Source: Beijerinckiaceae bacterium
Lineage (GTDB): Bacteria > Pseudomonadota > Alphaproteobacteria > Rhizobiales > Beijerinckiaceae
Length of the DNA stretch: 64,000 nucleotides
Direction of reading: 5' to 3'
Assembly (NCBI GenBank): GCA_024304885.1
Contig: JALJOM010000008.1
Span: forward strand, 1 to 64,000
Shown one piece after another: positions 1-64,000 of this stretch. The notes under the pieces were generated by a model, which searched no databases, was not told where the DNA came from, and saw nothing but the letters and a program-made list of their open reading frames with translations. The translations under genes and the position numbers were made by a program. Each line of letters starts with the position of its first letter. The stretch's first letter is position 1.

Positions 1-120
1 GGAGTTCCGAGCCGCCGCGCCCCCCACCCGGCGCCTTCGGCACCACCCTCCCCCGCTTTCGCAGATGAGGGATTGCGCCCTGCCTTGCCGAACCATACCG
101 GATTATCCCTCCACTGAACG

Positions 121-207
121 GGCGAGCAAGCAAGCGGACGGACCCGCGCTCGGGGGCCGACGGACCATGAGCACGGGCCGCTTGCGCTGCGAGGGAGGGT
201 GGTCGCC
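121..207. repeat. Intergenic repeat family C, copy 1
   Basis: This stretch matches, with scattered mismatches, a second copy near 61840-61928. The shared core begins GCGAGCAAGCAAGCG and continues through CCCGCGCTCGGGGGCC to CGCTTGCGC. The rest of bases 1-280 is GC-rich and shows no convincing gene. Neither copy contains a reading frame that looks coded, so this appears to be a dispersed non-coding element. Confidence 0.7.
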
Positions 208-280
208 ATAGGGCGTGCGTCAGGACGCCCGTCGCAAGCGACGGGCTATGGCGACCGGGTGGGGTCCACATCGAACAGCA

Positions 281-423
281 GAGCGTCCGGCTTCAGCCGG
301 TTCCCCGGTGCCGCAAAGGCGAGGTGAAGCCGAGAAACCGGTTGGGGCGCCGAAGGCGCATTCCGCTGGGTATCCACGATCGAGTGTGTCTCGGTTCGAA
401 CTTCAGCTTGCGACCAAAGGGGC
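281..423. repeat. Intergenic repeat family A, copy 1 (upstream of grxC)
   Basis: About 140 bp is shared, imperfectly and in the same orientation, with 942-1083. Shared blocks include GCGTCCGGCTTCAGCCGGTT, GGCGAGGTGA, GCCGAGAAACCG and GAACTTCAG. The two copies bracket grxC. A short inverted repeat (CCGGCTTCAGCCGG) lies at the left edge of both copies. Confidence 0.75.
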
Positions 424-565
424 ATCCCCTTGCCCAGCCTGCGATGACTGAACTGGGCCGAAACCGGAATGGACGCATTGGACGCAAGATAATGCGATTC
501 CGGACATTCCTGCGGCATCGTTCATTGAGCTGACAGAGCCCTGCCCTTTCCGTCGCCCGCCGGAG

Positions 566-595
566 CTTGGCCCGGCGGAGGCGGAGCTTTATATA
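566..595 (+). promoter_or_regulatory. Possible grxC promoter
   Basis: A CTTGGC element at 566-571 and a TATATA element at 590-595 are separated by 18 bp, and grxC starts about 38 bp further on. TATATA stands out in otherwise GC-rich DNA. A GAGAAG ribosome-binding-like sequence precedes the ATG. No transcript evidence is available, so this is a pattern match only. Confidence 0.35.
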
Positions 596-632
596 GGGGC
601 GGAACCCCAATCCGAAGAGCGAGAAGTAAACG

Positions 633-896
633 ATGGCCGAAATTGAAATGTATGCAACGCCGACCTGCGACTATTGCGCGGACGCGAGAGCCTTATTCAA
701 AAAGAAAGGCGTGACATATAAAGAAATCGACGTTACCGGCTCGAAGGAGCTGCGCAAGGAGATGACCAAGCGCGCCAACGGCGGCGACACGGTTCCGCAA
801 ATCTTCATCGACGGAAAACATATCGGCGGCTACGACGACATGCGTGCGATGGACAAAAAGGGCTTGCTCGATTCGTTGCTCGGCACGGGCGGATAA
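633..896 (+). CDS. grxC: Glutaredoxin 3
   Basis: An 87-residue dithiol glutaredoxin that uses glutathione to reduce disulfides and glutathionylated proteins in the cytoplasm. The active-site motif C-D-Y-C sits at residues 12-15, close to the usual CPYC. The TVPQIFIDGKHIGGYDD segment carries the cis-proline and the glycine pair that bind glutathione. Length is normal for GrxC. The ATG is preceded by GAGAAG. The gene stands alone between two copies of repeat family A, with no co-directional partner inside the window. Confidence 0.95.
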   Translation: MAEIEMYATPTCDYCADARALFKKKGVTYKEIDVTGSKELRKEMTKRANGGDTVPQIFIDGKHIGGYDDMRAMDKKGLLDSLLGTGG

Positions 897-941
897 ACGC
901 TTGCATGATCGCCGGTTTGCTGATGAACGCAGGCAACGAAA

Positions 942-1083
942 CAGCGTCCGGCTTCAGCCGGTTCGACGGTGCCGCGAAGGCGAGGTGACGCCGAGAAACC
1001 GGGTGGGGCGACAAAAGCACTCTCCGCCAGTTTCCCACAATTGGATAGTATCTCAGTTTGAACTTCAGTGTGCAACCAAGTTC
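942..1083. repeat. Intergenic repeat family A, copy 2 (downstream of grxC)
   Basis: This is the second, diverged direct copy of the element at 281-423. It fills the space between grxC and the 3' end of the SIR2-domain gene at 1190. Divergence is moderate, so the duplication is not recent. The remainder of 897-1189 holds no supported gene. Confidence 0.75.
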
Positions 1084-1189
1084 CGTCCTTCCAGGCCACG
1101 CGGTCGATTGACCACTTCAGCCGAAAGCAGCACGGCTGCTTCGAGTATCCAAAAAGCGATGGGAGACATTCAACCAGGTGGATCGCCAA

Positions 1190-4100
1190 TTATATAGCGA
1201 TGACCTCTACGGCGACGGGCCCCTTTCTATTAAATCGAACGCGAAAGGTTACCTGCTGACCAAATTGGACATCGTCAACGACCGCTTCGTCAAAAGCTGA
1301 TCGATGGGCGAAGACATGATGAGGAAACGAACCGGACCGAATGAAGAAGAAATTCTCTGCAACGGTTTCAATGGTTCCCCTGTAGGTCGGAAGCAACTTC
1401 GTTATGGAGTTGTCCAGTTTGGGAGCGAGACGTCGAAATTCTCTCGGCGCTCGCCGATCGATCTCCTCAAACATTGCGTGCGCTTGATCTTTGTTACCCT
1501 TCTGAAATATCAGTTGCGCAAGCGTGTGGCGGGCTTCAAAGTTCTGGTCGCTTTGCACAAAGCTGTCACGCAGATGCCTTTCTGCGGCTTCCAAATCTGG
1601 GGGCTGTCGGGACAGTAGATATAGTGCCATCGCGAAGTGCGTTTCGCGATCCTGCGGGTCGCGCTGCAACGCCTCCCTCAAAATCGCTTCTTGTTCCTCC
1701 GTGCGCCCGGCAGCACCATGAATCTTGCTGATGCGGATGGCCACGCCCGTCTTCTTGGGCAGCTTCTTCCATGCTCGTTCCAGAGCCTTCAGGGCGCGCC
1801 CCTTATCCTTCAGTTCGCTCCAAAGCCGAGCTTCGGTTTCGAACATCTCCGGATCGTCCGGAAAGTCTTGCTGCGCCCTGGCAAGAGCTGCCGTGGCCTC
1901 CTTGAGCTTCTCAGCGAAGAAGCGATCATCGGACTCCCGCTCCGCATCGGAAAGGGTATCGCACATGTCCGCAACCTCATCGACTAACAGCTTGCATCTG
2001 CTTGAGACCGCAAACCGATCACCGCTCTGCATCTTGCTTAGGTGCTTGTCTGCCATCCGTCGAAGTTGCTGCTTCAGAACGGGAGAAGATTCACGGTTGG
2101 CTCTCTTGCGCGCAACTTCTGCTCGGGTGTGAAGGAACGAACCGTTCCGCGGCTCCGCGTCGCTCGCCGTTGCTGCTAGGGTCTCCGCTTCGAGGAAGTC
2201 GCCGTGGGGATGATTAGACTCGAAGATCGCCCATTGCTGGTAAAGGTAAGCTTGCTTGGGCGCCATCGCCACAGCTGCGCGGTATATGTCGCGCACTAGA
2301 TCGGCATCGCCAAAGGTCTCAACCAGCGTCCGCCCACGGCAGATGCTTTCCAAAACTCTTCGGTCGGACGAGTACCCGACATCTAATCCCTGGACTATGT
2401 GAATGAATTGCTTAGCCTTCGCGCTATCATCGTCACAGGATAGCCTGAATACGATTTCTGCGACGTGCACGTGACGTGTCTTATACACGTAGTCTTGCGT
2501 GTAGGGATCTATGTTCGTACTAATGATGTCTTTCAGCGGTTCGAAGAACTTCTCCTTGTAGTCGATGAAGTCGATACCTGACGCTCTGGAAATCGTGCCG
2601 GCCCGAACCGGGACCGAAAACTGGTTCATTGTAGCGATGTCGAGATACAGCCGCCGTGCCTGCTCGGGATACACCGCGTCGTATTCGTTCATGACGATCT
2701 TCTCGAAGGGGAGGCCTTTCGTGAGCACGTGCAGCGCCACAAGCAGTTGACGATCCGCATATTCCTCGCTCATGAAGGCAGCGATCTGGTCGGCCCGGCT
2801 CTTCTCTTTCAACTCTCCGAGACAGTCATTCCGCTGTAGTTTGTCGAGCAAGTCCTCGACCTCGGTAGATCGGAGCGTACCAACTCTCAGAAACTGTGGC
2901 ACAAGCACATCTTCCAATGGACCGCAATAGGTGGCCCAATCACCCTCTCGCTCCGCACCGATGATCACGACGGGAATGTTCCTCGTCTTCATCGTCTTAA
3001 CGAAAGGGATCAGCTTTTCGACGTGCAGTGCCACTTGGTCGACGAACAAATATATCGTACGACGAACAAGGTCGGCGATTTCAACGAACACTTCTGGCCG
3101 CAACTGCCCCGTTTCTCGCAGCCATAATACCAGCGCCTGATTGGCGGTGGCTGCGTCGAAAGCGGCACGCTTAAGCGCGATGGTCTTCCCTGCTCCACCA
3201 GGACCACGAAGAACGAAGAAGTAGGGGCCGCTAGGCGCCTCTAGCTCAAGCAGCGCTTTGAACAGGAGGTCATCGGTCACCTTGCGGCGCGCATCTAGCC
3301 GCTTAAGGATCGCGCCGAAGCCCGTGTCGTAGCCGGAATAGAAGCGCTCTGCCGTTTGTTCAGCTACTGCCATGCTCGCGTGGATCAGCAGAAGATCCTT
3401 ATCCATAGCAGATTTGATAGCATCAGATTCCTCGATATCAGCAGCATAATACTCTCGAATTGGAAATTTCGAGTCCTCTGGAGCTGGCGTCATGAATCGT
3501 AGCAATTTCGGCAGGGCCTGATCGAGCGCCTTCATGAATTCGCCGAATCTACATTTGAGGATTTCAACATTCTTCGAGTTCCAGAACTTGATGTCCTCGT
3601 CCTCGGCTGCAGGGTCGATAATGTACCACCGAGGCCTGCTTTTCTGGCTGAGACGGTAGATGAGCTGGCGCACATGGCCATCCGCAAGGGCATAGCCCAC
3701 GAAAATCATTGTCGCCTCGTGAGCCAAATCGTTGAGGCGGCCAAAAAGACGAGTTCTGTTCTGGGAATACTGATCGTACTGCTCCCATGACAGAATAAGC
3801 GGAATGTCTTTGTCTAAGCGGTGATTCAAGCAGCCATGCAGCTTCAGGTATTGGACTGGATCGGTCGCACGTCGCATTCTCTCGTCGACCGGCTCATCAT
3901 CCTTCACGAACGGAATGAGCGTCTGCTTTCGACGCTTGGAATCGCCATAGGCTTCCTCGACGAAAAGGTCGTAGTTCGTAGTGGCGATGGTGCGCCAATA
4001 AAAGTCAGTCAGCAGCCGGTGCGCCTCGGAAGGCTCAAACCCCTCGAATGCATTATTGACAGTCTCAAAAACGAGGCTTTGACCGGCGCCGTTTTCGATG

Positions 4101-4315
4101 GCCATCTCGGCGACAGTCTGGACATTTCGGGTGGGCATCTTCTTGCCCATGTACTTCTGAGATATGATATCTCGAAGGCCGTTTCCGTCCGGAGGGCTGT
4201 TGCCCTTGGCATTCTTGCATTCCTTGGATGCTCCAGCACCGAGGAATAGGACCGTCCTTCTATTTTTGACCGCATCGATTAGAAGAAACGGTATTTCGAT
4301 AGTTTTCTTGGCCAT
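1190..4315 (-). CDS. SIR2 / STAND-type NTPase / TPR protein with C-terminal cold-shock-like domain (putative anti-phage effector)
   Basis: A 1041-residue multidomain protein. Residues about 15-270 form a SIR2-like domain: VLFLGAGAS (22-30), ATTNYDLF (111-118), KLHG (158-161) and VGYALAD (206-212), the signature seen in prokaryotic NAD+-hydrolysing defence proteins. A P-loop NTPase follows, with Walker A GPGGAGKT at 371-378 and a Walker-B-like IYLFVDQ near 421-427. Residues about 650-960 are helical TPR-like repeats. The last 62 residues (980-1041) read like a cold-shock domain, with FFFIRS in the RNP1 position, HVFAHRS in the RNP2 position and a GPVAVEV ending. The SIR2-NTPase-repeat plan resembles Avs/STAND defence proteins. 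Inference: the repeats and the cold-shock module sense a ligand or nucleic acid, and SIR2 then depletes NAD+. The gene is alone and less GC-rich than its neighbours, which suggests transfer. Confidence 0.85.
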   Translation of the reverse strand: MAKKTIEIPFLLIDAVKNRRTVLFLGAGASKECKNAKGNSPPDGNGLRDIISQKYMGKKMPTRNVQTVAEMAIENGAGQSLVFETVNNAFEGFEPSEAHRLLTDFYWRTIATTNYDLFVEEAYGDSKRRKQTLIPFVKDDEPVDERMRRATDPVQYLKLHGCLNHRLDKDIPLILSWEQYDQYSQNRTRLFGRLNDLAHEATMIFVGYALADGHVRQLIYRLSQKSRPRWYIIDPAAEDEDIKFWNSKNVEILKCRFGEFMKALDQALPKLLRFMTPAPEDSKFPIREYYAADIEESDAIKSAMDKDLLLIHASMAVAEQTAERFYSGYDTGFGAILKRLDARRKVTDDLLFKALLELEAPSGPYFFVLRGPGGAGKTIALKRAAFDAATANQALVLWLRETGQLRPEVFVEIADLVRRTIYLFVDQVALHVEKLIPFVKTMKTRNIPVVIIGAEREGDWATYCGPLEDVLVPQFLRVGTLRSTEVEDLLDKLQRNDCLGELKEKSRADQIAAFMSEEYADRQLLVALHVLTKGLPFEKIVMNEYDAVYPEQARRLYLDIATMNQFSVPVRAGTISRASGIDFIDYKEKFFEPLKDIISTNIDPYTQDYVYKTRHVHVAEIVFRLSCDDDSAKAKQFIHIVQGLDVGYSSDRRVLESICRGRTLVETFGDADLVRDIYRAAVAMAPKQAYLYQQWAIFESNHPHGDFLEAETLAATASDAEPRNGSFLHTRAEVARKRANRESSPVLKQQLRRMADKHLSKMQSGDRFAVSSRCKLLVDEVADMCDTLSDAERESDDRFFAEKLKEATAALARAQQDFPDDPEMFETEARLWSELKDKGRALKALERAWKKLPKKTGVAIRISKIHGAAGRTEEQEAILREALQRDPQDRETHFAMALYLLSRQPPDLEAAERHLRDSFVQSDQNFEARHTLAQLIFQKGNKDQAHAMFEEIDRRAPREFRRLAPKLDNSITKLLPTYRGTIETVAENFFFIRSGSFPHHVFAHRSAFDEAVVDDVQFGQQVTFRVRFNRKGPVAVEVIAI

Positions 4316-4534
4316 GGATCACCAGCACATCACCTCTGGGCAATGTGCCTTAGGAACGGGGACCACGCAAATTAAGTGGCACTATCTGCGGCGCTCCATG
4401 AGGTCGCCGGTAAGGTTTGCTTTTTGGCAGTGGGTAAAGCACGCTGAACGACCGACCCGGGAGCTTTGCGGCCCTCCGACCGGCGAGCGTCCGATTTCGG
4501 GTTTCCATCCAAAGCCGAAATCCGAGCCGAGACG

Positions 4535-5110
4535 CTACCCACGATCGAGGAGGGTTTTCCGCGCCTCTCCGAGAGCTTTCTCGAAAATGTCGAGGCGCTC
4601 CACCGCCTGGGCGACGATCAGCGCGCCTTCGATTCCGACGATGGCGGCGGTGGCACGCTCGGCCGCCTCGGCCTTGCTAGAGCCTTCCCGTTCGAGCGAT
4701 TGCGTCAGCGTATCGATCCAGTCGCGGATCAAGCCGCCGACATCGGCATCGACCGGATCGCGCCCGCGCGAGAGCAGCATGCTGGCGACGAGGCAGGGCG
4801 CCGCGCCGCCGCGATAGAATCTGTGGACCGCTGCGAGCATGGCGTCGATCCGGGTCTCGAGCGGTACCTCCCGGCGGAGCGGCGCCAGGACATGGGCGTC
4901 GAGCCAGACTTTCGCGAAGCCGACGACGACATTCGCCATGTCGGCCTTGCCGCCCGGGAAATAATGATAGAGGCTCGACCGGCCGAGCCCCGTGGCCTGC
5001 GAGATGTCGCCGATCGACACGCCTTCGTAGCCCGCGTGGCGGAACAGGTCGAACAGGCGAAGGACGATCTCTTCCTTGGAGGTCGGCGCGCTCGGGTGGT
5101 CCTTGGTCAT
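4535..5110 (-). CDS. TetR/AcrR family transcriptional regulator
   Basis: A 191-residue one-component repressor. The N-terminal helix-turn-helix covers about residues 12-58 and includes VSIGDISQATGLGRSSLYHY, the classical TetR recognition segment. The C-terminal half is the helical ligand-binding and dimer domain typical of the LmrA/YcdF branch. The ATG at 5110 begins the conserved part of the protein; the frame stays open further upstream, but that extension only mirrors the neighbouring gene. It lies 149 bp downstream of the AhpD-like gene on the same strand. A 12-bp palindrome upstream of that gene is a plausible operator. The inducer cannot be told from the sequence. Confidence 0.9.
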   Translation of the reverse strand: MTKDHPSAPTSKEEIVLRLFDLFRHAGYEGVSIGDISQATGLGRSSLYHYFPGGKADMANVVVGFAKVWLDAHVLAPLRREVPLETRIDAMLAAVHRFYRGGAAPCLVASMLLSRGRDPVDADVGGLIRDWIDTLTQSLEREGSSKAEAAERATAAIVGIEGALIVAQAVERLDIFEKALGEARKTLLDRG

Positions 5111-5259
5111 GGCCGGACAATACCTGTCCCTTGCCGTGCCGTCACGAAGGTCGCTCGACGGCGCCGGCATCGCAGGTCTCCCTTCGACAGCTACGGCCCG
5201 GCCGCCGAAGCGACCGGGCCTCGCGAACCGACCCCGGGGGATTGGGAGGGACCCCGAGG

Positions 5260-5811
5260 TCAGGCGGCGCGACGGGCCTCCGCGACCGGGAAATCGACCT
5301 CGGTCGCGAAAACATTGTTCACGAGGTTGGTGAGGACGTTCACCGCCACGTTGGCGACGATTTCGACGACCTCGGCGTCCGAATAGCCGGCCGCCCGGAC
5401 CGCCTGCAGATCCGCATCGGTCACGTGGCCGCGCTCGGCCGCGATCTTGCGGGCGAAGCGGACGGCGGCATCGGCCTTCGGATCGTTCGAGCGCCCGTCG
5501 CGGTTCGCCGCGATCTCGGCCTCGTCGAGCTTGCCGAAGCGGGAGCCCAGATAGGCATGGGCCGAGTTGCAATAGGTGCAGCCGTTGACATTGGCGACCG
5601 CGAGCGCGATCCGCTCGCGCATGGCGGCGTCGAGCTGGCCCTTGGAAAGAGCACCGTTGAGGCCGAGATAGCCCTCGAGCGCGTGCGGGCTCACCGAGAA
5701 GACCCGGAACATGTTCGGGACCGAGCCCAAGAGCCGCTTGACGGCTTCGAGGTTCTGCTTGGCCTCTGCGGGAGCGGTCTCGATCGAGGCGGGGACGGAA
5801 AGACGTGCCAT
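5260..5811 (-). CDS. Carboxymuconolactone decarboxylase / AhpD-like peroxidase-related protein
   Basis: A 183-residue protein of the AhpD/CMD fold. The redox motif C-T-Y-C lies in NVNGCTYCNSAHAYLG (about residues 79-94), followed by the expected histidine; in this family the cysteines and histidine support peroxide or alkyl hydroperoxide reduction. The later NVLTNLVNNVFATEVDFP segment is also typical of the peroxidase-related subgroup. The ATG at 5811 begins the conserved region. It is likely cotranscribed with, or repressed by, the TetR-family gene that follows, because a palindrome lies about 60 bp upstream. The physiological substrate is unknown. Confidence 0.88.
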   Translation of the reverse strand: MARLSVPASIETAPAEAKQNLEAVKRLLGSVPNMFRVFSVSPHALEGYLGLNGALSKGQLDAAMRERIALAVANVNGCTYCNSAHAYLGSRFGKLDEAEIAANRDGRSNDPKADAAVRFARKIAAERGHVTDADLQAVRAAGYSDAEVVEIVANVAVNVLTNLVNNVFATEVDFPVAEARRAA

Positions 5812-5871
5812 TCGGGTCTCCTTTGCCGTGAGGGTGCAGGCCGTGCCCCACACCCACCCCAACAGTTTATG

Positions 5872-5883
5872 CCGAACGTTCGG
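5872..5883. promoter_or_regulatory. Putative TetR-type operator palindrome
   Basis: A perfect 12-bp inverted repeat, CCGAACGTTCGG, lies about 60 bp upstream of the AhpD-like gene, in the stretch where its promoter should be. TetR-family repressors commonly bind palindromes of this kind and often control their neighbours. The pairing with the TetR gene at 4535-5110 is inferred from position. Confidence 0.55.
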
Positions 5884-5960
5884 TACATACACAAGAAGGA
5901 ATTCGGTGCGTCGGGTCACGCTCTCGTGAAAGGCGCGCGACCGGAGGCTTCGCTGGCGGC

Positions 5961-6710
5961 CTACCGGCAGCAGGTCTCGTCGAGCAACTCCTCGGCCTCC
6001 GCTTTCTCGGTGCTCGTGGTCGTGGTGTCGAGGAGATAGAAGCCGCCGTCCGCCGCGCCGATCACGGCGAGCGATTGCGCCCCCATGTGGTGCCTTGCAT
6101 TGCCGAGGTCCCGGAGGACGCCGAACGGGCTCCTCCGGAGGGACGCAACCTTGATCGCATCGTAGTCGTGGCCGCGGAAGGTGAAGGCCCCCGGCTGCCA
6201 TGTGGTGGGGACGGTCGCGCGGGCCAGGGCGTCACGCACGGCCGCCTGCACGCACGTGATGTGGATGTGGAGCTGGTTCTGGCCACGCCCGGCGACCGAG
6301 TTGATGGCGAGCCCCATATCGACGGCGGGCTTGCCCAAGAAGCGCTTCGCCGCTTCCCAGCCATAGGACCAGAGCTCGGCGACGGGCGGAACCCACGCCC
6401 TCGGATCCTCGATCCCGGTGACCGGGACGGTCGGCACGATGAGATAGGCATCCGCCTTCGCCGGATCTATGTCGTGCAGGACGACGTAGCGGGCGGGCCG
6501 GTCGATCAGCATGCAGGGTGGCTTCGGAGGAACTTGCTCGAGGCATGCCTGCACCTCCTTCCACAGGGCATCGGGATCGTGCAACCGCCGCTCCAATTGC
6601 TCCACCGGCAAGGCTTGCGCATGACCTGGAACGGGCAAGACCACGATGCCGAGGCTTGCGACGAGCACCGTCACGCTACCGACACCCGGCAGGGCGTAAT
6701 ATCCCGGCAT
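5961..6710 (-). CDS. cdh: CDP-diacylglycerol diphosphatase
   Basis: A 249-residue secreted or membrane-anchored HIT-fold hydrolase that cleaves CDP-diacylglycerol to phosphatidate and CMP. The N-terminus has a hydrophobic segment ending in GHAQA, consistent with a signal peptide and periplasmic location. Diagnostic segments are INSVAGRGQNQLHIHITC, whose HxHxx histidines form the catalytic HIT motif, and LWKEVQACL near the mature N-terminus. Length matches the Cdh family. The ATG at 6710 gives the signal peptide directly; the longer open frame upstream overlaps the M28 gene and is not needed. It lies 59 bp behind the M28 peptidase gene on the same strand. Confidence 0.87.
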   Translation of the reverse strand: MPGYYALPGVGSVTVLVASLGIVVLPVPGHAQALPVEQLERRLHDPDALWKEVQACLEQVPPKPPCMLIDRPARYVVLHDIDPAKADAYLIVPTVPVTGIEDPRAWVPPVAELWSYGWEAAKRFLGKPAVDMGLAINSVAGRGQNQLHIHITCVQAAVRDALARATVPTTWQPGAFTFRGHDYDAIKVASLRRSPFGVLRDLGNARHHMGAQSLAVIGAADGGFYLLDTTTTSTEKAEAEELLDETCCR

Positions 6711-6769
6711 CGAGGTTCCCACGGCTCGGCGCGCGATGACCCACGCTGCAAACGGGCCGTGCCGGGGGC

Positions 6770-7654
6770 TCACGTTACGCCGCCCCGGGCGAGCTCGGCG
6801 AAAGCCGCGTAGAGCCCGGCGGTGACACGGGTGAGCTCCGGAAAGGCGATCTTGTCCGGCGTGTCGCTCGGGAGATGATAGTGGTGGTAGCGGTGGAAGG
6901 CCGTGTCGGTGATCATCACCGCCGGGTAGCCCTCGATCCAGAACGAACGGTGGTCGCTCCACCCCACACCGGGAATGAAGGGAAAGGTCGCGGTCGTCTC
7001 GAGCGGGAAGTCCGAATGCGCGCGGAAGGCCTTCGCCAGCCGCCGCATGGCGCTCCGCGAGCGGAAGTTCGACACGAAGCCGATGAAGTTGCCGCGATCG
7101 GGATGGAAATATTTGAAGATCGGGGGATATGCTTGTGTCTTCGGCGCGTCGAAATAGCAGCCGATGGTCTCGAGCGAGGCCATGAGCCCGATCCTGTCGC
7201 CGCGCGCCTTGGCGGCCCGCGCATAGACCATGCTGCCCTGCATGCGGTTGGCGAAGAAGGGAGCCTCCTCGTTGACGAAAGCGACGAAGCGCACCGTCAA
7301 TTCCGGGTGGGCAACGGCGAAGAGGCGCGACAGCTCGAGGAGCGCGGCGACCCCGGTCCCGTTGTCGTTCGCGCCCGGACTACCTCGAACCGTATCGTAA
7401 TGCGCGCCGACGAGGAGGATCTCGTTCTTGCGCGCGTTCCCGAGGCGCGTGACCTCGAGATTCTCGCACGTGATACCTCCGACCTCGTAGGTTTGACGCA
7501 CGACGTGGTAGCCCTGGAGCGACCATTGGTGGGCGATGTAATGCGCCGCCGCGTGGAGCTTCAAGGGGTGATGGACATTGCGCTCGCCGATCGTGCCTGC
7601 GAGGTGCTCGACGTGAGCACGCAGGGCACACGACAGAAAATTGCCCGAGTCCAT
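6770..7654 (-). CDS. M28 family zinc aminopeptidase-like protein
   Basis: A 294-residue metallopeptidase of family M28 (two-zinc aminopeptidases). The ligand set is visible in order: H85 in GAHYDTV, D97 in GANDNGTG, the E129-E130 pair in VNEEAPF with the general base, and a late histidine in HYHLPSDT. No signal peptide or transmembrane segment is apparent, and no PA or PDZ domain is fused, so it is a compact catalytic domain. The start at 7654 places the conserved domain about 20 residues in. It precedes cdh on the same strand and may share a transcript with it. The substrate cannot be predicted. Confidence 0.88.
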   Translation of the reverse strand: MDSGNFLSCALRAHVEHLAGTIGERNVHHPLKLHAAAHYIAHQWSLQGYHVVRQTYEVGGITCENLEVTRLGNARKNEILLVGAHYDTVRGSPGANDNGTGVAALLELSRLFAVAHPELTVRFVAFVNEEAPFFANRMQGSMVYARAAKARGDRIGLMASLETIGCYFDAPKTQAYPPIFKYFHPDRGNFIGFVSNFRSRSAMRRLAKAFRAHSDFPLETTATFPFIPGVGWSDHRSFWIEGYPAVMITDTAFHRYHHYHLPSDTPDKIAFPELTRVTAGLYAAFAELARGGVT

Positions 7655-7944
7655 GATAGGCCCTCACGATCGTCCGAGCAGGCTCGCCGTCTCGTAGCGA
7701 TTCCCCGCCGGCTTTCGCTGCGACCGGTTGACAATTCGGCCCGGATCGCGCTTGTTCGCCTCGGAAGTCTCGCCTCTCCGCGCCTCGCGGGTCAATAGGT
7801 TGCCTGTCTCGAGCACGCGTGCGCAGACCGCCGCAATTCCGTGACGGAGCGGAGTTTCGCGGTGCAGGCGGCTCGAGAGATCGCGCATTTTTCGTTCTGA
7901 AGGTTCCGTCGAGGACCATTTACAGCAATTTCCAGCGAAGCGGA

Positions 7945-8031
7945 TACCACTTCGCGTCGCGAAATTGCGACAAGCCAAGGACGTAGAGCGGCTTTCGAAT
8001 CCTCCGGATCGGAAACCGTTCCAAGCGCGTT
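7945..8031. repeat. Repeat family B element (inverted orientation)
   Basis: This segment carries GAAATTGCGACAAGCCAAGG, then a GTAGAGCGG core and a GGATCGGAAACCG arm. It matches, in reverse orientation, the elements at 9411-9537 and 46326-46464. The rest of 7655-8099, between the divergent M28 and glycosyltransferase genes, shows no supported gene and should hold both promoters. Confidence 0.6.
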
Positions 8032-8099
8032 CGGATGGACCTCCGAGGCCGGAATGGAGCGTCACTCCCGTGACCGACCAGTACCGAAAGAGGGATCGC

Positions 8100-9263
8100 A
8101 TGACCATCAACCTGGCGCTCGCTACGACGACCGAGGATCCCCGCGATCCGCTTGCCTGGTCCGGCACGCCCCACGCGATCCTTTCGGCTCTCGAAAGGCT
8201 CGATGGCGTCCACACCCACATCCTGGGTCCGCTCGACCCCGGCCCCAAGATTTTCGAAGGCATGCTCAAGGTGTACTGGGCTTTGCGCTCCAAGCGATTC
8301 ATGTGGGAGCGCGAGCCCGGCATTCAGCGGCGGTACGCCGCGCAGCTGGCGTCGAAATTGAAGGCATTGGACTATGACTTCGTTCTGACGCTCGGCTCGA
8401 TGAGCGCCGCGGCGCTGCCCGACTCCGTTCCTTATGTCCTTTACGGCGATTCGACCTTCGAGCTTCTGGTGGATTACTACCCGAGGTTGTCGCGAATTTG
8501 CAGCCGCAGCAGGCGTTACGGCGAGGCGATCGATCAGAAGGCGTTCAGCGGCGCCCGCCACATCGTCATGACGAGCACGTGGGCGGCGGACAGCGTGATC
8601 AATCATTACAAGGTGCCGAGCGAGCGCGTCTCCGTCATCCCGATCGGGGCGCAGCACATCTGCCGGCAAGATCCGGCCGAGCTGGAGAGTCGGTGGCAGT
8701 CCCGCTTGAACGGGCCGATGCGCCTGCTCTGGATTGGTGTCGAGTGGGAGCGCAAGGGAGGCGACATCGCCGTCGCGATCGCGAGTGAGCTCCATAGGCG
8801 TGGCATTCCCGTCCAGCTCGACCTGGCAGGCCTCACGCCATCCGCCGAAGTCGTGTCCCTGCCCTTCGTGAAAGCGCACGGATTTGTCGACGCGAGGACC
8901 CAGAAGAGCAAGCTCGAAGATTTCTTCCTGTCGTCCTTTGCGCTGCTGCTCCCGAGCCGGGCCGATTGCACATCCGTGGTTATCGCCGACTCGGCCAGCT
9001 ACGGCCAACCGAGCTTCGTGTCGGACACCGGTGGAATGCGGTCCATGGTGATCGACGGCGTGAACGGCGAGGTTATTCCGTCGGACGCGCCCGCCTCGAC
9101 CTATGCCGACGCGCTCGTCAAATATTGGAAGGACCCCCCGTCCTACCTCGATCTCGCGCGAGCGAGCCGTTCCCGCTACGAGACCGTTCTTTCCTGGGAT
9201 GTCGCCGTCCCGCACCTCTTGAAGGTCGCGACCACGGCCGTGAAAGAAAGCGTCTGCCTCTAG
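8100..9263 (+). CDS. Glycosyltransferase family 4-like protein
   Basis: A 387-residue GT-B glycosyltransferase. The C-terminal nucleotide-sugar domain shows RLLWIGVEWERKGGDIAV (about residues 203-220), the GFVDARTQ loop, and LLLPSRADCTSVVIADSASY with the late serine and acid positions of the GT4 donor site. The N-terminal half is the acceptor domain. AGAGGG lies 7 bp before the ATG at 8100, which decides the start over the longer open frame. The TAG stop lies inside the CTAG that opens the following repeat. It faces the O-antigen-ligase-like gene, so a role in surface polysaccharide synthesis is a reasonable inference. Confidence 0.85.
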   Translation: MTINLALATTTEDPRDPLAWSGTPHAILSALERLDGVHTHILGPLDPGPKIFEGMLKVYWALRSKRFMWEREPGIQRRYAAQLASKLKALDYDFVLTLGSMSAAALPDSVPYVLYGDSTFELLVDYYPRLSRICSRSRRYGEAIDQKAFSGARHIVMTSTWAADSVINHYKVPSERVSVIPIGAQHICRQDPAELESRWQSRLNGPMRLLWIGVEWERKGGDIAVAIASELHRRGIPVQLDLAGLTPSAEVVSLPFVKAHGFVDARTQKSKLEDFFLSSFALLLPSRADCTSVVIADSASYGQPSFVSDTGGMRSMVIDGVNGEVIPSDAPASTYADALVKYWKDPPSYLDLARASRSRYETVLSWDVAVPHLLKVATTAVKESVCL

Positions 9264-9414
9264 GGCCGGACGAGAAAAAGTGTCCAGCGGTTTTCCGGCG
9301 CAATCGCGTTTACGCAGATTGCGTGAACTTGTCTGCCTATCCCGCTCTAAACTCTTGCAATCGATCACGTGTCATGACTTTGGATCGATTCGATCCAAAG
9401 TCATCGTGATCTAG
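9260..9414. repeat. CTAG-bounded composite repeat (module 1 + module 2), copy I
   Basis: Module 1 runs from CTAG through TTTTCCGGCGCAATCG and the GTTTACGCAGATTGCGT palindrome to TATCCCGCTCT. Module 2 is a long palindrome, ATGACTTTGGATCGA / TCGATCCAAAGTCAT, ending GTGATCTAG. Both ends are CTAG. The left CTAG contains the TAG stop codon of the glycosyltransferase. Further copies lie at 32626, 45722 and 49308. Confidence 0.85.
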
Positions 9415-9537
9415 AGCCGCTTCCGATCCGATCGGAAACCCACTCTACATTTTTGTCTTGTCGCAATCTCGCATCGATGGCGATCTATCGAAACATCGAG
9501 ATCGATATGCGAACCGGTATCCGGTTCGCTGCAAATT
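9411..9537. repeat. Repeat family B element abutting copy I
   Basis: It starts with the CTAG that ends the preceding composite repeat, then an imperfect palindrome around CCGATCCGATCGGAA and a CTACATTTTTGTCTTGTCGC block, and finishes with CGATCTATCGAAACATCGAG. A closely matching element is found at 46326-46464. The rest of the gap to 9671 has no supported gene. Confidence 0.7.
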
Positions 9538-9671
9538 AGCCCAAGAGTCGGCGCGCCCGTGGCTCACGTGCCGTTCCCGCCGTGGTGCCGCCGCGACGTT
9601 CTGCCCGTGGGTAGAGCGATGTCGTCGTCCGGGCCGGGACGTATGCCCGCCCGAGGGTGCCGAAGGAGATA

Positions 9672-10901
9672 TCACCTCGACAGGTTGACAGGGGCGCTTT
9701 TGTTGCCCGGCCTCAATCCGAGGCAGAGGAAGGACAGCGCGAAGAACCACAGAGAATATTCGAGATGGGTCAAGAGCGGATTGAACGATATGTAAAAAGC
9801 ATAAACCGCCGTGCAGATCGGGACGGTTCGCCGCAAGACCTCGCTTTCGGGCGAGCTATCGCCCCTTCGATGCAGGAACGACAGCTCGCAGAAAAAATAG
9901 GTCATTGCGACGAGGGAAACGAACCCGCCGCGATAGAGCATTTGCACGAAATCCGAATGCACCGGCGCGATGACGTCGGGTTGCGTGAAAATGTCGCTCA
10001 GGTCGAGAGGCGTATCGGGCGCGAAATAGCTTCCGAACAAGAACGACCCCTGCACGAATCGTCGCTGTGTGGCAACGATGAGGGCGGCACGTGTGTCCGA
10101 GGTCGATTCGCCGCCGAGGATGGTTTCCTTGACGAAGGCCTCGAGGTCACCGACCACATTCGCCCACTCGGGATCGCTCATCGCGGCAAGGGCCATCATC
10201 GCCAATGCCGTGACAGCCACACATGACGCAATCGATGCGAGCTTGGGCCGGGATCCGAAGCAATACACCATGGCGATGCCCAGGAAGGTACCGACGAAAA
10301 GGTTGGAGCTCGGACGCCGAGCGAGACACACCGCGATCACGAGGAGGATTGCGACCGCCGCATAGCGATGGCCGAGCACGAGCGCGAAGACGAGGCCGTA
10401 GATCAGGACCAAGCTGAACATGTTGATCTGGGCAAAGGTGTCCCGGGGTGCAATGAATGCCGCAATCAGAATTGCGCCGCATGACGCGTAGAGCAGCAAC
10501 ACGTAACGCTGCACCTCCCTCCTGCCTTGTCCTATTGTCAGATAGCCCAATGTAGTCACGATAAAAGAAAACAAGCCCGACCCGAACGATCCGCCGCTGG
10601 TAAGCTTCGCATAGCCTGCAACAAACAAGCTCAAGAAACTGAAGAAAATTGCGACAGATACTCCGATTGTCGGAGGCTCGCGTACGCAACACACGAACCC
10701 GGCGATCAGGATCGAAGCGCCGAAAACCACCCAGCACAAATAATTATAGTACCTCATAGCTTCCATGGACACATATTCGCTGCCGAGGCTCATTGCCAGC
10801 AATGCCATGAGGAGGATAAAAAATGCCTCGCGAACGCGCGAAGTGTCCCGTGCTTCAATTCGACTGTCCGACGAACGAACATGTACGGCGTCCGCGCTCA
10901 T
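9672..10901 (-). CDS. O-antigen ligase/polymerase-like integral membrane protein
   Basis: A 409-residue polytopic membrane protein with about ten predicted hydrophobic spans and a large periplasmic loop around residues 270-345 (GGESTSDTRAALIVA...FGSYFAPDTPLDLSDIF...APVHSDFVQML). That loop between late helices, with conserved R and H positions, is typical of WaaL/Wzy-type ligases and polymerases that transfer or join lipid-linked glycans. The start at 10901 gives a short charged N-terminus before the first helix. The gene converges with the glycosyltransferase at 8100. Ligase versus polymerase cannot be decided from sequence. Confidence 0.7.
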   Translation of the reverse strand: MSADAVHVRSSDSRIEARDTSRVREAFFILLMALLAMSLGSEYVSMEAMRYYNYLCWVVFGASILIAGFVCCVREPPTIGVSVAIFFSFLSLFVAGYAKLTSGGSFGSGLFSFIVTTLGYLTIGQGRREVQRYVLLLYASCGAILIAAFIAPRDTFAQINMFSLVLIYGLVFALVLGHRYAAVAILLVIAVCLARRPSSNLFVGTFLGIAMVYCFGSRPKLASIASCVAVTALAMMALAAMSDPEWANVVGDLEAFVKETILGGESTSDTRAALIVATQRRFVQGSFLFGSYFAPDTPLDLSDIFTQPDVIAPVHSDFVQMLYRGGFVSLVAMTYFFCELSFLHRRGDSSPESEVLRRTVPICTAVYAFYISFNPLLTHLEYSLWFFALSFLCLGLRPGNKSAPVNLSR

Positions 10902-11417
10902 GCTTGCCTCACGAATTGGATCGATCGCATGGTTAGAGCGGTTTCCGTTCCGATGGAATCGGAAAGCGCTCTGGAGACCATGACACTCTCGCCGATTTGC
11001 CTCGGGCCACGAACCGCCTCGCCGAGGCCGAGCGCTTCGGCAGGCGCACTCTTGCGATCGACCAAGAAGCAATGTGCCGAATCATCTCGATACGGCCAGC
11101 GGCCGCGCCAGCCTCGCGCGCATGGCACCGAAGCCGACCCCATCCGGCCGCATCGGCGTATTCGAGTCGCGTCTCGCCGAGATCGGCGTTTCGCCGCGCC
11201 GCAAGGGCGCCGACGGGAGATGCGCGAAGTCTACAGAGATCGAAACCCCTCACCCGACGCCTTCGGCGCCACCCTCTCCCCGGCGAGAGGGGTCCACCTT
11301 CGCTCGCGAACCGGATGCGAGGTCGAGTCGCGGAAATACGACTGAGAATAAATCAAGGTCGCTTTCCGGTCGTATCGGATCGGAAAGCGCTCGTATGTCA
11401 CGCCTCTGCGGGCGCCC
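10902..11417. other. Gene-free region with repeat fragments
   Basis: No convincing coding region is seen in this 516-bp gap. It contains a family B arm near 10933-10981 (AGAGCGGTTTCCG paired with CGGAAAGCGCTCT). At 11254-11295 there is a segment with CCCTCACCCGACGCC and CTCCCCGGCGAGAGGGG, a motif common in alphaproteobacterial intergenic repeats. A second family B arm lies near 11358-11395. The promoter of the membrane protein gene should lie at the left edge. Confidence 0.55.
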
Positions 11418-11813
11418 TTACTTCTTCGCGCCCTTCTCGTCGAACTGGGAAAGGAAGGCGAAGAGATTGTCGCGATCGGTCTCCTTGGGCAGGCCGGCGA
11501 AGACCATCTTGGTGCCCGGAACCTTCGCCTTGGGGCTGGTGATGAACTCCTTGAAAGTCGCCTCGTCGAAGACGAGGCCCGAGGACTTGAGCGCGTCCGA
11601 AAAGCTGTAGCCCTCGGTCGTGCCGGCCTTGCTGCCGATGAGGCCGTTCAGCTCCGGTCCGACCGCGTTCGTAGCCCCCTCGCCGATCTTGTGGCAGGTC
11701 TTGCACTTCTGATTGAAGAGCGTCTCGCCGGCGGCGGCATCCCCGGCCGAGGCTCCGGCGGCCGACAGCGCCCAGGCGGCCGCGGCGGCGATGCAGACGG
11801 ATTTCCAGCTCAT
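11418..11813 (-). CDS. Class I c-type cytochrome (cytochrome c2/c550-like)
   Basis: A 131-residue periplasmic electron carrier. Residues 1-23 are a signal peptide ending in ASA. The haem-binding motif C-K-T-C-H is at 37-41, and the distal ligand is most likely M103 in GTKMVFAG. The GPELNGLIG and YSFSDALK segments are typical of cytochrome c2/c550 proteins that shuttle electrons between the bc1 complex and oxidases. The mature length of about 108 residues fits the family. It is transcribed away from the ABC transporter operon, with 181 bp between the two starts. No other respiratory gene is adjacent. Confidence 0.92.
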   Translation of the reverse strand: MSWKSVCIAAAAAWALSAAGASAGDAAAGETLFNQKCKTCHKIGEGATNAVGPELNGLIGSKAGTTEGYSFSDALKSSGLVFDEATFKEFITSPKAKVPGTKMVFAGLPKETDRDNLFAFLSQFDEKGAKK

Positions 11814-11994
11814 TTGCAGTTTCCTTCCCTTTATGCGACGGGCTTGGGTTCGGGATCTCGCATGTCGTCCAAGCGATCACCGACGGGCGATCCGTTCAGG
11901 CTCACGCGAAGCCGCATCTATCCCGACAAATTGGGGCAAGACAACCTGAACGTGGCGTGAAGACCCGCGCAAGCGGTTTCGAGGCAAGGGCTTG

Positions 11995-13014
11995 ATGCGC
12001 ATTCGAGAACTCTTCTCGGGAAGGCTGTTCCCCCGCGACGGGTTGCTCACCCTCGTCCTCGCCCTGCTGCTCGCCGCCGATCCGGCGGCGGCCGAGGTGC
12101 TGCGCCTCGCGGTGCAAAAGACCGGCACCTTCGCCTGGGAGCTCGAGGTCGTCCGGACGCAAGGGCTCGCCGCGAAGGCGGGGCTCGAGCTCGAGGTCAC
12201 CGAGCTCGCCTCTCCCGAGGCGACGCGGATCGCTCTCGCGGGCGGCGCCGCCGACATGATCCTCACCGATTGGCTCTGGGTGTCGCGCGAACGCTCGCTC
12301 GGCCGCAAGCTCGTGTTCAAGCCCTACTCGACGGCGGTCGGCGCGGTCATGGTGCCGAAGGGCTCCGCCATAGCCTCCCTCGCCGACCTCGACGGCAGGA
12401 CGCTCGCCGTCGCGGGCGGACCGCTCGACAAGAGCTGGCTCCTGTTGCGCGCGCTCGCCTTGCGCTCCGGGCTCGATCTCGCCGAGCGCGCGAAGGTGCT
12501 CTATGGCGCGCCGGCGCTTCTCTACGAGAAGACCGCCGCCGGGGCGGCCGATGCGAGCCTCACCTATTGGACCTATAGCGTCGCGCTCGAGGCGCGCGGC
12601 TTCCGCCGTCTCCTCGGCATGGAGGAGGTCGAGCGCCGGCTCGGCGCCGAGGGGCCGGTTGCCATGGTCGGCTATGCCTTCGACGAAAGCCTCGCTCGCG
12701 AGCATCCGGGCCTCGTCGAGCGCTTCTTCGCGATCGCGGACGAGGCCAAGCGGATCCTCGCCGCCTCGGATGCCGCCTGGGCCGGGATCGCGCCGAGGAT
12801 CGGGATCGACGATCCCGCGCAGCTCGCGCTCTATCGCAAGACCTATCTCGACGGGGTTCCCCGGCGCAGGGTCGAGGCGGAGGAGGCCGACGCGCGGCTG
12901 CTCTACGCCGTCCTCGCCGGCATCGGCGGGTCCACCCTCGTCGGTTCCGCTCCCGAGCTCGATCCCGGGACCTTCTACAAGGGCTTGGTGGCGCCGGCCT
13001 CGCCGGATCGGTGA
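11995..13014 (+). CDS. NitT/TauT-type ABC transporter substrate-binding protein
   Basis: A 339-residue periplasmic binding protein of the NMT1/SsuA type. An N-terminal hydrophobic segment ending AADPAAAEV serves as signal peptide. The motif GGAADMILTDWLWVSRER resembles the ligand-pocket region of ABC components for nitrate, taurine, sulfonate or thiamine precursors. The ATG at 11995 follows GGCAAGGG; a TTG at 11992 in the same frame is less likely. It is the first gene of an ABC operon, with the permease four bases downstream. The ligand is not predictable. The gene is very GC-rich, like the permease. Confidence 0.87.
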   Translation: MRIRELFSGRLFPRDGLLTLVLALLLAADPAAAEVLRLAVQKTGTFAWELEVVRTQGLAAKAGLELEVTELASPEATRIALAGGAADMILTDWLWVSRERSLGRKLVFKPYSTAVGAVMVPKGSAIASLADLDGRTLAVAGGPLDKSWLLLRALALRSGLDLAERAKVLYGAPALLYEKTAAGAADASLTYWTYSVALEARGFRRLLGMEEVERRLGAEGPVAMVGYAFDESLAREHPGLVERFFAIADEAKRILAASDAAWAGIAPRIGIDDPAQLALYRKTYLDGVPRRRVEAEEADARLLYAVLAGIGGSTLVGSAPELDPGTFYKGLVAPASPDR

Positions 13015-13018
13015 AGCC

Positions 13019-13759
13019 GTGTTCACCCGCCTCGCCTCGTTTCTCCTGATTCTTCTCGTCTGGGAGGGTGCGGCGACGCTCGCCGCCTCGCGTGCCTTGC
13101 CGCCGCCGCAGGCCGTCCTCGAGGTCATCGCCGCAGAGGTGCGCTCCGGGGCGCTAGCCCTTCATCTCGGCGCGACGCTCGCCCGCGTCGCCGCGGCCTT
13201 CGTGCTCGCCATGGCGGCGGGCACCGGGCTCGGCATGATCATGGGCCGGCGCGAGACGATCGACCGGCTGCTCGACCCTTGGATCATCGTGCTTCTGAAC
13301 CTCCCGGCGCTCGTCGTCATCGTGCTCGCCTATATCTGGGTCGGGCTCACCGAGGTCGCGGCGATCGGCGCCGTCGCGCTCAACAAGCTGCCGAACACGG
13401 TGGTGACGATCCGCGAAGGCGCCCGCGCGCTCGATGCCGGCCTCGACGAGATGGCGGAGATCTTCGTGATCCCGTTGCGGAGGCGGCTGCGGCATATCGT
13501 GCTGCCTCAGCTCGCGCCCTATCTCGCGGCGGCGACGCGCTCGGGCCTCTCGCTCGTCTGGAAGATCGTCCTCGTCGTCGAGCTGCTCGGCCGCTCGAAC
13601 GGGATCGGATTCGAGATCGGCGTCGCCTTCCAGCTCTTCGACGTGACGCGGCTTCTCGCCTATGCGCTTCCCTTCGTCGGCGTCATGCTGGCGATCGAGA
13701 CTCTCGTCGTGCAGCCGATCGAGCGCCGGGTCACCCGCTGGCGCCCGAGCCGGGCCTGA
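13019..13759 (+). CDS. NitT/TauT-type ABC transporter permease
   Basis: A 246-residue inner-membrane permease of the SsuC/TauC family with about six hydrophobic spans. The EAA loop that contacts the ATPase is visible as LDEMAEIFVIPLRRRLRHIVLPQLAPYL-like sequence around residues 141-168 (nucleotides about 13440-13522). The start is a GTG at 13019, four bases after the binding-protein stop, which implies translational coupling. Normally the ATPase gene would follow immediately; here an opposite-strand nuclease gene of about 1.1 kb intervenes and the ATPase resumes at 15054. Confidence 0.88.
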   Translation: MFTRLASFLLILLVWEGAATLAASRALPPPQAVLEVIAAEVRSGALALHLGATLARVAAAFVLAMAAGTGLGMIMGRRETIDRLLDPWIIVLLNLPALVVIVLAYIWVGLTEVAAIGAVALNKLPNTVVTIREGARALDAGLDEMAEIFVIPLRRRLRHIVLPQLAPYLAAATRSGLSLVWKIVLVVELLGRSNGIGFEIGVAFQLFDVTRLLAYALPFVGVMLAIETLVVQPIERRVTRWRPSRA

Positions 13760-13778
13760 CCTAGTAGCTACTGCTAGT

Positions 13779-14882
13779 CTAGTCTCCAAGATCAGCAATC
13801 AATTCCGTGCCGTATTGCAGGTGAGCCACCTCGCAAGCAGTCTCTATAATTCGACCAATCGTTGCTCGGCTATGGTTAGTGCTTATCCACCATCCAGAAC
13901 TTAGTCGTTTCGAGTGATCGCGCACCAAATCCGGTCGGCCTGGATACAAGTCGTCGGCATTTCGTGAGAGGTATCGGCGTGTACGACCGTGCCTCGGTAA
14001 TGACGCGAATCGCTCCGGAAATGAATTGTCTTGCTTTGCAAGGACCTCGAAGACATTTAGAAGAACCTCACAAGCGTTGCGTGCTGGATACCACCTGCCT
14101 TTAAGTGTAAATCCGACTGTGCCATGGGATTTATCAGTTTTTGAATGTATTGTTGGTACCGGCCCAGGAACACGCGGCCGCGATGTCATGGCGGATGGCG
14201 TCTGTATCTGTGTAGGTCGGATGAGATTTCGCTTTAGAAATGCCGCAACGGAGTCGGGGTCAGGCTTGTATCCACAAAGGCTTTCGACGCGATCCGCCAG
14301 GAGCTCCAGAAGAAGTTCATCCTCGTCGTCGATTAGCTGTGCCCATGCTTGAGGCAAGGTCGCCTGCATTTGCCGCTCGCGTGAGACATTCCGATAATCT
14401 TCTCGGGCGGCCTCTATAGCGGCGCCTGAGAGAATTGCGTCGTACTTGAGGTATCGATTGAGCCTTTGAACGCATTCATTTAGGTCTCTTTCAACTATAT
14501 CGAGTTTATAGACACGACGCTCGCCATAGTCACCCTGTTCACCGGGAAGAAATAAGTTCCATTCTTGTCCATCCGTTAATATAGCGAGTTGTACTCCCTT
14601 ATGAAAGGCATATTCAAACAACTGTCGTTCAGCTCCGTCGGTTTGACCAAGATTCTTCACCTCGACAAATGCTATAGGCCTATTTTGCGGATGGCATAAT
14701 GCATAATCTACACGCCGCCCTTCAAGTGCATACTGAGGGCTCACCGTCTGTGTGTCGTATGCCGGCCACCCGAGTGCATTCAACAGTCGGAGGACGATGC
14801 CCTGAGAAACGGCTGCCTCATTTGCAAAGCGGCCGGCTTTGATGGCAGCACGAATTTCTTCTATTTCTTGCTCCAGCGTCAC
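13779..14882 (-). CDS. Solitary HsdR-N-like PD-(D/E)xK nuclease domain protein
   Basis: A 367-residue protein whose N-terminal half matches the type I restriction HsdR N-terminal nuclease fold. The catalytic set is intact: D59 in GRRVDYALC, E74 and K76 in AFVEVKNLG, and a Q87-to-Y91 QxxxY motif in RQLFEYAF. There is no helicase domain, so it is not a complete HsdR subunit. The C-terminal region (FTLKGRWYPARNACEVLLNV onward) resembles the companion domain of standalone members. I chose the GTG at 14882 because conserved family members begin at that point (V-T-L-E-Q); an ATG at 14990 is possible. It sits on the opposite strand inside an ABC operon, is clearly more AT-rich, and has CTAG sites at both junctions, all suggesting insertion. 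Function in defence is inferred. Confidence 0.82.
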   Translation of the reverse strand: MTLEQEIEEIRAAIKAGRFANEAAVSQGIVLRLLNALGWPAYDTQTVSPQYALEGRRVDYALCHPQNRPIAFVEVKNLGQTDGAERQLFEYAFHKGVQLAILTDGQEWNLFLPGEQGDYGERRVYKLDIVERDLNECVQRLNRYLKYDAILSGAAIEAAREDYRNVSRERQMQATLPQAWAQLIDDEDELLLELLADRVESLCGYKPDPDSVAAFLKRNLIRPTQIQTPSAMTSRPRVPGPVPTIHSKTDKSHGTVGFTLKGRWYPARNACEVLLNVFEVLAKQDNSFPERFASLPRHGRTRRYLSRNADDLYPGRPDLVRDHSKRLSSGWWISTNHSRATIGRIIETACEVAHLQYGTELIADLGD

Positions 14883-15053
14883 CTTAGCACCCAAAAAGTG
14901 CGGCTGGGTTCTTGAGCCGACCCGCGTGTCATTTGTAGCTGACAATACGAACGGAATATAGCACGGCAGCACGGGGCGAGCGTGGCGCATGCCTAGGATC
15001 CAGAGCGCGTTCCAATCGACCTCGATTCGAATATCCGAGACCGGGGTACTCCC

Positions 15054-15758
15054 TTGCTCGAGGTTTCCATCGCACGAAAAACCCTGCGGACCGCCGCGGG
15101 CGAGACCCGCGTCGTCTTGCAGGACATCGCTTTCTCGCTCGCTCGCGGCGAGGTCTGCGCCCTTCTCGGGCCCTCCGGCTGCGGCAAGACCACGCTTCTG
15201 CGGCTGATCGCCGGGCTCGACCGCGACTACGAGGGCCGGATCGGCCTCGCCCCGGCGCGCAAGCTCGCCATGGTGTTCCAGGAGCCGCGGCTTCTGCCTT
15301 GGCGCAGCGTCGCCGAGAACCTGCGTCTTGCCGGCGCGGTGCCGGGCAAGGCTCTCGACGACATCGTCGCGGCTCTCGGCCTCGAGGCCCATCTCGACCA
15401 TTATCCGGGCGAGCTGTCGCTCGGTCTCGCGCGCCGCGTGGCGATCGCCCGCGCCTTCGCCGTCGCGCCCGACCTGCTTCTGCTCGACGAGCCTTTCGTC
15501 TCGCTCGAGGCCGCCTTGGCCCAACGCCTGCGCGGGGAACTCGTCGGCCTCGTGGGCCAGCGCAAGGCGACGACGCTCATCGTGACCCACGACGTCGGCG
15601 AGGCCATCTCTCTCGCCGATCGGATCCTCGTATTGTCCGCGGCACCGGGGCGAATTCTCGGCGATCTCGTGGTGCCGACGCCGCGCCTCGCCATGACGCC
15701 GGCTTGCGCCGCGCGGCTCGAGGCCGATATCGTCGCGCTAACGCAAGGGTCGGCTTGA
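15054..15758 (+). CDS. NitT/TauT-type ABC transporter ATP-binding protein
   Basis: A 234-residue nucleotide-binding subunit. Walker A is GPSGCGKTT (39-47), the Q-loop is in MVFQEPRLLPW, Walker B is LLLLDEP, and the switch histidine is in IVTHDVGEA. The signature motif reads LSLG rather than the usual LSGG, a variation seen in some members. It begins with a TTG at 15054, so translation may have depended on coupling to the permease before the nuclease gene was inserted. With the binding protein (11995) and permease (13019) it makes a complete importer. Whether it is still transcribed from the operon promoter is uncertain. Confidence 0.88.
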   Translation: MLEVSIARKTLRTAAGETRVVLQDIAFSLARGEVCALLGPSGCGKTTLLRLIAGLDRDYEGRIGLAPARKLAMVFQEPRLLPWRSVAENLRLAGAVPGKALDDIVAALGLEAHLDHYPGELSLGLARRVAIARAFAVAPDLLLLDEPFVSLEAALAQRLRGELVGLVGQRKATTLIVTHDVGEAISLADRILVLSAAPGRILGDLVVPTPRLAMTPACAARLEADIVALTQGSA

Positions 15759-15771
15759 GCCGCGAGACAGC

Positions 15772-17679
15772 ATGCGCGACGCCGAAGCAGCCGGGCAGCG
15801 AATGGACGAGGCGCATGACGCGCTCGGGCGCGTATTCGGCTTCGCCTCCTTCCGACCGGGGCAGGAGGAAGTCATCGCCGCGGTGCTCGCGGGCGAGAAC
15901 GTCCTCGCGATCATGCCGACGGGCTCGGGCAAGTCGCTGCTCTACCAATTGCCGGCGGTCGTTCGCTCAGGGCTAACCATCGTGGTCTCGCCGCTCATCG
16001 CCTTGATGCGCGACCAGGTGCAGCACTTGCGCGAGCACAAGATCGCCGCCGCGGCGCTCTCGTCGGCGAATACCGCCGAGGAGAACCGAGCGATCGAGGC
16101 GGGCGTGGCCGAGGGCCGCATCCGGCTCCTCTATGTCGCCCCCGAGCGCTTCGTCCGCCCCGAGACGATCGCGCTTTTACGCGCCGCAAATCCCTGGCTC
16201 CTCGCGATCGACGAGGCCCATTGCGTCTCGGACTGGGGCCATGATTTCCGCCCCGAATATCTCGATATCCTCCCGACCGCGCGCGCCATCGGCGAGCTTC
16301 AGATCATCGCGGTGACCGCGACCGCGGGCCCCACGACCCGCGCCGAGATCATGGAGCGCGTCTTCGAGCGCCCGCCGCGCGTGTTTCTGCGCTCCTTCGA
16401 CCGCCCGAACATTCGCCTCGCCTTCGCGCGGAAAACCAACCCGGTCCGCCAGATCGAGGCGATGATCACCCGCCACAAGGGCGCGAGCGGGATCGTCTAT
16501 TGCGCCTCGCGCAAGGGCACGGAGCGGCTGGCCGCCGCCCTCGCCGTGACAGGGGTTCCCGCGATCGCCTATCATGCCGACCTCGACGCCGACACGCGGT
16601 CACGCGCCCAGGACGAGTTCATCGCGAACGACGGGGTCGTCGCCGTCGCCACGATCGCCTTCGGCATGGGCATCGACAAGCCGAATGTCCGCTTCGTGTG
16701 CCACGCCGATCTGCCGCAGAGCGTCGAAGCCTATTACCACGAGACGGGCCGCGCCGGGCGCGACGGCCTGCCCTCGGACACGCTCGCGCTCTATGGAGAG
16801 ACCGACGTGTTCCTGCGGGAGCGGAAGCTCTCGGAAGAGGGGTTGTCGCCCTTCGGCGAGCGGGAACGCCGCAAGCTCGAAGGCATGCTCGCGCTCTGCG
16901 CGGCGCCGCGGTGCCGCCGCGAGACCCTGCTCGCGGCCTTCGGCGAGGCGACCACCGGCCCCTGCGGCCATTGCGACCTCTGCGAGCGCCGCCTGCCCGT
17001 CTTGAACGAGGCCGTCGTCACCGCCCGCGCCCTCGCCGCAAGGCTCGGGCGCGTCACGAGCCGCGCGGCCGTCGGCCGTCTCGCCGCGCAGGCGGCCGAG
17101 CTCGCCTCCACGGCGATCGCCCGGCATGCACCCTCGTTCCTCACGGGTCCTCTCGCGGCGCGTCCGTTCAGCCCCGCCGACTGGCGAAGCATCCTCTATC
17201 AGCTCCGGCGCGCGCATTTCGTCGAGACCGATCCCGACGACGAGGAGCGCCTCGTCCTCACCGAGGCCGGGCTCGCCGTTCTCGCGGGAACCACCGAGGA
17301 CGCGGCCATCATCTTGTCGTCGGGCCGGTCCATCGAGATCCGCCGCGCCTTGGCCGAGATCGAGGCGGCGCAGGCGCGAAACCCTGCCGTTGCAGTGCGC
17401 GCGCCCGAGCCGGAGGCCTTGCGAGCCGAGCCGCGCGCGCGGCTCAGCGTCACCGAGCTGAGGCTCCTCGCGGCGCTGAAGGCTTGCCGGCTCGAGCTCG
17501 CCAAGGCACGCAAGGTCGCGGCCTTTGCGATCCTGCACGACGAGGTCCTGATCGAGATGGCGCGGAAGCGGCCGCGGACGGAGGACGAATTGGCACGCAT
17601 CAGAGGGTTGGACAGGAAGGCGCTGGAGCTTCACGGCGCGGCCTTTCTCGCGGTATTGGCACGCCATGACGTGGAGTGA
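15772..17679 (+). CDS. recQ: ATP-dependent DNA helicase RecQ
   Basis: A 635-residue 3'-5' superfamily 2 helicase for recombination and fork repair. Motif I MPTGSGKS is at 48-55, motif II is IDEAHCVSDWGHDFRPEY, and the HETGRAGRDG motif VI closes the core. A RecQ zinc-binding segment follows (CAAPRCRRETLLAAFGE then CGHCDLC, four cysteines), then a winged-helix region and a C-terminal HRDC domain (LRLLAALKACRLELAKARK...). Length is normal. A second possible start at residue 11 exists. The gene follows the ABC ATPase by 13 bp and overlaps ggt by 14 bp, so the three are probably cotranscribed. Confidence 0.93.
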   Translation: MRDAEAAGQRMDEAHDALGRVFGFASFRPGQEEVIAAVLAGENVLAIMPTGSGKSLLYQLPAVVRSGLTIVVSPLIALMRDQVQHLREHKIAAAALSSANTAEENRAIEAGVAEGRIRLLYVAPERFVRPETIALLRAANPWLLAIDEAHCVSDWGHDFRPEYLDILPTARAIGELQIIAVTATAGPTTRAEIMERVFERPPRVFLRSFDRPNIRLAFARKTNPVRQIEAMITRHKGASGIVYCASRKGTERLAAALAVTGVPAIAYHADLDADTRSRAQDEFIANDGVVAVATIAFGMGIDKPNVRFVCHADLPQSVEAYYHETGRAGRDGLPSDTLALYGETDVFLRERKLSEEGLSPFGERERRKLEGMLALCAAPRCRRETLLAAFGEATTGPCGHCDLCERRLPVLNEAVVTARALAARLGRVTSRAAVGRLAAQAAELASTAIARHAPSFLTGPLAARPFSPADWRSILYQLRRAHFVETDPDDEERLVLTEAGLAVLAGTTEDAAIILSSGRSIEIRRALAEIEAAQARNPAVAVRAPEPEALRAEPRARLSVTELRLLAALKACRLELAKARKVAAFAILHDEVLIEMARKRPRTEDELARIRGLDRKALELHGAAFLAVLARHDVE

Positions 17680-19441
17680 TCCTGGACCCGTGCCGGCCAC
17701 GCGGCGCGGCGCCGTCGCCTTCCTCGCGCTCGCGATCCTGCTCGCCGCCCTCCTCGGCTTCGGAGCGCCCCGCGCGGACCCTCTGCAGGTGCCGATCCCG
17801 CTCGAGGGCACGCGGATCCTGCCGGTCCTCGCGACCCGTGGCATGGTCGTCACCGAGGAAAAGAGTGCGACGGGGATCGGCGTCGAGATCCTCCGGCAAG
17901 GCGGCAACGCGGTGGATGCAGCGGTCGCCGTGAGCCTCGCCCTCGCCGTGACCCTGCCGAAGGCCGGCAATCTCGGCGGCGGCGGCTTCATGCTGATCCA
18001 TCTCGCCGCGCCCGAGAAAACCATTGCGATCGACTATCGCGAGACGGCACCCGCGGCGACGACCGCGGATGTCTTTCTCGATGCCGAGGGACGCGCCGTC
18101 GCGGAGAAATCGCGCGACACGGGCCTTTCGGTCGGCGTGCCGGGCACGGTCGCGGGACTCGCGCTGGCGCTGCGGACCTATGGGAGCGGGAAATTCGGCC
18201 TCTCCGATCTCGCCGCGCCGGCGATCGCGCTCGCGCGGGCGGGCATTCTCGTCGAGGACGATCTCGCCGATTCCCTGCCCAAGGCTGCGACCCGGCTCGG
18301 GCATTGGCCTTCGAGCGCGAAGATCTTCCTGAACCCGGACGGCACCGCGCCGGCACGCGGCACGCGGCTCGTCCAGGACGATCTCGCCGCGGTCCTCGAA
18401 AGGATCGGCTCCGAGGGTGAGCGCGGCTTCTACGAAGGCCCCGTCGCGGAGAAGATCGTCGCGGCCGTGCGTGCTGCGGGCGGTCGCATGACGCTGGACG
18501 ACATGAAATCCTATGCGGCGATCGAGCGGGTACCCGTCCGCGGGACCTATCGCGGCCACGAGATCGTCTCCATGCCGCCGCCCTCCTCGGGCGGTGTGCA
18601 CGTGATCGAGCTCCTGAATATCCTCGAGGGCTTTCCGCCAGCAAAGGCCGGCTACGCGGCGGCCGACCTGCATCTCCTCGCCGAGGCGATGAAGCTCGTC
18701 TATGCCGACCGCGCCGCATATCTCGGCGATCCCGACCGTGTCGCGGTCCCGGTGCGCGGGCTCGGCTCGAAAGCCTACGCGGCAAAATTGCGCAAAAGAA
18801 TTTCTCCCACATCGGTGTTGCCGCCGGCAGAGAGCCGCCGGCTCGACCCCACACCCTACGAGAGCGCCGAGACCACCCATTTCTCGATCGTCGATGGCGC
18901 GGGCAATGCCGTCTCCTGCACCACGACCTTGAATTTTTCCTACGGAGTCGGGCTCGTCGCGGAAGGCACCGGGATCCTGCTCAACAACGAGCTCGACGAT
19001 TTCGCGGCGGCGCCCGGGACGCCCAATGCCCATGGGCTCACAGGTGGGGCCGCCAACGCGCCGGGGCCGCGCCACCGGCCTTTGTCGTCGATGACCCCGA
19101 CCATGATCTTTCGCGATCATGCGCTCGTCCTCGTCACCGGCTCGCCCGGTGGCGCTCGCATCATCACGACGGTTGCGCAGATCATCCTCGATGTCATCGA
19201 CCGCGGCATGAATATCGCGGAGGCGACCGAGGCTCCCCGCATCCACCACCAAGGGCGGCCAGAGGTCCTCGAGGTCGAGCGTGGGCTCTCGACCGATACG
19301 ATCGCCCTGCTGCGCGCATTGGGCCACGAGGTGCGGGTCCGTGGCGCCTGGGGCTCGGCGCAGAGCATCACCCGGATGCCGGGCCTTCTGCTCGGCGCCG
19401 CCGACCCGCGCCATCGCGGCACGCTGGCGGCGGGGCATTAG
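17666..19441 (+). CDS. ggt: Gamma-glutamyltransferase
   Basis: A 591-residue periplasmic Ntn-hydrolase that cleaves gamma-glutamyl bonds of glutathione and transfers the glutamyl group. A hydrophobic N-terminal segment (about residues 17-36) acts as signal or anchor. The precursor self-cleaves before the catalytic threonine, T403 in ETTHFSIVD, giving large and small subunits. Other family marks are GGNAVDAAVA, GNLGGGGFM, and the small-subunit GGARIITT region. The start overlaps the end of recQ by 14 bp. Length and motifs indicate an intact enzyme. Confidence 0.94.
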   Translation: MTWSDPGPVPATRRGAVAFLALAILLAALLGFGAPRADPLQVPIPLEGTRILPVLATRGMVVTEEKSATGIGVEILRQGGNAVDAAVAVSLALAVTLPKAGNLGGGGFMLIHLAAPEKTIAIDYRETAPAATTADVFLDAEGRAVAEKSRDTGLSVGVPGTVAGLALALRTYGSGKFGLSDLAAPAIALARAGILVEDDLADSLPKAATRLGHWPSSAKIFLNPDGTAPARGTRLVQDDLAAVLERIGSEGERGFYEGPVAEKIVAAVRAAGGRMTLDDMKSYAAIERVPVRGTYRGHEIVSMPPPSSGGVHVIELLNILEGFPPAKAGYAAADLHLLAEAMKLVYADRAAYLGDPDRVAVPVRGLGSKAYAAKLRKRISPTSVLPPAESRRLDPTPYESAETTHFSIVDGAGNAVSCTTTLNFSYGVGLVAEGTGILLNNELDDFAAAPGTPNAHGLTGGAANAPGPRHRPLSSMTPTMIFRDHALVLVTGSPGGARIITTVAQIILDVIDRGMNIAEATEAPRIHHQGRPEVLEVERGLSTDTIALLRALGHEVRVRGAWGSAQSITRMPGLLLGAADPRHRGTLAAGH

Positions 19442-19560
19442 AACGCGTTCCGGTCTTCGTCTCATGGACGGCGCCGGAGGGAATCGATCCCGACCCGGAA
19501 GCTGTGCCCTATCGCATTCGCGCCGATCCGGTATCATTCGAAAAAATTCGGGGGGATCAC

Positions 19561-20517
19561 ATGACCACGGGTTCCGGACGCCGCTTGCTGCTTGCTTGCG
19601 TGATCGCGACGGCTGCCTCGATGCCCGCCGCGAGCCGCGCGCAGAGCTACAATCCCGTGACGCAACAAGCGCAGACGAGGCTCGCGGCGCTCGGCTACGA
19701 CCCGGGGCCGCTCGACGGAGACCTCAGCCGCGCGACTCGCGCTGCGATTCGTGCCTACCAGAAGCGCTCCGGCCTGCCGGAGACGGAAAACCTCGATCCC
19801 GCGACCTTGCGAAAGCTCGGGGTCGGAACCTCCGTCGCCTTGGCAGGCTCCGTCAGGAACTGGGGGAAGCTTCCGACGCCTGCGCGGCTCGATCGGCTGC
19901 TCCGCCAGCCGATCAACGACCCACGGTTCCCCTACAGGGACTACCGGCCGAACGCGCCGGGCGCCGATCTCGATATCCCCGGCGCCGCGATCCTCGCTGC
20001 CATGAACGCGAGCGCCGATCGATTCGGGAGCCGGGCACCGGGACGGCGCGGGCATACGGATCTCGGCTACGAGGAGGTGAAGGCCTGCCTCTTGTCGCCG
20101 TTCAGCACGACCTATTGGTCCGACCTCATGTACCACTACTACTGCCAGCTCTCGCTGCCGACGCGGTCGTGCTACTCGCGCGCGCTGACGGGGCTGTCGA
20201 CGCCGCTCGGGTGGACCTATCCGCGCGTGGAGGCCTATCGCGGTTGCGCGAGCGGGTCCCTACCGCGTGCCGAGGAATTCGCATGGGTGGCGAGGAGCCA
20301 GCCGATCGTCATGCAATACGTGACCTTTGCGCAAACCAATGGATTCGACCACGAGCAGGAGCAGGCCGTCATCAATGCGTTCTACGGGATAAGAAACCCC
20401 GCGGACCGAGCCGAGTGCCTGGCGAAAAGGCCGTTGCGCATCGAGGATCCGATCGACGGGACCCATTGCCTCGTGAACAAGACGATGCGCACGCGCCTCG
20501 TCGGGCAAGGCAGCTGA
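19561..20517 (+). CDS. Exported peptidoglycan-binding-domain protein
   Basis: A 318-residue exported protein. Residues 1-29 form a signal peptide ending SRAQS. A PG_binding_1 domain follows at about 35-85 (TRLAALGYDPGPLDGDLS...AIRAYQKRSGLP), a fold that anchors enzymes to peptidoglycan. The remaining 230 residues have several cysteines and no catalytic motif I recognise. A GGGGGG stretch stands 6 bp before the ATG at 19561. It is transcribed convergently with the murA operon. Its enzymatic role, if any, is unknown. Confidence 0.78.
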   Translation: MTTGSGRRLLLACVIATAASMPAASRAQSYNPVTQQAQTRLAALGYDPGPLDGDLSRATRAAIRAYQKRSGLPETENLDPATLRKLGVGTSVALAGSVRNWGKLPTPARLDRLLRQPINDPRFPYRDYRPNAPGADLDIPGAAILAAMNASADRFGSRAPGRRGHTDLGYEEVKACLLSPFSTTYWSDLMYHYYCQLSLPTRSCYSRALTGLSTPLGWTYPRVEAYRGCASGSLPRAEEFAWVARSQPIVMQYVTFAQTNGFDHEQEQAVINAFYGIRNPADRAECLAKRPLRIEDPIDGTHCLVNKTMRTRLVGQGS

Positions 20518-20530
20518 GAGAGCTTTTCGA

Positions 20531-20980
20531 CTAGTCGTCCAGCCTGTGCTCGGGCACGGCGCGCGCGCGCCAGCGCAGGCCGAGGTCGCAGAGCTCGACC
20601 TCGAGGCATTCGACCTCGAGCCGCAAGCTGCGTCCGGCCGAGAAGACGAGCTCCACGATGCCGCCGGGCGCATTGGTCTCCTTGAAGCCGATGCTGAGAA
20701 GGTTGAGGACGGCCGAGGTATCGCGCGGGGAGAAGCCGCAGCTCGAGACCCTGAAGACTCGCTCGAAATGCAGGCCCGTGCGGCAGCGTTCCCAGGCCCT
20801 GCAGGCGCTCCCGCCCTCGGAGGCCGCGAGCCAGTCGAAGCGCGAGACGATCAAGGCGAATTGCTTGGTGCGCGGCAAATAGGCCATGTCGGCGACGCGC
20901 GCGAGCGCGTCCTGGAGATTGGCCGAGACGACCTCGAGATCCTCCGAATCGAACGCGACCAAATGCAGGAGATCGGGCAT
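20531..20980 (-). CDS. DUF2948 family protein
   Basis: A 149-residue protein of the alphaproteobacterial DUF2948 family, recognisable from the MPDLLHLVAFDSEDLEVVSA start, the DMAYLPRTKQFALIVSRFDW segment, and LRLEVECLEVELCDLG near the end. Function is unknown. Its place directly behind murA on the same strand is the usual context. I chose the ATG at 20980 because GAGG stands upstream and family members begin here. An ATG at 21112 overlaps the murA stop as TGATG and would add 44 low-complexity residues, so coupling from there is possible. Confidence 0.85.
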   Translation of the reverse strand: MPDLLHLVAFDSEDLEVVSANLQDALARVADMAYLPRTKQFALIVSRFDWLAASEGGSACRAWERCRTGLHFERVFRVSSCGFSPRDTSAVLNLLSIGFKETNAPGGIVELVFSAGRSLRLEVECLEVELCDLGLRWRARAVPEHRLDD

Positions 20981-21111
20981 CGGCGCCTCGCATCCGAACT
21001 CGCCGTCCGCCGAGCCCGCCATCGCGGCTTCGGCCTCCTCGCCATATAATGCGTCGATCGCCGGTTCGCTCGAAATTTCTGCGGCCGTCGGGCGGGTTCG
21101 CCGGGTGCGCA

Positions 21112-22407
21112 TCAGGCGGGCTCGGAGAGCCGCTCGACGATCGCGCCGCATCCCGAGAGCTTCTGCTCGAGGTGCTCGAAGCCGCGGTCGAGGTGATAGA
21201 CGCGATGGACGATGGTCTCTCCCCGCGCCGCGAGCGCCGCGATGACGAGGGAGACGGAGGCACGCAGATCCGTTGCCATCACCGGAGCGCCCTGGAGCTC
21301 CTCGACGCCCTCGACGACGGCGAGATCGCCGTGAAGCTGGATCCGTGCGCCGAGGCGGGCGAGCTCCTGCACATGCATGAACCGGTTCTCGAAGATGGTC
21401 TCCGTGATGCGCGACGTGCCCTTGGCCTTGGTCATCAACGCCATGAGCTGGGCCTGGAGATCGGTCGGGAATCCCGGGAAGGGCGCGGTCGTGACGTCCA
21501 CCGGGTCGATCCCCGAGCCGTTGCGCCGCACCCTGACGCCTTCGTTGGTGACCGAGATCTCCGCACCCGCCTTCTCGATCACGTCGAGGGCGCTCTGGAG
21601 GAGGTCGGCGCGGGCGCCGTCGAGAAGAACGTCGCCGCCGGCCATGGCAGCGGCCAAGGCATAGGTGCCGGCCTCGATCCGATCGGACAGGACGGTATGG
21701 CTCGCGCCCGAGAGGCTCGCGACCCCCTCGATCTCGACGACCGCTTGTCCCGCCCCCTTGATGCGGGCGCCCATCTTGACGAGGCAATCGGCGAGATCGA
21801 CGACCTCCGGCTCGCGCGCGGCATTGACGAGGCGGGTATGGCCCTTGGCGAGCGAGGCGGCCATGAGCGCGGTATGGGTGCCGCCGACCGTGACCTTGGG
21901 AAAGGTGATCTCGGCCCCGACGAGGCCGTTGCGGGCGAAGGCGTGGACATAGCCCGCCTCGATCTCGATCGTCGCGCCGAGCTTCTCGAGGACCATGATC
22001 AGGAGATCGACCGGCCGCGTCCCGATCGCGCAGCCTCCGGGCAGCGAGACCTTGGCCTCGCCCATGCGCGCGAGCAGCGGCGCGATGACCCAGAAGCTCG
22101 CCCGCATCTTCCGCACGAGCTCGTAGGGGGCGGTCGTATCGACGATTCTCCGCGCGGAGAGATGAATCGGCCGGCTCGCCTCGGGAGCAGCCCCCGGCTT
22201 GCGCCCGTCCACGGAATGATCGACGCCGTGATGGCCGAGAATGCGCAGGAGCATGCCGACATCGGCGAGGTTCGGGACATTCTCGAGGGTCAAGGTCTCG
22301 CTCGTCAGGAGCGAGGCGATCATCAAAGGCAGCGCGGCATTCTTGGCGCCGGAAATGCGAATCGTGCCCTCGAGCGGCGGGCCTCCTACGATGCGGATGC
22401 GATCCAT
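21112..22407 (-). CDS. murA: UDP-N-acetylglucosamine 1-carboxyvinyltransferase
   Basis: A 431-residue cytoplasmic enzyme that transfers enolpyruvate from PEP to UDP-GlcNAc, the first committed step of peptidoglycan synthesis and the fosfomycin target. The loop with the catalytic cysteine is [11 protein letters not shown], with Cys near residue 126, so the enzyme has the fosfomycin-sensitive residue. [10 protein letters not shown] near the N-terminus carries the conserved K-N pair. Length matches the family. The ATG at 22407 starts the conserved MDRIRI sequence. It lies between a small basic protein gene and the DUF2948 gene on the same strand. Confidence 0.96.
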
Positions 22408-22465
22408 CTGTCCCCCGTTCTCACGCGCCGCTCGGCGGGGCCGAGGCACGGGCGCGTCGCTTCTC

Positions 22466-22627
22466 TCATCGGTCCTCGGCGCTCGCCTCGTGGTCGCGGC
22501 GCGCGCTCTTCTGCTTTTTGCGCCGCTCGAGGTTGGCCCGCAAGGCCTCGGCGAGGCGACGCCGTTCCGTGTCCTTGGCCGTAGAACTCGCCGTCGGACG
22601 GGATTCGTCGCGACTTGTGCCGGCCAT
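22466..22627 (-). CDS. Small basic conserved hypothetical protein upstream of murA
   Basis: A 53-residue, highly charged protein whose core, [19 protein letters not shown], is a basic helix. Similar small proteins with an RRxxLxxNLxRRKxQ-type core are common in alphaproteobacteria, often near murA, but have no known function. It ends 58 bp before the murA start on the same strand. The ATG at 22627 is the only one that gives this compact product. Confidence 0.65.
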
Positions 22628-22827
22628 GAGATCCCTCTCGATTCGTTTCGAGTCGCGCATTTTCACTAAAGATCTTGTAGAAGTCCTGCTCGAGGCGCAC
22701 AAGCCGGCGGCCTTGCGCGAGGCAGTGCCCTATGGCAGAACCGCGCGGTTCCACGTTCGGTTGCTCGCGGCGACTCGGGTCTGTCGAGCCGCTTTCCGAC
22801 CGAAGCGCATCGGGCATCCATGCAAGG

Positions 22828-22902
<75 letters not shown>

Positions 22903-23153
22903 TGTAAGTTGTTATTACAAATAATATGCGAGATTGCGCGATTTACTTTCCGGAAGAACGAAGCATTACAGCGCAAGACCCTGCAGGTTCGATGTCTGCG
23001 GAACCGGTGGGACCGATTGTACGCCTCTTGCCACCTCGGCGCCCATTTTCCACTCTCGTCGAGAGCTCGATTCGGTGATCGTGGGTCAAGTGCCGGTCGG
23101 GCGGTTGCCGCCGCTCGGCCGGTGCAGCTATGTTCCTTTCGCACCTTGCCCTT

Positions 23154-23870
23154 TCAGGGCGTTGGGGCTTTTCCCTGTGCGCGCAAGGTCACCTCGCGCA
23201 CGAACCTTTCGAGCTCAGTCAAGCGCTCGCGCAATGCGCCCATGGTATCCTGCGGCGTCGCGAAAGTTGCGATCCTCGTCCTCACCTCGTCGATCTGCTG
23301 CTGCAAGCGATCCATCCGACCTGCGTCCGTCTGGTTCTTCATGCTACGCCATATGTCGAGCGCTTTGTCGAGCGCCGCGAGCTTGTCGGTGAGGTTGGCT
23401 TTCGTCACGGATTCCGCAAGCAGCCTCTCGATCCGCTCTGCGTTGCGCTTCGACCTCTCTTCGGTGAAGCTGCGCAGCTCGTTGGCGATCCGGCGCTCCG
23501 CCTCGAGCCTGGTCGAAAGGTCATCGCGGCTTACCGTCGACTCACGCAGCTTGATGATCTCCCGCTCGTTCGATTCTGACTGCGTTGCGAGCTGCTCGCG
23601 CATGTCGCGCAGCCGAGTCCCGAGTGACTCGAGGCTGCTTTCGATCGGCTTGTTGAGCAACATGACGAACAGACCGACGAACGTGATCGTGACGCCGAGC
23701 GCGGACCAAATCACGGTCCAAGGCGTGCGCTGGGCGGAGTCGATCTTTTTTCCGAGCTCGCCGACCACGTTGGCGACCCGATCGACGCCCTGCTCCAGGC
23801 CCAAGACCCTTGTTTGAAGGGACGCGACCGCGACCTCGACATCATCTCCGACTGGCATGAACGTATCCAT
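23154..23870 (-). CDS. Membrane-anchored coiled-coil protein, possibly phage-derived
   Basis: A 238-residue protein with one transmembrane segment near residues 52-71 (VIWSALGVTITFVGLFVMLL) and long heptad-rich helices on both sides, mainly residues 75-230. No enzymatic motif is present. It resembles XhlA-type or tail-fibre-associated coiled-coil proteins only in general form. It follows the holin-like gene by 48 bp on the same strand, near a tRNA, which suggests a joint lysis-type or phage-remnant origin. It reads through without frameshifts. Function is not assigned. Confidence 0.7.
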   Translation of the reverse strand: MDTFMPVGDDVEVAVASLQTRVLGLEQGVDRVANVVGELGKKIDSAQRTPWTVIWSALGVTITFVGLFVMLLNKPIESSLESLGTRLRDMREQLATQSESNEREIIKLRESTVSRDDLSTRLEAERRIANELRSFTEERSKRNAERIERLLAESVTKANLTDKLAALDKALDIWRSMKNQTDAGRMDRLQQQIDEVRTRIATFATPQDTMGALRERLTELERFVREVTLRAQGKAPTP

Positions 23871-23918
23871 TTCCGTTGTTGCGTATGTATGGTGAGGAAG
23901 AGCACGCCGAGTCGGCCC

Positions 23919-24341
23919 TCACCGTTTCCTCGACAGCCAGGCGGCTGTGGCGGAGACGAGCGGCATGGCCGGCGCCACGATGAAGAAGCTCTGCACGATC
24001 GCCCATTCGTAGCTGTCGTAGGGCGCCGGAACCTTCGGGATGCCCCACCCGAATTGAAACGTGGAATCGAGCATCACCGCGGCGAAATGCAGCGCGGCCG
24101 GCAGCCCCGCGACCATGGTGATGATGCGCGCACCGATCCACGAGTTGGCCGAGGCGCGGATGCGCGAGGTCTCGATCTGCGCATCGAGCGCGGCCTTGTA
24201 GGCCTCGAGATCGAACCCCGTCGCGTTGCGGAATCCGTCGAGCTGGACCTCCTGCTTCTTGCCGAGATAGCCGAAGAGCGGCGCGGCGATTCCGGAGATG
24301 ACGCTGTGCAGAAGCGACCCGATGGCGGTAATGACGAACAT
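23919..24341 (-). CDS. Holin-like small membrane protein (3TM type)
   Basis: A 140-residue protein with hydrophobic segments near residues 3-24, 73-95 and 110-135, separated by a charged amphipathic linker (ALDAQIETSRIRASANSW). Size, layout and the GAPY/PYDSYEW-type loop resemble 3TM holins of alphaproteobacterial prophages and gene transfer agents, which permeabilise the inner membrane for an endolysin. No endolysin gene is adjacent. The ATG at 24341 begins the hydrophobic region; a longer frame reaching 24644 adds poorly coded sequence. Holin function is inferred from shape and sequence style. Confidence 0.6.
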   Translation of the reverse strand: MFVITAIGSLLHSVISGIAAPLFGYLGKKQEVQLDGFRNATGFDLEAYKAALDAQIETSRIRASANSWIGARIITMVAGLPAALHFAAVMLDSTFQFGWGIPKVPAPYDSYEWAIVQSFFIVAPAMPLVSATAAWLSRKR

Positions 24342-24702
24342 CGACAGGGCCCTGGTTCGAGCAGGCCACGTCGCTTCGCAAGGATCGCCCACCAGGGGTC
24401 CGACGTGACTCGTGCTGGCGATATGGATCGCCCGCCTCCACCCCGCAATTCCGGCGCAGCGTGCACTGTTGTCGATCGGACCGATGTGGGTCGCGAGCCG
24501 GTAAGGCGCGCGAGCCGTGCGGGCATTGCGCGGCTCGAGGTGCCCTACGCCGTCGGGTAACGGGTCGGTTCGGGCTTTCGCGAGGTGACGGAAGCAATCG
24601 TTCTCTGCGCCTACGTGCCGCAGTTTGCCACCGGACCCGAGCAATTACGTATGTCGCAGCTAGGATCGTACTTTACGACAGCGTTCGAAGGCGAAGAAAA
24701 CG
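24342..24702. other. Gene-free region between divergent holin-like and multicopper oxidase genes
   Basis: No supported gene is seen in this 361-bp stretch. It must hold the promoters of both divergent genes. The last 70 bp before the oxidase are locally AT-richer (GCAATTACGTATGTCGC, GATCGTACTTTACGAC), so the oxidase promoter probably lies there. I did not find a clear copper-regulator palindrome. Confidence 0.4.
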
Positions 24703-26322
24703 ATGCAGAGGGTCTCCTTCAGTCGCCGACGGTTCTTGTCGAGCGTGGGCGCTGCTGCCGCCTCGCTCGCGGTTCCGAGTACCGGCGGCGGCGCGATGTC
24801 GATGAAGAGAATTGCGCCCAATCGGGCCTCGGACAGCTTTCGTGCCGATGTCGATCTCGAGCTTGTCGCCAAACCCGGCTCCGCGCCGATCCTACCAGGG
24901 CGTGAGACAAACGTCTGGCGGTACAGTGCAAGGCTGCTGGCTGGGCCGGCTGACACGCTGACGTCGATTGCGGACAGCTTCCTCGGGCCGATCCTACGCT
25001 TCACCAAGGGCCAGAAAATCCGCATTCGCCTGCGCAACGAGCTGCCCGAAAGGCACATCACTCATTGGCACGGCCTCCATGTGCCGGCGCTGATGGACGG
25101 TCATCCGGACTATGCCATCGATCCGGGTGAAACCTTCGTCTACGAGTTCGAGATTCGCAATCGCGCCGGCATGTATTTCTATCACCCACATCCACACGAA
25201 GCGACAGCGACGCAGGTCTATCGTGGGCTGGCCGGCGCCATGATCGTCGATGACGACGAGGAGCGCGCGCTCGGTCTGCCTTCGGGCGAGTTCGAGCTCT
25301 CATTCGTCATTCAGGACCGTACCTTGAATGATGCCAATCAGCTGATCTACGGCGGCGGCATGCATAGGAGCATGTTCGGCTTTTATGGCGAGCGCATCCT
25401 CGTCAACGGTCGGACGGACGCGCGTTTCGAGGTAGCGAGCCGCGCTTACCGCTTGCGGGTGCTGAATGCCTCCAACGCCCGCATCTACAAGTTCGCCTGG
25501 GACGATGGAACGCCGATCACGGTTCTCGGGGTCGACGGCGGCCTGCTGGAGGCGCCCGAAACGAGACCCTATGTCATGTTGGCGCCGGGCGAACGGCTCG
25601 ACGTGTGGGCGGATTTTTCGGGGCGCGCCGTCGGCTCGAAGCTGACCTTGCGCAGCTCCCGCTTTTACGGCGCGCTGCCGCGAATGGGCGGCCATATGAT
25701 GGGCGGTATGATGATGGAGTCCGACCTGCCGCCCGGCAGCGATTATCCGATCGCCGTGTTCGACGTCGCGCGCGCCGTCAACGACAGCCCGGCCTTACCC
25801 AGGAGCCTTGCGAAGATCGCGCGCTGGCGCGAGGAGGACGCGGCCAACGTCGGTCATCCGGCCGCAATCGAGATTTCCGAAGCGCCGATGAGCATGCTTC
25901 TCAATGGCCAGCCTTACGACGACGACATCCAGCCCGGCGAGCGCTTCCCGGTCGATAGCCTGCAGATCATCGACATCTTCAGGGCCCGAGCCAGCGGCGG
26001 CATGGGTGGAATGGGAGGCATGGGCAGGATGGGCATGATGGGACGAGGCATGGGCATGATGCTGTCCATGCGGCATCCCATTCATCTGCATGGCCAACAA
26101 TTTCAGATCGTGACACGCGCATTCGAAGGAGGTGACGAAGCATACGCCTCCGTGCGAGACGGCTTCGTGGACAGCGGCCTCAAGGACACGGTTCTCGTGT
26201 CCCCGGGAGAACGAGTCCGCATTCTCAAGCCTTTCGGCGATTTCAAGGGCCGCTTCATGTTCCATTGCCACATCCTCGAACACGAGGACATGGGCATGAT
26301 GCGACAGTTCTCGGTGGAGTGA
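24703..26322 (+). CDS. Multicopper oxidase with Tat signal and Met-rich loop
   Basis: A 539-residue periplasmic laccase-type oxidase. A twin-arginine signal, SRRRFLSS, begins at residue 7. All four copper-binding motifs are present: HWHG, HPHPHE, HPIHLHG and HCHILEHEDMGMM. A glycine-methionine-rich insert (GGMGGMGGMGRMGMMGRG, near residues 430-447) precedes the third motif, and a second Met cluster lies near residue 330. Such inserts bind Cu(I) in CueO and CopA proteins, so cuprous oxidation and copper tolerance are likely, as an inference. The gene is monocistronic in this window and no copper regulator is adjacent. Confidence 0.92.
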   Translation: MQRVSFSRRRFLSSVGAAAASLAVPSTGGGAMSMKRIAPNRASDSFRADVDLELVAKPGSAPILPGRETNVWRYSARLLAGPADTLTSIADSFLGPILRFTKGQKIRIRLRNELPERHITHWHGLHVPALMDGHPDYAIDPGETFVYEFEIRNRAGMYFYHPHPHEATATQVYRGLAGAMIVDDDEERALGLPSGEFELSFVIQDRTLNDANQLIYGGGMHRSMFGFYGERILVNGRTDARFEVASRAYRLRVLNASNARIYKFAWDDGTPITVLGVDGGLLEAPETRPYVMLAPGERLDVWADFSGRAVGSKLTLRSSRFYGALPRMGGHMMGGMMMESDLPPGSDYPIAVFDVARAVNDSPALPRSLAKIARWREEDAANVGHPAAIEISEAPMSMLLNGQPYDDDIQPGERFPVDSLQIIDIFRARASGGMGGMGGMGRMGMMGRGMGMMLSMRHPIHLHGQQFQIVTRAFEGGDEAYASVRDGFVDSGLKDTVLVSPGERVRILKPFGDFKGRFMFHCHILEHEDMGMMRQFSVE

Positions 26323-26592
26323 GGCGACATTTTCGGCGCTTCGGCCGGGCCGCGATCAGGAGCCCGAAATAACCCGATACCCGTCGCCGGCCTTTCTTGA
26401 CAAGTGCGACGCGATCCATAATGGTCCGCCCTTCCGAATTTCCCCCTGATCCGTGCCGGAATCGGGGCGGAGAGCATTTTCTCGCGAAGCAGCCAAAGGC
26501 TCGCGCTTCGATCGATCGATATCGATACGAAAGCGCGCTACTTCAAAGCTCTGGATGCGCTCGACGAGATTCGAGCTTCGAGGACTCGAGAG

Positions 26593-26760
26593 ATGGCCAA
26601 GGCCGCGATGATCAAGATCAAGCTTCTGTCCACCGCGGACACGGGCTATTTCTACGTCACCAAGAAGAACGCCCGCACCAAGACCGAGAAGCTGACCTTC
26701 AAGAAATACGATCCGGTCGTGCGCAAGCACGTCGAGTTCAAGGAAACCAAGATCAAGTAA
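26593..26760 (+). CDS. rpmG: 50S ribosomal protein L33
   Basis: A 55-residue ribosomal protein of the large subunit. The sequence [18 protein letters not shown], the [16 protein letters not shown] core and the [10 protein letters not shown] segment are typical of alphaproteobacterial L33. It lacks the CxxC zinc pairs, so it is the zinc-independent form. The ATG at 26593 follows CGAGAG. The upstream gap, 26323-26592, contains family B repeat-like sequence with a run of GATCGATCGATATCGAT, and no other gene. Confidence 0.95.
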
Positions 26761-26828
26761 ACCGGTCCGCCGGACGTGCAGCCCGCGAGGCCATAGGCTA
26801 CGAGGATAGCGCGGTCCTTTTCTCTGCG

Positions 26829-27710
26829 ATGTCACGCGAAGGCCGTCGATCCATCCGGCCGAGGCTCGTTGCTCCGCTTGCGACGGGCATGGTGCTTGCC
26901 GTCTCCGCGCAAGCTGCCGCGCCGCGACCCGAGCCCTCCTGCTCGACCGACCGGGCGGAGCCTGCCGAGGTCCAGTCGGTCGACAACCGGCTCGACCTGA
27001 CGCTCGCGAACGGCATGGTCCTGAATCTCGCCAGCGTCGATCCTCCGTTTCCGACCCCCGACGACCCTCTCCTCGACGAGAAGGCCAAGAAGCGGCTGTC
27101 GGCATGGCTCGCCGGACGCAAGGTCCTGTTTCGCGCCTTGAACGACCGGAAGGACCGCTGGGGCCGCATGCCGGCCCTCGTCTTCGCGGAAGCGGGAAGG
27201 CCCGGCGCGCCCCTTCTTTCGGTCAATGCGGCCGTGCTCGACGCGGGATTCGGCCGCTTCGCGCCGGGCGCGACGGTGCGTCCATGCCGGTCGGCGTTCC
27301 TCGCGGCCGAGGCAGCGGCGCGCAAGGCGAAGCTCGGCGTCTGGGCCGATCCCTATTATGCCGTGATCGCCGCGAGCGACCGCGACACCCTCTACGCGCG
27401 AACGGGGACCTCGGTCGTCGTCGAAGGCGTGGTCGCCGGCGTCGTGGGCGGTCGATTTCGGACCTCGATCCTGCTCGGGCCGCAGCGTGGACGCGATCTC
27501 GCGGTTTCCATGACGCCGCGCAATCTCGAGACGTTTCGCGAGGCCGGGCTCGATCCCGACGCCCTGCGAGGAAAGACCCTGCGCGTGCACGGGCTTCTCG
27601 ACACGCGGTTCGGACCCCAGATCGAGGTCTCGTCTCCCGACGAGATCGAGATCGTCGCGGACACGGTTTCGGTCTCGGCGGGCCCGCGGACCCGTTCGAA
27701 AGCGAGATGA
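26829..27710 (+). CDS. Exported thermonuclease-fold (SNase-like) protein
   Basis: A 293-residue protein with an N-terminal signal-like segment ending SAQAAAP (residues 15-30). The region at about 45-160 resembles the staphylococcal nuclease OB fold: LTLANGMVLNLASVDPP, LLDEKAKKRLSAWLAGR and DRWGRMPALVF, ending in AEAAARKAKLGVWAD, which is the usual SNase terminus. The catalytic arginines are not clearly in place, so nuclease activity is uncertain. The C-terminal 110 residues add a second OB-like segment. It follows rpmG by 68 bp. Confidence 0.72.
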   Translation: MSREGRRSIRPRLVAPLATGMVLAVSAQAAAPRPEPSCSTDRAEPAEVQSVDNRLDLTLANGMVLNLASVDPPFPTPDDPLLDEKAKKRLSAWLAGRKVLFRALNDRKDRWGRMPALVFAEAGRPGAPLLSVNAAVLDAGFGRFAPGATVRPCRSAFLAAEAAARKAKLGVWADPYYAVIAASDRDTLYARTGTSVVVEGVVAGVVGGRFRTSILLGPQRGRDLAVSMTPRNLETFREAGLDPDALRGKTLRVHGLLDTRFGPQIEVSSPDEIEIVADTVSVSAGPRTRSKAR

Positions 27711-28073
27711 GAGGCAGCGCGTTTCCGGCGAATTGGACGCCTGCTCGCGCTTCGCCCACGATGCTCCATGCTATCGATTACGGCGTTTCGACAGATCGAA
27801 ATCGATTGATCTCGGTACGTCGATCGATCGACATCGGTGTGAAAATGCGACAAGGCAAGAACGACGAACGATCGGTGGGCGGCAGGCCCGCCGAGTCCCC
27901 GGTCCTTCGGAATACGGAAGCGGCTTCGTGAGCTGATCATGCGGGATCGAGCAGGGAAAGCGCGCCGGGCCGCCGGGCCGCCATCCGATCCGAAGCGACC
28001 GGAGTGCGGCTCCGGTTCCTTGCTCGGTCGCATCTTCGCATCGATGTCGCTGTTGCGAAACATCGCCGGCGAA
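27711..28073. repeat. Repeat-filled gap with two family B elements
   Basis: Two family B-like elements lie here. The first, about 27760-27935, is inverted and includes GACATCGGTGTGAAAATGCG followed by ACAAGGCAAGAACG. The second, about 27978-28090, has CATCCGATCCGAAGCG and GCATCGATGTCGCTGTTGCG. The second runs into the start of the M48 protease gene. No independent gene is supported. Confidence 0.6.
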
Positions 28074-29564
28074 ATGCGAAGCGGTCTCCCCCTCGCTGGA
28101 ACGTGCTCGAGGAGCGGGCGCGCGGCGGCGGGGCTCCTCGCGTGCCTTGCCGGCCTTCTGCTCGCCTCCTGCGCCGCCATGGACATGCACGTCGGAGAGC
28201 CGCTGGCGTCGCGGGCCGTGCTCCCGCCGCGCAGGCCCGAGCCGACTCCCTCGCCCGAGCACGCGCGCATGATCGAGCTGTTCGACGGCGAGTACAAATA
28301 TCCTTCGGCCGAGCGCTATCTCGACGAGATCCTGGTCAAGCTCGCCGCTCAGGGCGATGCGGCGAGCGAGCCCTACAAGATCACGATCCTCAATTCCCCG
28401 TCCGTCAACGCCTTCGCGCTGCCGCCGTCGCGCCTCTACGTCACGCGGGGCCTGCTCGCGCTCGCCGGCGACGGGGCCGAGGTCGCTTCCGTCATGGCCC
28501 ACGAGATCGCTCACATCACGGCGCGCCACGCGCTCCAGCGCGAGGAGGAGGAGAAGCGCGCGGCCCTGATCAGCCAGACCGCGAGCGTGATCCAGAGCCG
28601 CGCGAAAGGCGACGAGGTCGAGGCGACCGCACGGCGCACGATCGCGAGCTTCTCCCGCCAGCAGGAGCTCGAGGCCGACCAGATCGGCATCAAGGTCATC
28701 GCGAGAGCGGGTTTCGACCCTTACGGCGCATCGCGGTTTCTCGCCGCGCTCGGGCGGTCCTCGGAGCTGCGGACCTCGCTCGTCGGCCAGACCGCGAGGG
28801 CCGGAACGCCGGATATTCTGGCCACGCATCCCTCGACGCCGGAGCGGGTGACGCTCGCCGTCAATGCCGCGCGCCAGATCGGCGCGCCGGGCCTCGGCGC
28901 CAAGGACCGCGCGGCCTTCCTGACGGCGATCGAGGGCATGATCTTCGGCGCGGATCCGGCGGAGGGGGCGATCCGGGGCCGGAAATATCTCCACGGTCGG
29001 CTCGGCTTCGCCTTCACGGCGCCGGACGGGTTCGAGCTCGAGACCTCCTCGCAAGCGGTCCTCGGGGTCGCGGACGGCGGCAACGAGGCCTTGCGCCTCG
29101 ACCGGGTCAAGCCGCCTCGATCCGGCACGCTCGAAACCTATCTCGCCTCGGGCTGGATCGACGGATTGATCGAGGGCTCGACCGAAGCCTTGGACGTGAA
29201 CGGCCTTCCGGCCGTGACCGGCCGCGCCCGCGCCGGCGAATGGTCCTTCAGGGTCGCCGTGATCCGCCTCGACCCGGACAATCTCTTTCGCGTGATCTTC
29301 GCGACGCGGGCCCTGACCCCCGCCGCCGACGCGCGCTACCGCGCCGCGCTCGCGTCGTTCCACCGCGCCGGCTGGGAGGAGGTCCGCACGGTCCGCCCTT
29401 TCCGTGTCGGCCTCGCGACGGCGAAGCCCGGCACGACGCAAGAGCAGCTCGCGGAGCGGATGGCGCTCGGAGAGCGCGCGCTCGACGTCTTCCGTCTCGT
29501 CAACGGGCTCGCTCTGTCGGATCGCCTCGTCTCCGGGGAGCGCTACAAGGTCGTCGTCGAATAG
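28074..29564 (+). CDS. M48 family zinc metalloprotease, lipoprotein
   Basis: A 496-residue envelope protease. The N-terminus carries a lipobox, LLASC, so the protein is probably lipid-anchored. The catalytic site is HEIAH in VMAHEIAHITARHAL, with a third ligand glutamate in QQELEADQIG. The C-terminal half, including FAFTAPDGFELE, resembles the extra domain of BepA/YfgC-type M48 proteins that police outer-membrane protein assembly. I chose the ATG at 28074, which gives a compact signal sequence; an ATG at 28044 is also in frame. Both lie inside a family B repeat, so the repeat supplies the beginning of the gene. Confidence 0.88.
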   Translation: MRSGLPLAGTCSRSGRAAAGLLACLAGLLLASCAAMDMHVGEPLASRAVLPPRRPEPTPSPEHARMIELFDGEYKYPSAERYLDEILVKLAAQGDAASEPYKITILNSPSVNAFALPPSRLYVTRGLLALAGDGAEVASVMAHEIAHITARHALQREEEEKRAALISQTASVIQSRAKGDEVEATARRTIASFSRQQELEADQIGIKVIARAGFDPYGASRFLAALGRSSELRTSLVGQTARAGTPDILATHPSTPERVTLAVNAARQIGAPGLGAKDRAAFLTAIEGMIFGADPAEGAIRGRKYLHGRLGFAFTAPDGFELETSSQAVLGVADGGNEALRLDRVKPPRSGTLETYLASGWIDGLIEGSTEALDVNGLPAVTGRARAGEWSFRVAVIRLDPDNLFRVIFATRALTPAADARYRAALASFHRAGWEEVRTVRPFRVGLATAKPGTTQEQLAERMALGERALDVFRLVNGLALSDRLVSGERYKVVVE

Positions 29565-29671
29565 GCTTGAACCGGCCTCGAATTCCGGCGAAGGTCGCGC
29601 CGCCCCCGATCTGCGCCAGGTCGCGGTCTCGCGTCGGGAGACCGCACGCAACTCGTTGAAGAAGGTTGGTC

Positions 29672-29854
29672 GTGCGTAAGGTCTCGCTTCTCCTCGCCGT
29701 TCCCTTCGTAGCGCTGCTCTGGGTGCCCTTCTACAACTTCGGCAGCCCGTCCCTGTTCGGGATTCCTTTCTTCTACTGGTATCAGCTGTCGTGGATTCCG
29801 ATCACGTCGCTCGTCATCTACACCGTCTTCAGGAAGGTCCGTGATGACGGCTGA
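29672..29854 (+). CDS. DUF3311 family small membrane protein
   Basis: A 60-residue protein with two hydrophobic spans and the aromatic segment FFYWYQLSWIPIT, the hallmark of DUF3311. Members are encoded just before SSS-family transporters and are thought to be accessory subunits, although function is unproven. The GTG at 29672 follows GAAGAAGG. The gene overlaps the symporter start by 11 bp, which implies coupled translation. Confidence 0.85.
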   Translation: MRKVSLLLAVPFVALLWVPFYNFGSPSLFGIPFFYWYQLSWIPITSLVIYTVFRKVRDDG

Positions 29855-31340
29855 GCTGGATGTCGTCGCCGTCGCGGTTTTCGCCGCCTTCTTCGCCCTC
29901 GTGACCGTGCTCGGCTTCGTCGCCGCCCGCTGGCGCCGCCCGACTACGCTCGCGCATCTCGACGAATGGGGCCTCGGCGGCCGCAAGTTCGGGACCTGGG
30001 TCACCTGGTTCCTTCTCGGCGGCGACGTCTACACCGCCTATACGATGATCGCCGTGCCGGCGCTCGTCTACGGCCTCGGCGCCTATGGCTTCTATGCCGT
30101 GCCCTATGCCATCATCGTCTACCCCCTCGTCTTCCTCGTGATGCCGGTCCTGTGGAAGGTCGCGCATGCGAAGGGCCACGTGACGGCTGCCGACATCGTG
30201 CATGCCCGTTTCCCATCGCGCCCGCTCGAGCTCGCCGTCGCGGCGACGGGCGTCATCGCCACCATGCCCTATATCGCGCTGCAGCTCATCGGCATGGCGG
30301 CGGTGATCCATGCGCTCGGCCTCCAAGGAGAGCTTCCGCTCGTCGCGGCCTTCATCGTGCTCGCGCTCTACACCTATTCGTCGGGGCTTCGTGCGCCGGC
30401 CTTGATCGCCTTCGTCAAGGACACGATGCTCTACATCGTGGTGCTCGTGGTGGTGGTCGTCGTTCCGCTCGAGCTCGGCGGCTTCGGTGCGATCTTCGAG
30501 GCGGCCGACAAGGCCTTTCGCGCCAAAGGCGCGGGCGGCATCCTCCTCGAGCCGAGCCAGTATCTGCCCTATGCGAGCCTCGCGCTCGGCTCGACGCTCG
30601 CGCTCTTCCTCTACCCGCATGCATTGACGGGCGTCATGGCTTCGGCGAGCGCCGACACGATCCGCAAGAACGCGATCCTGCTCCCGGCCTTTTCGCTCCT
30701 CCTCGGCCTCGTCGCCTTTCTGGGCTTCATGGGCCATGCCGCGGGGCTCGAGATTTCCGACTCGAACCACGTCGTGCCGGCCTTGCTGAAGGCCTATTTC
30801 CCCGGCTGGTTCACGGGCTTCGCCTTCGCCGCGATCGCGATCGGCGCGCTCGTCCCTGCCGCGATCATGAGCATCGGCGCGGCCAATCTCTTCACCCGCA
30901 ACTTCTGGAAGGCCTACATCGACCCGAACGTCACGCCCGCAGGCGAGGCGAGGATCGCCAAGCGCACCTCGCTCGTGGTGAAGTTCGGCGCGCTGCTCGT
31001 GATCCTCTACCTTCCGACGCAATTCGCGATCTACCTGCATCTTCTCGGCGGCATGTGGATCCTGCAGACCTTCCCGGCCTTGATCCTCGGGCTCTTCGTC
31101 CCGCATTGGTTTCGCGCCGAGGGCCTTCTCGCCGGCTGGGTCGTGGGCTTCTCGGGGGGCACCTTCCTCGCGTGGTGGAACGGGTTCAAGCCCGTGCATA
31201 CGATCGTCCTCGGCGAGACGAGCCTGACCCTCTACATCGGGCTCCTGGCGCTCGCCGCCAATCTCCTCGTCGCGCTCCTCGTCAGCGGGGTCATGGCGAT
31301 GGGGTCGCGCAATGGTTCGCTGAGCATAGGCAAGTCGTAG
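29844..31340 (+). CDS. Sodium:solute symporter, MctP-like monocarboxylate permease
   Basis: A 498-residue integral membrane transporter of the SSS family with about 13 hydrophobic spans. The segment GLGGRKFGTWVTWFLLGGDVYTAYTM in the first spans and GALVPAAIMSIGAANLFTRN in the eighth-ninth region are characteristic of the group. The DUF3311 partner directly upstream is the arrangement of rhizobial MctP, which imports lactate, pyruvate and alanine; that substrate range is inferred here. The ATG at 29844 follows AGGAAGG. A GTG just before it could also serve. The following gene starts 11 bp after its stop. Confidence 0.87.
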   Translation: MTAELDVVAVAVFAAFFALVTVLGFVAARWRRPTTLAHLDEWGLGGRKFGTWVTWFLLGGDVYTAYTMIAVPALVYGLGAYGFYAVPYAIIVYPLVFLVMPVLWKVAHAKGHVTAADIVHARFPSRPLELAVAATGVIATMPYIALQLIGMAAVIHALGLQGELPLVAAFIVLALYTYSSGLRAPALIAFVKDTMLYIVVLVVVVVVPLELGGFGAIFEAADKAFRAKGAGGILLEPSQYLPYASLALGSTLALFLYPHALTGVMASASADTIRKNAILLPAFSLLLGLVAFLGFMGHAAGLEISDSNHVVPALLKAYFPGWFTGFAFAAIAIGALVPAAIMSIGAANLFTRNFWKAYIDPNVTPAGEARIAKRTSLVVKFGALLVILYLPTQFAIYLHLLGGMWILQTFPALILGLFVPHWFRAEGLLAGWVVGFSGGTFLAWWNGFKPVHTIVLGETSLTLYIGLLALAANLLVALLVSGVMAMGSRNGSLSIGKS

Positions 31341-31351
31341 CCGGTCGAGTC

Positions 31352-32629
31352 ATGGAGCCGAACGCGATGACAGAAGAGCCGGGCTCCCTCGCCTGCCGCT
31401 GCTGCATCGTCGGCGGCGGACCCGCCGGCATGATGCTCGGGCTCTTGCTCGCACGGGCCGGGATCGACACGATCGTCGTCGAGAAGCACGCGGATTTCCT
31501 GCGCGACTTTCGCGGCGACACGATCCATCCCTCGACGCTCGAGGCCTTGAACGACCTCGGGCTCTTGACCGATTTCCTGAAGCTGCCCCACTCGGAGGTC
31601 CGCTCGGCCCGAGCCGAGATCGGCGATGTCACGATCCCGCTCGCGGATTTCACGCATCTGCCGACCACGGCGAAGTTCGTCGCCTTCATGCCGCAATGGG
31701 ATTTTCTCGACTTCCTCGCCGCGCGGGCGAAAATCTATCCCGGCTTTCGCCTGATGATGAGCACCCGCGCCGACGGGTTGATCCTGGACGAGGACCGGGT
31801 CGCGGGCATTCGCGCGGAAGGCGAGGACAGCAGGCGCGAGATCCGCGCTGATCTCGTGATCGCGGCGGACGGGCGCCACTCGACCCTGCGGGAGGCCGCC
31901 GGATTCGTGCCCGACGAGATCGGGGCACCGATGGACGTGCTCTGGTTCCGGCTGCCGCGCCATGTCGGCGACGGAGATGCCGTGTTCGCGCGGATCGATG
32001 CGGGGCAGATTCTCGTTCGGTTCAACCGTGGCGACTATTGGCAATGCGCCTACGTGATCCCGAAAGGGTCGGCTCGAGCGCTCGAGGCAGAGGGCATCGA
32101 CGTGTTGCGCCGAAGGATGGCGGCGCTCGCGCCGGTGATCGCGGATCGGCTCGGCACGCTCGAAAGCTTCGACGACGTGAAGCTCCTCACCGTGGCTGTC
32201 GATCGGTTGCCGCTGTGGCATCGGCCAGGGCTCTTGTGCATCGGCGACGCGGCCCATGCCATGTCCCCGGTCGGCGGCGTCGGGATCAACCTCGCGATCC
32301 AGGATGCGATCGCGACGGCCAACCTTCTCGCCGAGCCGCTGGCCCGGGGCGACTCGATCACGGACCGGGATCTCGCGATGGTGCAGAAGCGCCGTGCCTG
32401 GCCGACGAAGGCGACCCAGGCCATGCAGGTCTTCTTCCAGAACAATCTCGTCTCGCGCGCGCTCGCGGCGAGCGGCAAGTTCGAGCCGCCGTGGGTCCTG
32501 CGGCTCTTCGTCTATTTTCCGATCTTGCGCCGCCTGCCGGCCCGGCTGATCGGGATCGGCGTGAGGCCCGAGCGCGTCACCTCGCCCTGCGCCTCCACGA
32601 GCGGCGCCGGGCAGCCACCGCGATCCTAG
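31352..32629 (+). CDS. FAD-dependent monooxygenase (PHBH/UbiH-type fold)
   Basis: A 425-residue flavoprotein. The FAD-binding Rossmann motif is CIVGGGPAGMMLGLLLARAG (residues about 18-37), ending in an acidic VVEK. ADGRHSTLR matches the DG motif, and GDAAHAMSPVGGVGINLAIQ the GD motif of aromatic hydroxylases. The substrate cannot be predicted. The start at 31352 is 11 bp after the symporter stop; an ATG at 31367 is possible. The TAG stop (32627-32629) is formed by the CTAG at the left end of a repeat, and the C-terminus SGAGQPPRS looks poorly conserved, so the repeat may have trimmed or replaced the original end. Confidence 0.87.
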   Translation: MEPNAMTEEPGSLACRCCIVGGGPAGMMLGLLLARAGIDTIVVEKHADFLRDFRGDTIHPSTLEALNDLGLLTDFLKLPHSEVRSARAEIGDVTIPLADFTHLPTTAKFVAFMPQWDFLDFLAARAKIYPGFRLMMSTRADGLILDEDRVAGIRAEGEDSRREIRADLVIAADGRHSTLREAAGFVPDEIGAPMDVLWFRLPRHVGDGDAVFARIDAGQILVRFNRGDYWQCAYVIPKGSARALEAEGIDVLRRRMAALAPVIADRLGTLESFDDVKLLTVAVDRLPLWHRPGLLCIGDAAHAMSPVGGVGINLAIQDAIATANLLAEPLARGDSITDRDLAMVQKRRAWPTKATQAMQVFFQNNLVSRALAASGKFEPPWVLRLFVYFPILRRLPARLIGIGVRPERVTSPCASTSGAGQPPRS

Positions 32630-32780
32630 AGCGGGATGAGGAAATGCGGACACCGGTTTTCCGGCGCAATCGAGTTTACGCAGATTGCGTAAACTTATCT
32701 GCTTATCCCGCTCTGAACTTTTGGAATCGATCACGTTTCATGACTTTGGATCGAGTCGATCCAAAGTCATCGTGATCTAG
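32626..32780. repeat. CTAG-bounded composite repeat, copy II
   Basis: This copy has both modules and is the best preserved: module 1 with TTTTCCGGCGCAATCGAG and the GTTTACGCAGATTGCGTAAAC-type palindrome, module 2 with GACTTTGGATCGA / TCGATCCAAAGTC. Both ends read CTAG. The left CTAG forms the stop codon of the flavin monooxygenase gene. Confidence 0.88.
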
Positions 32781-32858
32781 AGATCTCGCGCATCGTGTCG
32801 TCGCCTCGGGAGGCAACCGTGCACCTCCCGACGCCGAGGAAAGGCGCTGTTGTCGCCT

Positions 32859-35800
32859 TCACTTGCGCTTGCCCGCGATCACCTCCATGCACACCCGGTA
32901 GCGCTCGCTGACATGATAGGCGAGCGGCGTGAACCCGTGCTCCTCGAGCAGGGTATAGAGGCGCTTGCGCGAGAAGTTGTGGTAATGCTCGAGCTCGCCC
33001 CAATAGAGGTTGACTCCGTTCGCGTGCAACAGCCGCCAGACCATATTGTCCATGTTGGGCATGGAGAGCAACAGGACTCCATCGGAACGCAGCAGCCTGT
33101 GGGCCGCCGCGAGCCCGACCTTGGGGAACGGCAGATGCTCGAGCACGTCCGCCATGCTGACGACGCTGTAGCGCCCGTCGTGGGGAAGCGCCTCGATCGA
33201 GACGCAATGCGCCTCGTAGCCGAGCGTCGCGAGGGCCTCCACATTGGCCTTGCGGAGATCGAGCCCTACGGGGACATAGCCCCATTCCTGCGCCGTGAAG
33301 AGCAGCGAGCCGTTGCCGAAGCCCACATCGAGCCAGTGCCCGCCCTGCTTGTGGAGCGCGACCCGCTCGACCATGCGGGCCGAGACCGGGCGCTGCCGTT
33401 CCATGTCATAGCCGACGGTCTGCCCCGGATGCGTCCTGGAGAAGACCACCTCCAAGGCGGCATCGCCGAAAAATCCCTCGGTGAAGACATGGCCGCAGTC
33501 ATTGCATTCGTGCCAGGTCATGACCGGCGGCAGGATCGGCTGGTAGAGCGCATGCTTCGTGCAATCCGCGCCGAGCACGGCGGGGATATCCGTCCCGCCG
33601 CAGAGCGGGCAGGCGAGATAGGGAACGCGCGCGATCGTCGCGGGTGGGGCGCTCGCAACCTGCGGCGGCGCCTCCGCTACCGCGAAGGCGCGTGGTGATT
33701 CGCCCTTCGCCCATGACTGCCACATCGTCGTCAGCGCGGCCTCGAAATGGCGCGTGTAGGAGGCGCTGTCGAACAGCGGCGAATGAAGCCGGTTGGCGTT
33801 GAGCTTGTGGCGGATCCGAGCGAGAAGCTCCGGCTCGCGCGCGAGGCTCGAGGCGAGCGCCTTGTATTCGTTCAACGAGTGAGTCACGAGCTCGGGCAGA
33901 CCGACGGCATGGAGCAAGCTCGCGGCGACGCGTCCCGCGAAGGTCTCGCCGATGCAGGTCAATACGGGAAGCCCCGCCCACAAGGCATCGCTCGCCGTCG
34001 TATGCGCGTTGTAGGGCAATGTGTCGAGGAAGAGATCGGCGAGCCTGTGGCGGGCGAGATGATCCGGCGAGGAGCGCTTCGGCGCGAAGACGAGCCGGCT
34101 CGGATCGATGCCACGCGCCGTCGCCTCGCGTCGGAGATTGTCCTTCACGAGCTCGTTGGCATCGAGAAGCCAGAGCACGCTGCCCGGGACCGCCGCGAGG
34201 AGCCCCATCCAGAGGTCGAAGAAGGTCGGCGTGATCTTGTAGGTATTGTTGAACGAGCAGAACACGAACGCCTGCTCCGGCAGGCCCCACTCGGCGCGCG
34301 TCGGTGCCAGATCCGAGATGATCCTCTTCCCGTCGTTCGGCTGGTAGCTGTGCGGGAGATGAACGATCCTCTCGTCGAAGAAGCGCTGCTGATCCATCGG
34401 CAGGACGACGGGATCGGCGATGACGTAATCGATGAAATCCGCCCCCATGGTCGCCGGAAAGCCGAGAAAGCTCACCTGGATCGAGGCCGGCCGGCGCGCC
34501 GCGATGCCGGTGCGCGCATCCTTGGTATAGCCTTTGAGCTCGACGAGAATATCGATCCCGTCGGCATGAATGCGCCGCGCGGCCTCGTCGTCGTTCAGAT
34601 CGGCGAGATCGACGAAATGGTCGAAGGCCGCACGCAGGCGCGCGGAGAGCTCGCTGTGGTCGTCGGCATTCAGGGCATAGGCGAAGACCTCGAACCTCGC
34701 ATGGTCGTGGCGCTCGAACAGCTCGGCCGTCAGGAGCGCGGTCGCATGGCGGCAGAAATCGGCCGAGAGATAGCCGATCCTGAGCCTCCGGCCGGGGTCC
34801 GGCACCGGCCTTTCGTGGGCATATTTTTGCACCGACCCGGAGACGCCAGCGGCGTAGGAGCGGCAGACATGCAGCTGCTCGGCCGGGCTCGTCGCCATGT
34901 CGAGGACGGCGAAGGGATGGGTATTCGCCGGATCGACCGCGAGCTCGGATCGCAGCTGCGCCTCCTCCGCGTCGATCTCCGCCCAGTCGCAGATCATGCG
35001 GCGCTTGTGGTGCAGCCAGGCCCGGACCGACAAGAGCTTCGGATCGAGCGCGACCGCGGTCCGGTAGGAGTCGATCGCCTCGCCGAGGCGGCCGAGGTTC
35101 TCCAGCGCGGCGCCGAGGTTCACGTGGGCGGCGGCGAGATCCGGGCGCACCGCGATGGCTTGCCGGTAGGCTTCGGCGGCTTCCTCGTAGGCCCCTCGAC
35201 CTTGAAGCACGTTGCCGAGGTTGATCGTGGCCTCGGCATAGGTCGGCCGGAGCGCGAGCGCATGGGCGTAGGCCGAGGCCGCTTCGCCGGACCGGCCGAG
35301 CTCCTTCAGAATATTGCCGAGGCTGAAGAAAGGCTCGGCCGAATCGGGACGCTGCGCGATGGCCCGCTCGCAGGTCTCGAGCGCCTCCTCGCGCCGGCCG
35401 AGCTTGCGCAAGAGATTGGCGGCATTGACCGAGGCTTCCATGAAGCCCGGATTGCGCCGCGCCGCCTCCCTGTAGGCGTCGAGCGCGGCATCGAGCTTCC
35501 CCTGATCCTCGAGCGCCCCGCCGAGATTGGAGAGGGCCTGGACGCAATTCGGATCCGCCGCGATAGCGCTCCGGGTCGCAGCGATCGCGTCGTCGAGCCG
35601 CCCCATCGCCCGATAGATCGCGCCGAGATTCGACCAGGCCTCGACATAGGCCGGCTCGAGCGCGACGGCACGGCCGACCAGCCGCGCTGCGGTCGCGTTC
35701 TCGCCCTCGCGATGCGCGATCAGGCCGAGATGATGCAGGCAGAGGGGATGGTCCGGCACCTCCGCCAGGACTTGCGTGTAGATCTCTTTCGCGGCGTCGT

Positions 35801-35918
35801 ATCGCCCGGTGCGCAGAAATTCGAGAGCCGCCGTCAGGAGGTCCGCGTGTGACGGCCGCAGAGCCGCGACCGCGTGCTCGTTGCTTTCCTCACCCCTCTC
35901 GCTCCGCACAGCCGCCAT
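32859..35918 (-). CDS. TPR / GT41 O-GlcNAc-transferase-like / methyltransferase fusion protein
   Basis: A 1019-residue protein in three parts. Residues about 25-300 are eight or more TPR repeats of the OGT type (NLGAIYRAMGRLDDA, NLGNVLQGRGAYEEA and similar). Residues about 320-720 are the GT41 catalytic region (RLRIGYLSADFCRHA, FLGFPATMGADFIDYVIAD, FVFCSFNNTYKITP, DLFLDTLPYNAHTTASDALW), the SPINDLY-like bacterial branch. A zinc ribbon follows (CPLCGG and CNDCGH), then a SAM methyltransferase domain (WLDVGFGNGSLLFTA, SMADVLEHLP). It probably glycosylates protein side chains such as flagellin or a surface protein and may methylate the sugar. No flagellar gene is in the window, so the target is unknown. 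Confidence 0.88.
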   Translation of the reverse strand: MAAVRSERGEESNEHAVAALRPSHADLLTAALEFLRTGRYDAAKEIYTQVLAEVPDHPLCLHHLGLIAHREGENATAARLVGRAVALEPAYVEAWSNLGAIYRAMGRLDDAIAATRSAIAADPNCVQALSNLGGALEDQGKLDAALDAYREAARRNPGFMEASVNAANLLRKLGRREEALETCERAIAQRPDSAEPFFSLGNILKELGRSGEAASAYAHALALRPTYAEATINLGNVLQGRGAYEEAAEAYRQAIAVRPDLAAAHVNLGAALENLGRLGEAIDSYRTAVALDPKLLSVRAWLHHKRRMICDWAEIDAEEAQLRSELAVDPANTHPFAVLDMATSPAEQLHVCRSYAAGVSGSVQKYAHERPVPDPGRRLRIGYLSADFCRHATALLTAELFERHDHARFEVFAYALNADDHSELSARLRAAFDHFVDLADLNDDEAARRIHADGIDILVELKGYTKDARTGIAARRPASIQVSFLGFPATMGADFIDYVIADPVVLPMDQQRFFDERIVHLPHSYQPNDGKRIISDLAPTRAEWGLPEQAFVFCSFNNTYKITPTFFDLWMGLLAAVPGSVLWLLDANELVKDNLRREATARGIDPSRLVFAPKRSSPDHLARHRLADLFLDTLPYNAHTTASDALWAGLPVLTCIGETFAGRVAASLLHAVGLPELVTHSLNEYKALASSLAREPELLARIRHKLNANRLHSPLFDSASYTRHFEAALTTMWQSWAKGESPRAFAVAEAPPQVASAPPATIARVPYLACPLCGGTDIPAVLGADCTKHALYQPILPPVMTWHECNDCGHVFTEGFFGDAALEVVFSRTHPGQTVGYDMERQRPVSARMVERVALHKQGGHWLDVGFGNGSLLFTAQEWGYVPVGLDLRKANVEALATLGYEAHCVSIEALPHDGRYSVVSMADVLEHLPFPKVGLAAAHRLLRSDGVLLLSMPNMDNMVWRLLHANGVNLYWGELEHYHNFSRKRLYTLLEEHGFTPLAYHVSERYRVCMEVIAGKRK

Positions 35919-36104
35919 CGCCAGCCCCTTCCCGCTCTTGCCGTCGAGTCACAGGATAGGGTCTCTGCCTTGCCTCGAGCCTGCCGCGCGGCCGGAGGAC
36001 GACGTGCCGATCCGCACGGACATCTCGCATCCCGCCGGCCTAGAACGAGAATGGACCACGCAAGACGGCCGTCGGTCGTCGAGCGGGAGCTCGAGGCTGC
36101 GCGC

Positions 36105-36578
36105 TCACGAGGCGATCGGCGGCACCAGCCAATAGGTTCCCGCTTGGTCCTCGTGGGCGCGCACGACGAGCACCGAGCACTCGGCATGGCGAACGATGTT
36201 CTCCGCGTTGGACCCGAGAAGACGAGGGGTCTTCGACAGGTTGTGCGAGCCGACGATGACGAGATCGGCCCTCCAGGCCCGCGCTTCGGAGAGGACCTCG
36301 TGATAGGCGACACCGGTACGGACCGTGAAGGAGGAACGCCCGATCGGAAGATCCGCCTTCGCCGTGATCTCGCGGAGCGAGAAGCGGGCGGATGCCTCGA
36401 GGTCCGTGGCGAGGGTCGGCGGCAGGAGCACTCCGAGGCCGTAGGGAAGGTCGGCGACGACGTGAATGGCTCTCACCTCGCCCGAATCCATGGCTGCGAG
36501 CTCGGCCGCGAGTTTGATGGCGAGCTCGGCGAGCGTGGTTTCGGCGATGTCGATAGGAACGAGAATTTTCTTGAACAT
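36105..36578 (-). CDS. Universal stress protein, UspA family
   Basis: A 157-residue single-domain Usp. MFKKILVPIDIAE opens the fold, and VGSHNLSKTPRLLGSNAENI near the end is the G-2x-G-9x-G-S/N-type ATP-binding region in variant form. The following SVLVVRA strand is typical. Usp proteins bind nucleotide and aid survival under stress, but the specific role is not predictable. The gene is separate from its neighbours: 186 bp lie between it and the OGT fusion gene downstream. Confidence 0.9.
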   Translation of the reverse strand: MFKKILVPIDIAETTLAELAIKLAAELAAMDSGEVRAIHVVADLPYGLGVLLPPTLATDLEASARFSLREITAKADLPIGRSSFTVRTGVAYHEVLSEARAWRADLVIVGSHNLSKTPRLLGSNAENIVRHAECSVLVVRAHEDQAGTYWLVPPIAS

Positions 36579-37042
36579 GCGTCGTTTCCAGAGGGCTCAG
36601 CCGACTCGCGATCGAACCGGACGAGCCGGAAGCCGGAGCGCCATCCGACCGGACCGAACGGGAAGGCGGCGCGACCTCTTTTTATTGTCGCATTTTCGCG
36701 GTCCGAACAGTGGCGCGGTTCGCGGGACAATGCTCGCGCAAGCTTCGGCGCGACTCTGTCGATCGAGGTCGGCGAGCTTCGACCGCATCCGTCGAATGAC
36801 CAAAGGCTCTCGGCTCGGGAGAATCGTACATCATTCCGTAGGAGCGCGTCGTCGGGCTCCCCAAGCCTCGGAAGCGCCAGTCGTTACGGTCCCGCTGCGA
36901 GACGATGCGCGCTCGCAGCTCTCGTGTCCCCGGCGGGCGGCTCGGCCAGATCATGGGACGTTTCATGAAATCGAGCATGAGGTCACGATCGAGAATTCCG
37001 GCGTCTCCGCCGGCTAGCCACTTCCTGCCGGACGACATCACG
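36579..37042. other. Gene-free region between divergent usp and phosphoesterase genes
   Basis: This 464-bp region shows no supported gene. The AT-rich stretch CTCTTTTTATTGTCGCATTTT near 36677-36697 is the most promoter-like part. Toward the right, GGCGTCTCCGCC near 37000 is a small inverted repeat just upstream of the phosphoesterase start. Confidence 0.4.
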
Positions 37043-38086
37043 ATGAAGCTCGAGCTGAGGCTCGGTCGCGTGCATGCTCGCCAGCGTCTCGGAATCGAGA
37101 TGGACCACGAGGCACAAGCCTTCGGTCAGGGGCTCCGTTTCTTCCATATCGAAAATCTGCTCTTCTCGCATCGCCTCATCGAGTCGGTGCTCAAACTGTC
37201 CGGGTTCTACTGGCTGGGTCGAAAAAATGCCGCCGAGGTCCGGCTGACCGCGACCGAGATCGCCTCGCCGGCAATTCCCGAGGCCTTCGACGGCTTCCGG
37301 ATCCTGCATATGAGCGACCTGCACACGGACATGAACGAGGTCGCGATGGCGCGCCTCGCTCGCGTCCTGCCGAAGCTGCGCTACGATCTTTGCGTCCTGA
37401 CCGGCGATTATCGCGGCAAGACCTTCGGGCCGATCGACGCCTGCCTCGAAGGGATGGCCCGTTTGCGCGCGGCCCTCGTCGGTCCGGTCTATGGCGTCTT
37501 GGGCAATCACGACACGGTCCGCATGGTGCCCGAGCTCGAGGCCATGGGCGTCAGGATGCTTCTCAACGAAAGCGTCGCGATCGAGCGTGCCGGCGCGAGG
37601 ATCAGGCTCGCCGGGGTCGACGACGCGCATTTCTATCGTGTCGACAATATCGAGAAGATCGCGGCCGCGATCCCGCACGAGGACTTCTCGATCCTCTTGT
37701 CGCATACGCCGGAAATCTACCGGCAAGCGGCGCATGCCGGCTTCGATGTCCTGCTCGGCGGGCATACCCACGGCGGCCAGATTTGCCTGCCGGGAGGCAT
37801 CCCGATCACCCTCGACGCCGTCTTGCCGAGATCCTTGGGATCGGGGCCATGGACCTATGCGGCGATGGCCGGCTATACCTCGGTCGGCGCCGGGTCCTCG
37901 GTCGTGCCGGTCCGCTTCAATTGCCCCCCCGAGGTCACCCTGCATCGTCTCCGCTTCGTGCCGCGTGGCGCGACGTCAATAAGGTCGATCCCGTATCCGG
38001 AGCTTGTAGAGCAGTCGCGAGAGGGCGAGCTCGCCGACGAGAAACAGCACGGTGACGCAAAGGATGTCCGCGACCGTGATCGGTAG
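37043..38086 (+). CDS. Calcineurin-like metallophosphoesterase
   Basis: A 347-residue YkuE-type metallophosphoesterase. The five motif blocks are clear: HMSDLHTD, LTGDYRG, LGNHD, LLSHTPE and GGHTHGGQ. The order and spacing match the family and all metal ligands are present. Unlike the membrane-anchored members, no transmembrane segment is seen at the N-terminus. The ATG at 37043 begins the conserved HARQRLGIEMDHEAQ region. The last 37 residues run across the 3' end of the convergent CarS-like gene, so the two genes overlap by 111 bp tail to tail, and that tail is low in conserved features. Substrate unknown. Confidence 0.88.
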   Translation: MKLELRLGRVHARQRLGIEMDHEAQAFGQGLRFFHIENLLFSHRLIESVLKLSGFYWLGRKNAAEVRLTATEIASPAIPEAFDGFRILHMSDLHTDMNEVAMARLARVLPKLRYDLCVLTGDYRGKTFGPIDACLEGMARLRAALVGPVYGVLGNHDTVRMVPELEAMGVRMLLNESVAIERAGARIRLAGVDDAHFYRVDNIEKIAAAIPHEDFSILLSHTPEIYRQAAHAGFDVLLGGHTHGGQICLPGGIPITLDAVLPRSLGSGPWTYAAMAGYTSVGAGSSVVPVRFNCPPEVTLHRLRFVPRGATSIRSIPYPELVEQSREGELADEKQHGDAKDVRDRDR

Positions 38087-38473
38087 CACCCAGCGCCCGG
38101 CGATGGCCGGGAGAATCGATTCGGGGATCTGATCGAGGCCGAGCGCCATGCTGCTCGGGGCGAGCCGCAGGCGGCGCTTGGCGAAGCTCGACAGAAGATC
38201 GCCCGTCATCGCCGCCGCAGCGACGACAAGGCCGATCGTCGGCGCGAGGCCGAGCAAAGGGGCGCAGGCGGTGGTCGCGAGGAGCGACAGCACGACGCCG
38301 CGAATGGTCTTGGAACGGCCGAGGAGGGGCTGGCCGTCGGCGAGGACGAGGCCGCCGTCGAGCGGACCGGCGAGGGTGCTGCCGAAAATCCGCGTCGCGA
38401 TGACCGGCGTGCCGTTGGCCACCGTCAAGAGCACCAGGATCTGCGCGACGAGCAGCGGCTGGATCTCGATCAT
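37976..38473 (-). CDS. CarS-like CDP-archaeol synthase family membrane protein
   Basis: A 165-residue membrane protein with about five hydrophobic spans. The segment ANGTPVIATRIFG near the N-terminus, LLGRSKTIRGVV in the first loop and GDLLSSFAKRRLRL mid-protein match the CarS (DUF46) family. In archaea CarS attaches CTP to unsaturated archaetidic acid; bacterial homologues are common but their substrate is not known. The ATG at 38473 begins the first span. Its 3' end overlaps the phosphoesterase gene. Confidence 0.78.
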   Translation of the reverse strand: MIEIQPLLVAQILVLLTVANGTPVIATRIFGSTLAGPLDGGLVLADGQPLLGRSKTIRGVVLSLLATTACAPLLGLAPTIGLVVAAAAMTGDLLSSFAKRRLRLAPSSMALGLDQIPESILPAIAGRWVLPITVADILCVTVLFLVGELALSRLLYKLRIRDRPY

Positions 38474-38715
38474 CCCGGCATTCTCCTCAAATCCAATTGG
38501 CGGCGTTTCGGATCGCCCGGAGGATCGAAGGGCGCCCGTGCCCAATCTCTTTTCGAGAAACGATGTGATACCGCCACCCCGGCCTCGCCGAGCGAAGCGG
38601 TGACGGCTATACAACTATAAGACGCAATTTCCTCGGGCCAAGCCGCAAAGCAGCCCTCCACCCCTGCTCTCGCGCATTTTCGCGGCGCGAACCGACGTCC
38701 GGCTCGCCGGCGCGC

Positions 38716-40101
38716 TCACACCGCCGAGCCATAGAGGTCATAGGATTCCGCGCGGTCGATCTTCACTTTGACGATCTCGCCCACACGGAGCGGACGCCGC
38801 GAGGCGACGTGCACCGTCCCGTCGATCTCGGGCGCGTCGCCCTTCGTGCGCCCGGTCGCCGTGCGCGGTCCCGCCGCGTCGATGATGACGGCGAGGCGCT
38901 GTCCGACCTTCCGGCCGAGTCGCTCCGCGCTGATCCTTCGGCTCGCCTCCATGAAGCGCCGGTAGCGGATGTGCTGCAGCTCGGGGGGGACGGGGGCGAG
39001 CCCGAGAGCGTTCGCCTGCGCTCCCTCGACCGGCTCGTACTCGAAGGCCCCGACCCGATCGAGCCTCGCCTCGCCGAGCCAGTCGAGAAGGAGCCGGAAA
39101 TCCTCTTCCGTCTCGCCGGGAAAGCCGATGATGAAGGTCGATCGGATGGTGAGATCGGGGCAGGCCGCACGCCACGCGCGAATGCGCTCGAGCGTCTTGT
39201 CCACCTCGCCCGGGCGCTTCATCGCCCGCAGGATGCGCGGGCTCGCATGCTGAAACGGGATGTCGAGATAGGGCAAGACCTTGCCCTCAACCATGAGCTC
39301 GATCACCTCGTCCACGTGCGGGTAAGGATAGACGTAATGGAGCCGGACCCACACGCCGAGGCTCCCGAGCTCGCGGACGAGATCGAGGAACCTCGCGCGC
39401 ACCGAGCGATCGTGGAAGCGGCTTTCCGCATAATGCAGGTCGAGCCCGTAGGCGCTCGTATCCTGCGAGATCACGAGGATCTCCTTGACCCCGGCGGCGA
39501 CGAGCCGTTCCGCCTCGTGCAGCACATCGGCGGCGGGACGCGAGACGAGGTCGCCGCGCAGCCGCGGGATGATGCAGAAGGTGCAGCGATTGTTGCAGCC
39601 TTCGGAAATCTTGAGATAGGCATAATGGCGCGGCGTCAGCTTGACGCCTTGGGCCGGGACGAGGTCGAGACGGGGATCGTGCGGCGGCGGCACGGCCCTG
39701 CGCAGCGCTGCCATCACCGAATCGGCATCCTGCGGGCCGGTGATTGCGACGACGTTCGGGAAGCGCGCGAGGATCGTCGCCTTCTCGGCGCCGAGGCAAC
39801 CGGTGACGACGACCTTGCCGTTCGCCGCCAGTGCGTCGCCGATCGCGGCGAGCGATTCGGCCTTCGCGCTGTCGAGGAAGCCGCAGGTGTTGACGACAAC
39901 CGCATCGGCGCCTTCGTGGCTGCGCGTGAGCGCATAGCCTTCGGCCCGGAGCCGGCTCAGGATCTGCTCGCTGTCCACCAACGCCTTGGGGCAGCCGAGG
40001 GAAACGAAGGAAATTTTCGGTCTCGGCAAATCGTCGGCGACCGGTGCGGTCGCAATATCGACGTCGAACGGGTGATCGAGGCTCATACCTTCAGGTGCCA
40101 T
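38716..40101 (-). CDS. rimO: Ribosomal protein uS12 methylthiotransferase
   Basis: A 461-residue radical-SAM enzyme that methylthiolates an aspartate of ribosomal protein S12. The N-terminal UPF0004 domain has [13 protein letters not shown] and [10 protein letters not shown] and VTGCLG, holding the first cluster cysteines. The radical-SAM motif is CNNRCTFC, preceded by YLKISEG. A TRAM domain closes the protein ([18 protein letters not shown]... GEIVKVKI). Two in-frame starts, 40101 and 40086, are possible; GAAGG lies too close to the second. The gene stands alone on the minus strand beside the terminator of the outer-membrane gene. Confidence 0.94.
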
Positions 40102-40178
40102 GCGCAGGAAGCGATGGCAAGCGGGAGGTGCGAAGCCTCGCCGTGTGCGCCGAGCGCGATGCTCGCGCCCTCACGAGA

Positions 40179-40202
40179 AAACCCGGCCCCGAGGCCGGGT
40201 TT
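40179..40202 (-). terminator. Rho-independent terminator of outer-membrane gene copy 1
   Basis: A 10-bp perfect stem (AAACCCGGCC with GGCCGGGTTT) and a 4-base loop lie 44 bp after the stop codon on the minus strand, followed by a TTTT run. It also stands between this gene and rimO, which is next in the same direction. Confidence 0.85.
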
Positions 40203-40246
40203 GTGCACGTCCCGAAAAGAGGACGGATCGCTGGATCCGGTAGGCG

Positions 40247-41068
40247 TCAATACTTGGCGACGACCGGAGGAGGCGGAGGGCTGAAGTGGTAGCTGAAGCC
40301 CACCTGGACCTGGTTCTGCGTGAAGTGCCGGTTGACGATCGGCGCCGCCGCAGCCAGCCCCACCCCGGTGAGATCGAAGGCCGCGCCGAGGTTGTTGCTG
40401 TAGGAGCCGAAATCGCTGTAGCGATACTCGGCGAAGACCGACCAATTGTTGGTGACGGCATATTCGACGCCGCCGCCGACGGTCCAGCCGACACGGGTCG
40501 TCGAGGCGGACACCGAGCCGAAAGGCGAGTTGATGCTCGCATTCACCCCGGCGAAGGCGACGCCGCCCGTCGCGTACAGGAGCACGCGGTCCCAAGCCAC
40601 ACCGATCTTGCCGCGAATCGAGCCCTCGATCGGCACGCTCGTCGTATAGGTCAGGCCGAACGGATTGGCGAGAACCCCCGGGTAGATGTCGACCCCGGGA
40701 ATGAAGGTCTTGCTGATGCTCGTGCCGTCGACCGAGCCCTCGATGCCGAGAACCCACTGGTTGACCTGGTAGAGGTAACCGACATGGGCACCACCGATCA
40801 CGCCTTCGGCCGAATAGCTGCCGAACACCTGCGAGCCGGGCGCGATGACGGCGCCGTTGACATCGATCAAGTCGGGAGCGAAGACGTTCGCCCGCTGCTG
40901 CCCCCAGGCATAGCCGATCTGGCCGCCGAGGTAGATGCCGGTCCAGGTGAAGATCGGGACCGGGGGAACATAGACCGGCGGCGGAGCACGCGACGGGAGG
41001 TCGGCCGCGAAGGCCTGGCTCGCGAGCGCGATCGTGCCGGCGGATGCCAACAGAATTTTGCGCAACAT
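40247..41068 (-). CDS. Omp25/31-type outer-membrane beta-barrel protein, copy 1
   Basis: A 273-residue outer-membrane protein. Signal peptide residues 1-21 end in QAFAA, followed by a proline-rich linker (PPPVYVPPVP) and then an eight-stranded barrel pattern (FTWTGIYLGGQIGYAWG, GVIGGAHVGYLYQVNQWVLGIEG, VGWTVGGGVEYAV, WSVFAEYRYSDFGS) ending in a proline run and a C-terminal aromatic, VVAKY. Related proteins are abundant in Hyphomicrobiales. The protein is identical to copy 2 at 41330. Its upstream region (41074-41219, with GGAG before the ATG) is unrelated to that of copy 2, so the two are likely expressed differently. Confidence 0.92.
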   Translation of the reverse strand: MLRKILLASAGTIALASQAFAADLPSRAPPPVYVPPVPIFTWTGIYLGGQIGYAWGQQRANVFAPDLIDVNGAVIAPGSQVFGSYSAEGVIGGAHVGYLYQVNQWVLGIEGSVDGTSISKTFIPGVDIYPGVLANPFGLTYTTSVPIEGSIRGKIGVAWDRVLLYATGGVAFAGVNASINSPFGSVSASTTRVGWTVGGGVEYAVTNNWSVFAEYRYSDFGSYSNNLGAAFDLTGVGLAAAAPIVNRHFTQNQVQVGFSYHFSPPPPPVVAKY

Positions 41069-41261
41069 GGGATTCTCCGTAAGTGCAGCTCGTCAGTGCA
41101 ACTCGTCGAGCTGTCTCTTCAGATACTCTGTTTTCCGAACGGCTCAACTACAATGACCTGGCAATTCGGGCTTCGACGCCCGAATTTGGGGCGAATGTGT
41201 GATTCGAGCCACATCGGCGCTCGCCGTGTGCGCCGAGCGCGATGCTCGCGCCCTCACGAGA

Positions 41262-41285
41262 AAACCCGGCCGCGAGGCCGGGTTT
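41262..41285 (-). terminator. Rho-independent terminator of outer-membrane gene copy 2
   Basis: Same stem as the copy 1 terminator, with loop GCGA instead of CCGA, 45 bp after the stop on the minus strand and followed by TTTT. It should isolate copy 1 from read-through out of copy 2. Confidence 0.85.
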
Positions 41286-41329
41286 GTGCACGTCCCGAAA
41301 AGAGGACGGATCGCTGGATCCGGTAGGCG

Positions 41330-42151
41330 TCAATACTTGGCGACGACCGGAGGAGGCGGAGGGCTGAAGTGGTAGCTGAAGCCCACCTGGACCTGGTTCT
41401 GCGTGAAGTGCCGGTTGACGATCGGCGCCGCCGCAGCCAGCCCCACCCCGGTGAGATCGAAGGCCGCGCCGAGGTTGTTGCTGTAGGAGCCGAAATCGCT
41501 GTAGCGATACTCGGCGAAGACCGACCAATTGTTGGTGACGGCATATTCGACGCCGCCGCCGACGGTCCAGCCGACACGGGTCGTCGAGGCGGACACCGAG
41601 CCGAAAGGCGAGTTGATGCTCGCATTCACCCCGGCGAAGGCGACGCCGCCCGTCGCGTACAGGAGCACGCGGTCCCAAGCCACACCGATCTTGCCGCGAA
41701 TCGAGCCCTCGATCGGCACGCTCGTCGTATAGGTCAGGCCGAACGGATTGGCGAGAACCCCCGGGTAGATGTCGACCCCGGGAATGAAGGTCTTGCTGAT
41801 GCTCGTGCCGTCGACCGAGCCCTCGATGCCGAGAACCCACTGGTTGACCTGGTAGAGGTAACCGACATGGGCACCACCGATCACGCCTTCGGCCGAATAG
41901 CTGCCGAACACCTGCGAGCCGGGCGCGATGACGGCGCCGTTGACATCGATCAAGTCGGGAGCGAAGACGTTCGCCCGCTGCTGCCCCCAGGCATAGCCGA
42001 TCTGGCCGCCGAGGTAGATGCCGGTCCAGGTGAAGATCGGGACCGGGGGAACATAGACCGGCGGCGGAGCACGCGACGGGAGGTCGGCCGCGAAGGCCTG
42101 GCTCGCGAGCGCGATCGTGCCGGCGGATGCCAACAGAATTTTGCGCAACAT
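41330..42151 (-). CDS. Omp25/31-type outer-membrane beta-barrel protein, copy 2
   Basis: Encodes the same 273-residue beta-barrel as copy 1, with no amino-acid difference. The ribosome-binding site is stronger here: AAGGAG lies 8-9 bp before the ATG at 42151, in place of the GGAG of copy 1. The frame stays open upstream beyond 42151, but the signal peptide MLRKILLASAGTIALA fixes the start. Being downstream of a 400-bp non-coding region it probably keeps the ancestral promoter. It would be exposed in the outer membrane; the role, porin or structural, is unknown. Confidence 0.92.
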   Translation of the reverse strand: MLRKILLASAGTIALASQAFAADLPSRAPPPVYVPPVPIFTWTGIYLGGQIGYAWGQQRANVFAPDLIDVNGAVIAPGSQVFGSYSAEGVIGGAHVGYLYQVNQWVLGIEGSVDGTSISKTFIPGVDIYPGVLANPFGLTYTTSVPIEGSIRGKIGVAWDRVLLYATGGVAFAGVNASINSPFGSVSASTTRVGWTVGGGVEYAVTNNWSVFAEYRYSDFGSYSNNLGAAFDLTGVGLAAAAPIVNRHFTQNQVQVGFSYHFSPPPPPVVAKY

Positions 42152-42156
42152 GGGAT

Positions 42157-42564
42157 GGTCTCCTTTCGAGAAGTTGACGCTTGCGCAAGCTACGCGGATT
42201 TCCCTGCCAAGCAATTGCCGCGGCCCGAAAACAGGGGCTCGAGGGGCGCTATTCGGGACGGTGTTGCTCGAGCGCAACGTTCGTGTCTCGAAAAAGTTGA
42301 AATCTTCGTGAGTTGCGCGGCTTCCGGCAGTCAGCTTCACGTCAGGAAGCCACGAACGCCCCTCCGGCCATGCGCGCCGGCGCCGAATCCTTCCGCGCCC
42401 ACGTCCCTCGACGGGACGGAGAGCACAGGCTGCGCCCCGGCGCTCCGGGGTCCCGCGACAAAGCGTGATCTATTCAAGGCCTTCCGGCGGCATTGTGGCG
42501 CCGAACGGCCGCTTTTCGGATCGACGGCTGTCGCGGCGACGCCTCGACGCGAAGAAAGAGGGCC
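42157..42564. other. Gene-free upstream region of outer-membrane copy 2
   Basis: This 408-bp gap separates the outer-membrane gene from pgeF, both on the minus strand. It should contain the outer-membrane promoter in its left half; AT-richer sequence lies at about 42280-42320 (TCTCGAAAAAGTTGAAATC). No small gene or tRNA is visible. The right part, near 42400-42450, is a GC-rich imperfect inverted repeat. Confidence 0.4.
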
Positions 42565-43332
42565 TCACACGAGCGCGATCGCCGCGACCTGGCGGCCATA
42601 GTCGGGCTCGCCCCGATGCACCGACCGCCGGTAGGAATAGAAGCGCGTCTCGTCGGAATAGGTGTCGAGCGCGAGATCCTCGAAGCACCCGATGCCTGCG
42701 CGAGCGAGCCGCGTCGCGATGAAGCCCGGGAGATCGAAAAGAAAGCGCCCGTCGCCCCCGGAGGGTACGAAGAAGCGTGCGTGATCCTTCGAGTCCGCGA
42801 CGAAGCGCTCGTAGAATTCCGCGCCGACCTCGTAGCTTTCTCGGCCGATCGTCGGGCCGAGCACGGCCGTGACCCGGGCGCGGGCTGCGCCGAGGCTTTC
42901 CATGGCGTCGAGCGTCGCCTCCAGGACGCCCCCGAGCGCGCCTTTCCAGCCCGCATGGGCCGCCGCCACCACCCGCGCACGCGCATCGGCGAAGAGCACG
43001 ATCCCGCAATCGGCGCCCGTGACCCCGAGCGCGAGGCCGGTCACCGCGGTCACCAGCGCGTCGCAGCGCGGCCGCTCGGCGAAAGGCTCGGTCACGATCA
43101 AGGCATCCGGCGAATGGGTCTGATAGGGCACGAGCAGATTCTCGGGGGCGACCTCGAGATGCGCCGCCATCCTGCGGCGGTTCTCGGCGACCTTCTCCGG
43201 CGCGTCACTCGACCCGACCCCGCCGTTCAGGGAAGCGTAGAGCCCGGTGGAGACCCCGCCGTGCCGGGTGAAGAACCCATGGGTCAGGCCGGCCGATATC
43301 AAGAGCGGGGCCTCGAGCGGCGTCGGCTTCAT
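42565..43332 (-). CDS. pgeF: Peptidoglycan editing factor / polyphenol oxidase family protein
   Basis: A 255-residue YfiH-type protein. GFFTRHGGVSTG near the N-terminus, GADCGIVLFAD with the catalytic cysteine, and AAHAGWKGALGG with the zinc-ligand histidine are diagnostic. The family includes PgeF, which removes mis-incorporated L-serine in muropeptide precursors, and proteins described as multicopper-like laccases. The ATG at 43332 overlaps the midA stop as ATGA, so lgt-midA-pgeF is one operon. Confidence 0.92.
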   Translation of the reverse strand: MKPTPLEAPLLISAGLTHGFFTRHGGVSTGLYASLNGGVGSSDAPEKVAENRRRMAAHLEVAPENLLVPYQTHSPDALIVTEPFAERPRCDALVTAVTGLALGVTGADCGIVLFADARARVVAAAHAGWKGALGGVLEATLDAMESLGAARARVTAVLGPTIGRESYEVGAEFYERFVADSKDHARFFVPSGGDGRFLFDLPGFIATRLARAGIGCFEDLALDTYSDETRFYSYRRSVHRGEPDYGRQVAAIALV

Positions 43333-44429
43333 GACCCCTCCACAGGAAAGCCCGGCGGGACCGGCGCGCCGGGGCCGGTGACGGCCAGCACCTTGAAGAG
43401 CTCGCCCATGGACCTCGGATCCGGCGTCGCCGAGCCACAGCCCGTCAGCCGGGCGAGCGCGGCGTCGATGGCGGCACATTGGGCGGCATCGGCATGCCGC
43501 CGCAAGGTGGCGGCGCGCTGGAAGATCCCGAGCCGCGACAGGAATTCTCCCTGTGTCACGGGGCCATGCACCGCGGCTCCGGCGGAAAGCGCGGCGCGGC
43601 GCATCGCCTCGAAATCCACATGGGCGGTGAGGTCCGCCTCGCCCGGCGCCTCGAGCGGATCGGCGGAGCGATGGCGCCTCGAGGCTTGCAGGGTTTCCCC
43701 GAAACGGGCTCCGTCGTAGCCGTAGTCGATGACGAGCAGGGCCCCGCCCTGCGTCGCGATCCGGCCCGCGATGTCGCGCATCACGCGCACCGCGGCGATC
43801 CCGAGCTCCAGGATCGCGCCGGCCTCGGCCGCGGCGCCGAGCCCGAGCTCCGGCTCGGCGGAGAGACCGAAGCGGAGGCGGCCCTCGGCGTCGAGCCCGA
43901 CCAAGCGCTCGTGCCAGGCTCCCGCATCGCTCACGAAATGGCGAACCGGCAGGCAATCGAAGAATTCATTGGCGATCGCGATCATCGGACCCCTCGGCAC
44001 GTCCGCGATATCGGCGTGCCAATGGGCGGCGATCGCGCAGGAGGCGATGGCGTGCTCTTGATGCCGGCGCAAGATCTCGCTCGTCTCGACGAGGTGAAGA
44101 TCGAGCGCGGCGCGAAACTCCGGGGCGACCTTCGCGGCCCGCAGGGCATCGGCGAGCAAGGTCCCGCGCCCGGGACCGAGCTCGACCAGGCGCAACGGCA
44201 CGGGACGCCCGAGGCCGTGCCAGACCTCGACCGCCCAGAGCCCGACGAGCTCGCCGAACATCTGGCTGATCTCGGGCGCGGTGACGAAATCCCCTTCGGC
44301 GCCGATGGGCATCCTCGCCTTGTAGTAGCCGTGCTCGGGATGGGCGAGCGCGAGCGCCATGTAGCGGTCGAGGGAGATCGGCCCGTCGTGGAGGATCATC
44401 TCCTTGATCAGCGTCGCGAGCGCGGTCAT
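43329..44429 (-). CDS. midA: SAM-dependent methyltransferase, MidA/NDUFAF7 family
   Basis: A 366-residue protein of the DUF185 family. The fold is recognised by DGPISLDRYMALALAHPEHGYY, the VTAPEISQMFGELVGLW segment and the SAM-binding LRLVELGPGRGTLLADAL. Eukaryotic NDUFAF7 dimethylates an arginine of a complex I subunit, so a role in NADH dehydrogenase assembly is plausible but unproven in bacteria. The ATG at 44429 starts the conserved region. It lies 10 bp after lgt and overlaps pgeF by 4 bp. Confidence 0.9.
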   Translation of the reverse strand: MTALATLIKEMILHDGPISLDRYMALALAHPEHGYYKARMPIGAEGDFVTAPEISQMFGELVGLWAVEVWHGLGRPVPLRLVELGPGRGTLLADALRAAKVAPEFRAALDLHLVETSEILRRHQEHAIASCAIAAHWHADIADVPRGPMIAIANEFFDCLPVRHFVSDAGAWHERLVGLDAEGRLRFGLSAEPELGLGAAAEAGAILELGIAAVRVMRDIAGRIATQGGALLVIDYGYDGARFGETLQASRRHRSADPLEAPGEADLTAHVDFEAMRRAALSAGAAVHGPVTQGEFLSRLGIFQRAATLRRHADAAQCAAIDAALARLTGCGSATPDPRSMGELFKVLAVTGPGAPVPPGFPVEGS

Positions 44430-44439
44430 CGCGGCCTCG

Positions 44440-45258
44440 TCAGGCGAGCGCCGGCTTTCGGCGCGCCGCACGCAGGATGAGGAATAGGCCGATCGCGATC
44501 AAAGGAAGCGACAGGGCCATGCCCATGGTCGCATCGCCGAACAGGAAGCCGAGCTGCGGATCGGGCTCGCGGAAGAATTCGCAGGCGATTCGCGCGACGC
44601 CATAGCCCGCGCAGAAGAGCCCGGTGACGAGGCCCGGGCGCCGCAGCGCGCCGAGCCGGATCGCGAGCAGAAGAACGAGAAAAAGTGCCAAGCCCTCGAG
44701 ACCCGCCTCGTAGAGCTGGCTGGGATGGCGGGGCTCCGGCCCGGCGCCCGGGAAGACCATGGCCCAGGCGACGTCGGTCGGGCGCCCCCACAGCTCCGGC
44801 TTGATGAAGTTCGCGATCCGGCCGAGAAAGATACCGATCGGCACCGCGGCGGACGAGATATCGGCGAGGGCGAGAGCCGAGCAGTGCCGCCGCCAGGCGA
44901 GCACGAAGAGGGCGAGCGTCGCGCCGAGGAAGCCGCCGTGGAAGGCCATTCCTCCTTTCCATACGGCAAGGATCTCGGCCGGCTGGTCGAGGTAATAGGG
45001 CAAGTTGTAGAAGAGCACATAGCCGAGCCGGCCGCCGAGCACGACCCCGACCGCCGCATAGACGAGGAGATCGTCGATCTCCTCGGGCTCCGGACGCGGC
45101 GAAGCGCCCCAGAGCGCGGGCTTGGCGACGAGAAGCCGCGCATAGGCCCAGCCGAGCACTAGGCCCACGATATAGGCGAGCGCATACCAGCGGATCGGAA
45201 CCGGTCCGAGCTCGACGAGAACGGGATCGATGCTCGGATAGGGGATGAGGAGCGGCAT
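44440..45258 (-). CDS. lgt: Phosphatidylglycerol:prolipoprotein diacylglyceryl transferase
   Basis: A 272-residue inner-membrane enzyme that adds diacylglycerol to the lipobox cysteine, the first step of lipoprotein maturation. About seven hydrophobic spans are visible. The Lgt signature region is GGMAFHGGFLGA with the conserved H, followed by GRIANFIKPELWGRPT. RHPSQLYEAGLEG is also typical. The ATG at 45258 follows GGAGGG 4-9 bp upstream. First gene of the lgt-midA-pgeF operon, divergent from ubiK. Confidence 0.95.
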   Translation of the reverse strand: MPLLIPYPSIDPVLVELGPVPIRWYALAYIVGLVLGWAYARLLVAKPALWGASPRPEPEEIDDLLVYAAVGVVLGGRLGYVLFYNLPYYLDQPAEILAVWKGGMAFHGGFLGATLALFVLAWRRHCSALALADISSAAVPIGIFLGRIANFIKPELWGRPTDVAWAMVFPGAGPEPRHPSQLYEAGLEGLALFLVLLLAIRLGALRRPGLVTGLFCAGYGVARIACEFFREPDPQLGFLFGDATMGMALSLPLIAIGLFLILRAARRKPALA

Positions 45259-45399
45259 GGTCCCTCCGGAAATCGCCGCTTGATGCGACGAAGGTGCGCG
45301 AGCGTCAAGGCCGTGCCGATCTTGCCGCCCCCGCACGGCGGACCCATGTCACCGGATGCAGGGCCGTGCTAAGGAGGCGCGAGAACCGCGGAGAGGATC

Positions 45400-45687
45400 A
45401 TGTCGCAGAACAAGGTTTTCGAGGATTTCGCGCGTCTGATGACCGATGCGACGGAAGTGGCGCAAGGTGTCCGTCGCGAGGCGGAGACCGCAATGAAGAG
45501 CCAGTTCGAACGCTGGCTCTCGACCATGGACGTCGTGACGCGCGAGGAATTCGAGACGATCAAGCAAATCGCGATGAAGCTCTGCGACGAGAACGAGAAG
45601 CTCGGCAAGCGCGTCGCCGATCTCGAGGCCAAGCTCGCGACGAAAGGCAAGGCCGCGGCCAAGGAAAGTGCCGAGGCCACGAAATAG
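45400..45687 (+). CDS. ubiK: Ubiquinone biosynthesis accessory factor UbiK
   Basis: A 95-residue protein of the BMFP/YqiC family. It has an N-terminal amphipathic region (FEDFARLMTDATEVAQGVRREAE) and a C-terminal coiled coil (MDVVTREEFETIKQIAMKL... KRVADLEAKL), followed by a lysine/alanine-rich tail. UbiK helps the Ubi complex in aerobic ubiquinone synthesis and can fuse membranes in vitro. It is transcribed away from lgt, with 141 bp between the starts; this divergent pairing is common in alphaproteobacteria. A composite repeat begins 35 bp after the stop. Confidence 0.9.
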   Translation: MSQNKVFEDFARLMTDATEVAQGVRREAETAMKSQFERWLSTMDVVTREEFETIKQIAMKLCDENEKLGKRVADLEAKLATKGKAAAKESAEATK

Positions 45688-45721
45688 GACGCGACGGGGT
45701 CTCCGCTCGCCGGAAATTGGC

Positions 45722-45875
45722 CTAGCGCGGGACGAGGAAAAGCGGATACCGGTTTTCCGGCGCAATCGAGCTGACGCAGATTGCGCAAACTCATCTGCTT
45801 ATCCCGCGCTAAGTCTTGAGAATCGATCACGTTCATGAATTTGGATCGGTTCGATCCAAATTCGTCGTGATCTAG
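45722..45875. repeat. CTAG-bounded composite repeat, copy III
   Basis: Same two-module plan as copies I and II, with more mismatches (for example GCGCAAACTCATCTGC and TTTGGATCGGTTCGATCCAAA). Both ends read CTAG followed by GCGCGG. Here the repeat is 35 bp beyond the ubiK stop rather than inside it. Confidence 0.85.
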
Positions 45876-46325
45876 CGCGGTCGAACCCGGTGCCGCCGTC
45901 CGCCCTCGATCGCAGCGGAACGCGATGGAGCACCCGGATCGGGCTCGGCCGCACCACTCGGCGCAATGGTACCCTCCTGCCCGAGGCCGGGCATGAGACC
46001 GCGCCGGCCCCGCCATGCCACGCGCTCGTCCTCGTGGACGGTGCTTCGCAGCTCGATCTCGATGCTTCATCGATTCGAAATCGTGACAAGAACAAGAATG
46101 TAGAGCCACTTTCCGATACGGTGAATCCGAACCCCCTCCGACCGCTTGGAGTGGCTGCCATTGTATTGATCCGGAATTGTGACGACTTGATCTTGGCGGA
46201 TCTTGTGCTATGTTGAGCGCATGCGCAAGGAAAACGAACAGGTACAGTCGCTCGACGCGGCCATCCGAGATGTTACCGATCGAGCAAGAGGTCTCGGTGC
46301 GAGCCGTCGGGAAAGATCCCGAACG
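45876..46325. other. Repeat remnants and a possible truncated small gene
   Basis: A family B fragment in inverted orientation lies at about 46075-46135 (GAAATCGTGACAAG, then GTAGAGCCACTTTCCGAT). A promoter-like pair, TTGATC and TATGTT with 16 bp spacing, lies at about 46187-46214. It is followed by an ATG at 46221 opening a short frame (MRKENEQVQSLDAAIRDV) that runs into the next repeat at 46326. No function is recognised; it may be a truncated gene. Confidence 0.4.
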
Positions 46326-46464
46326 CTAGAGCAGTTTCCGATCGAGTGGAATGGGAAACCAGCCCTACATCCTCGGGTTGGCGCGATTTCGCATCGATGT
46401 CGATCTGTCGAAACATCGAGACCGATATGCGACCCGGTGCCCGGTTCGCCGGAAATCGCTCTAG
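46326..46464. repeat. Repeat family B element, complete and CTAG-bounded
   Basis: It begins CTAGAGCAGTTTCCGATCGA and ends AAATCGCTCTAG. It shares with 9411-9537 the palindromic arm, the CTACAT block and the CGATCTGTCGAAACATCGAG block. The closing CTAG at 46461-46464 is also the first base group of the next mini-element. Confidence 0.75.
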
Positions 46465-46511
46465 AGCGGGATGACTTTGGATCGACTCGATCCAAAGTCA
46501 TCGTGATCTAG
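46461..46511. repeat. Deleted composite repeat (module 2 only)
   Basis: CTAGAGCGGG, the left tip of module 1, joins directly to ATGACTTTGGATCGACTCGA and its palindromic partner, ending GTGATCTAG. This is an internal deletion product of the composite repeat. The segment from 46512 to the glycosyltransferase start at 46731 has no other supported feature. Confidence 0.8.
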
Positions 46512-46730
46512 GGCTCCACCCCACGACGTCCGATCCGGCGCTCCTGCGCGCAGCGTCCTGAAGCAAGACCTTCCCGATCCTCGACGACGCGGGCGACCAC
46601 CGGTCGAAGCCGGTCGAGGCGAACGATCGGCTCGGCTGCTTCCGCTCGGCGAGACTCGAAAAATTCCACGAGCCGGGCTCTCGGCGAATGTGCCGGCGGA
46701 TCGCCCGGCTCCCGCGTGTTGGGGTGCGTC

Positions 46731-47990
46731 ATGAATGTCGTCGGGAAGAACCGCTTCGTGCAAAGGGTTGCGCGATTCGTAGGGGCTGGACACGATGGCG
46801 GATCCGGCGAAGGGCTCGCGGGATCGGAGATCGAGCCACGGTCCGAGCGAGCGGCAACGCGCTCGGCGCGCTCCGTCAACATCCTCGGCATCCGCGGAAT
46901 TCCCGCAGCACACGGTGGGTTCGAGACCTTCGCCGCCCGTCTCGCCCCCGACGCGAGAGATGCCGGGTGGACGGTCACGGTCTACTGCCAGGCCGAGGAG
47001 GGAATGTCACGTCCGCAACGCCGGATCGACGCTTGGGAGGGCATTCGCAGGATCCACTTCGAGACCCGGACGCGGGGGTCGCTCTCCACGATCGAGTTCG
47101 ATCTGCGATGCGTTCTCGATGTCATCGGTCGGCCGGGCGTCGATCTCGTCCTCGGCTACAACACCGCCGTCTTCACCGTCCTCCAGCGCCTGTTCGGACG
47201 CAAGATCGTGATGAATATGGATGGCATCGAGTGGAAGCGACAGAAGTGGGGTCGCTTGGCGAAGAGCTGGTTCTGGGTCAACGAGTGGATCGGCGCGCAT
47301 GCCTGCAGCGTGCCGATTGCCGATCACCCGGAGATCGCCGCTCATCTCGCGACTCGCGGTTGCCGCCGAGCTGTGGTCATCCCCTACGCATCCGACGAGA
47401 TCCGCGATGCTCCCGTCGATGCGCTCTTGCCCTATGGGCTTGCGCCGAAAGCCTATTTCATCTCCATCGCCCGAATCGAGCCGGAAAACTCGATCCTCGA
47501 GATCGTAGAGGCGTTCGTGAAGGCGCGAACCGGCCTCCGGCTGATCGTGCTCGGCAAGCTGGAGCCCGAGCGCAACAGCTACCACGCGAGGGTGCGCGCG
47601 GCCGCCGACGATCGGGTCGTCTTTCCCGGCGCGATCTACGAGAGGGGCATCGTCCAAGCTCTTCGCTTCCACTGCCTCGCCTACATCCACGGTCACCAAG
47701 TCGGCGGCACCAATCCCTCCCTGGTCGAAGCCCTCGGCGCCGGTAACGCCGTCATCGCCTATGACAACCGGTTCAATCGTTGGACCGCAGGTGAGGGACA
47801 ACTCTTCTTCGCGAGTGTCGAGGAGTGCGCCGCTCACATGGCGCGGCTCGCCACCGACGACTCGGGCAGGCTCGCGCACCAGCAGAGCGCGAGCCGTGCT
47901 CGGCACGAGAGGGATTTCACCTTCGAGCGGGTTCACCGCGCGTACCTCGATGTCCTCACGAGCATGGCAGTAGCCGCTGATAGGGTGTGA
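46731..47990 (+). CDS. DUF1972-type glycosyltransferase (rhamnosyltransferase-like)
   Basis: A 419-residue GT4-type enzyme. After a variable N-terminus of about 45 residues, the conserved NILGIRGIPAAHGGFETFAARLAP opens the acceptor domain, and the segment DGIEWKRQKWGRLAK is the family hallmark. The donor domain has GHQVGGTNPSLVEALGAGNAVIAYD, which includes the E-x7-E-type region. The family adds rhamnose or similar sugars to surface polysaccharide. A GTG at 46716 is an alternative start. The next glycosyltransferase starts two bases after the stop, so they are translated as a pair. Confidence 0.87.
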   Translation: MNVVGKNRFVQRVARFVGAGHDGGSGEGLAGSEIEPRSERAATRSARSVNILGIRGIPAAHGGFETFAARLAPDARDAGWTVTVYCQAEEGMSRPQRRIDAWEGIRRIHFETRTRGSLSTIEFDLRCVLDVIGRPGVDLVLGYNTAVFTVLQRLFGRKIVMNMDGIEWKRQKWGRLAKSWFWVNEWIGAHACSVPIADHPEIAAHLATRGCRRAVVIPYASDEIRDAPVDALLPYGLAPKAYFISIARIEPENSILEIVEAFVKARTGLRLIVLGKLEPERNSYHARVRAAADDRVVFPGAIYERGIVQALRFHCLAYIHGHQVGGTNPSLVEALGAGNAVIAYDNRFNRWTAGEGQLFFASVEECAAHMARLATDDSGRLAHQQSASRARHERDFTFERVHRAYLDVLTSMAVAADRV

Positions 47991-47991
47991 C

Positions 47992-49218
47992 ATGAAGACG
48001 TTGTTGTCGATCAATGCCCATCACCATATCCGGGGCGGCTCGGACGTCATGTATTTCGAGCATTCGCGGCTCTTCGAAAAGCACGGCTGGCATGTGGCGT
48101 ATCAAGCGATGCATCACGACGAGAACCTGAAGAGCGACTACGACAGATATTTCGCGGACGACATCGATTACAAGCGCGACGATGGCTTGTATCGAAAGAT
48201 CGTCAATTCCTTGAAGATCATCTATTCCGTCGAGGCTCGTCGCAAAATGTCCGCGCTCCTCGACGATCACAAGATCGACGTGGCTCACGTTCATGTCGTC
48301 TTCCACCATCAGTCCCCGTCGGTCCTGTTCGAGCTCAAGAAGCGCGGCATCCCGACCGTCCTGACGGCACATGATTTCAAGATGATCTGTCCCGCTTTCC
48401 AAATGAGGAATCGTGATGGGATCTGCGAGAGATGCAAAGGCAAGCGCGTGTGGAATGTCGCCATCCACCGCTGCATGATGGACAGCCTGCTGATCAGCTC
48501 CGTCATAGCCCTCGAATCCGCCGTGCACCAATGGTTCGACTTCTATAGCCGGAATGTCGATCGCGTCGTCGTCCCCAGCAGGTTCTATGTCGAGAAGTTC
48601 GTGGAGTGGGGCTGGCCGAAGGAGCAGCTCATCTACGTGCCGAACGTGATCAATGCGCCTCCCGTTTCCGCGAAATCGGCGCCCGGCGACTACTTCCTCT
48701 ATTTCGGGCGCTTGTCGCCCGAGAAGGGCATAGCGACGTTCATCCGAGCGGCCGCGCGCTCGGGCATTCCCGCCAAGATCGCCGGCACAGGACCGATCGA
48801 GGCCGATCTCATGGCGCTCGCAACCGAGCTCGGCGCGGATGTCGAGTTCCTCGGCTTCAGGTCCGGCCAGGATCTCTGGGACATCGTCGATGCCTGCAGA
48901 GCCATCGTCCTGCCCTCGGAGTGGTACGAGAACGGACCCATGTCCGCGATCGAGGCCAACTTCCGCTCGAAGCCGATCCTCGGCGCATCCATCGGCGGCA
49001 TTCCGGAATTGATCGAGCACGGCAAGACCGGGTGGCTGTTCCGTCCCGGCGATGTCGATGATCTCGCCGAGAAGCTGAGGCTCGTCGCCGATTCGAGCGA
49101 CGCCGACGTTGCCGATATCGGGCGCGCGGCTCGGATCGCCGCCGAGGAGCGACATTCGCCGGAGGCTTATTACGACCGCATGACGTCGATCTATCGCGAT
49201 CTCGGTGTTGCGATCTGA
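47992..49218 (+). CDS. Glycosyltransferase family 4 protein
   Basis: A 408-residue GT-B enzyme. The N-terminal domain has NAHHHIRGGSDVMYFEHSRLF, the glycine-rich acceptor-side loop. A central zinc-like group CERCKGKRVW and a late cysteine (HRCMMDS) are typical of a subgroup acting on lipid-linked sugars. The donor domain shows YFGRLSPEKGIATFIRAA, VLPSEWYENGPMSAIEA and a GGIPELIEHGKTGWLF tail. It follows the DUF1972 gene by two bases, so both probably build one polysaccharide; no wzx, wzy or polymer gene is nearby. Confidence 0.88.
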   Translation: MKTLLSINAHHHIRGGSDVMYFEHSRLFEKHGWHVAYQAMHHDENLKSDYDRYFADDIDYKRDDGLYRKIVNSLKIIYSVEARRKMSALLDDHKIDVAHVHVVFHHQSPSVLFELKKRGIPTVLTAHDFKMICPAFQMRNRDGICERCKGKRVWNVAIHRCMMDSLLISSVIALESAVHQWFDFYSRNVDRVVVPSRFYVEKFVEWGWPKEQLIYVPNVINAPPVSAKSAPGDYFLYFGRLSPEKGIATFIRAAARSGIPAKIAGTGPIEADLMALATELGADVEFLGFRSGQDLWDIVDACRAIVLPSEWYENGPMSAIEANFRSKPILGASIGGIPELIEHGKTGWLFRPGDVDDLAEKLRLVADSSDADVADIGRAARIAAEERHSPEAYYDRMTSIYRDLGVAI

Positions 49219-49307
49219 TGCCGGGCGGAAAGCCTCGGCGTCACGGAGCTCGAGGAATGGACGGCCGCTCCAAGCGCGGCCGTCTCGACCAAGGGCTGTT
49301 ATGCGAT

Positions 49308-49462
49308 CTAGAGCGGGACGAGGAAAAACGTACAGCCGTTTTCCGGCGTAGTCGCGTTTACGCAGAGTGCGTAAACTTATCTGCCTATCCCGCTCTGAGC
49401 TTTTGGAATCGATGACGTTTCATGACCTTGGATCGAATCGATCCAAGGTCATCGTGATCTAG
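49308..49462. repeat. CTAG-bounded composite repeat, copy IV
   Basis: Fourth full copy, with module 1 GTTTACGCAGAGTGCGTAAAC and module 2 CCTTGGATCGAATCGATCCAAGG, the latter with compensating changes that keep the palindrome. The right-hand CTAG at 49459-49462 supplies the stop codon of the minus-strand outer-membrane gene. Confidence 0.88.
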
Positions 49463-50199
49463 TAGGTAGCGACGACGGGCGCCGTCGGAGGTCCGAACTT
49501 GTAGGTGACGCCACCGCGAATGGCGTGCTGGGTCTGTTGATGCTGCACGAAAGTGCCGAGACCATAGATCGGGGCCAGGGAGCCGACCGGATAGTCGCGG
49601 AAGCTGCCGAAGTCGGCGTAGCGATACTCGGCTCGGATCGACCAGTTCGGGTTGAGCGCATATTCGATGCCGCCGCCGATCGTCCAGCCCGTCCGGGTCT
49701 TCCCGAACGTGTCGTATCCGGCGAAGGTCGCATAGGTGGTGTCGATCCCGGCGAAGGCGACGCCGCCCGTGACATAGAGGAGGGCATGGTCCAGCGCCAA
49801 GCCGAGACGTGCCCGGATCGAGCCTTGCACCGGAATTTCCGTGGTGAGCCTCGCGAAGCCCGCGGTCCTGGAGCCGGAGTAGCCTGTGCCGTCGACATCA
49901 CCCTCGACGCCCACGACGAATTGGCCGACCTGATAGTTGTAGCCGACATGGGCGCCGCCGATGACGCCGTTCGGGTTGTAGCTGTTGTTGGCGAAGGTGC
50001 CGAAGAAGGGGTTCGTCGCGGTGAAGTCATCGAAGCCCCAGGCGTAGCCGAGCTGGGCGCCGAGGTAGAACCCCGTCCAGCTGAAGAGCGGCGGCGCGAC
50101 ATAGGGTGGCGGAGCCTGGCGACCCGGCAGGTCGGCCGCCACGGCCGCGCCGGCCATGGCGACGACGCCGGTCGCCGAAAGCAAAAGCTTGCGGATCAT
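49459..50199 (-). CDS. Omp25/31-type outer-membrane beta-barrel protein (third paralogue)
   Basis: A 246-residue barrel protein related to, but clearly different from, the two copies at 40-42 kb. Signal peptide residues 1-21 end AAVAA. LFSWTGFYLGAQLGYAWGFDD, GVIGGAHVGYNYQVGQFVVGVEG and WSIRAEYRYADFGS are barrel strands, and the protein ends APVVATY. The TAG stop codon (49459-49461) is formed by the CTAG at the right end of repeat copy IV, immediately after the terminal tyrosine, so the coding end is flush with the repeat. The gene is transcribed from the 50200-50557 gap. Confidence 0.9.
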   Translation of the reverse strand: MIRKLLLSATGVVAMAGAAVAADLPGRQAPPPYVAPPLFSWTGFYLGAQLGYAWGFDDFTATNPFFGTFANNSYNPNGVIGGAHVGYNYQVGQFVVGVEGDVDGTGYSGSRTAGFARLTTEIPVQGSIRARLGLALDHALLYVTGGVAFAGIDTTYATFAGYDTFGKTRTGWTIGGGIEYALNPNWSIRAEYRYADFGSFRDYPVGSLAPIYGLGTFVQHQQTQHAIRGGVTYKFGPPTAPVVATY

Positions 50200-50557
50200 C
50201 GTCTGTCCCTTTCAGAATGGTGCTCGCCGGAGCGAGAAAGTCCCGTCGGACGGGTCATGCCTTTACGAGCCCGGACTCTCGCCGGGCGTCGGGGATTTGG
50301 GTCGCGTGCCCGAGGCTCGGCGACAGGCCCGAGCTCGGTGCCACGGACGCGTGGCGAGCCGATGCGCGCCTCGGGTGAGCGCGGAACCGGTGGAATATGC
50401 TGAAGTTAGTCTTACCAAAACGTCTCGAAACATGATTACCGGAGGCTTACCGGGCTGCCGGTTCGGATCGATCGGCGAATTGCGCCATAGCCTTGGAACG
50501 AATATGCGAAATGATGCATTCTCGCGCTTGAGGCTTGGTCCGGCGCGGGACGCATGG
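50200..50557. other. Gene-free upstream region of third outer-membrane gene
   Basis: This 358-bp gap lies between the outer-membrane gene (minus strand) and tRNA-Ser (plus strand). The promoter of the former is likely near 50215-50330. The AT-richer part near 50400-50520 (TGAAGTTAGTCTTACC, GAATATGCGAAATGATGC) may hold the tRNA promoter. No gene or repeat copy is seen. Confidence 0.4.
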
Positions 50558-50647
50558 GGAAGGGTGGCCGAGTGGTTTAAGGCAGCGGTCTTGAAAACCG
50601 CCGTGGGTGCAAGCCCACCGTGGGTTCGAATCCCACCTCTTCCGCCA
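50558..50647 (+). tRNA. tRNA-Ser (TGA)
   Basis: A 90-nt type II tRNA with an extra variable arm and encoded CCA at 50645-50647. The acceptor GGAAGGG pairs with CTCTTCC, the D arm has TGGCCGAGTGGTTTAAGGC, the anticodon TGA is at 50592-50594, and the T arm has GTGGGTTCGAATCCCAC. Confidence 0.95.
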
Positions 50648-50747
50648 CGAGCAATCTCGAACCGCTCGCGACGGCTCTGCGCGATCCCCTCGTTCGCAAA
50701 AGCGGCACGAGGATGGATGAAGCACAGCCTAGGACAAAGAAGTATCT

Positions 50748-51077
50748 TCAGTCCGCGAGCCCCATGACGAAGGCCAATGCGAGGTTCAGGCGCCCGACCT
50801 CACCCTCGTCCACGTGACCGATCGACCGTGCGATGCGCGACCGCCGCACGGTCACGGGCTTGTCGGCCATGATCTGGGACCGCGTCCGCAAGCCGTTTCG
50901 CTTGCCGGGATCGATGGTGACTCGGAAGTCCGGGGTGTCGACAAGCTCCGACGTCATCCGGCAAATGATGAGCGAGGCTTGAGCCTCGGGAAAAGCGTCG
51001 GCCTGAACGACAACTGCCGGGCGCGATTTCCCGTACTCCCCCGCTGCCGCGACGATGACGACGCTACCGCATTTCAT
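50748..51077 (-). CDS. mazF: PemK/MazF-family toxin
   Basis: A 109-residue type II toxin of the MazF endoribonuclease fold. GSVVIVAAAGEYGKSRPAVVVQAD is the first conserved block; the KSRPAVV part is diagnostic and carries the catalytic arginine. Family members cleave mRNA at short motifs. The ATG at 51077 overlaps the antitoxin stop, as expected in a toxin-antitoxin operon with the antitoxin first. The pair sits between tRNA-Ser and tRNA-Arg. The target motif is unknown. Confidence 0.88.
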   Translation of the reverse strand: MKCGSVVIVAAAGEYGKSRPAVVVQADAFPEAQASLIICRMTSELVDTPDFRVTIDPGKRNGLRTRSQIMADKPVTVRRSRIARSIGHVDEGEVGRLNLALAFVMGLAD

Positions 51078-51309
51078 CGCCCGCCCGGGGCTCGGGCGCA
51101 TCGAACTCGGAAGCCGCCTCGATCCAGCGCGACGCGTCCTTCTCCTCGCCCGAAACGAGACGGGCGACCTGATCCGCCACACGGCGGCGGACAGACCGCG
51201 AGCGCGAGTCGGGAACGACGAGGCGCAGCTCGCGCGAGCCACGCTTGCGGCGTCGCTCACGCATCATCCTCATTCGCTCGACCGGCGAAGTCATCCTCGG
51301 CTTCTCCAT
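51064..51309 (-). CDS. mazE: MazE-like antitoxin (DUF3018 type)
   Basis: An 81-residue basic-then-acidic protein. The core RRKRGSRELRLVVPDSRSRS resembles the RGLRPVQIWVPDTRS block of MazE-like DUF3018 antitoxins, and the acidic tail (EFDAPEPRAGDE) is typical of antitoxins that clamp the toxin. It is upstream of and overlaps the PemK/MazF-like toxin gene by 14 bp. A second ATG at 51294 could also serve as the start. Confidence 0.82.
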   Translation of the reverse strand: MEKPRMTSPVERMRMMRERRRKRGSRELRLVVPDSRSRSVRRRVADQVARLVSGEEKDASRWIEAASEFDAPEPRAGDEMR

Positions 51310-51414
51310 GATTCGAGAAGCCGATACCGTTACGCATCCGGAGACAACGCCTCGGATATGCCCGACCAGCGCAAGTGGGTCGAAGGGAGGTGACGCGGAC
51401 CCGTGTAATGGAAT

Positions 51415-51491
<77 letters not shown>

Positions 51492-51672
51492 CACGACAGC
51501 AAAATGGGACGGGTTCGTGTCTAGCATTATTCGCAGGCGCGGCCAACGGCCGCTGCGTTCGCTTCCGACGCGCCCCCCTGACGTCCGCCGCCCTTGCGGC
51601 GATCCCCGATTTCGTACCTATGTTAGGCTGGAATCCCGCCAGCACCAGACCGTTTCCTCGAGGACAAACCGC

Positions 51673-53274
51673 ATGTTCGAAGGGCTTTCCGAGAAGCTCA
51701 CCGGCATTTTCGAGACGCTGACGCGCCGCGGCGCCCTCACCGAGGCCGACGTCGGCACGGCGCTCCGCGAGGTCCGCCGCGCCTTGCTCGAGGCCGATGT
51801 CGCGCTCGATGTCGTGCGCAGCTTCGTCGACAAGGTGCGCGAGCGCGCGGTCGGGGCGAGCGTCATCAAGTCGGTCACCCCCGGCCAGATGGTGATCAAG
51901 ATCGTCAACGACGTCCTGATCGAGACGCTCGGGTCGGAAGCCGAGCCGATCGACCTCGGCGCGACGCCCCCCGTCGCGATCATGATGGTCGGCCTCCAGG
52001 GCGCCGGCAAGACGACGACCACGGCGAAGATCGCCAAGCGCCTCGCGGAAAGGTCGAAGAGCAAGATCCTCATGGCCTCGCTCGACGTGAAGCGCCCGGC
52101 CGCACAGGAACAGCTCGCCGTGCTCGGCCGCCAGGTCGCGATCGACACGCTGCCGATCGTCCCCGGCCAGACCCCGGTGCAGATCGCCAAGCGCGCCGAG
52201 CAGGCGGCGCGGCTCCAGGGCTATGACGTCGTCATGCTCGACACCGCCGGGCGCACCCATATCGACGAGGCGCTGATGCAGGAGATGGTCGAGATCAAGG
52301 CCGCCTCCAGTCCGCACGAGATCCTTCTCGTCGCCGACAGCCTCACCGGCCAGGACGCCGTCAACCTCGCCAAGAATTTCGACGACCGGGTCGGCATTAC
52401 CGGGATCGTGCTGACGCGCGTGGACGGCGACGGGCGCGGCGGCGCGGCGCTTTCGATGCGCGCCGTCACCGGCAAGCCGATCAAGCTGCTCGGCACCGGC
52501 GAGAAGATGGACGCGCTCGAGGATTTCCACCCGGCGCGCATCGCCAACCGCATCCTCGGCATGGGCGACATCGTCTCGCTCGTCGAGAAGGCGGCGGAAG
52601 CCATCGACACCGAGAAGGCGCAGCGCATCGCCGAGCGGATGCGGAAGGGCAAGTTCGACCTCGAGGATCTCTCGGAGCAATTGGCGCAGGTGGAGAAGAT
52701 CGGCGGGCTCGGCGGCATCATGGGGATGCTGCCGGGTGTCGCCAAGATGAAGGATCAGCTGGCTTCCGCCAATCTCGACGAGCGCATCATCAAGCGCCAG
52801 CGGGCCATCATCTCCTCCATGACGCGGCAGGAGCGGCGCAGCCCCGACATCCTCAAGGCCTCGCGCAAGAAGCGCGTCGCGGCGGGCGCGGGCGTCAAGG
52901 TCGAGGACGTGAACAAGCTCCTGAAGCAGCACCGCCAGATGGCGGACATGATGAAGATCATGGGGACGAGCAAGCGCGGCGGCGCCATGGGCAAGATGGC
53001 CTCCATGCTCGGCCTGCCGGGCGGCGCCATGCCGCAGCCGACGCCGGAGCAGATCGAGGCCATGCAGAAGCAGCTCGGTGGGAAGAGCGCGCGCGCGATG
53101 CCGGCAGGGCCGGGTCCGGCCAAGGCGCCTGCGTCGCTTCCACCTGCGCCGCCCGCCGGAGTTCTCGCCAAGTCGCCGACCCTGCCGGGCCTCGGCGGCG
53201 GGGAGAAGCTGCCGGGCCTCGGCGGCGGAGGCGGGTTCCTGAGCGGCCTCAACCCGTTCGGCAAGAAGAAGTGA
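51673..53274 (+). CDS. ffh: Signal recognition particle protein Ffh
   Basis: A 533-residue SRP54-type GTPase that binds 4.5S RNA and targets membrane proteins to FtsY and Sec. The N domain is at about 1-85, the G domain has GLQGAGKTTTTAK (G1), DTAGRTHID (G3) and TRVDGDGRGG (G4-G5), and the methionine-rich M domain begins near residue 325 with its MGMLPG and SMTRQERRSPD RNA-binding segments. The C-terminal tail of about 80 residues is long and glycine/proline-rich (LPGLGGGEKLPGLGGGGG), which is an extension beyond the typical M domain. The ATG is at 51673. Confidence 0.97.
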   Translation: MFEGLSEKLTGIFETLTRRGALTEADVGTALREVRRALLEADVALDVVRSFVDKVRERAVGASVIKSVTPGQMVIKIVNDVLIETLGSEAEPIDLGATPPVAIMMVGLQGAGKTTTTAKIAKRLAERSKSKILMASLDVKRPAAQEQLAVLGRQVAIDTLPIVPGQTPVQIAKRAEQAARLQGYDVVMLDTAGRTHIDEALMQEMVEIKAASSPHEILLVADSLTGQDAVNLAKNFDDRVGITGIVLTRVDGDGRGGAALSMRAVTGKPIKLLGTGEKMDALEDFHPARIANRILGMGDIVSLVEKAAEAIDTEKAQRIAERMRKGKFDLEDLSEQLAQVEKIGGLGGIMGMLPGVAKMKDQLASANLDERIIKRQRAIISSMTRQERRSPDILKASRKKRVAAGAGVKVEDVNKLLKQHRQMADMMKIMGTSKRGGAMGKMASMLGLPGGAMPQPTPEQIEAMQKQLGGKSARAMPAGPGPAKAPASLPPAPPAGVLAKSPTLPGLGGGEKLPGLGGGGGFLSGLNPFGKKK

Positions 53275-53634
53275 GGCAGGCTCACACCTTCTCCTGCACG
53301 CGGCAGAAGGTGCCGCGCGGATGCGCGGCGGATGAGGGCTAATCCGCTAGACCAGTAGCTCCGCGGATCTCGTCGAGAACGAGGTTCCCGCCGCCGATGT
53401 CGAGGTCGTTCGACAAACGGAGCACCCGCCAACTTCGGGCGCGAAGGACGGGAGGGGCCGCCGCACTTGGCAAGCGCCCTCATCCGACCCTTGGCTGACG
53501 CAAGCGCACCTTCTCCCGCCTGCAGGCGGGAGAAGGGACGATCCCGTCGTGTAAGACTCCTTACCCCTCTGGGAGAGCCTCTGTCCGCCTGGGGAACGCT
53601 CGAGCATGGTATGACATGCGCCGAAGGAGCCCAC
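53275..53634. repeat. Intergenic repeat region between ffh and chrA
   Basis: Two arms of a common alphaproteobacterial repeat lie here in opposite orientation: near 53286-53340, ACCTTCTCCTGCACGCGGC followed by GCGCGGATGCGCGGCGGATG, and near 53478-53535, CGCACCTTCTCCCGCCTGCA with GCGGGAGAAGG. A related arm occurs after the L,D-transpeptidase at 62617-62670. No gene is supported between them. Confidence 0.55.
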
Positions 53635-54882
53635 GTGAGCAGAGATCCCGCCGCAAGACCGACCCGACCGCGGGGAGCGCTGCTCGACGTGCTGCTCGTC
53701 TTCCTGCGGCTCGGGGTGACGAGCTTCGGCGGGCCGATCGCCCATCTCGGCTATTTCCGGGCCGAGCTGGTGGAACGCCGCAAATGGCTCGACGAAGGAT
53801 CCTATGCCGATATCGTCGCGCTCTGCCAGTTCCTTCCCGGGCCGGCGAGCAGCCAGGTCGGCATGATCCTCGGGATGGTGCGCGCCGGCCTGCCGGGTGC
53901 TCTCGCCGCCTGGGCGGGCTTCACGCTGCCGTCGGCGCTCGCCATGATCCTCTTCGCCTATGGCGTGGGCCAGCTCGACGATCTTTCCCGGGTGGCATGG
54001 CTGCACGGGCTCATGATCGTCGCGGTTGCCGTCGTCGCTCAGGCCGTGTGGGGCATGGCACGCACGCTCTGCCCCGACCGCGTTCGCGCGACGCTCGCCG
54101 TCGCCGCGGCGCTGCTGACGCTCGCCGTCCCTTCGGCCCCGGGCCAGATCGGCGCCATCCTGACGGGAGGCCTCTTCGGGTGGAGGTTTCTCGCCGGCAC
54201 GGGCAGCACCTCGGTCACGCCGATCGCGCTCCACATCTCCCGCACGACGGCGATTTTTTGCTTGGCCTTGTTCGGCGGGTTGCTCGTTGTCTTGCCGCTC
54301 GTCGCCCTCGCCACCGGAAGCCACATGATCGCGTTGATCTCGAGCTTCTACCGGTCGGGCGCGCTCGTCTTCGGCGGCGGGCATGTGGTGCTGCCGCTGT
54401 TGCAGCAGGCCGTCGTGCCGCAGGGATGGGTGGGGGACGGCACGTTCCTCGCCGGCTATGGCGCGGCACAGGCCGTGCCCGGCCCCTTGTTCACCTTCGC
54501 CGTCTATCTCGGCGCCGTGATGGCGGTGCCGCCGAACGGCTGGGTCGGCGGCCTGCTCTGCCTCGGGGCCATCTTCCTTCCGTCGTTCCTCGTGGTCGTC
54601 GGGCTCGTTCCTTTCTGGGACCAGCTCCGCCGCCAGGCCGCGGTGCAATCCGCGCTGAAAGGCATCAATGCCGCGGTTGTCGGCATCCTGCTCGGCGCAC
54701 TCTACACGCCGGTGTGGACGAGCGCGATCTTCACGCCCGCCGACTTCGGGCTCGGGCTCGTCGCCTTCCTGATGTTGGTGTTCTGGCAGGTGCCGCCGTG
54801 GCTCGTGGTGGTCCTCGGCGCGCTCGGCGCGACAGTGCTCGGAGCCGTTCCCCGACTCTACCCGTTCGGCGCCTGGTCGTAG
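53635..54882 (+). CDS. chrA: Chromate transporter, CHR family
   Basis: A 415-residue protein made of two homologous CHR halves, about ten hydrophobic spans in all. The first half has LRLGVTSFGGPIAHLGYFR and LCQFLPGPASSQVGM; the second repeats the pattern as SGALVFGGGHVVLPLLQQ and YGAAQAVPGPLFTFAVYLGA. Long-chain CHR proteins export chromate, although some act on other anions. The GTG at 53635 has AAGGAG 5-10 bp upstream, better placed than the ATG at 53611. It converges with dnaQ and the ends overlap by 25 bp. Confidence 0.9.
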   Translation: MSRDPAARPTRPRGALLDVLLVFLRLGVTSFGGPIAHLGYFRAELVERRKWLDEGSYADIVALCQFLPGPASSQVGMILGMVRAGLPGALAAWAGFTLPSALAMILFAYGVGQLDDLSRVAWLHGLMIVAVAVVAQAVWGMARTLCPDRVRATLAVAAALLTLAVPSAPGQIGAILTGGLFGWRFLAGTGSTSVTPIALHISRTTAIFCLALFGGLLVVLPLVALATGSHMIALISSFYRSGALVFGGGHVVLPLLQQAVVPQGWVGDGTFLAGYGAAQAVPGPLFTFAVYLGAVMAVPPNGWVGGLLCLGAIFLPSFLVVVGLVPFWDQLRRQAAVQSALKGINAAVVGILLGALYTPVWTSAIFTPADFGLGLVAFLMLVFWQVPPWLVVVLGALGATVLGAVPRLYPFGAWS

Positions 54883-55556
54883 CTCGCCCAGATCGCCTCG
54901 AGCCCGAGCTCGGCGACGAAGGCGCGATGGCGCTCGAGCTCTTGCGCACTGAGCCGCAGCGGCAGCGGCTCCGGCCGGCTGGCCAGCAAGGGGCCGCTCG
55001 TCGAGAGGCTCGTCCTCCCCGAGGAGCCGAGAGACAAGGAGGCCTGCCGCCCGCCGAGAAGCTCGGCATAGACCTCGGCGAGAAGCTCGGCATCCAGCAG
55101 GGCACCGTGCTTCGTCCGGCGCGAGAGGTCGATGCCGTAGCGCTGGCAGAGCGCGTCGAGGCTGTTGGCGCCGCCCGGAAACTTTCGCCGCGCGAGGGCG
55201 AGCGTATCGACCACACGCTCTGCTTCGATCGCCGGCAAGCCCACCTGAGCAAGCTCCGCATTGACGAAGCGCATGTCGAACTCGGCATTGTGGGCAACGA
55301 TCTTGCAGCCGTCGACGAACCTCAGGAGCTCGCCGCTGATCGCCGCGAACAGAGGCTTGCCGGTCAGGAATTCCGCCGAGAGACCATGAACCCGGAACGC
55401 CTCTTCCGGCATGTCGCGCTCGGGATCAAGATAGACGTGGAAGCTCTGGCCGGTCGGGATCAGGTTGAGAAGCTCGACGCAGCCGATCTCGACGATCCTG
55501 TGGCCCTTCGCCGGGTCGAGGCCGGTGGTCTCGGTGTCGAGCACGATCTCGCGCAT
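54858..55556 (-). CDS. dnaQ: DNA polymerase III epsilon subunit
   Basis: A 232-residue proofreading 3'-5' exonuclease subunit. The Exo I motif is DTETTG (7-12), Exo II is AHNAEFDMRF, and the Exo III epsilon-type histidine motif lies near HGALLDAELLAEVY. The C-terminal segment ends in a polymerase-binding region of normal length. The ATG at 55556 starts at MREIVLDTETTG. It lies 17 bp downstream of coaE on the same strand. Confidence 0.94.
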   Translation of the reverse strand: MREIVLDTETTGLDPAKGHRIVEIGCVELLNLIPTGQSFHVYLDPERDMPEEAFRVHGLSAEFLTGKPLFAAISGELLRFVDGCKIVAHNAEFDMRFVNAELAQVGLPAIEAERVVDTLALARRKFPGGANSLDALCQRYGIDLSRRTKHGALLDAELLAEVYAELLGGRQASLSLGSSGRTSLSTSGPLLASRPEPLPLRLSAQELERHRAFVAELGLEAIWASYDQAPNG

Positions 55557-55572
55557 CAAAATCGTCCCTCTG

Positions 55573-56160
55573 TCAGCCGGCTCCCGCGAGCGAGCGCAGA
55601 ATCGCGTGCACCTGCCGCTCGGCAGCGGCAAATCCCCGGCCCGTGTCGATCACGAAATGCGACCTCTTGCGCTTTTCGGCGTCAGGCATCTGCTGGGCGA
55701 GGATGGCAGAAAGCTTGTCCTCGGTCATGCCCGCGCGGCGCGCGACCCGCTCTTTTTGCACCGCTTCCGGCGCGCTGACGAGAACGACGACATCGACACT
55801 CCGGTCGAGGCCCGTCTCGAAGAGAAGCGGCACATCGACCACGACGAGCCGCTCGCCGCTCCGCGCCGCCTCGGCCAGGAAGGCCTCGCGTGAGGCAGCG
55901 ACGAGCGGATGAATGATGGCCTCGAGCCGGCGCAAAGCCTGTGGGTCGTCGAGCACTCGCTCGGCCAGGAGGCCACGATCGACGCAGCCGTCGCGAACCG
56001 TTCCCGGAAAGGCGCGCTCGACGGCTTCGGCGGCCGGCCCGAGATAGAGCTCGTGGACCGTCGCGTCGGAATCGTGGACCTTCACGCCCTCCGCCCGGAA
56101 CATCGCCGCCGTGGTCGTCTTGCCCATGCCGATCGAGCCCGTGAGGCCGATCACGAGCAT
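55573..56160 (-). CDS. coaE: Dephospho-CoA kinase
   Basis: A 195-residue kinase for the last step of coenzyme A synthesis. The P-loop is GLTGSIGMGKTT near the N-terminus, with the conserved HDSDATVHELY and VVDVPLLFETGLD segments of the CoaE family. It shares an ATGA overlap with aroE and precedes dnaQ, the standard alphaproteobacterial aroE-coaE-dnaQ order. Confidence 0.95.
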   Translation of the reverse strand: MLVIGLTGSIGMGKTTTAAMFRAEGVKVHDSDATVHELYLGPAAEAVERAFPGTVRDGCVDRGLLAERVLDDPQALRRLEAIIHPLVAASREAFLAEAARSGERLVVVDVPLLFETGLDRSVDVVVLVSAPEAVQKERVARRAGMTEDKLSAILAQQMPDAEKRKRSHFVIDTGRGFAAAERQVHAILRSLAGAG

Positions 56161-57011
56161 CAGTGCGAGCTCGTGATGTCGGCCTCGACGAGACGACGCA
56201 GCTCCGGGGTGACCACGGGCGTCGTCCCGAACCAGCGACGAAAGCCCGGCACCGCCTGATGCAGCAGCATACCGACCCCCGACACGCCACGCAATCCGCG
56301 CTCGCGGGCACGACGAAGCAGCTCGGTCTCGAGCGGGACATAGACGATATCGCTGACCGTGGCGGTGGGCGGGAGCGCCGTGAGGTCGATGTCGAGCGGC
56401 GGCTGGCCGACCATCCCGAGCGATGTAGTGTTGACGAGAAGGTCCGCGCCCGCGAGAAGGCGCGAACGCGCGTCCCAGTCGGCGACCTCGACCGGCCCGC
56501 CGGCCCGCGCGGCGATCTCCTCGGCGCGCGCGCGCGTCCGGTTGGACACCACGATTCGGTTCATGCCGCGTGCCAGGAGCGCATCGACGATCGCTCGTGC
56601 CGCACCTCCCGCCCCGAGCACCACGGCGACATTCTTGCGCGCATCCCACCCACAGGCATCCTGGTCCAGGGCGCCGAGAAAGCCGGCACCATCGGTATTG
56701 TCGCCGTGGAGGTGCCCGTCCTCGAGCCAGAGCGTGTTGGCGGCCCCGAGGCGGGAGGCCGTCTCGGTCACCGAAGCGCAAAGCTCGAAGGCCCTCTCCT
56801 TGTGGGGCAGCGTGACATTGCCGCCGATATAGCCTTGCGCGGCCAAGCCGCGCACAAATGCCTCGAACGCCTCCGGCGCGACGGCCGCGCGATCGTAGGA
56901 TCCGTCGATGCCGTAATGCGCCAGCCAGTAGGTATGGATCATCGGCGAGCGCGAATGTGCAACCGGCCAGCCGATGACACAAGCGCGGCGCCCGCCGCCT
57001 GCGGGGTTCAT
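56160..57011 (-). CDS. aroE: Shikimate dehydrogenase
   Basis: A 283-residue NADPH enzyme reducing 3-dehydroshikimate in aromatic amino-acid synthesis. IGWPVAHSRSPMIHTYWL holds the shikimate-binding serines, GGNVTLPHKE has the catalytic lysine, DNTDGAGF follows, and VVLGAGGAARAI is the NADP-binding motif. The start overlaps the maf stop and the end overlaps coaE, both by 4 bp. Confidence 0.95.
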   Translation of the reverse strand: MNPAGGGRRACVIGWPVAHSRSPMIHTYWLAHYGIDGSYDRAAVAPEAFEAFVRGLAAQGYIGGNVTLPHKERAFELCASVTETASRLGAANTLWLEDGHLHGDNTDGAGFLGALDQDACGWDARKNVAVVLGAGGAARAIVDALLARGMNRIVVSNRTRARAEEIAARAGGPVEVADWDARSRLLAGADLLVNTTSLGMVGQPPLDIDLTALPPTATVSDIVYVPLETELLRRARERGLRGVSGVGMLLHQAVPGFRRWFGTTPVVTPELRRLVEADITSSH

Positions 57012-57628
57012 TCGAGGATCATCCCCTCTGCGCGGAGATAGCCGAGAAGCGGAAGCAACGGCAGGCCGAGAATGGTCGATTGGTCCCCCTCCACCTTCTC
57101 GAAGAGATGGATGCCGAGCGCCTCGATGCGATAGGCGCCGACGCTCGAAAGAACCGCATCGCCTACGAGATCCAGATAGGCCGCGATGAAGGCTGCCGAC
57201 AAGGGCCTGACCGACAGACGTGCCATCGGAACCGCCTCAAGCAAGACCTCGCCGGACCGCACGAGGCAGATCGCCGAATGCAGCTCGTGGGTGCGCCCGG
57301 ACAAGAGCCCGAGCTGCGCGACAGCCGCCTCCCGGCTCGACGGCTTGCAGAGCACCCGTCCGTCGACCGCCAAGGTCTGATCGGCCGCGAGCACGAGCCT
57401 TCCTTGCATCCTCGCCGCGACCGCCAGCGCCTTCTCGCGCGCGAGAAAGCCGGCGGTCCCGGCCGCATCCATGCCCTTCGCGCGCAACGGCGCCTCGAGG
57501 GCCCGCTCGTCGAGCCCGGCATCACAGGCCTCGAACGGGAGCTGTGCCGCCGCGAGCAGGGTGCGGCGCGCCTCGCTCTTCGAGGCGAGCACGAGCGGGG
57601 CGCCGGCGCGCCAGAGGCCCTTCGTCAC
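57008..57628 (-). CDS. maf: Maf family nucleotide pyrophosphatase
   Basis: A 206-residue house-cleaning hydrolase of non-canonical or modified nucleoside triphosphates. The signature [12 protein letters not shown] matches the family SxSPRRxxLL, and [12 protein letters not shown] the LGADTxV block. The start is a GTG at 57628, overlapping the ppsR stop as GTGA, so translation is coupled. It is upstream of aroE with a 4-bp overlap. Confidence 0.9.
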
Positions 57629-58542
57629 GACGCGATGAACTTCAGCCGGTGGACACGGTAGAGATCGATGATCGCGGCCGCCGTCTCCTCGATCGAGCGC
57701 CGGGTCACGTCGATGACGGGCCACCCGTGAGCGTTGAAGAGCTTGCGCGACCGGGCCACCTCGTCGGCGACCAGCACCCGATCGACATAGGGAGAATCCT
57801 GGCTCGCGTTCATGGACAACAGCCGGTTGGTGCGAATCTGGACGATCCGCTCGGGCGACGCCAAGAGCCCCACCACGAGCGGCTTGCGCAAGTGCTCGAT
57901 CGACCGCGGCAAGGGAACATTCGGCACGAACGGGATGTTCGCGGTCTTGATCCCACGATTGGCGAGATAGATGCTGGTCGGGGTCTTCGAGGTGCGGCTG
58001 ACGCCGACGAGAAGGACATCGGCCGCCTCGTAGTTCTCGGATTGCTGCCCGTCGTCGTGCATCATCGTGAAGTTCAGGGCCTCGATACGGCGGAAATAGT
58101 CTGCGTTCAGCGTATGCTGCGCGCCCGGCCGCGGCGTCGAGACCGTCCCTATATAGGACTGGAACAGGTCGAGGATCGGCCGCAGCACCGAGAGGCACGG
58201 CGCGCCGATCTCCTTGCAGGCCGCCTCGAGCCGGCGCCCGAGCTCGGGATCGACGAGCGTGAACAGGACGATGCCGGGCGATGCCCCGATCTCGGCGATG
58301 ACCTTGTCGAGATGGGCAAGGCTGCGCACCAAGGGATAGATGTGCTCGATCGACGACACCCCCTGATATTGCGCGGCGACCGCGCGGCTCACCGTGATCA
58401 AGGTCTCACCGGTCGCGTCGGAGATCAGGTGCAGATGGAAGTAATGGCGTCCCAAAGGCCGATCTCGAAGAGGCCCGCTCCCGGGGGATAGGCTGCGAGC
58501 GAACGGGGATAACTCGGTGGCCCTGGAGCGACGCCTCGACAT
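57625..58542 (-). CDS. ppsR: Pyruvate, water dikinase regulatory protein (DUF299)
   Basis: A 305-residue bifunctional kinase/pyrophosphorylase that controls PEP synthase or pyruvate, phosphate dikinase. [15 protein letters not shown] begins the conserved part, [19 protein letters not shown] is the P-loop-like region, and IGLLAS-type [12 protein letters not shown] follows. Typical members start just before YFHLHL; here an ATG at 58542 leaves about 27 extra residues, and a TTG at 58455 sits at the family's usual start, so the exact start is open. First gene of the maf-aroE-coaE-dnaQ run. Confidence 0.9.
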
Positions 58543-58853
58543 CGGCGGCTGATCCGGGCTCGGCACTCCACAGGCACGCCCTTCAGGATAGGCGATCCGC
58601 GAGGTCTGTGAAAGACGGTGAAAAAGGAGAAAGCCGCGGGTCGCCGACGGACGGATCGCGACCAAGATACGGATGATCCACCTGAAATTCCCTGCACGTC
58701 TCTAGCCGGGCCACGGCTGTGAGTCCCGGGGACGGCGGAATTTCCGGGGACCGGCTTGCCTATGGTTCTGCCCTAGCCTAATCGACCGCCTTAACGAATA
58801 AGGAATCCTCGAAAGGATTCTTTGATATAGGATTTCTGAAAGATCGAGGATCT
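58543..58853. other. Intergenic region between divergent ppsR and hemE; candidate replication-origin locus
   Basis: In several alphaproteobacteria, including Caulobacter, the chromosome origin lies between hemE and the DUF299 gene, as here. The right-hand 70 bp are the most AT-rich part (GATATAGGATTTC). An inverted repeat GAATCC / GGATTC is at 58803-58820. The best DnaA-box-like site is TGATCCACC at 58674-58682, two mismatches from TTATCCACA. I saw no perfect DnaA box and no paired TTAA CtrA site, so the assignment rests on gene order. Confidence 0.4.
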
Positions 58854-59909
58854 GTGAGCTCGGAAACCAAAGGTACCGCCGAGAAGGCGCTTCTTCGCGT
58901 GCTCCGCGGCGAGATCCTCTCCCCGCCACCGCTTTGGCTCATGCGGCAAGCCGGTCGCTACCTGTCGGAATACCGAGCGCTTCGGGCCGAAGCCGCGAGC
59001 TTTCTCGACTTCTGCTACACGCCGGGCCTCGCGGCCGAGGCGACCCTCCAGCCGGTGCGTCGCTTCGGCTTCGATGCGGCGATCCTGTTCAGCGATATTC
59101 TCGTCGTTCCCGACGCCCTCGGGCAAAAGGTCACGTTCGAACAAGGCGAGGGGCCGAAGCTCGCGCCGATCCTGACCGACGAGGATTTCGCGAAGCTGAA
59201 CGACGAGATCGACCTTCGCAGGCTCGCGCCCGTCTTCGAGACGATCGCTCGGGTTCGATCGGCACTCCCGCCCGAAACCGCCCTGATCGGGTTTTGCGGT
59301 GCGCCTTGGACCGTCGCGAGCTATATGATCGCCGGGCATGGAACCCCGGATCAGGCTCCCGCGCGGCTCCTGGCCTATCGCAACCCCGAGCTCGTTCAGC
59401 GCTTGATCGACCGTCTGGTCGAGGCCTCGACGAGCTATCTCTTGCGCCAGATCGAGGCGGGGGTCGATGCGATCCAGATTTTCGATTCCTGGGCGGGCGT
59501 GCTTCCGCCGCACGAGCACGACCGCTGGTGCATCGCGCCGGTCGCGAGGATCGTCGCCGGGATTCGGCCGCATGAAAGGAATGTTCCCGTGATCGGATTT
59601 CCGAGGGGCGCCGGGTCCTGGCTCGAAACCTATGCCGCGCGGACAGGAGTCGATTGCCTGAGCCTCGATACCGTGGTTGCGCCGGATTGGGCCGATCGGA
59701 GCCTGCCGCGGGGCCTCGCGGTCCAGGGCAATCTCGATCCCCTCGCGCTTCTCGCGGGAGGCGCGGCGCTGGACCGAGCGGTCGCGGCCATCAGGGACGC
59801 GCTGCGCGAGCGCCCGCATGTCTTCAACCTGGGCCACGGCATCCTTCCGGAGACGCCGATCGCGCATGTCGAACGTCTCGTCGAGCTCGTGCGCCGGGAG
59901 GTCGGCTGA
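58854..59909 (+). CDS. hemE: Uroporphyrinogen decarboxylase
   Basis: A 351-residue cytoplasmic enzyme that decarboxylates uroporphyrinogen III to coproporphyrinogen III. PLWLMRQAGRYLSEYRALR is the substrate-binding signature with its conserved arginines, ILFSDILVVPDALG the second, and FNLGHGILPETPI the third. The start is a GTG at 58854. The stop overlaps hemJ as TGATG, so the two are coupled. Confidence 0.96.
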   Translation: MSSETKGTAEKALLRVLRGEILSPPPLWLMRQAGRYLSEYRALRAEAASFLDFCYTPGLAAEATLQPVRRFGFDAAILFSDILVVPDALGQKVTFEQGEGPKLAPILTDEDFAKLNDEIDLRRLAPVFETIARVRSALPPETALIGFCGAPWTVASYMIAGHGTPDQAPARLLAYRNPELVQRLIDRLVEASTSYLLRQIEAGVDAIQIFDSWAGVLPPHEHDRWCIAPVARIVAGIRPHERNVPVIGFPRGAGSWLETYAARTGVDCLSLDTVVAPDWADRSLPRGLAVQGNLDPLALLAGGAALDRAVAAIRDALRERPHVFNLGHGILPETPIAHVERLVELVRREVG

Positions 59910-60337
59910 TGCAAAGCTTCCTCTGGATCAAGGTGCTGCATATCGTCGCCATGGTGGCCTGGATGGCGGGGATGCTCTACCTGCCGCGGCTTTTCGTCTA
60001 TCATGCCGGCGCCGCAACGGATTCCGATCAGGCACGGACCTTCGTCGTGATGGAGCGGCGGCTGATGCGGATGATCATGCTGCCGGCGCTCCTCGTCACC
60101 TGGGCGAGCGGACTGGCTCTCGCCGTCCAGGCGGGGTTTCTCGGCCAGGGGTGGTTGCACGGCAAGCTTCTGCTCGTTATGGTCCTGACGGCTCTTCACG
60201 GCTATTTCGGGCGGGTCCGCAAGGATTTCGCGCAAGGCGAAAATCACCGTTCCGCAACCTTCTACCGAATCGCCAACGAGATCCCGACGCTTCTGCTCGT
60301 CGGAATCGTCATTCTCGTCGTCGTCAAGCCGTTTTGA
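59909..60337 (+). CDS. hemJ: Protoporphyrinogen oxidase HemJ
   Basis: A 142-residue membrane protein with four hydrophobic spans. HIVAMVAWMAGMLYLPRLFVYH, containing the conserved histidine of the first span, and HGYFGRVRKDF are typical of HemJ, which replaces HemG or HemY in most alphaproteobacteria and oxidises protoporphyrinogen IX. Its ATG overlaps the hemE stop. The hemE-hemJ-rho order is common in the order. Confidence 0.93.
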   Translation: MQSFLWIKVLHIVAMVAWMAGMLYLPRLFVYHAGAATDSDQARTFVVMERRLMRMIMLPALLVTWASGLALAVQAGFLGQGWLHGKLLLVMVLTALHGYFGRVRKDFAQGENHRSATFYRIANEIPTLLLVGIVILVVVKPF

Positions 60338-60369
60338 CCCGGAAGGGCTCATTTTCGCGCGTCCTCGCC

Positions 60370-60398
60370 TTGTCAAACGTCCGGAATCGACCTATTCA
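60370..60398 (+). promoter_or_regulatory. Putative rho promoter
   Basis: TTGTCA at 60370-60375 and TATTCA at 60393-60398 are separated by 17 bp, and rho begins about 150 bp downstream. That leaves a long leader, which fits the known autoregulation of rho in other bacteria. No direct evidence is available here. Confidence 0.5.
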
Positions 60399-60550
60399 TA
60401 GGATCTTCCCACGCAGGTAGCGAAGTTGATCCGGCGCGTTCCTTGCGCCAAGCCGCAATACCTATGCCTGCCTTCCAGGACGCCATCGCAGGGCGATCGT
60501 CCTGCATTGCCGTGATTACGATCTCGGCACCTTCCAAGGACTACATCCCG

Positions 60551-61819
60551 ATGCGGGAAATCAAGCTGCAAGACTTGAAGCTCAAGTCGCCGACCGAGTT
60601 GCTCGCATTCGCGGAAGAGCACGAGGTCGAGAATGCCTCGATCATGCGCAAGCAAGAGCTGATGTTCGCGATCCTCAAGCAGCTCGCGAGCCGCGACGTC
60701 GAGATCATCGGCGAAGGCGTGATCGAGGTGCTCCAGGACGGCTTCGGCTTCTTGCGCTCCCCCGAGGCGAACTACCTCGCGGGACCCGACGACATCTATG
60801 TCTCGCCCTCGCAGATCCGCCGCTTCGGCCTGCGTACCGGCGACACGGTAGAGGGCCTCATCCGCAGCCCGAAGGAGGGCGAGCGCTACTTCGCCCTGCT
60901 CAAGGTCAATACGATCAACTTCGAGGACCCGGAGAAGATCCGCCACAAGGTCCATTTCGACAATCTCACCCCGCTCTATCCCGACGAGCGCCTGAAGCTC
61001 GAGATCGAGGATCCGACCAAGAAGGATTTCTCCGCGCGCGTCATCGATATCGTGGCACCGATCGGCAAGGGCCAGCGTGCGCTGATCGTCGCGCCGCCGC
61101 GCACCGGCAAGACCGTGCTCCTGCAGAACATCGCCCAGTCGGTCACGGCCAATCATCCCGAGTGCTACCTCATCGTGCTCCTGATCGACGAGCGGCCGGA
61201 GGAGGTCACCGACATGCAGCGGTCGGTGCACGGCGAGGTCGTGTCCTCGACCTTCGACGAGCCGGCAGTGCGCCACGTCCAGGTCGCCGAGATGGTGATC
61301 GAGAAGGCGAAGCGCCTCGTCGAGCACGGCCGCGACGTGGTGATCTTGCTGGACTCGATCACGAGGCTCGGCCGCGCCTACAACACGGTGGTGCCGTCCT
61401 CCGGCAAGGTGCTGACCGGCGGCGTGGACGCCAATGCCTTGCAGCGACCGAAGCGCTTCTTCGGCGCCGCGCGCAACATCGAGGAGGGCGGATCGCTCAC
61501 CATCATCGCGACCGCGCTGATCGATACCGGCTCGCGCATGGACGAGGTGATCTTCGAGGAGTTCAAGGGCACCGGCAACTCCGAGATCATCCTCGACCGC
61601 AAGGTCGCCGACAAGCGCACCTTCCCGGCGATCGACATCACCCGCTCGGGCACCCGTAAGGAGGAGCTGCTCGTGCCGACCGACATCCTCAAGAAGATGT
61701 ATGTGCTGCGCCGCATCCTCAACCCGATGGGAACCGTGGACGGGATCGAGTTCCTGCTCGGCAAGCTGCGCGAGACGCCGAAGGGCAATGCCACCTTCTT
61801 CGAGGCGATGAACACCTGA
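60551..61819 (+). CDS. rho: Transcription termination factor Rho
   Basis: A 422-residue hexameric RNA helicase. The N-terminal RNA-binding domain has [13 protein letters not shown] and the OB-fold [22 protein letters not shown]. The ATPase core has PPRTGKT (P-loop), [15 protein letters not shown] and [13 protein letters not shown], and the R-loop region is near [11 protein letters not shown]. Length is standard. The ATG at 60551 begins the conserved part; an earlier in-frame ATG at 60443 adds 36 poorly conserved residues. Its own leader follows the putative promoter at 60370. Confidence 0.97.
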
Positions 61820-61839
61820 CGAAGCTCCCTTCTCCCGGC

Positions 61840-61928
61840 GGCGAGCAAGCAAGCGATCGGACCCGCGCTCGGGGGCCTACGGACCACGAGAGCGGGTCGC
61901 TTGCGCGGCGAGGTAGAGGGTGGCGGCG
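61840..61928. repeat. Intergenic repeat family C, copy 2
   Basis: The counterpart of 121-207, with GCGAGCAAGCAAGCG, CCCGCGCTCGGGGGCC and CGCTTGCGC. It lies between rho and the L,D-transpeptidase, just after the rho stop. The two copies are about 61.7 kb apart and point in the same direction. Confidence 0.7.
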
Positions 61929-62016
61929 AAGCCGGCGGGTGAAGCCGACACGCCTTTGCCGCAATCGCCTGATCCGTTCCTCGGACAGTCGAAACGATGG
62001 GATGGTCAGGCAGATA

Positions 62017-62583
62017 ATGGCTCGAATCCTCGCACGTGTGGGTTTCCTTCTGGCTCTCCTGGGCATGGCTCCGGCCTCGGCCCTCGCCAATCCTCTGAGC
62101 CGAGGCCCGATCGCCGATTTACTCGGTCTTTTCAGCATGCCCGCGATCCCGCGCCAGGTCGTGATCTGGAAGCACGGCGAGTATGGGCGCGGCACCGTCG
62201 TCGTCTCCACGAAGGAGCGCCGGCTCTACTACGTGCTCGGGGATGGCTATGCGATCGAATACGGCGTAGGCGTGGGCCGAGAGGGCTTCACCTGGTCCGG
62301 CACCAAGAAGGTCTCGATGAAGAAGGAATGGCCGGATTGGCGTCCGCCGCCGCAGATGATCAAGCGCCGCCCGGACCTGCCGCGCTACATGCCGGGCGGC
62401 ATCGACAATCCGCTCGGCGCCCGCGCGCTCTATCTCGGCTCGAGCAACTACCGCATCCACGGCTCGAACGAGCCGGAGACGATCGGCGCCGCGGTCTCGT
62501 CCGGCTGCATCAGGATGACCAACCAGGACGTGATCGACCTCTACAATCGGGTGAAGATCGGCACCAGGGTCGTCGTGCTGTAA
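62017..62583 (+). CDS. L,D-transpeptidase, YkuD domain
   Basis: A 188-residue exported enzyme that makes 3-3 cross-links or attaches proteins to peptidoglycan. A signal peptide of about 23 residues ends ASALA. The YkuD core has STKERRLYYVLGDG, the active-site histidine H148 in RIHGSN and the catalytic C164 in SSGCIRM. The ATG at 62017 starts the signal peptide; one at 62002 is also possible. The gene lies downstream of rho, on the same strand. Confidence 0.9.
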   Translation: MARILARVGFLLALLGMAPASALANPLSRGPIADLLGLFSMPAIPRQVVIWKHGEYGRGTVVVSTKERRLYYVLGDGYAIEYGVGVGREGFTWSGTKKVSMKKEWPDWRPPPQMIKRRPDLPRYMPGGIDNPLGARALYLGSSNYRIHGSNEPETIGAAVSSGCIRMTNQDVIDLYNRVKIGTRVVVL

Positions 62584-62589
62584 CCCTGC

Positions 62590-62609
62590 CCCTCCCCTCC
62601 AGGGGAGGG
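62590..62609 (+). terminator. Possible terminator after the L,D-transpeptidase gene
   Basis: A 9-bp inverted repeat, CCCTCCCCT and AGGGGAGGG, lies 6 bp after the stop and is followed by ATTTCC. The spacer is only 2 bases, so the apex would open, and the T-run is short. It is weaker than the terminators at 40179 and 41262. Confidence 0.4.
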
Positions 62610-62674
62610 ATTTCCTTCTCCCGCTCGTGCCGCGAGGGAAAAGGTGTCGCGCGAATGCGCGGCGGATGTGGGGC

Positions 62675-63400
62675 TCAGCCACGCTCCCACCGAAGTTTCG
62701 CGAGGCGCGGGTCGCCCGCGAACGTGTCGCGACCGAACCCGACCCGGTCCGCGGGAAATTCACAGATGGCTTGGGCACCGTAGGCTCCCACCCTCATGCG
62801 CCAGGTCTGTCGCTCGATCGGCCGCGGCTCGGCGAAAGCGCCGCACGCGAGCACCGCCACATTGGCGCGCCTTTCGGGATCGCGAGCGGATTCGTAGCGG
62901 ATCACCTCCACATCGACGGCACGCGCCCGATCGGCGAGAGCCTGGCACGCGACGTAGTCGGTCGGATCGGTCCAGATCTCCCGATCCGCATCGAACGGGG
63001 CCTCGCGAAGATCGAGCGCTCGCCGCGTCGCGATCGCGGCCGAGAAGGCCGTGTATTCTGCGGCATCGCTCGGCCAGGGCGTGTCGGGAGATTCGGCGAA
63101 GAAGAGCAATCGGTAGAAGGCGATTTCGGCCACGGCCGTCCTCGGGCATTCCGCCGCGTAGAAGACTCCGGGCGTTCGGCCCGGCCGCCGAAACCGCGAG
63201 CCTTTCGGATAGGCCGCACCGTAGCGAAACGGCGTCGCGAGGAGATAATCGAGATCGCGGCACTCGACGGGAAGGGTGGGCTTCGTCGCCTCGACGAGCT
63301 GCTCGAGCAGAGCCTGCTCGTCGAGCGTATCGACCAGCTTCAATGTCGAGACATTGTGCTGGGCCTCGACCAGCCGCCAGCACCGACCCTCGTAGGCCAT
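62675..63400 (-). CDS. RES-domain toxin (NAD+-consuming type II toxin)
   Basis: A 241-residue RES-domain protein. The R-E-S residues appear to be the arginine in the GSRFRRPGRTPGVFYAAE region, the glutamate in VAEIAFYRL and a later serine. RES toxins such as MbcT and Res consume NAD+. The ATG at 63400 begins at MAYEGRCWRLVEAQ; an in-frame ATG at 63445 would overlap the antitoxin gene. It lies 4 bp downstream of the Xre antitoxin. Confidence 0.88.
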   Translation of the reverse strand: MAYEGRCWRLVEAQHNVSTLKLVDTLDEQALLEQLVEATKPTLPVECRDLDYLLATPFRYGAAYPKGSRFRRPGRTPGVFYAAECPRTAVAEIAFYRLLFFAESPDTPWPSDAAEYTAFSAAIATRRALDLREAPFDADREIWTDPTDYVACQALADRARAVDVEVIRYESARDPERRANVAVLACGAFAEPRPIERQTWRMRVGAYGAQAICEFPADRVGFGRDTFAGDPRLAKLRWERG

Positions 63401-63404
63401 TGCT

Positions 63405-63788
63405 TCAGACGAGAGCGCGGCGGGCGTCGAGATAGGCGATGACATCGGAAAGACCGGCGACGGTCTGGATCTTGTCGAGCGGTCGTCCGCCGAGCGCGGT
63501 GTTCTCGTTCCGCAGCCAGGTTCGCGCGACGGTCTCGTCGCCGCCGACGATAGCGTCCAGCGACCGGAACAGGCGAACGAAGAGGACGGCGAGCTCGAAA
63601 GGCTTGGTTCCGGGCTCGAGGCCGAATTCCCCCTTCTTCATTCGCGAGACCGTCGGCTCCGAAACGCCGATGATCCTCGCGAGGCATTTCGCGGTCAGGT
63701 CGAGCCGCGCCGCCGCGCGCAAGGCCGCCTTGGTGACGGTTACGCTTTCAGCGAGCTCGGCCGGGGCTGGTCGATGATGAAGCGACAT
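63405..63788 (-). CDS. Xre/MbcA/ParS-type antitoxin
   Basis: A 127-residue antitoxin. The N-terminal part (LTAKCLARIIGVSEPTVSRM) is a helix-turn-helix, and the C-terminal half (ELAVLFVRLFRSLDAIVGGD...ARTWLRNENTALGGRPLDKI) is the toxin-binding domain of the DUF2384 family, which pairs with RES toxins. The ATG at 63788 is chosen; an in-frame ATG at 63827 lies in the AT-rich promoter stretch. The operon order, antitoxin first, is usual. Confidence 0.88.
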   Translation of the reverse strand: MSLHHRPAPAELAESVTVTKAALRAAARLDLTAKCLARIIGVSEPTVSRMKKGEFGLEPGTKPFELAVLFVRLFRSLDAIVGGDETVARTWLRNENTALGGRPLDKIQTVAGLSDVIAYLDARRALV

Positions 63789-63854
63789 GTTCGTCTCAAT
63801 TTCGGAGCAAGATAGCATATAAAACATTTCTGGAGAAATAAGACTGGCGGCTCG

Positions 63855-64000
63855 TCAGCCGGTTTCGTCGCAAAAGCACACCCTGGTCCTGTGGCCTTCG
63901 ACCGGTCGGCGCAGGGCGATCAGGCTTGCCGCCGCCAGGCGCTCGCGAGCCAAGGCTGCCGTTCCCGCGGCAGGCCGGGCGGGCGGTAATAATGGGTCAG
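63855..64000 (-). CDS. C-terminal part of a gene running off the window
   Basis: On the minus strand the frame ends with a TGA at 63855-63857 and is open to the window edge, giving about 47 residues that end RPVEGHRTRVCFCDETG. The GHRTRVCF motif resembles the C-terminus of oligopeptide/dipeptide ABC transporter ATPases, which carry a similar GHRVxCH motif. The call is tentative because only the tail is visible. Confidence 0.4.
   Translation of the reverse strand, partial: DPLLPPARPAAGTAALARERLAAASLIALRRPVEGHRTRVCFCDETG

Follow-up and report, generated by a model that had tools for sequence, protein, structure and literature searches.

The minus strand of the window (the 64,000-nucleotide stretch of Beijerinckiaceae bacterium DNA under analysis) encodes, at 1190..4315, a 1041-amino acid protein (P0001) that combines, in this order, a SIR2 domain, a STAND NTPase of the nSTAND5 type, an array of TPRs and a cold-shock domain (CSD). 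Its open reading frame begins with ATG, and it is the single SIR2-nSTAND5-TPR-CSD gene of its genome. The gene stands by itself, with a glutaredoxin-like ORF (633-896) on one side and, on the other, a TetR-like ORF (both identified by eye), and its GC content is 0.541 versus 0.656 for the part of the window to its right; it falls below each of 244 sliding 3.1-kb windows and is the window's most AT-rich stretch of that size. The preliminary description of a stand-alone gene unlike its neighbors in composition is thus borne out. No integrase was spotted by eye among the ORFs of positions 1-9000, and no mobile-element gene was recognized by eye adjoining the gene. The segment at 453-950, which holds the glutaredoxin-like ORF, is 97% identical to G000:C6:85029-85525, which is near transposase-like and TraA-relaxase-like ORFs (identified by eye); to two genomes of the genus its identity is 94-96%, and direct repeats flank it (282-380/943-1041 at 83%; 386-417/1048-1079 at 81%). 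Short dispersed repeats at 105-266 have many copies within this genome and in further members of the genus.

The domain anatomy, all of it read on the minus strand, is practically beyond doubt. The SIR2 domain spans residues 8-262 (3530..4294); Pfam SIR2_2 scores 84.3 bits over residues 109-252 (curated cut-off 24.5), and the fold starts at about residue 10 in a structure model (AlphaFold2 on alignment A4; mean pLDDT 86.2, pTM 0.78). After a GAGAS motif (residues 26-30) come TTNYD (residues 112-116; 3968..3982), in which T113, N114 and D116 are invariant, and KLHG (residues 158-161; 3833..3844), in which K158, H160 and G161 are. N114 and H160, unchanged throughout 41 rows, are the catalytic Asn and His of SIR2 NADase effectors, and H146 of KomC aligns with H160. 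The nSTAND_NTPase5 domain (residues 324-466; 2918..3346; 101 bits, curated cut-off 34) contains the Walker A motif GPGGAGKT (residues 371-378; 3182..3205), with K377 invariant in 41 rows, and sits between the effector and the C-terminal repeats, as seen with Pfam, across 41 members and in the structure model. Residues 551-643 (2387..2665), made of helices and a strand pair with an invariant R614-H615, may be a winged-helix-like arm of the STAND switch. The TPR array, placed by Pfam and the structure model, covers residues 700-965 (1421..2218; TPR_19 36.7 bits, curated cut-off 25; TPR_14 35.3 bits, curated cut-off 23.5), and the CSD covers residues 979-1040 (1196..1381), as assigned by Pfam CSD (PF00313; 30.0 bits, curated cut-off 27), by a profile search of the PDB and by five modeled strands; it includes FFFIRS (989-994) and HVFAHRS (1000-1006). 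The six motifs are all found where they had originally been placed, and the reading as SIR2, STAND NTPase, TPR and true CSD holds, with Pfam scores above cut-offs and conservation across 41 members. PADLOC and NCBIfam match parts of the protein only, chiefly SIR2 (PADLOC ThsA, 5.9e-14; NCBIfam Dsr2, 32 bits with the cut-off at 1400).

In 41 full-length family members, the window protein included, SIR2_2 and nSTAND_NTPase5 match in 41 and TPR_19 in 40 (Pfam, E<=0.01); the four-part HMMs used in the searches were made from family members, and Pfam serves as the independent check on these 41. Mean pairwise identity over 35 rows is highest in region 481-690 (39.4%), inside which residues 551-643 fall, followed by SIR2 (37.2%), nSTAND5 (31.2%), CSD (27.9%), TPR (26.1%) and the linker at 263-315 (22.0%). 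The greater variability of the C-terminal half is what would be expected of a recognition half, though it is not proof of one. A tree of 39 of the 41 rows, built without the near-copies L039 and L063 and with L040 trimmed of an N-terminal extension (probably a mechanical read-back, retained in alignment A2), groups largely by taxon, with Bacteroidota as one clade and Planctomycetota and Acidobacteriota scattered (3 and 2 changes) on long branches. Recent transfer from one phylum to another is not strongly indicated by these 39 rows. Nearer at hand, L038 and L039, from two genera, have 8.3 kb in common at 99.4%, which suggests recent transfer; the alternative is that L038, a contig of only 8.5 kb, is a stray.

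The family is thinly spread, and counts from the collections are lower bounds because the scans rely on short peptide patterns. Among 65 loci in named genomes, 31 carry the four parts in an intact gene (three being duplicate records: L053, L062 and L066 of L032, L035 and L002), 3 are disrupted (L041, L042, in which a stop interrupts SIR2, and L058), 13 are SIR2-nSTAND5 without CSD, the cut-short copy L075 among them, and 18 are SIR2 only, with L064 and L071 running past contig ends. All four parts are present in 6 of 23 loci on viral contigs. One further viral-contig copy (L207, 6961-10163) is divided between two overlapping frames, one encoding SIR2 and the other NTPase-TPR-CSD; it represents a disrupted gene or else a form made of two genes. 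At least 14 of 72,556 plasmid records carry the gene at >=80% coverage, 9 of these 14 being from Klebsiella; of seven plasmid copies inspected, five are intact and two broken. DNA similarity finds it in 1 of 5,426 E. coli genomes. A sample of 297 genomes of the order yields full-length copies in the window's own genome and in G040, and a cut-short copy in G189; 398 genomes of the phylum yield, at 1e-20, the own genome only, besides a short form in G270, and a search of the same number with two candidates scored per genome again gives a full-length match in the own genome only. Fifteen genomes of the genus add to the own copy a broken copy in G666 and a SIR2-only match in G656. Disrupted family copies are seen at L034, L036, L041, L042, L058, L174 and L075; loss of the gene may be common, as it is for costly defense genes.

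In E. coli N18-04097 the gene order is capsid, ogr/Delta, polarity suppression, family gene, integrase: the family gene occupies the psu-int site of a P4-like satellite, a site that carries antiviral systems (PMC9122126). The intact copy there, at L208 10007-13111, is WP_097725118.1. Elsewhere, L105 has a Psu-like gene on one side and an integrase on the other, a head-protease gene adjoins L104, integrases lie beside L108 and L207, and a head-scaffold gene, presumably P2-like, is found three genes away from L106. The copy in G666 has its 3' part separate and inverted, with transposase-like and integrase-like ORFs nearby (by eye), and a TniQ ORF adjoins the family gene in L039. Annotated neighbors on plasmids include a type I restriction locus on one, VapBC and an Abi gene on another, and PIN and zeta-toxin genes on a third. 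A set of 146 mechanically called neighboring ORFs (30 loci; 90-699 amino acids; at most three per side; another 10, from L038 and L040, excluded) gives Phage_integrase 8 times, Resolvase 5 times and Phage_ASH twice, as raw counts with no control set and no claim of enrichment. PADLOC at 1e-10 assigns 24 families to these neighbors, each to one ORF and several possibly to the same one, including AbiD, TnsB, type IIG and type I restriction, Mad2/3/8 and PglW; when 10 neighboring ORFs were scanned singly with PADLOC, 9 had no match. A second SIR2 gene (12541-13353, minus strand; ThsA-like by PADLOC, 1.1e-30) lies 1.4 kb from the family gene in Methylobacterium pseudosasicola (L040).

That the homologues might reside mainly in non-mobile or housekeeping loci had been put forward as grounds for abandoning the defense interpretation. 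The opposite is seen: many of the relatives inspected are on mobile elements (a partial count), and the psu-int position, the viral contigs, the plasmids and the patchy, often broken copies sustain that interpretation. These same observations speak against a chromosomal signaling STAND protein with no role against phage, which would sit comfortably with the lack of a recognizable mobile-element gene beside the window copy and is very improbable. Weighing against defense are the lack of any relative in 50,697 phage records, the nine neighboring ORFs without a PADLOC match and the absence of a visible integrase at 1-9000.

Known systems share parts of this plan. Avs5 (AVAST type 5) also has an N-terminal SIR2 and C-terminal repeats, but its NTPase is nSTAND3 and it ends in the repeats (PMC12931631), whereas the window protein has nSTAND5 and ends in a CSD. 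The NCBIfam Avs5 model (NF041814) gives 14 bits against a cut-off of 1000; nSTAND3 (PF20720) is absent among the 17 Pfam rows of the window protein at E<=10 and matches 10 of 41 members (best 2.2e-6), whereas nSTAND5 matches all 41. By these tests on sequence the protein is not Avs5, and its NTPase is nSTAND5 instead of the nSTAND3 reported for Avs5. The TIR-NLR/SIR2-STAND systems of the P4 psu-int site, in some of which SIR2 replaces TIR, have a genomic slot in common with the E. coli relative and, as here, a STAND NTPase followed by C-terminal repeats (Rousset et al. 2022, PMC9122126); the portion of that paper drawn on here mentions no CSD, which the window protein possesses. The SIR2 effectors ThsA, KomC and DSR2 have the SIR2 fold and catalytic residues in common with it. 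They have other regulatory parts or partners. The cassette of retron Sen1 (Se72) holds a cold-shock-like ORF (PMC6868368), to whose model, NF038236, the window CSD is a weak match (E 0.063); the retron protein is separate and small (profile length 62), with neither SIR2 nor STAND.

The closest likeness in overall design is to the SAMD9 family, comprising human SAMD9 and SAMD9L and bacterial members, whose core plan was described in 2017: a SIR2-like domain, a STAND-like NTPase, TPRs and a C-terminal OB fold, the latter predicted at that time to bind RNA (Mekhedov et al., PMC5445408). The domain combination, previously taken to be undescribed, accordingly has a precedent, even though no bacterial SIR2-STAND-CSD protein appears among the literature matches listed (Table S1B of PMC9122126 lying outside their scope). 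The differences are several. The Walker A lysine is a glycine in the SAMD9 family, which also has an AlbA_2 domain upstream of SIR2, lost in some members, and, in many bacterial members, an N-terminal kinase (PMC5445408); here the lysine is K377, AlbA has no Pfam row at E<=10, and the kinase is absent. SAMD9 has a SAM domain and the window protein does not, and presence of the SIR2 Asn and His also sets the window protein apart from the SAMD9 family. A profile of the NTPase region does not bring up SAMD9 among the best 60 of 79 PDB matches (listed to E=0.79). Since the Walker A lysine is kept and AlbA_2 is missing, the protein is SAMD9-like in architecture and not a SAMD9-family member. PaAvs5 itself is reported to resemble SAMD9 (PMC12931631); through its CSD the window family shares a further domain with SAMD9.

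Whether the C-terminal end of the protein was a five-stranded fold had been set as a test for its last 62 residues; five strands are modeled (977-985, 989-994, 1001-1004, 1021-1028 and 1033-1040) and CSD profiles match. A profile built from 34 of the 37 rows of alignment A4 (L039, L061 and L063 left out) retrieves from the PDB the Unr CSD at 3.4e-12 and CspA at 6.9e-11, and all but five of the best 60 matches (to E=1) are named cold-shock, Unr/CSDE1, Y-box, Lin28 or CSD. By alignment with CspA, residues 989, 991, 1002 and 1004 correspond to RNP1/RNP2 residues, which we take to be F18, F20, F31 and H33 in CspA numbering. An alignable C-terminal segment is present in 41 of 41 members, although only 18 match Pfam CSD at E<=0.01; the 23 below that limit weigh against the defense model set out below. 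An NYN and CSD protein (L199 1439-2437, minus strand) was retrieved by the CSD portion of the family profile; as a candidate TPR-CSD relative it was rejected, since it reads by eye as NYN-CSD.

A role of the CSD as a nucleic-acid sensor is a tentative proposal, somewhat short of even odds. Aromatics are retained at 989 (F/Y, 31 of 34 rows), 991 (F, 30 of 34) and 1002 (F/Y, 31 of 34), which runs counter to the other possibility, also short of even odds, that the CSD has lost nucleic-acid binding and is a structural lid, brake or assembly surface, with the TPRs alone recognizing a phage protein. In favor of the latter, residue 1004, which follows the aromatic of RNP2, is His in just 9 of 34 rows, so that part of the nucleic-acid face may be gone; in L061 the residues around RNP1 are missing; and the repeat domain is the proposed sensor in Avs5 (PMC12931631). 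Purifying selection acts on the close group L105, L107, L108 and L208, as judged by its sequences: dN/dS for the CSD is 0.03, 0.03 and 0.01 in close pairs (a fourth pair being saturated), against 0.01-0.05 for SIR2, values that are rough because the pairs have rows in common and dS is often above 1. These low ratios argue against a CSD without a sensing role, though they are compatible with a structural one too; the pair formed by the window protein and L031 is saturated. An integrated decoy, in which the CSD mimics host Csp, a phage protein that attacks Csp binds it and SIR2 fires, is unlikely; it is prompted by an immune receptor whose end carries, as a fusion, a domain that abundant host proteins have. 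The integrated domains of plant NLRs are the analogue.

Related architectures show how the parts may combine. A shorter SIR2-nSTAND5 form, held apart from the full-length family, is represented by ten rows of about 815 amino acids (L076, L078-L084, L086 and L109) and one of 1088 (L077, a Thermoplasmata MAG, without CSD); SIR2_2 and nSTAND5 match in 11 of 11, and no TPR or CSD at E<=0.01. Effector swapping, meaning NTPase-TPR-CSD behind another N-terminal effector, was not found in a weak test: scans of viral contigs with the post-SIR2 part returned at least one locus and five loci, and in every one of these copies SIR2 is encoded in that frame or in one overlapping it. The NTPase PF25199, on sequence evidence, does have partners other than SIR2: it scores above cut-off in 18 of 297 genomes of the order, with SIR2 in 8 of the 18 loci and without it in 10 (L133-L136, L138-L140 and L142-L144 having no match to the family SIR2 model), the loci being clipped short of any CSD position. 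Nine of 30 order loci checked with the family SIR2 model have SIR2, as do all six of the best loci by the family's own nSTAND model, in a neighboring frame in L128.

These facts allow a mechanism to be sketched. By analogy, the protein would operate as bacterial NLRs do, with SIR2 as its killer domain. At rest, the STAND module would be bound to ADP and the TPR-CSD half would keep SIR2 inactive. A phage product, most likely a nucleic acid or nucleoprotein touching the CSD/TPR surface, would release the switch, whereupon the NTPase would exchange nucleotide and protomers would assemble, possibly into filaments like those of the helical EfAvs5, ThsA and KomBC structures, all of which the protein matches. 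The clustered SIR2 domains, their catalytic Asn and His intact by sequence, would then hydrolyze NAD+, so that the infected cell would halt ahead of phage progeny. Judged from the named families, an anti-phage function can be predicted with high confidence and NAD+ depletion with good confidence; a SIR2 that targets a protein or produces a nucleotide signal instead of exhausting NAD+ is improbable. Given the NLR-like plan, the likeness to the SAMD9 core and the relatives in a phage satellite, prophages and plasmids, the protein very probably blocks phage by destroying NAD+, and we place the probability of the whole model, a one-gene NLR-like anti-phage system with an NAD+-hydrolyzing SIR2, at roughly 0.7.

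The family links bacterial SIR2-STAND defense (Avs5 and the NLR-like systems of the P4 hotspot) with human antiviral SAMD9. A more speculative and doubtful notion is that this mobile family is a counterpart of the SAMD9 core in working order, with the plan of that core and with the P-loop lysine and SIR2 catalytic pair retained, and that its CSD reads phage single-stranded nucleic acid or mimics host Csp; if that were true, it would be an NLR-like receptor fired by nucleic acid or by a phage factor that targets Csp, and it would offer a model of the role of the OB fold of SAMD9. The relative in the P4-like satellite of E. coli allows direct tests of defense, of NAD+ loss and of whether the CSD is required, and tests of the CSD in E. 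coli could reveal the role of the OB/CSD end in such an architecture.
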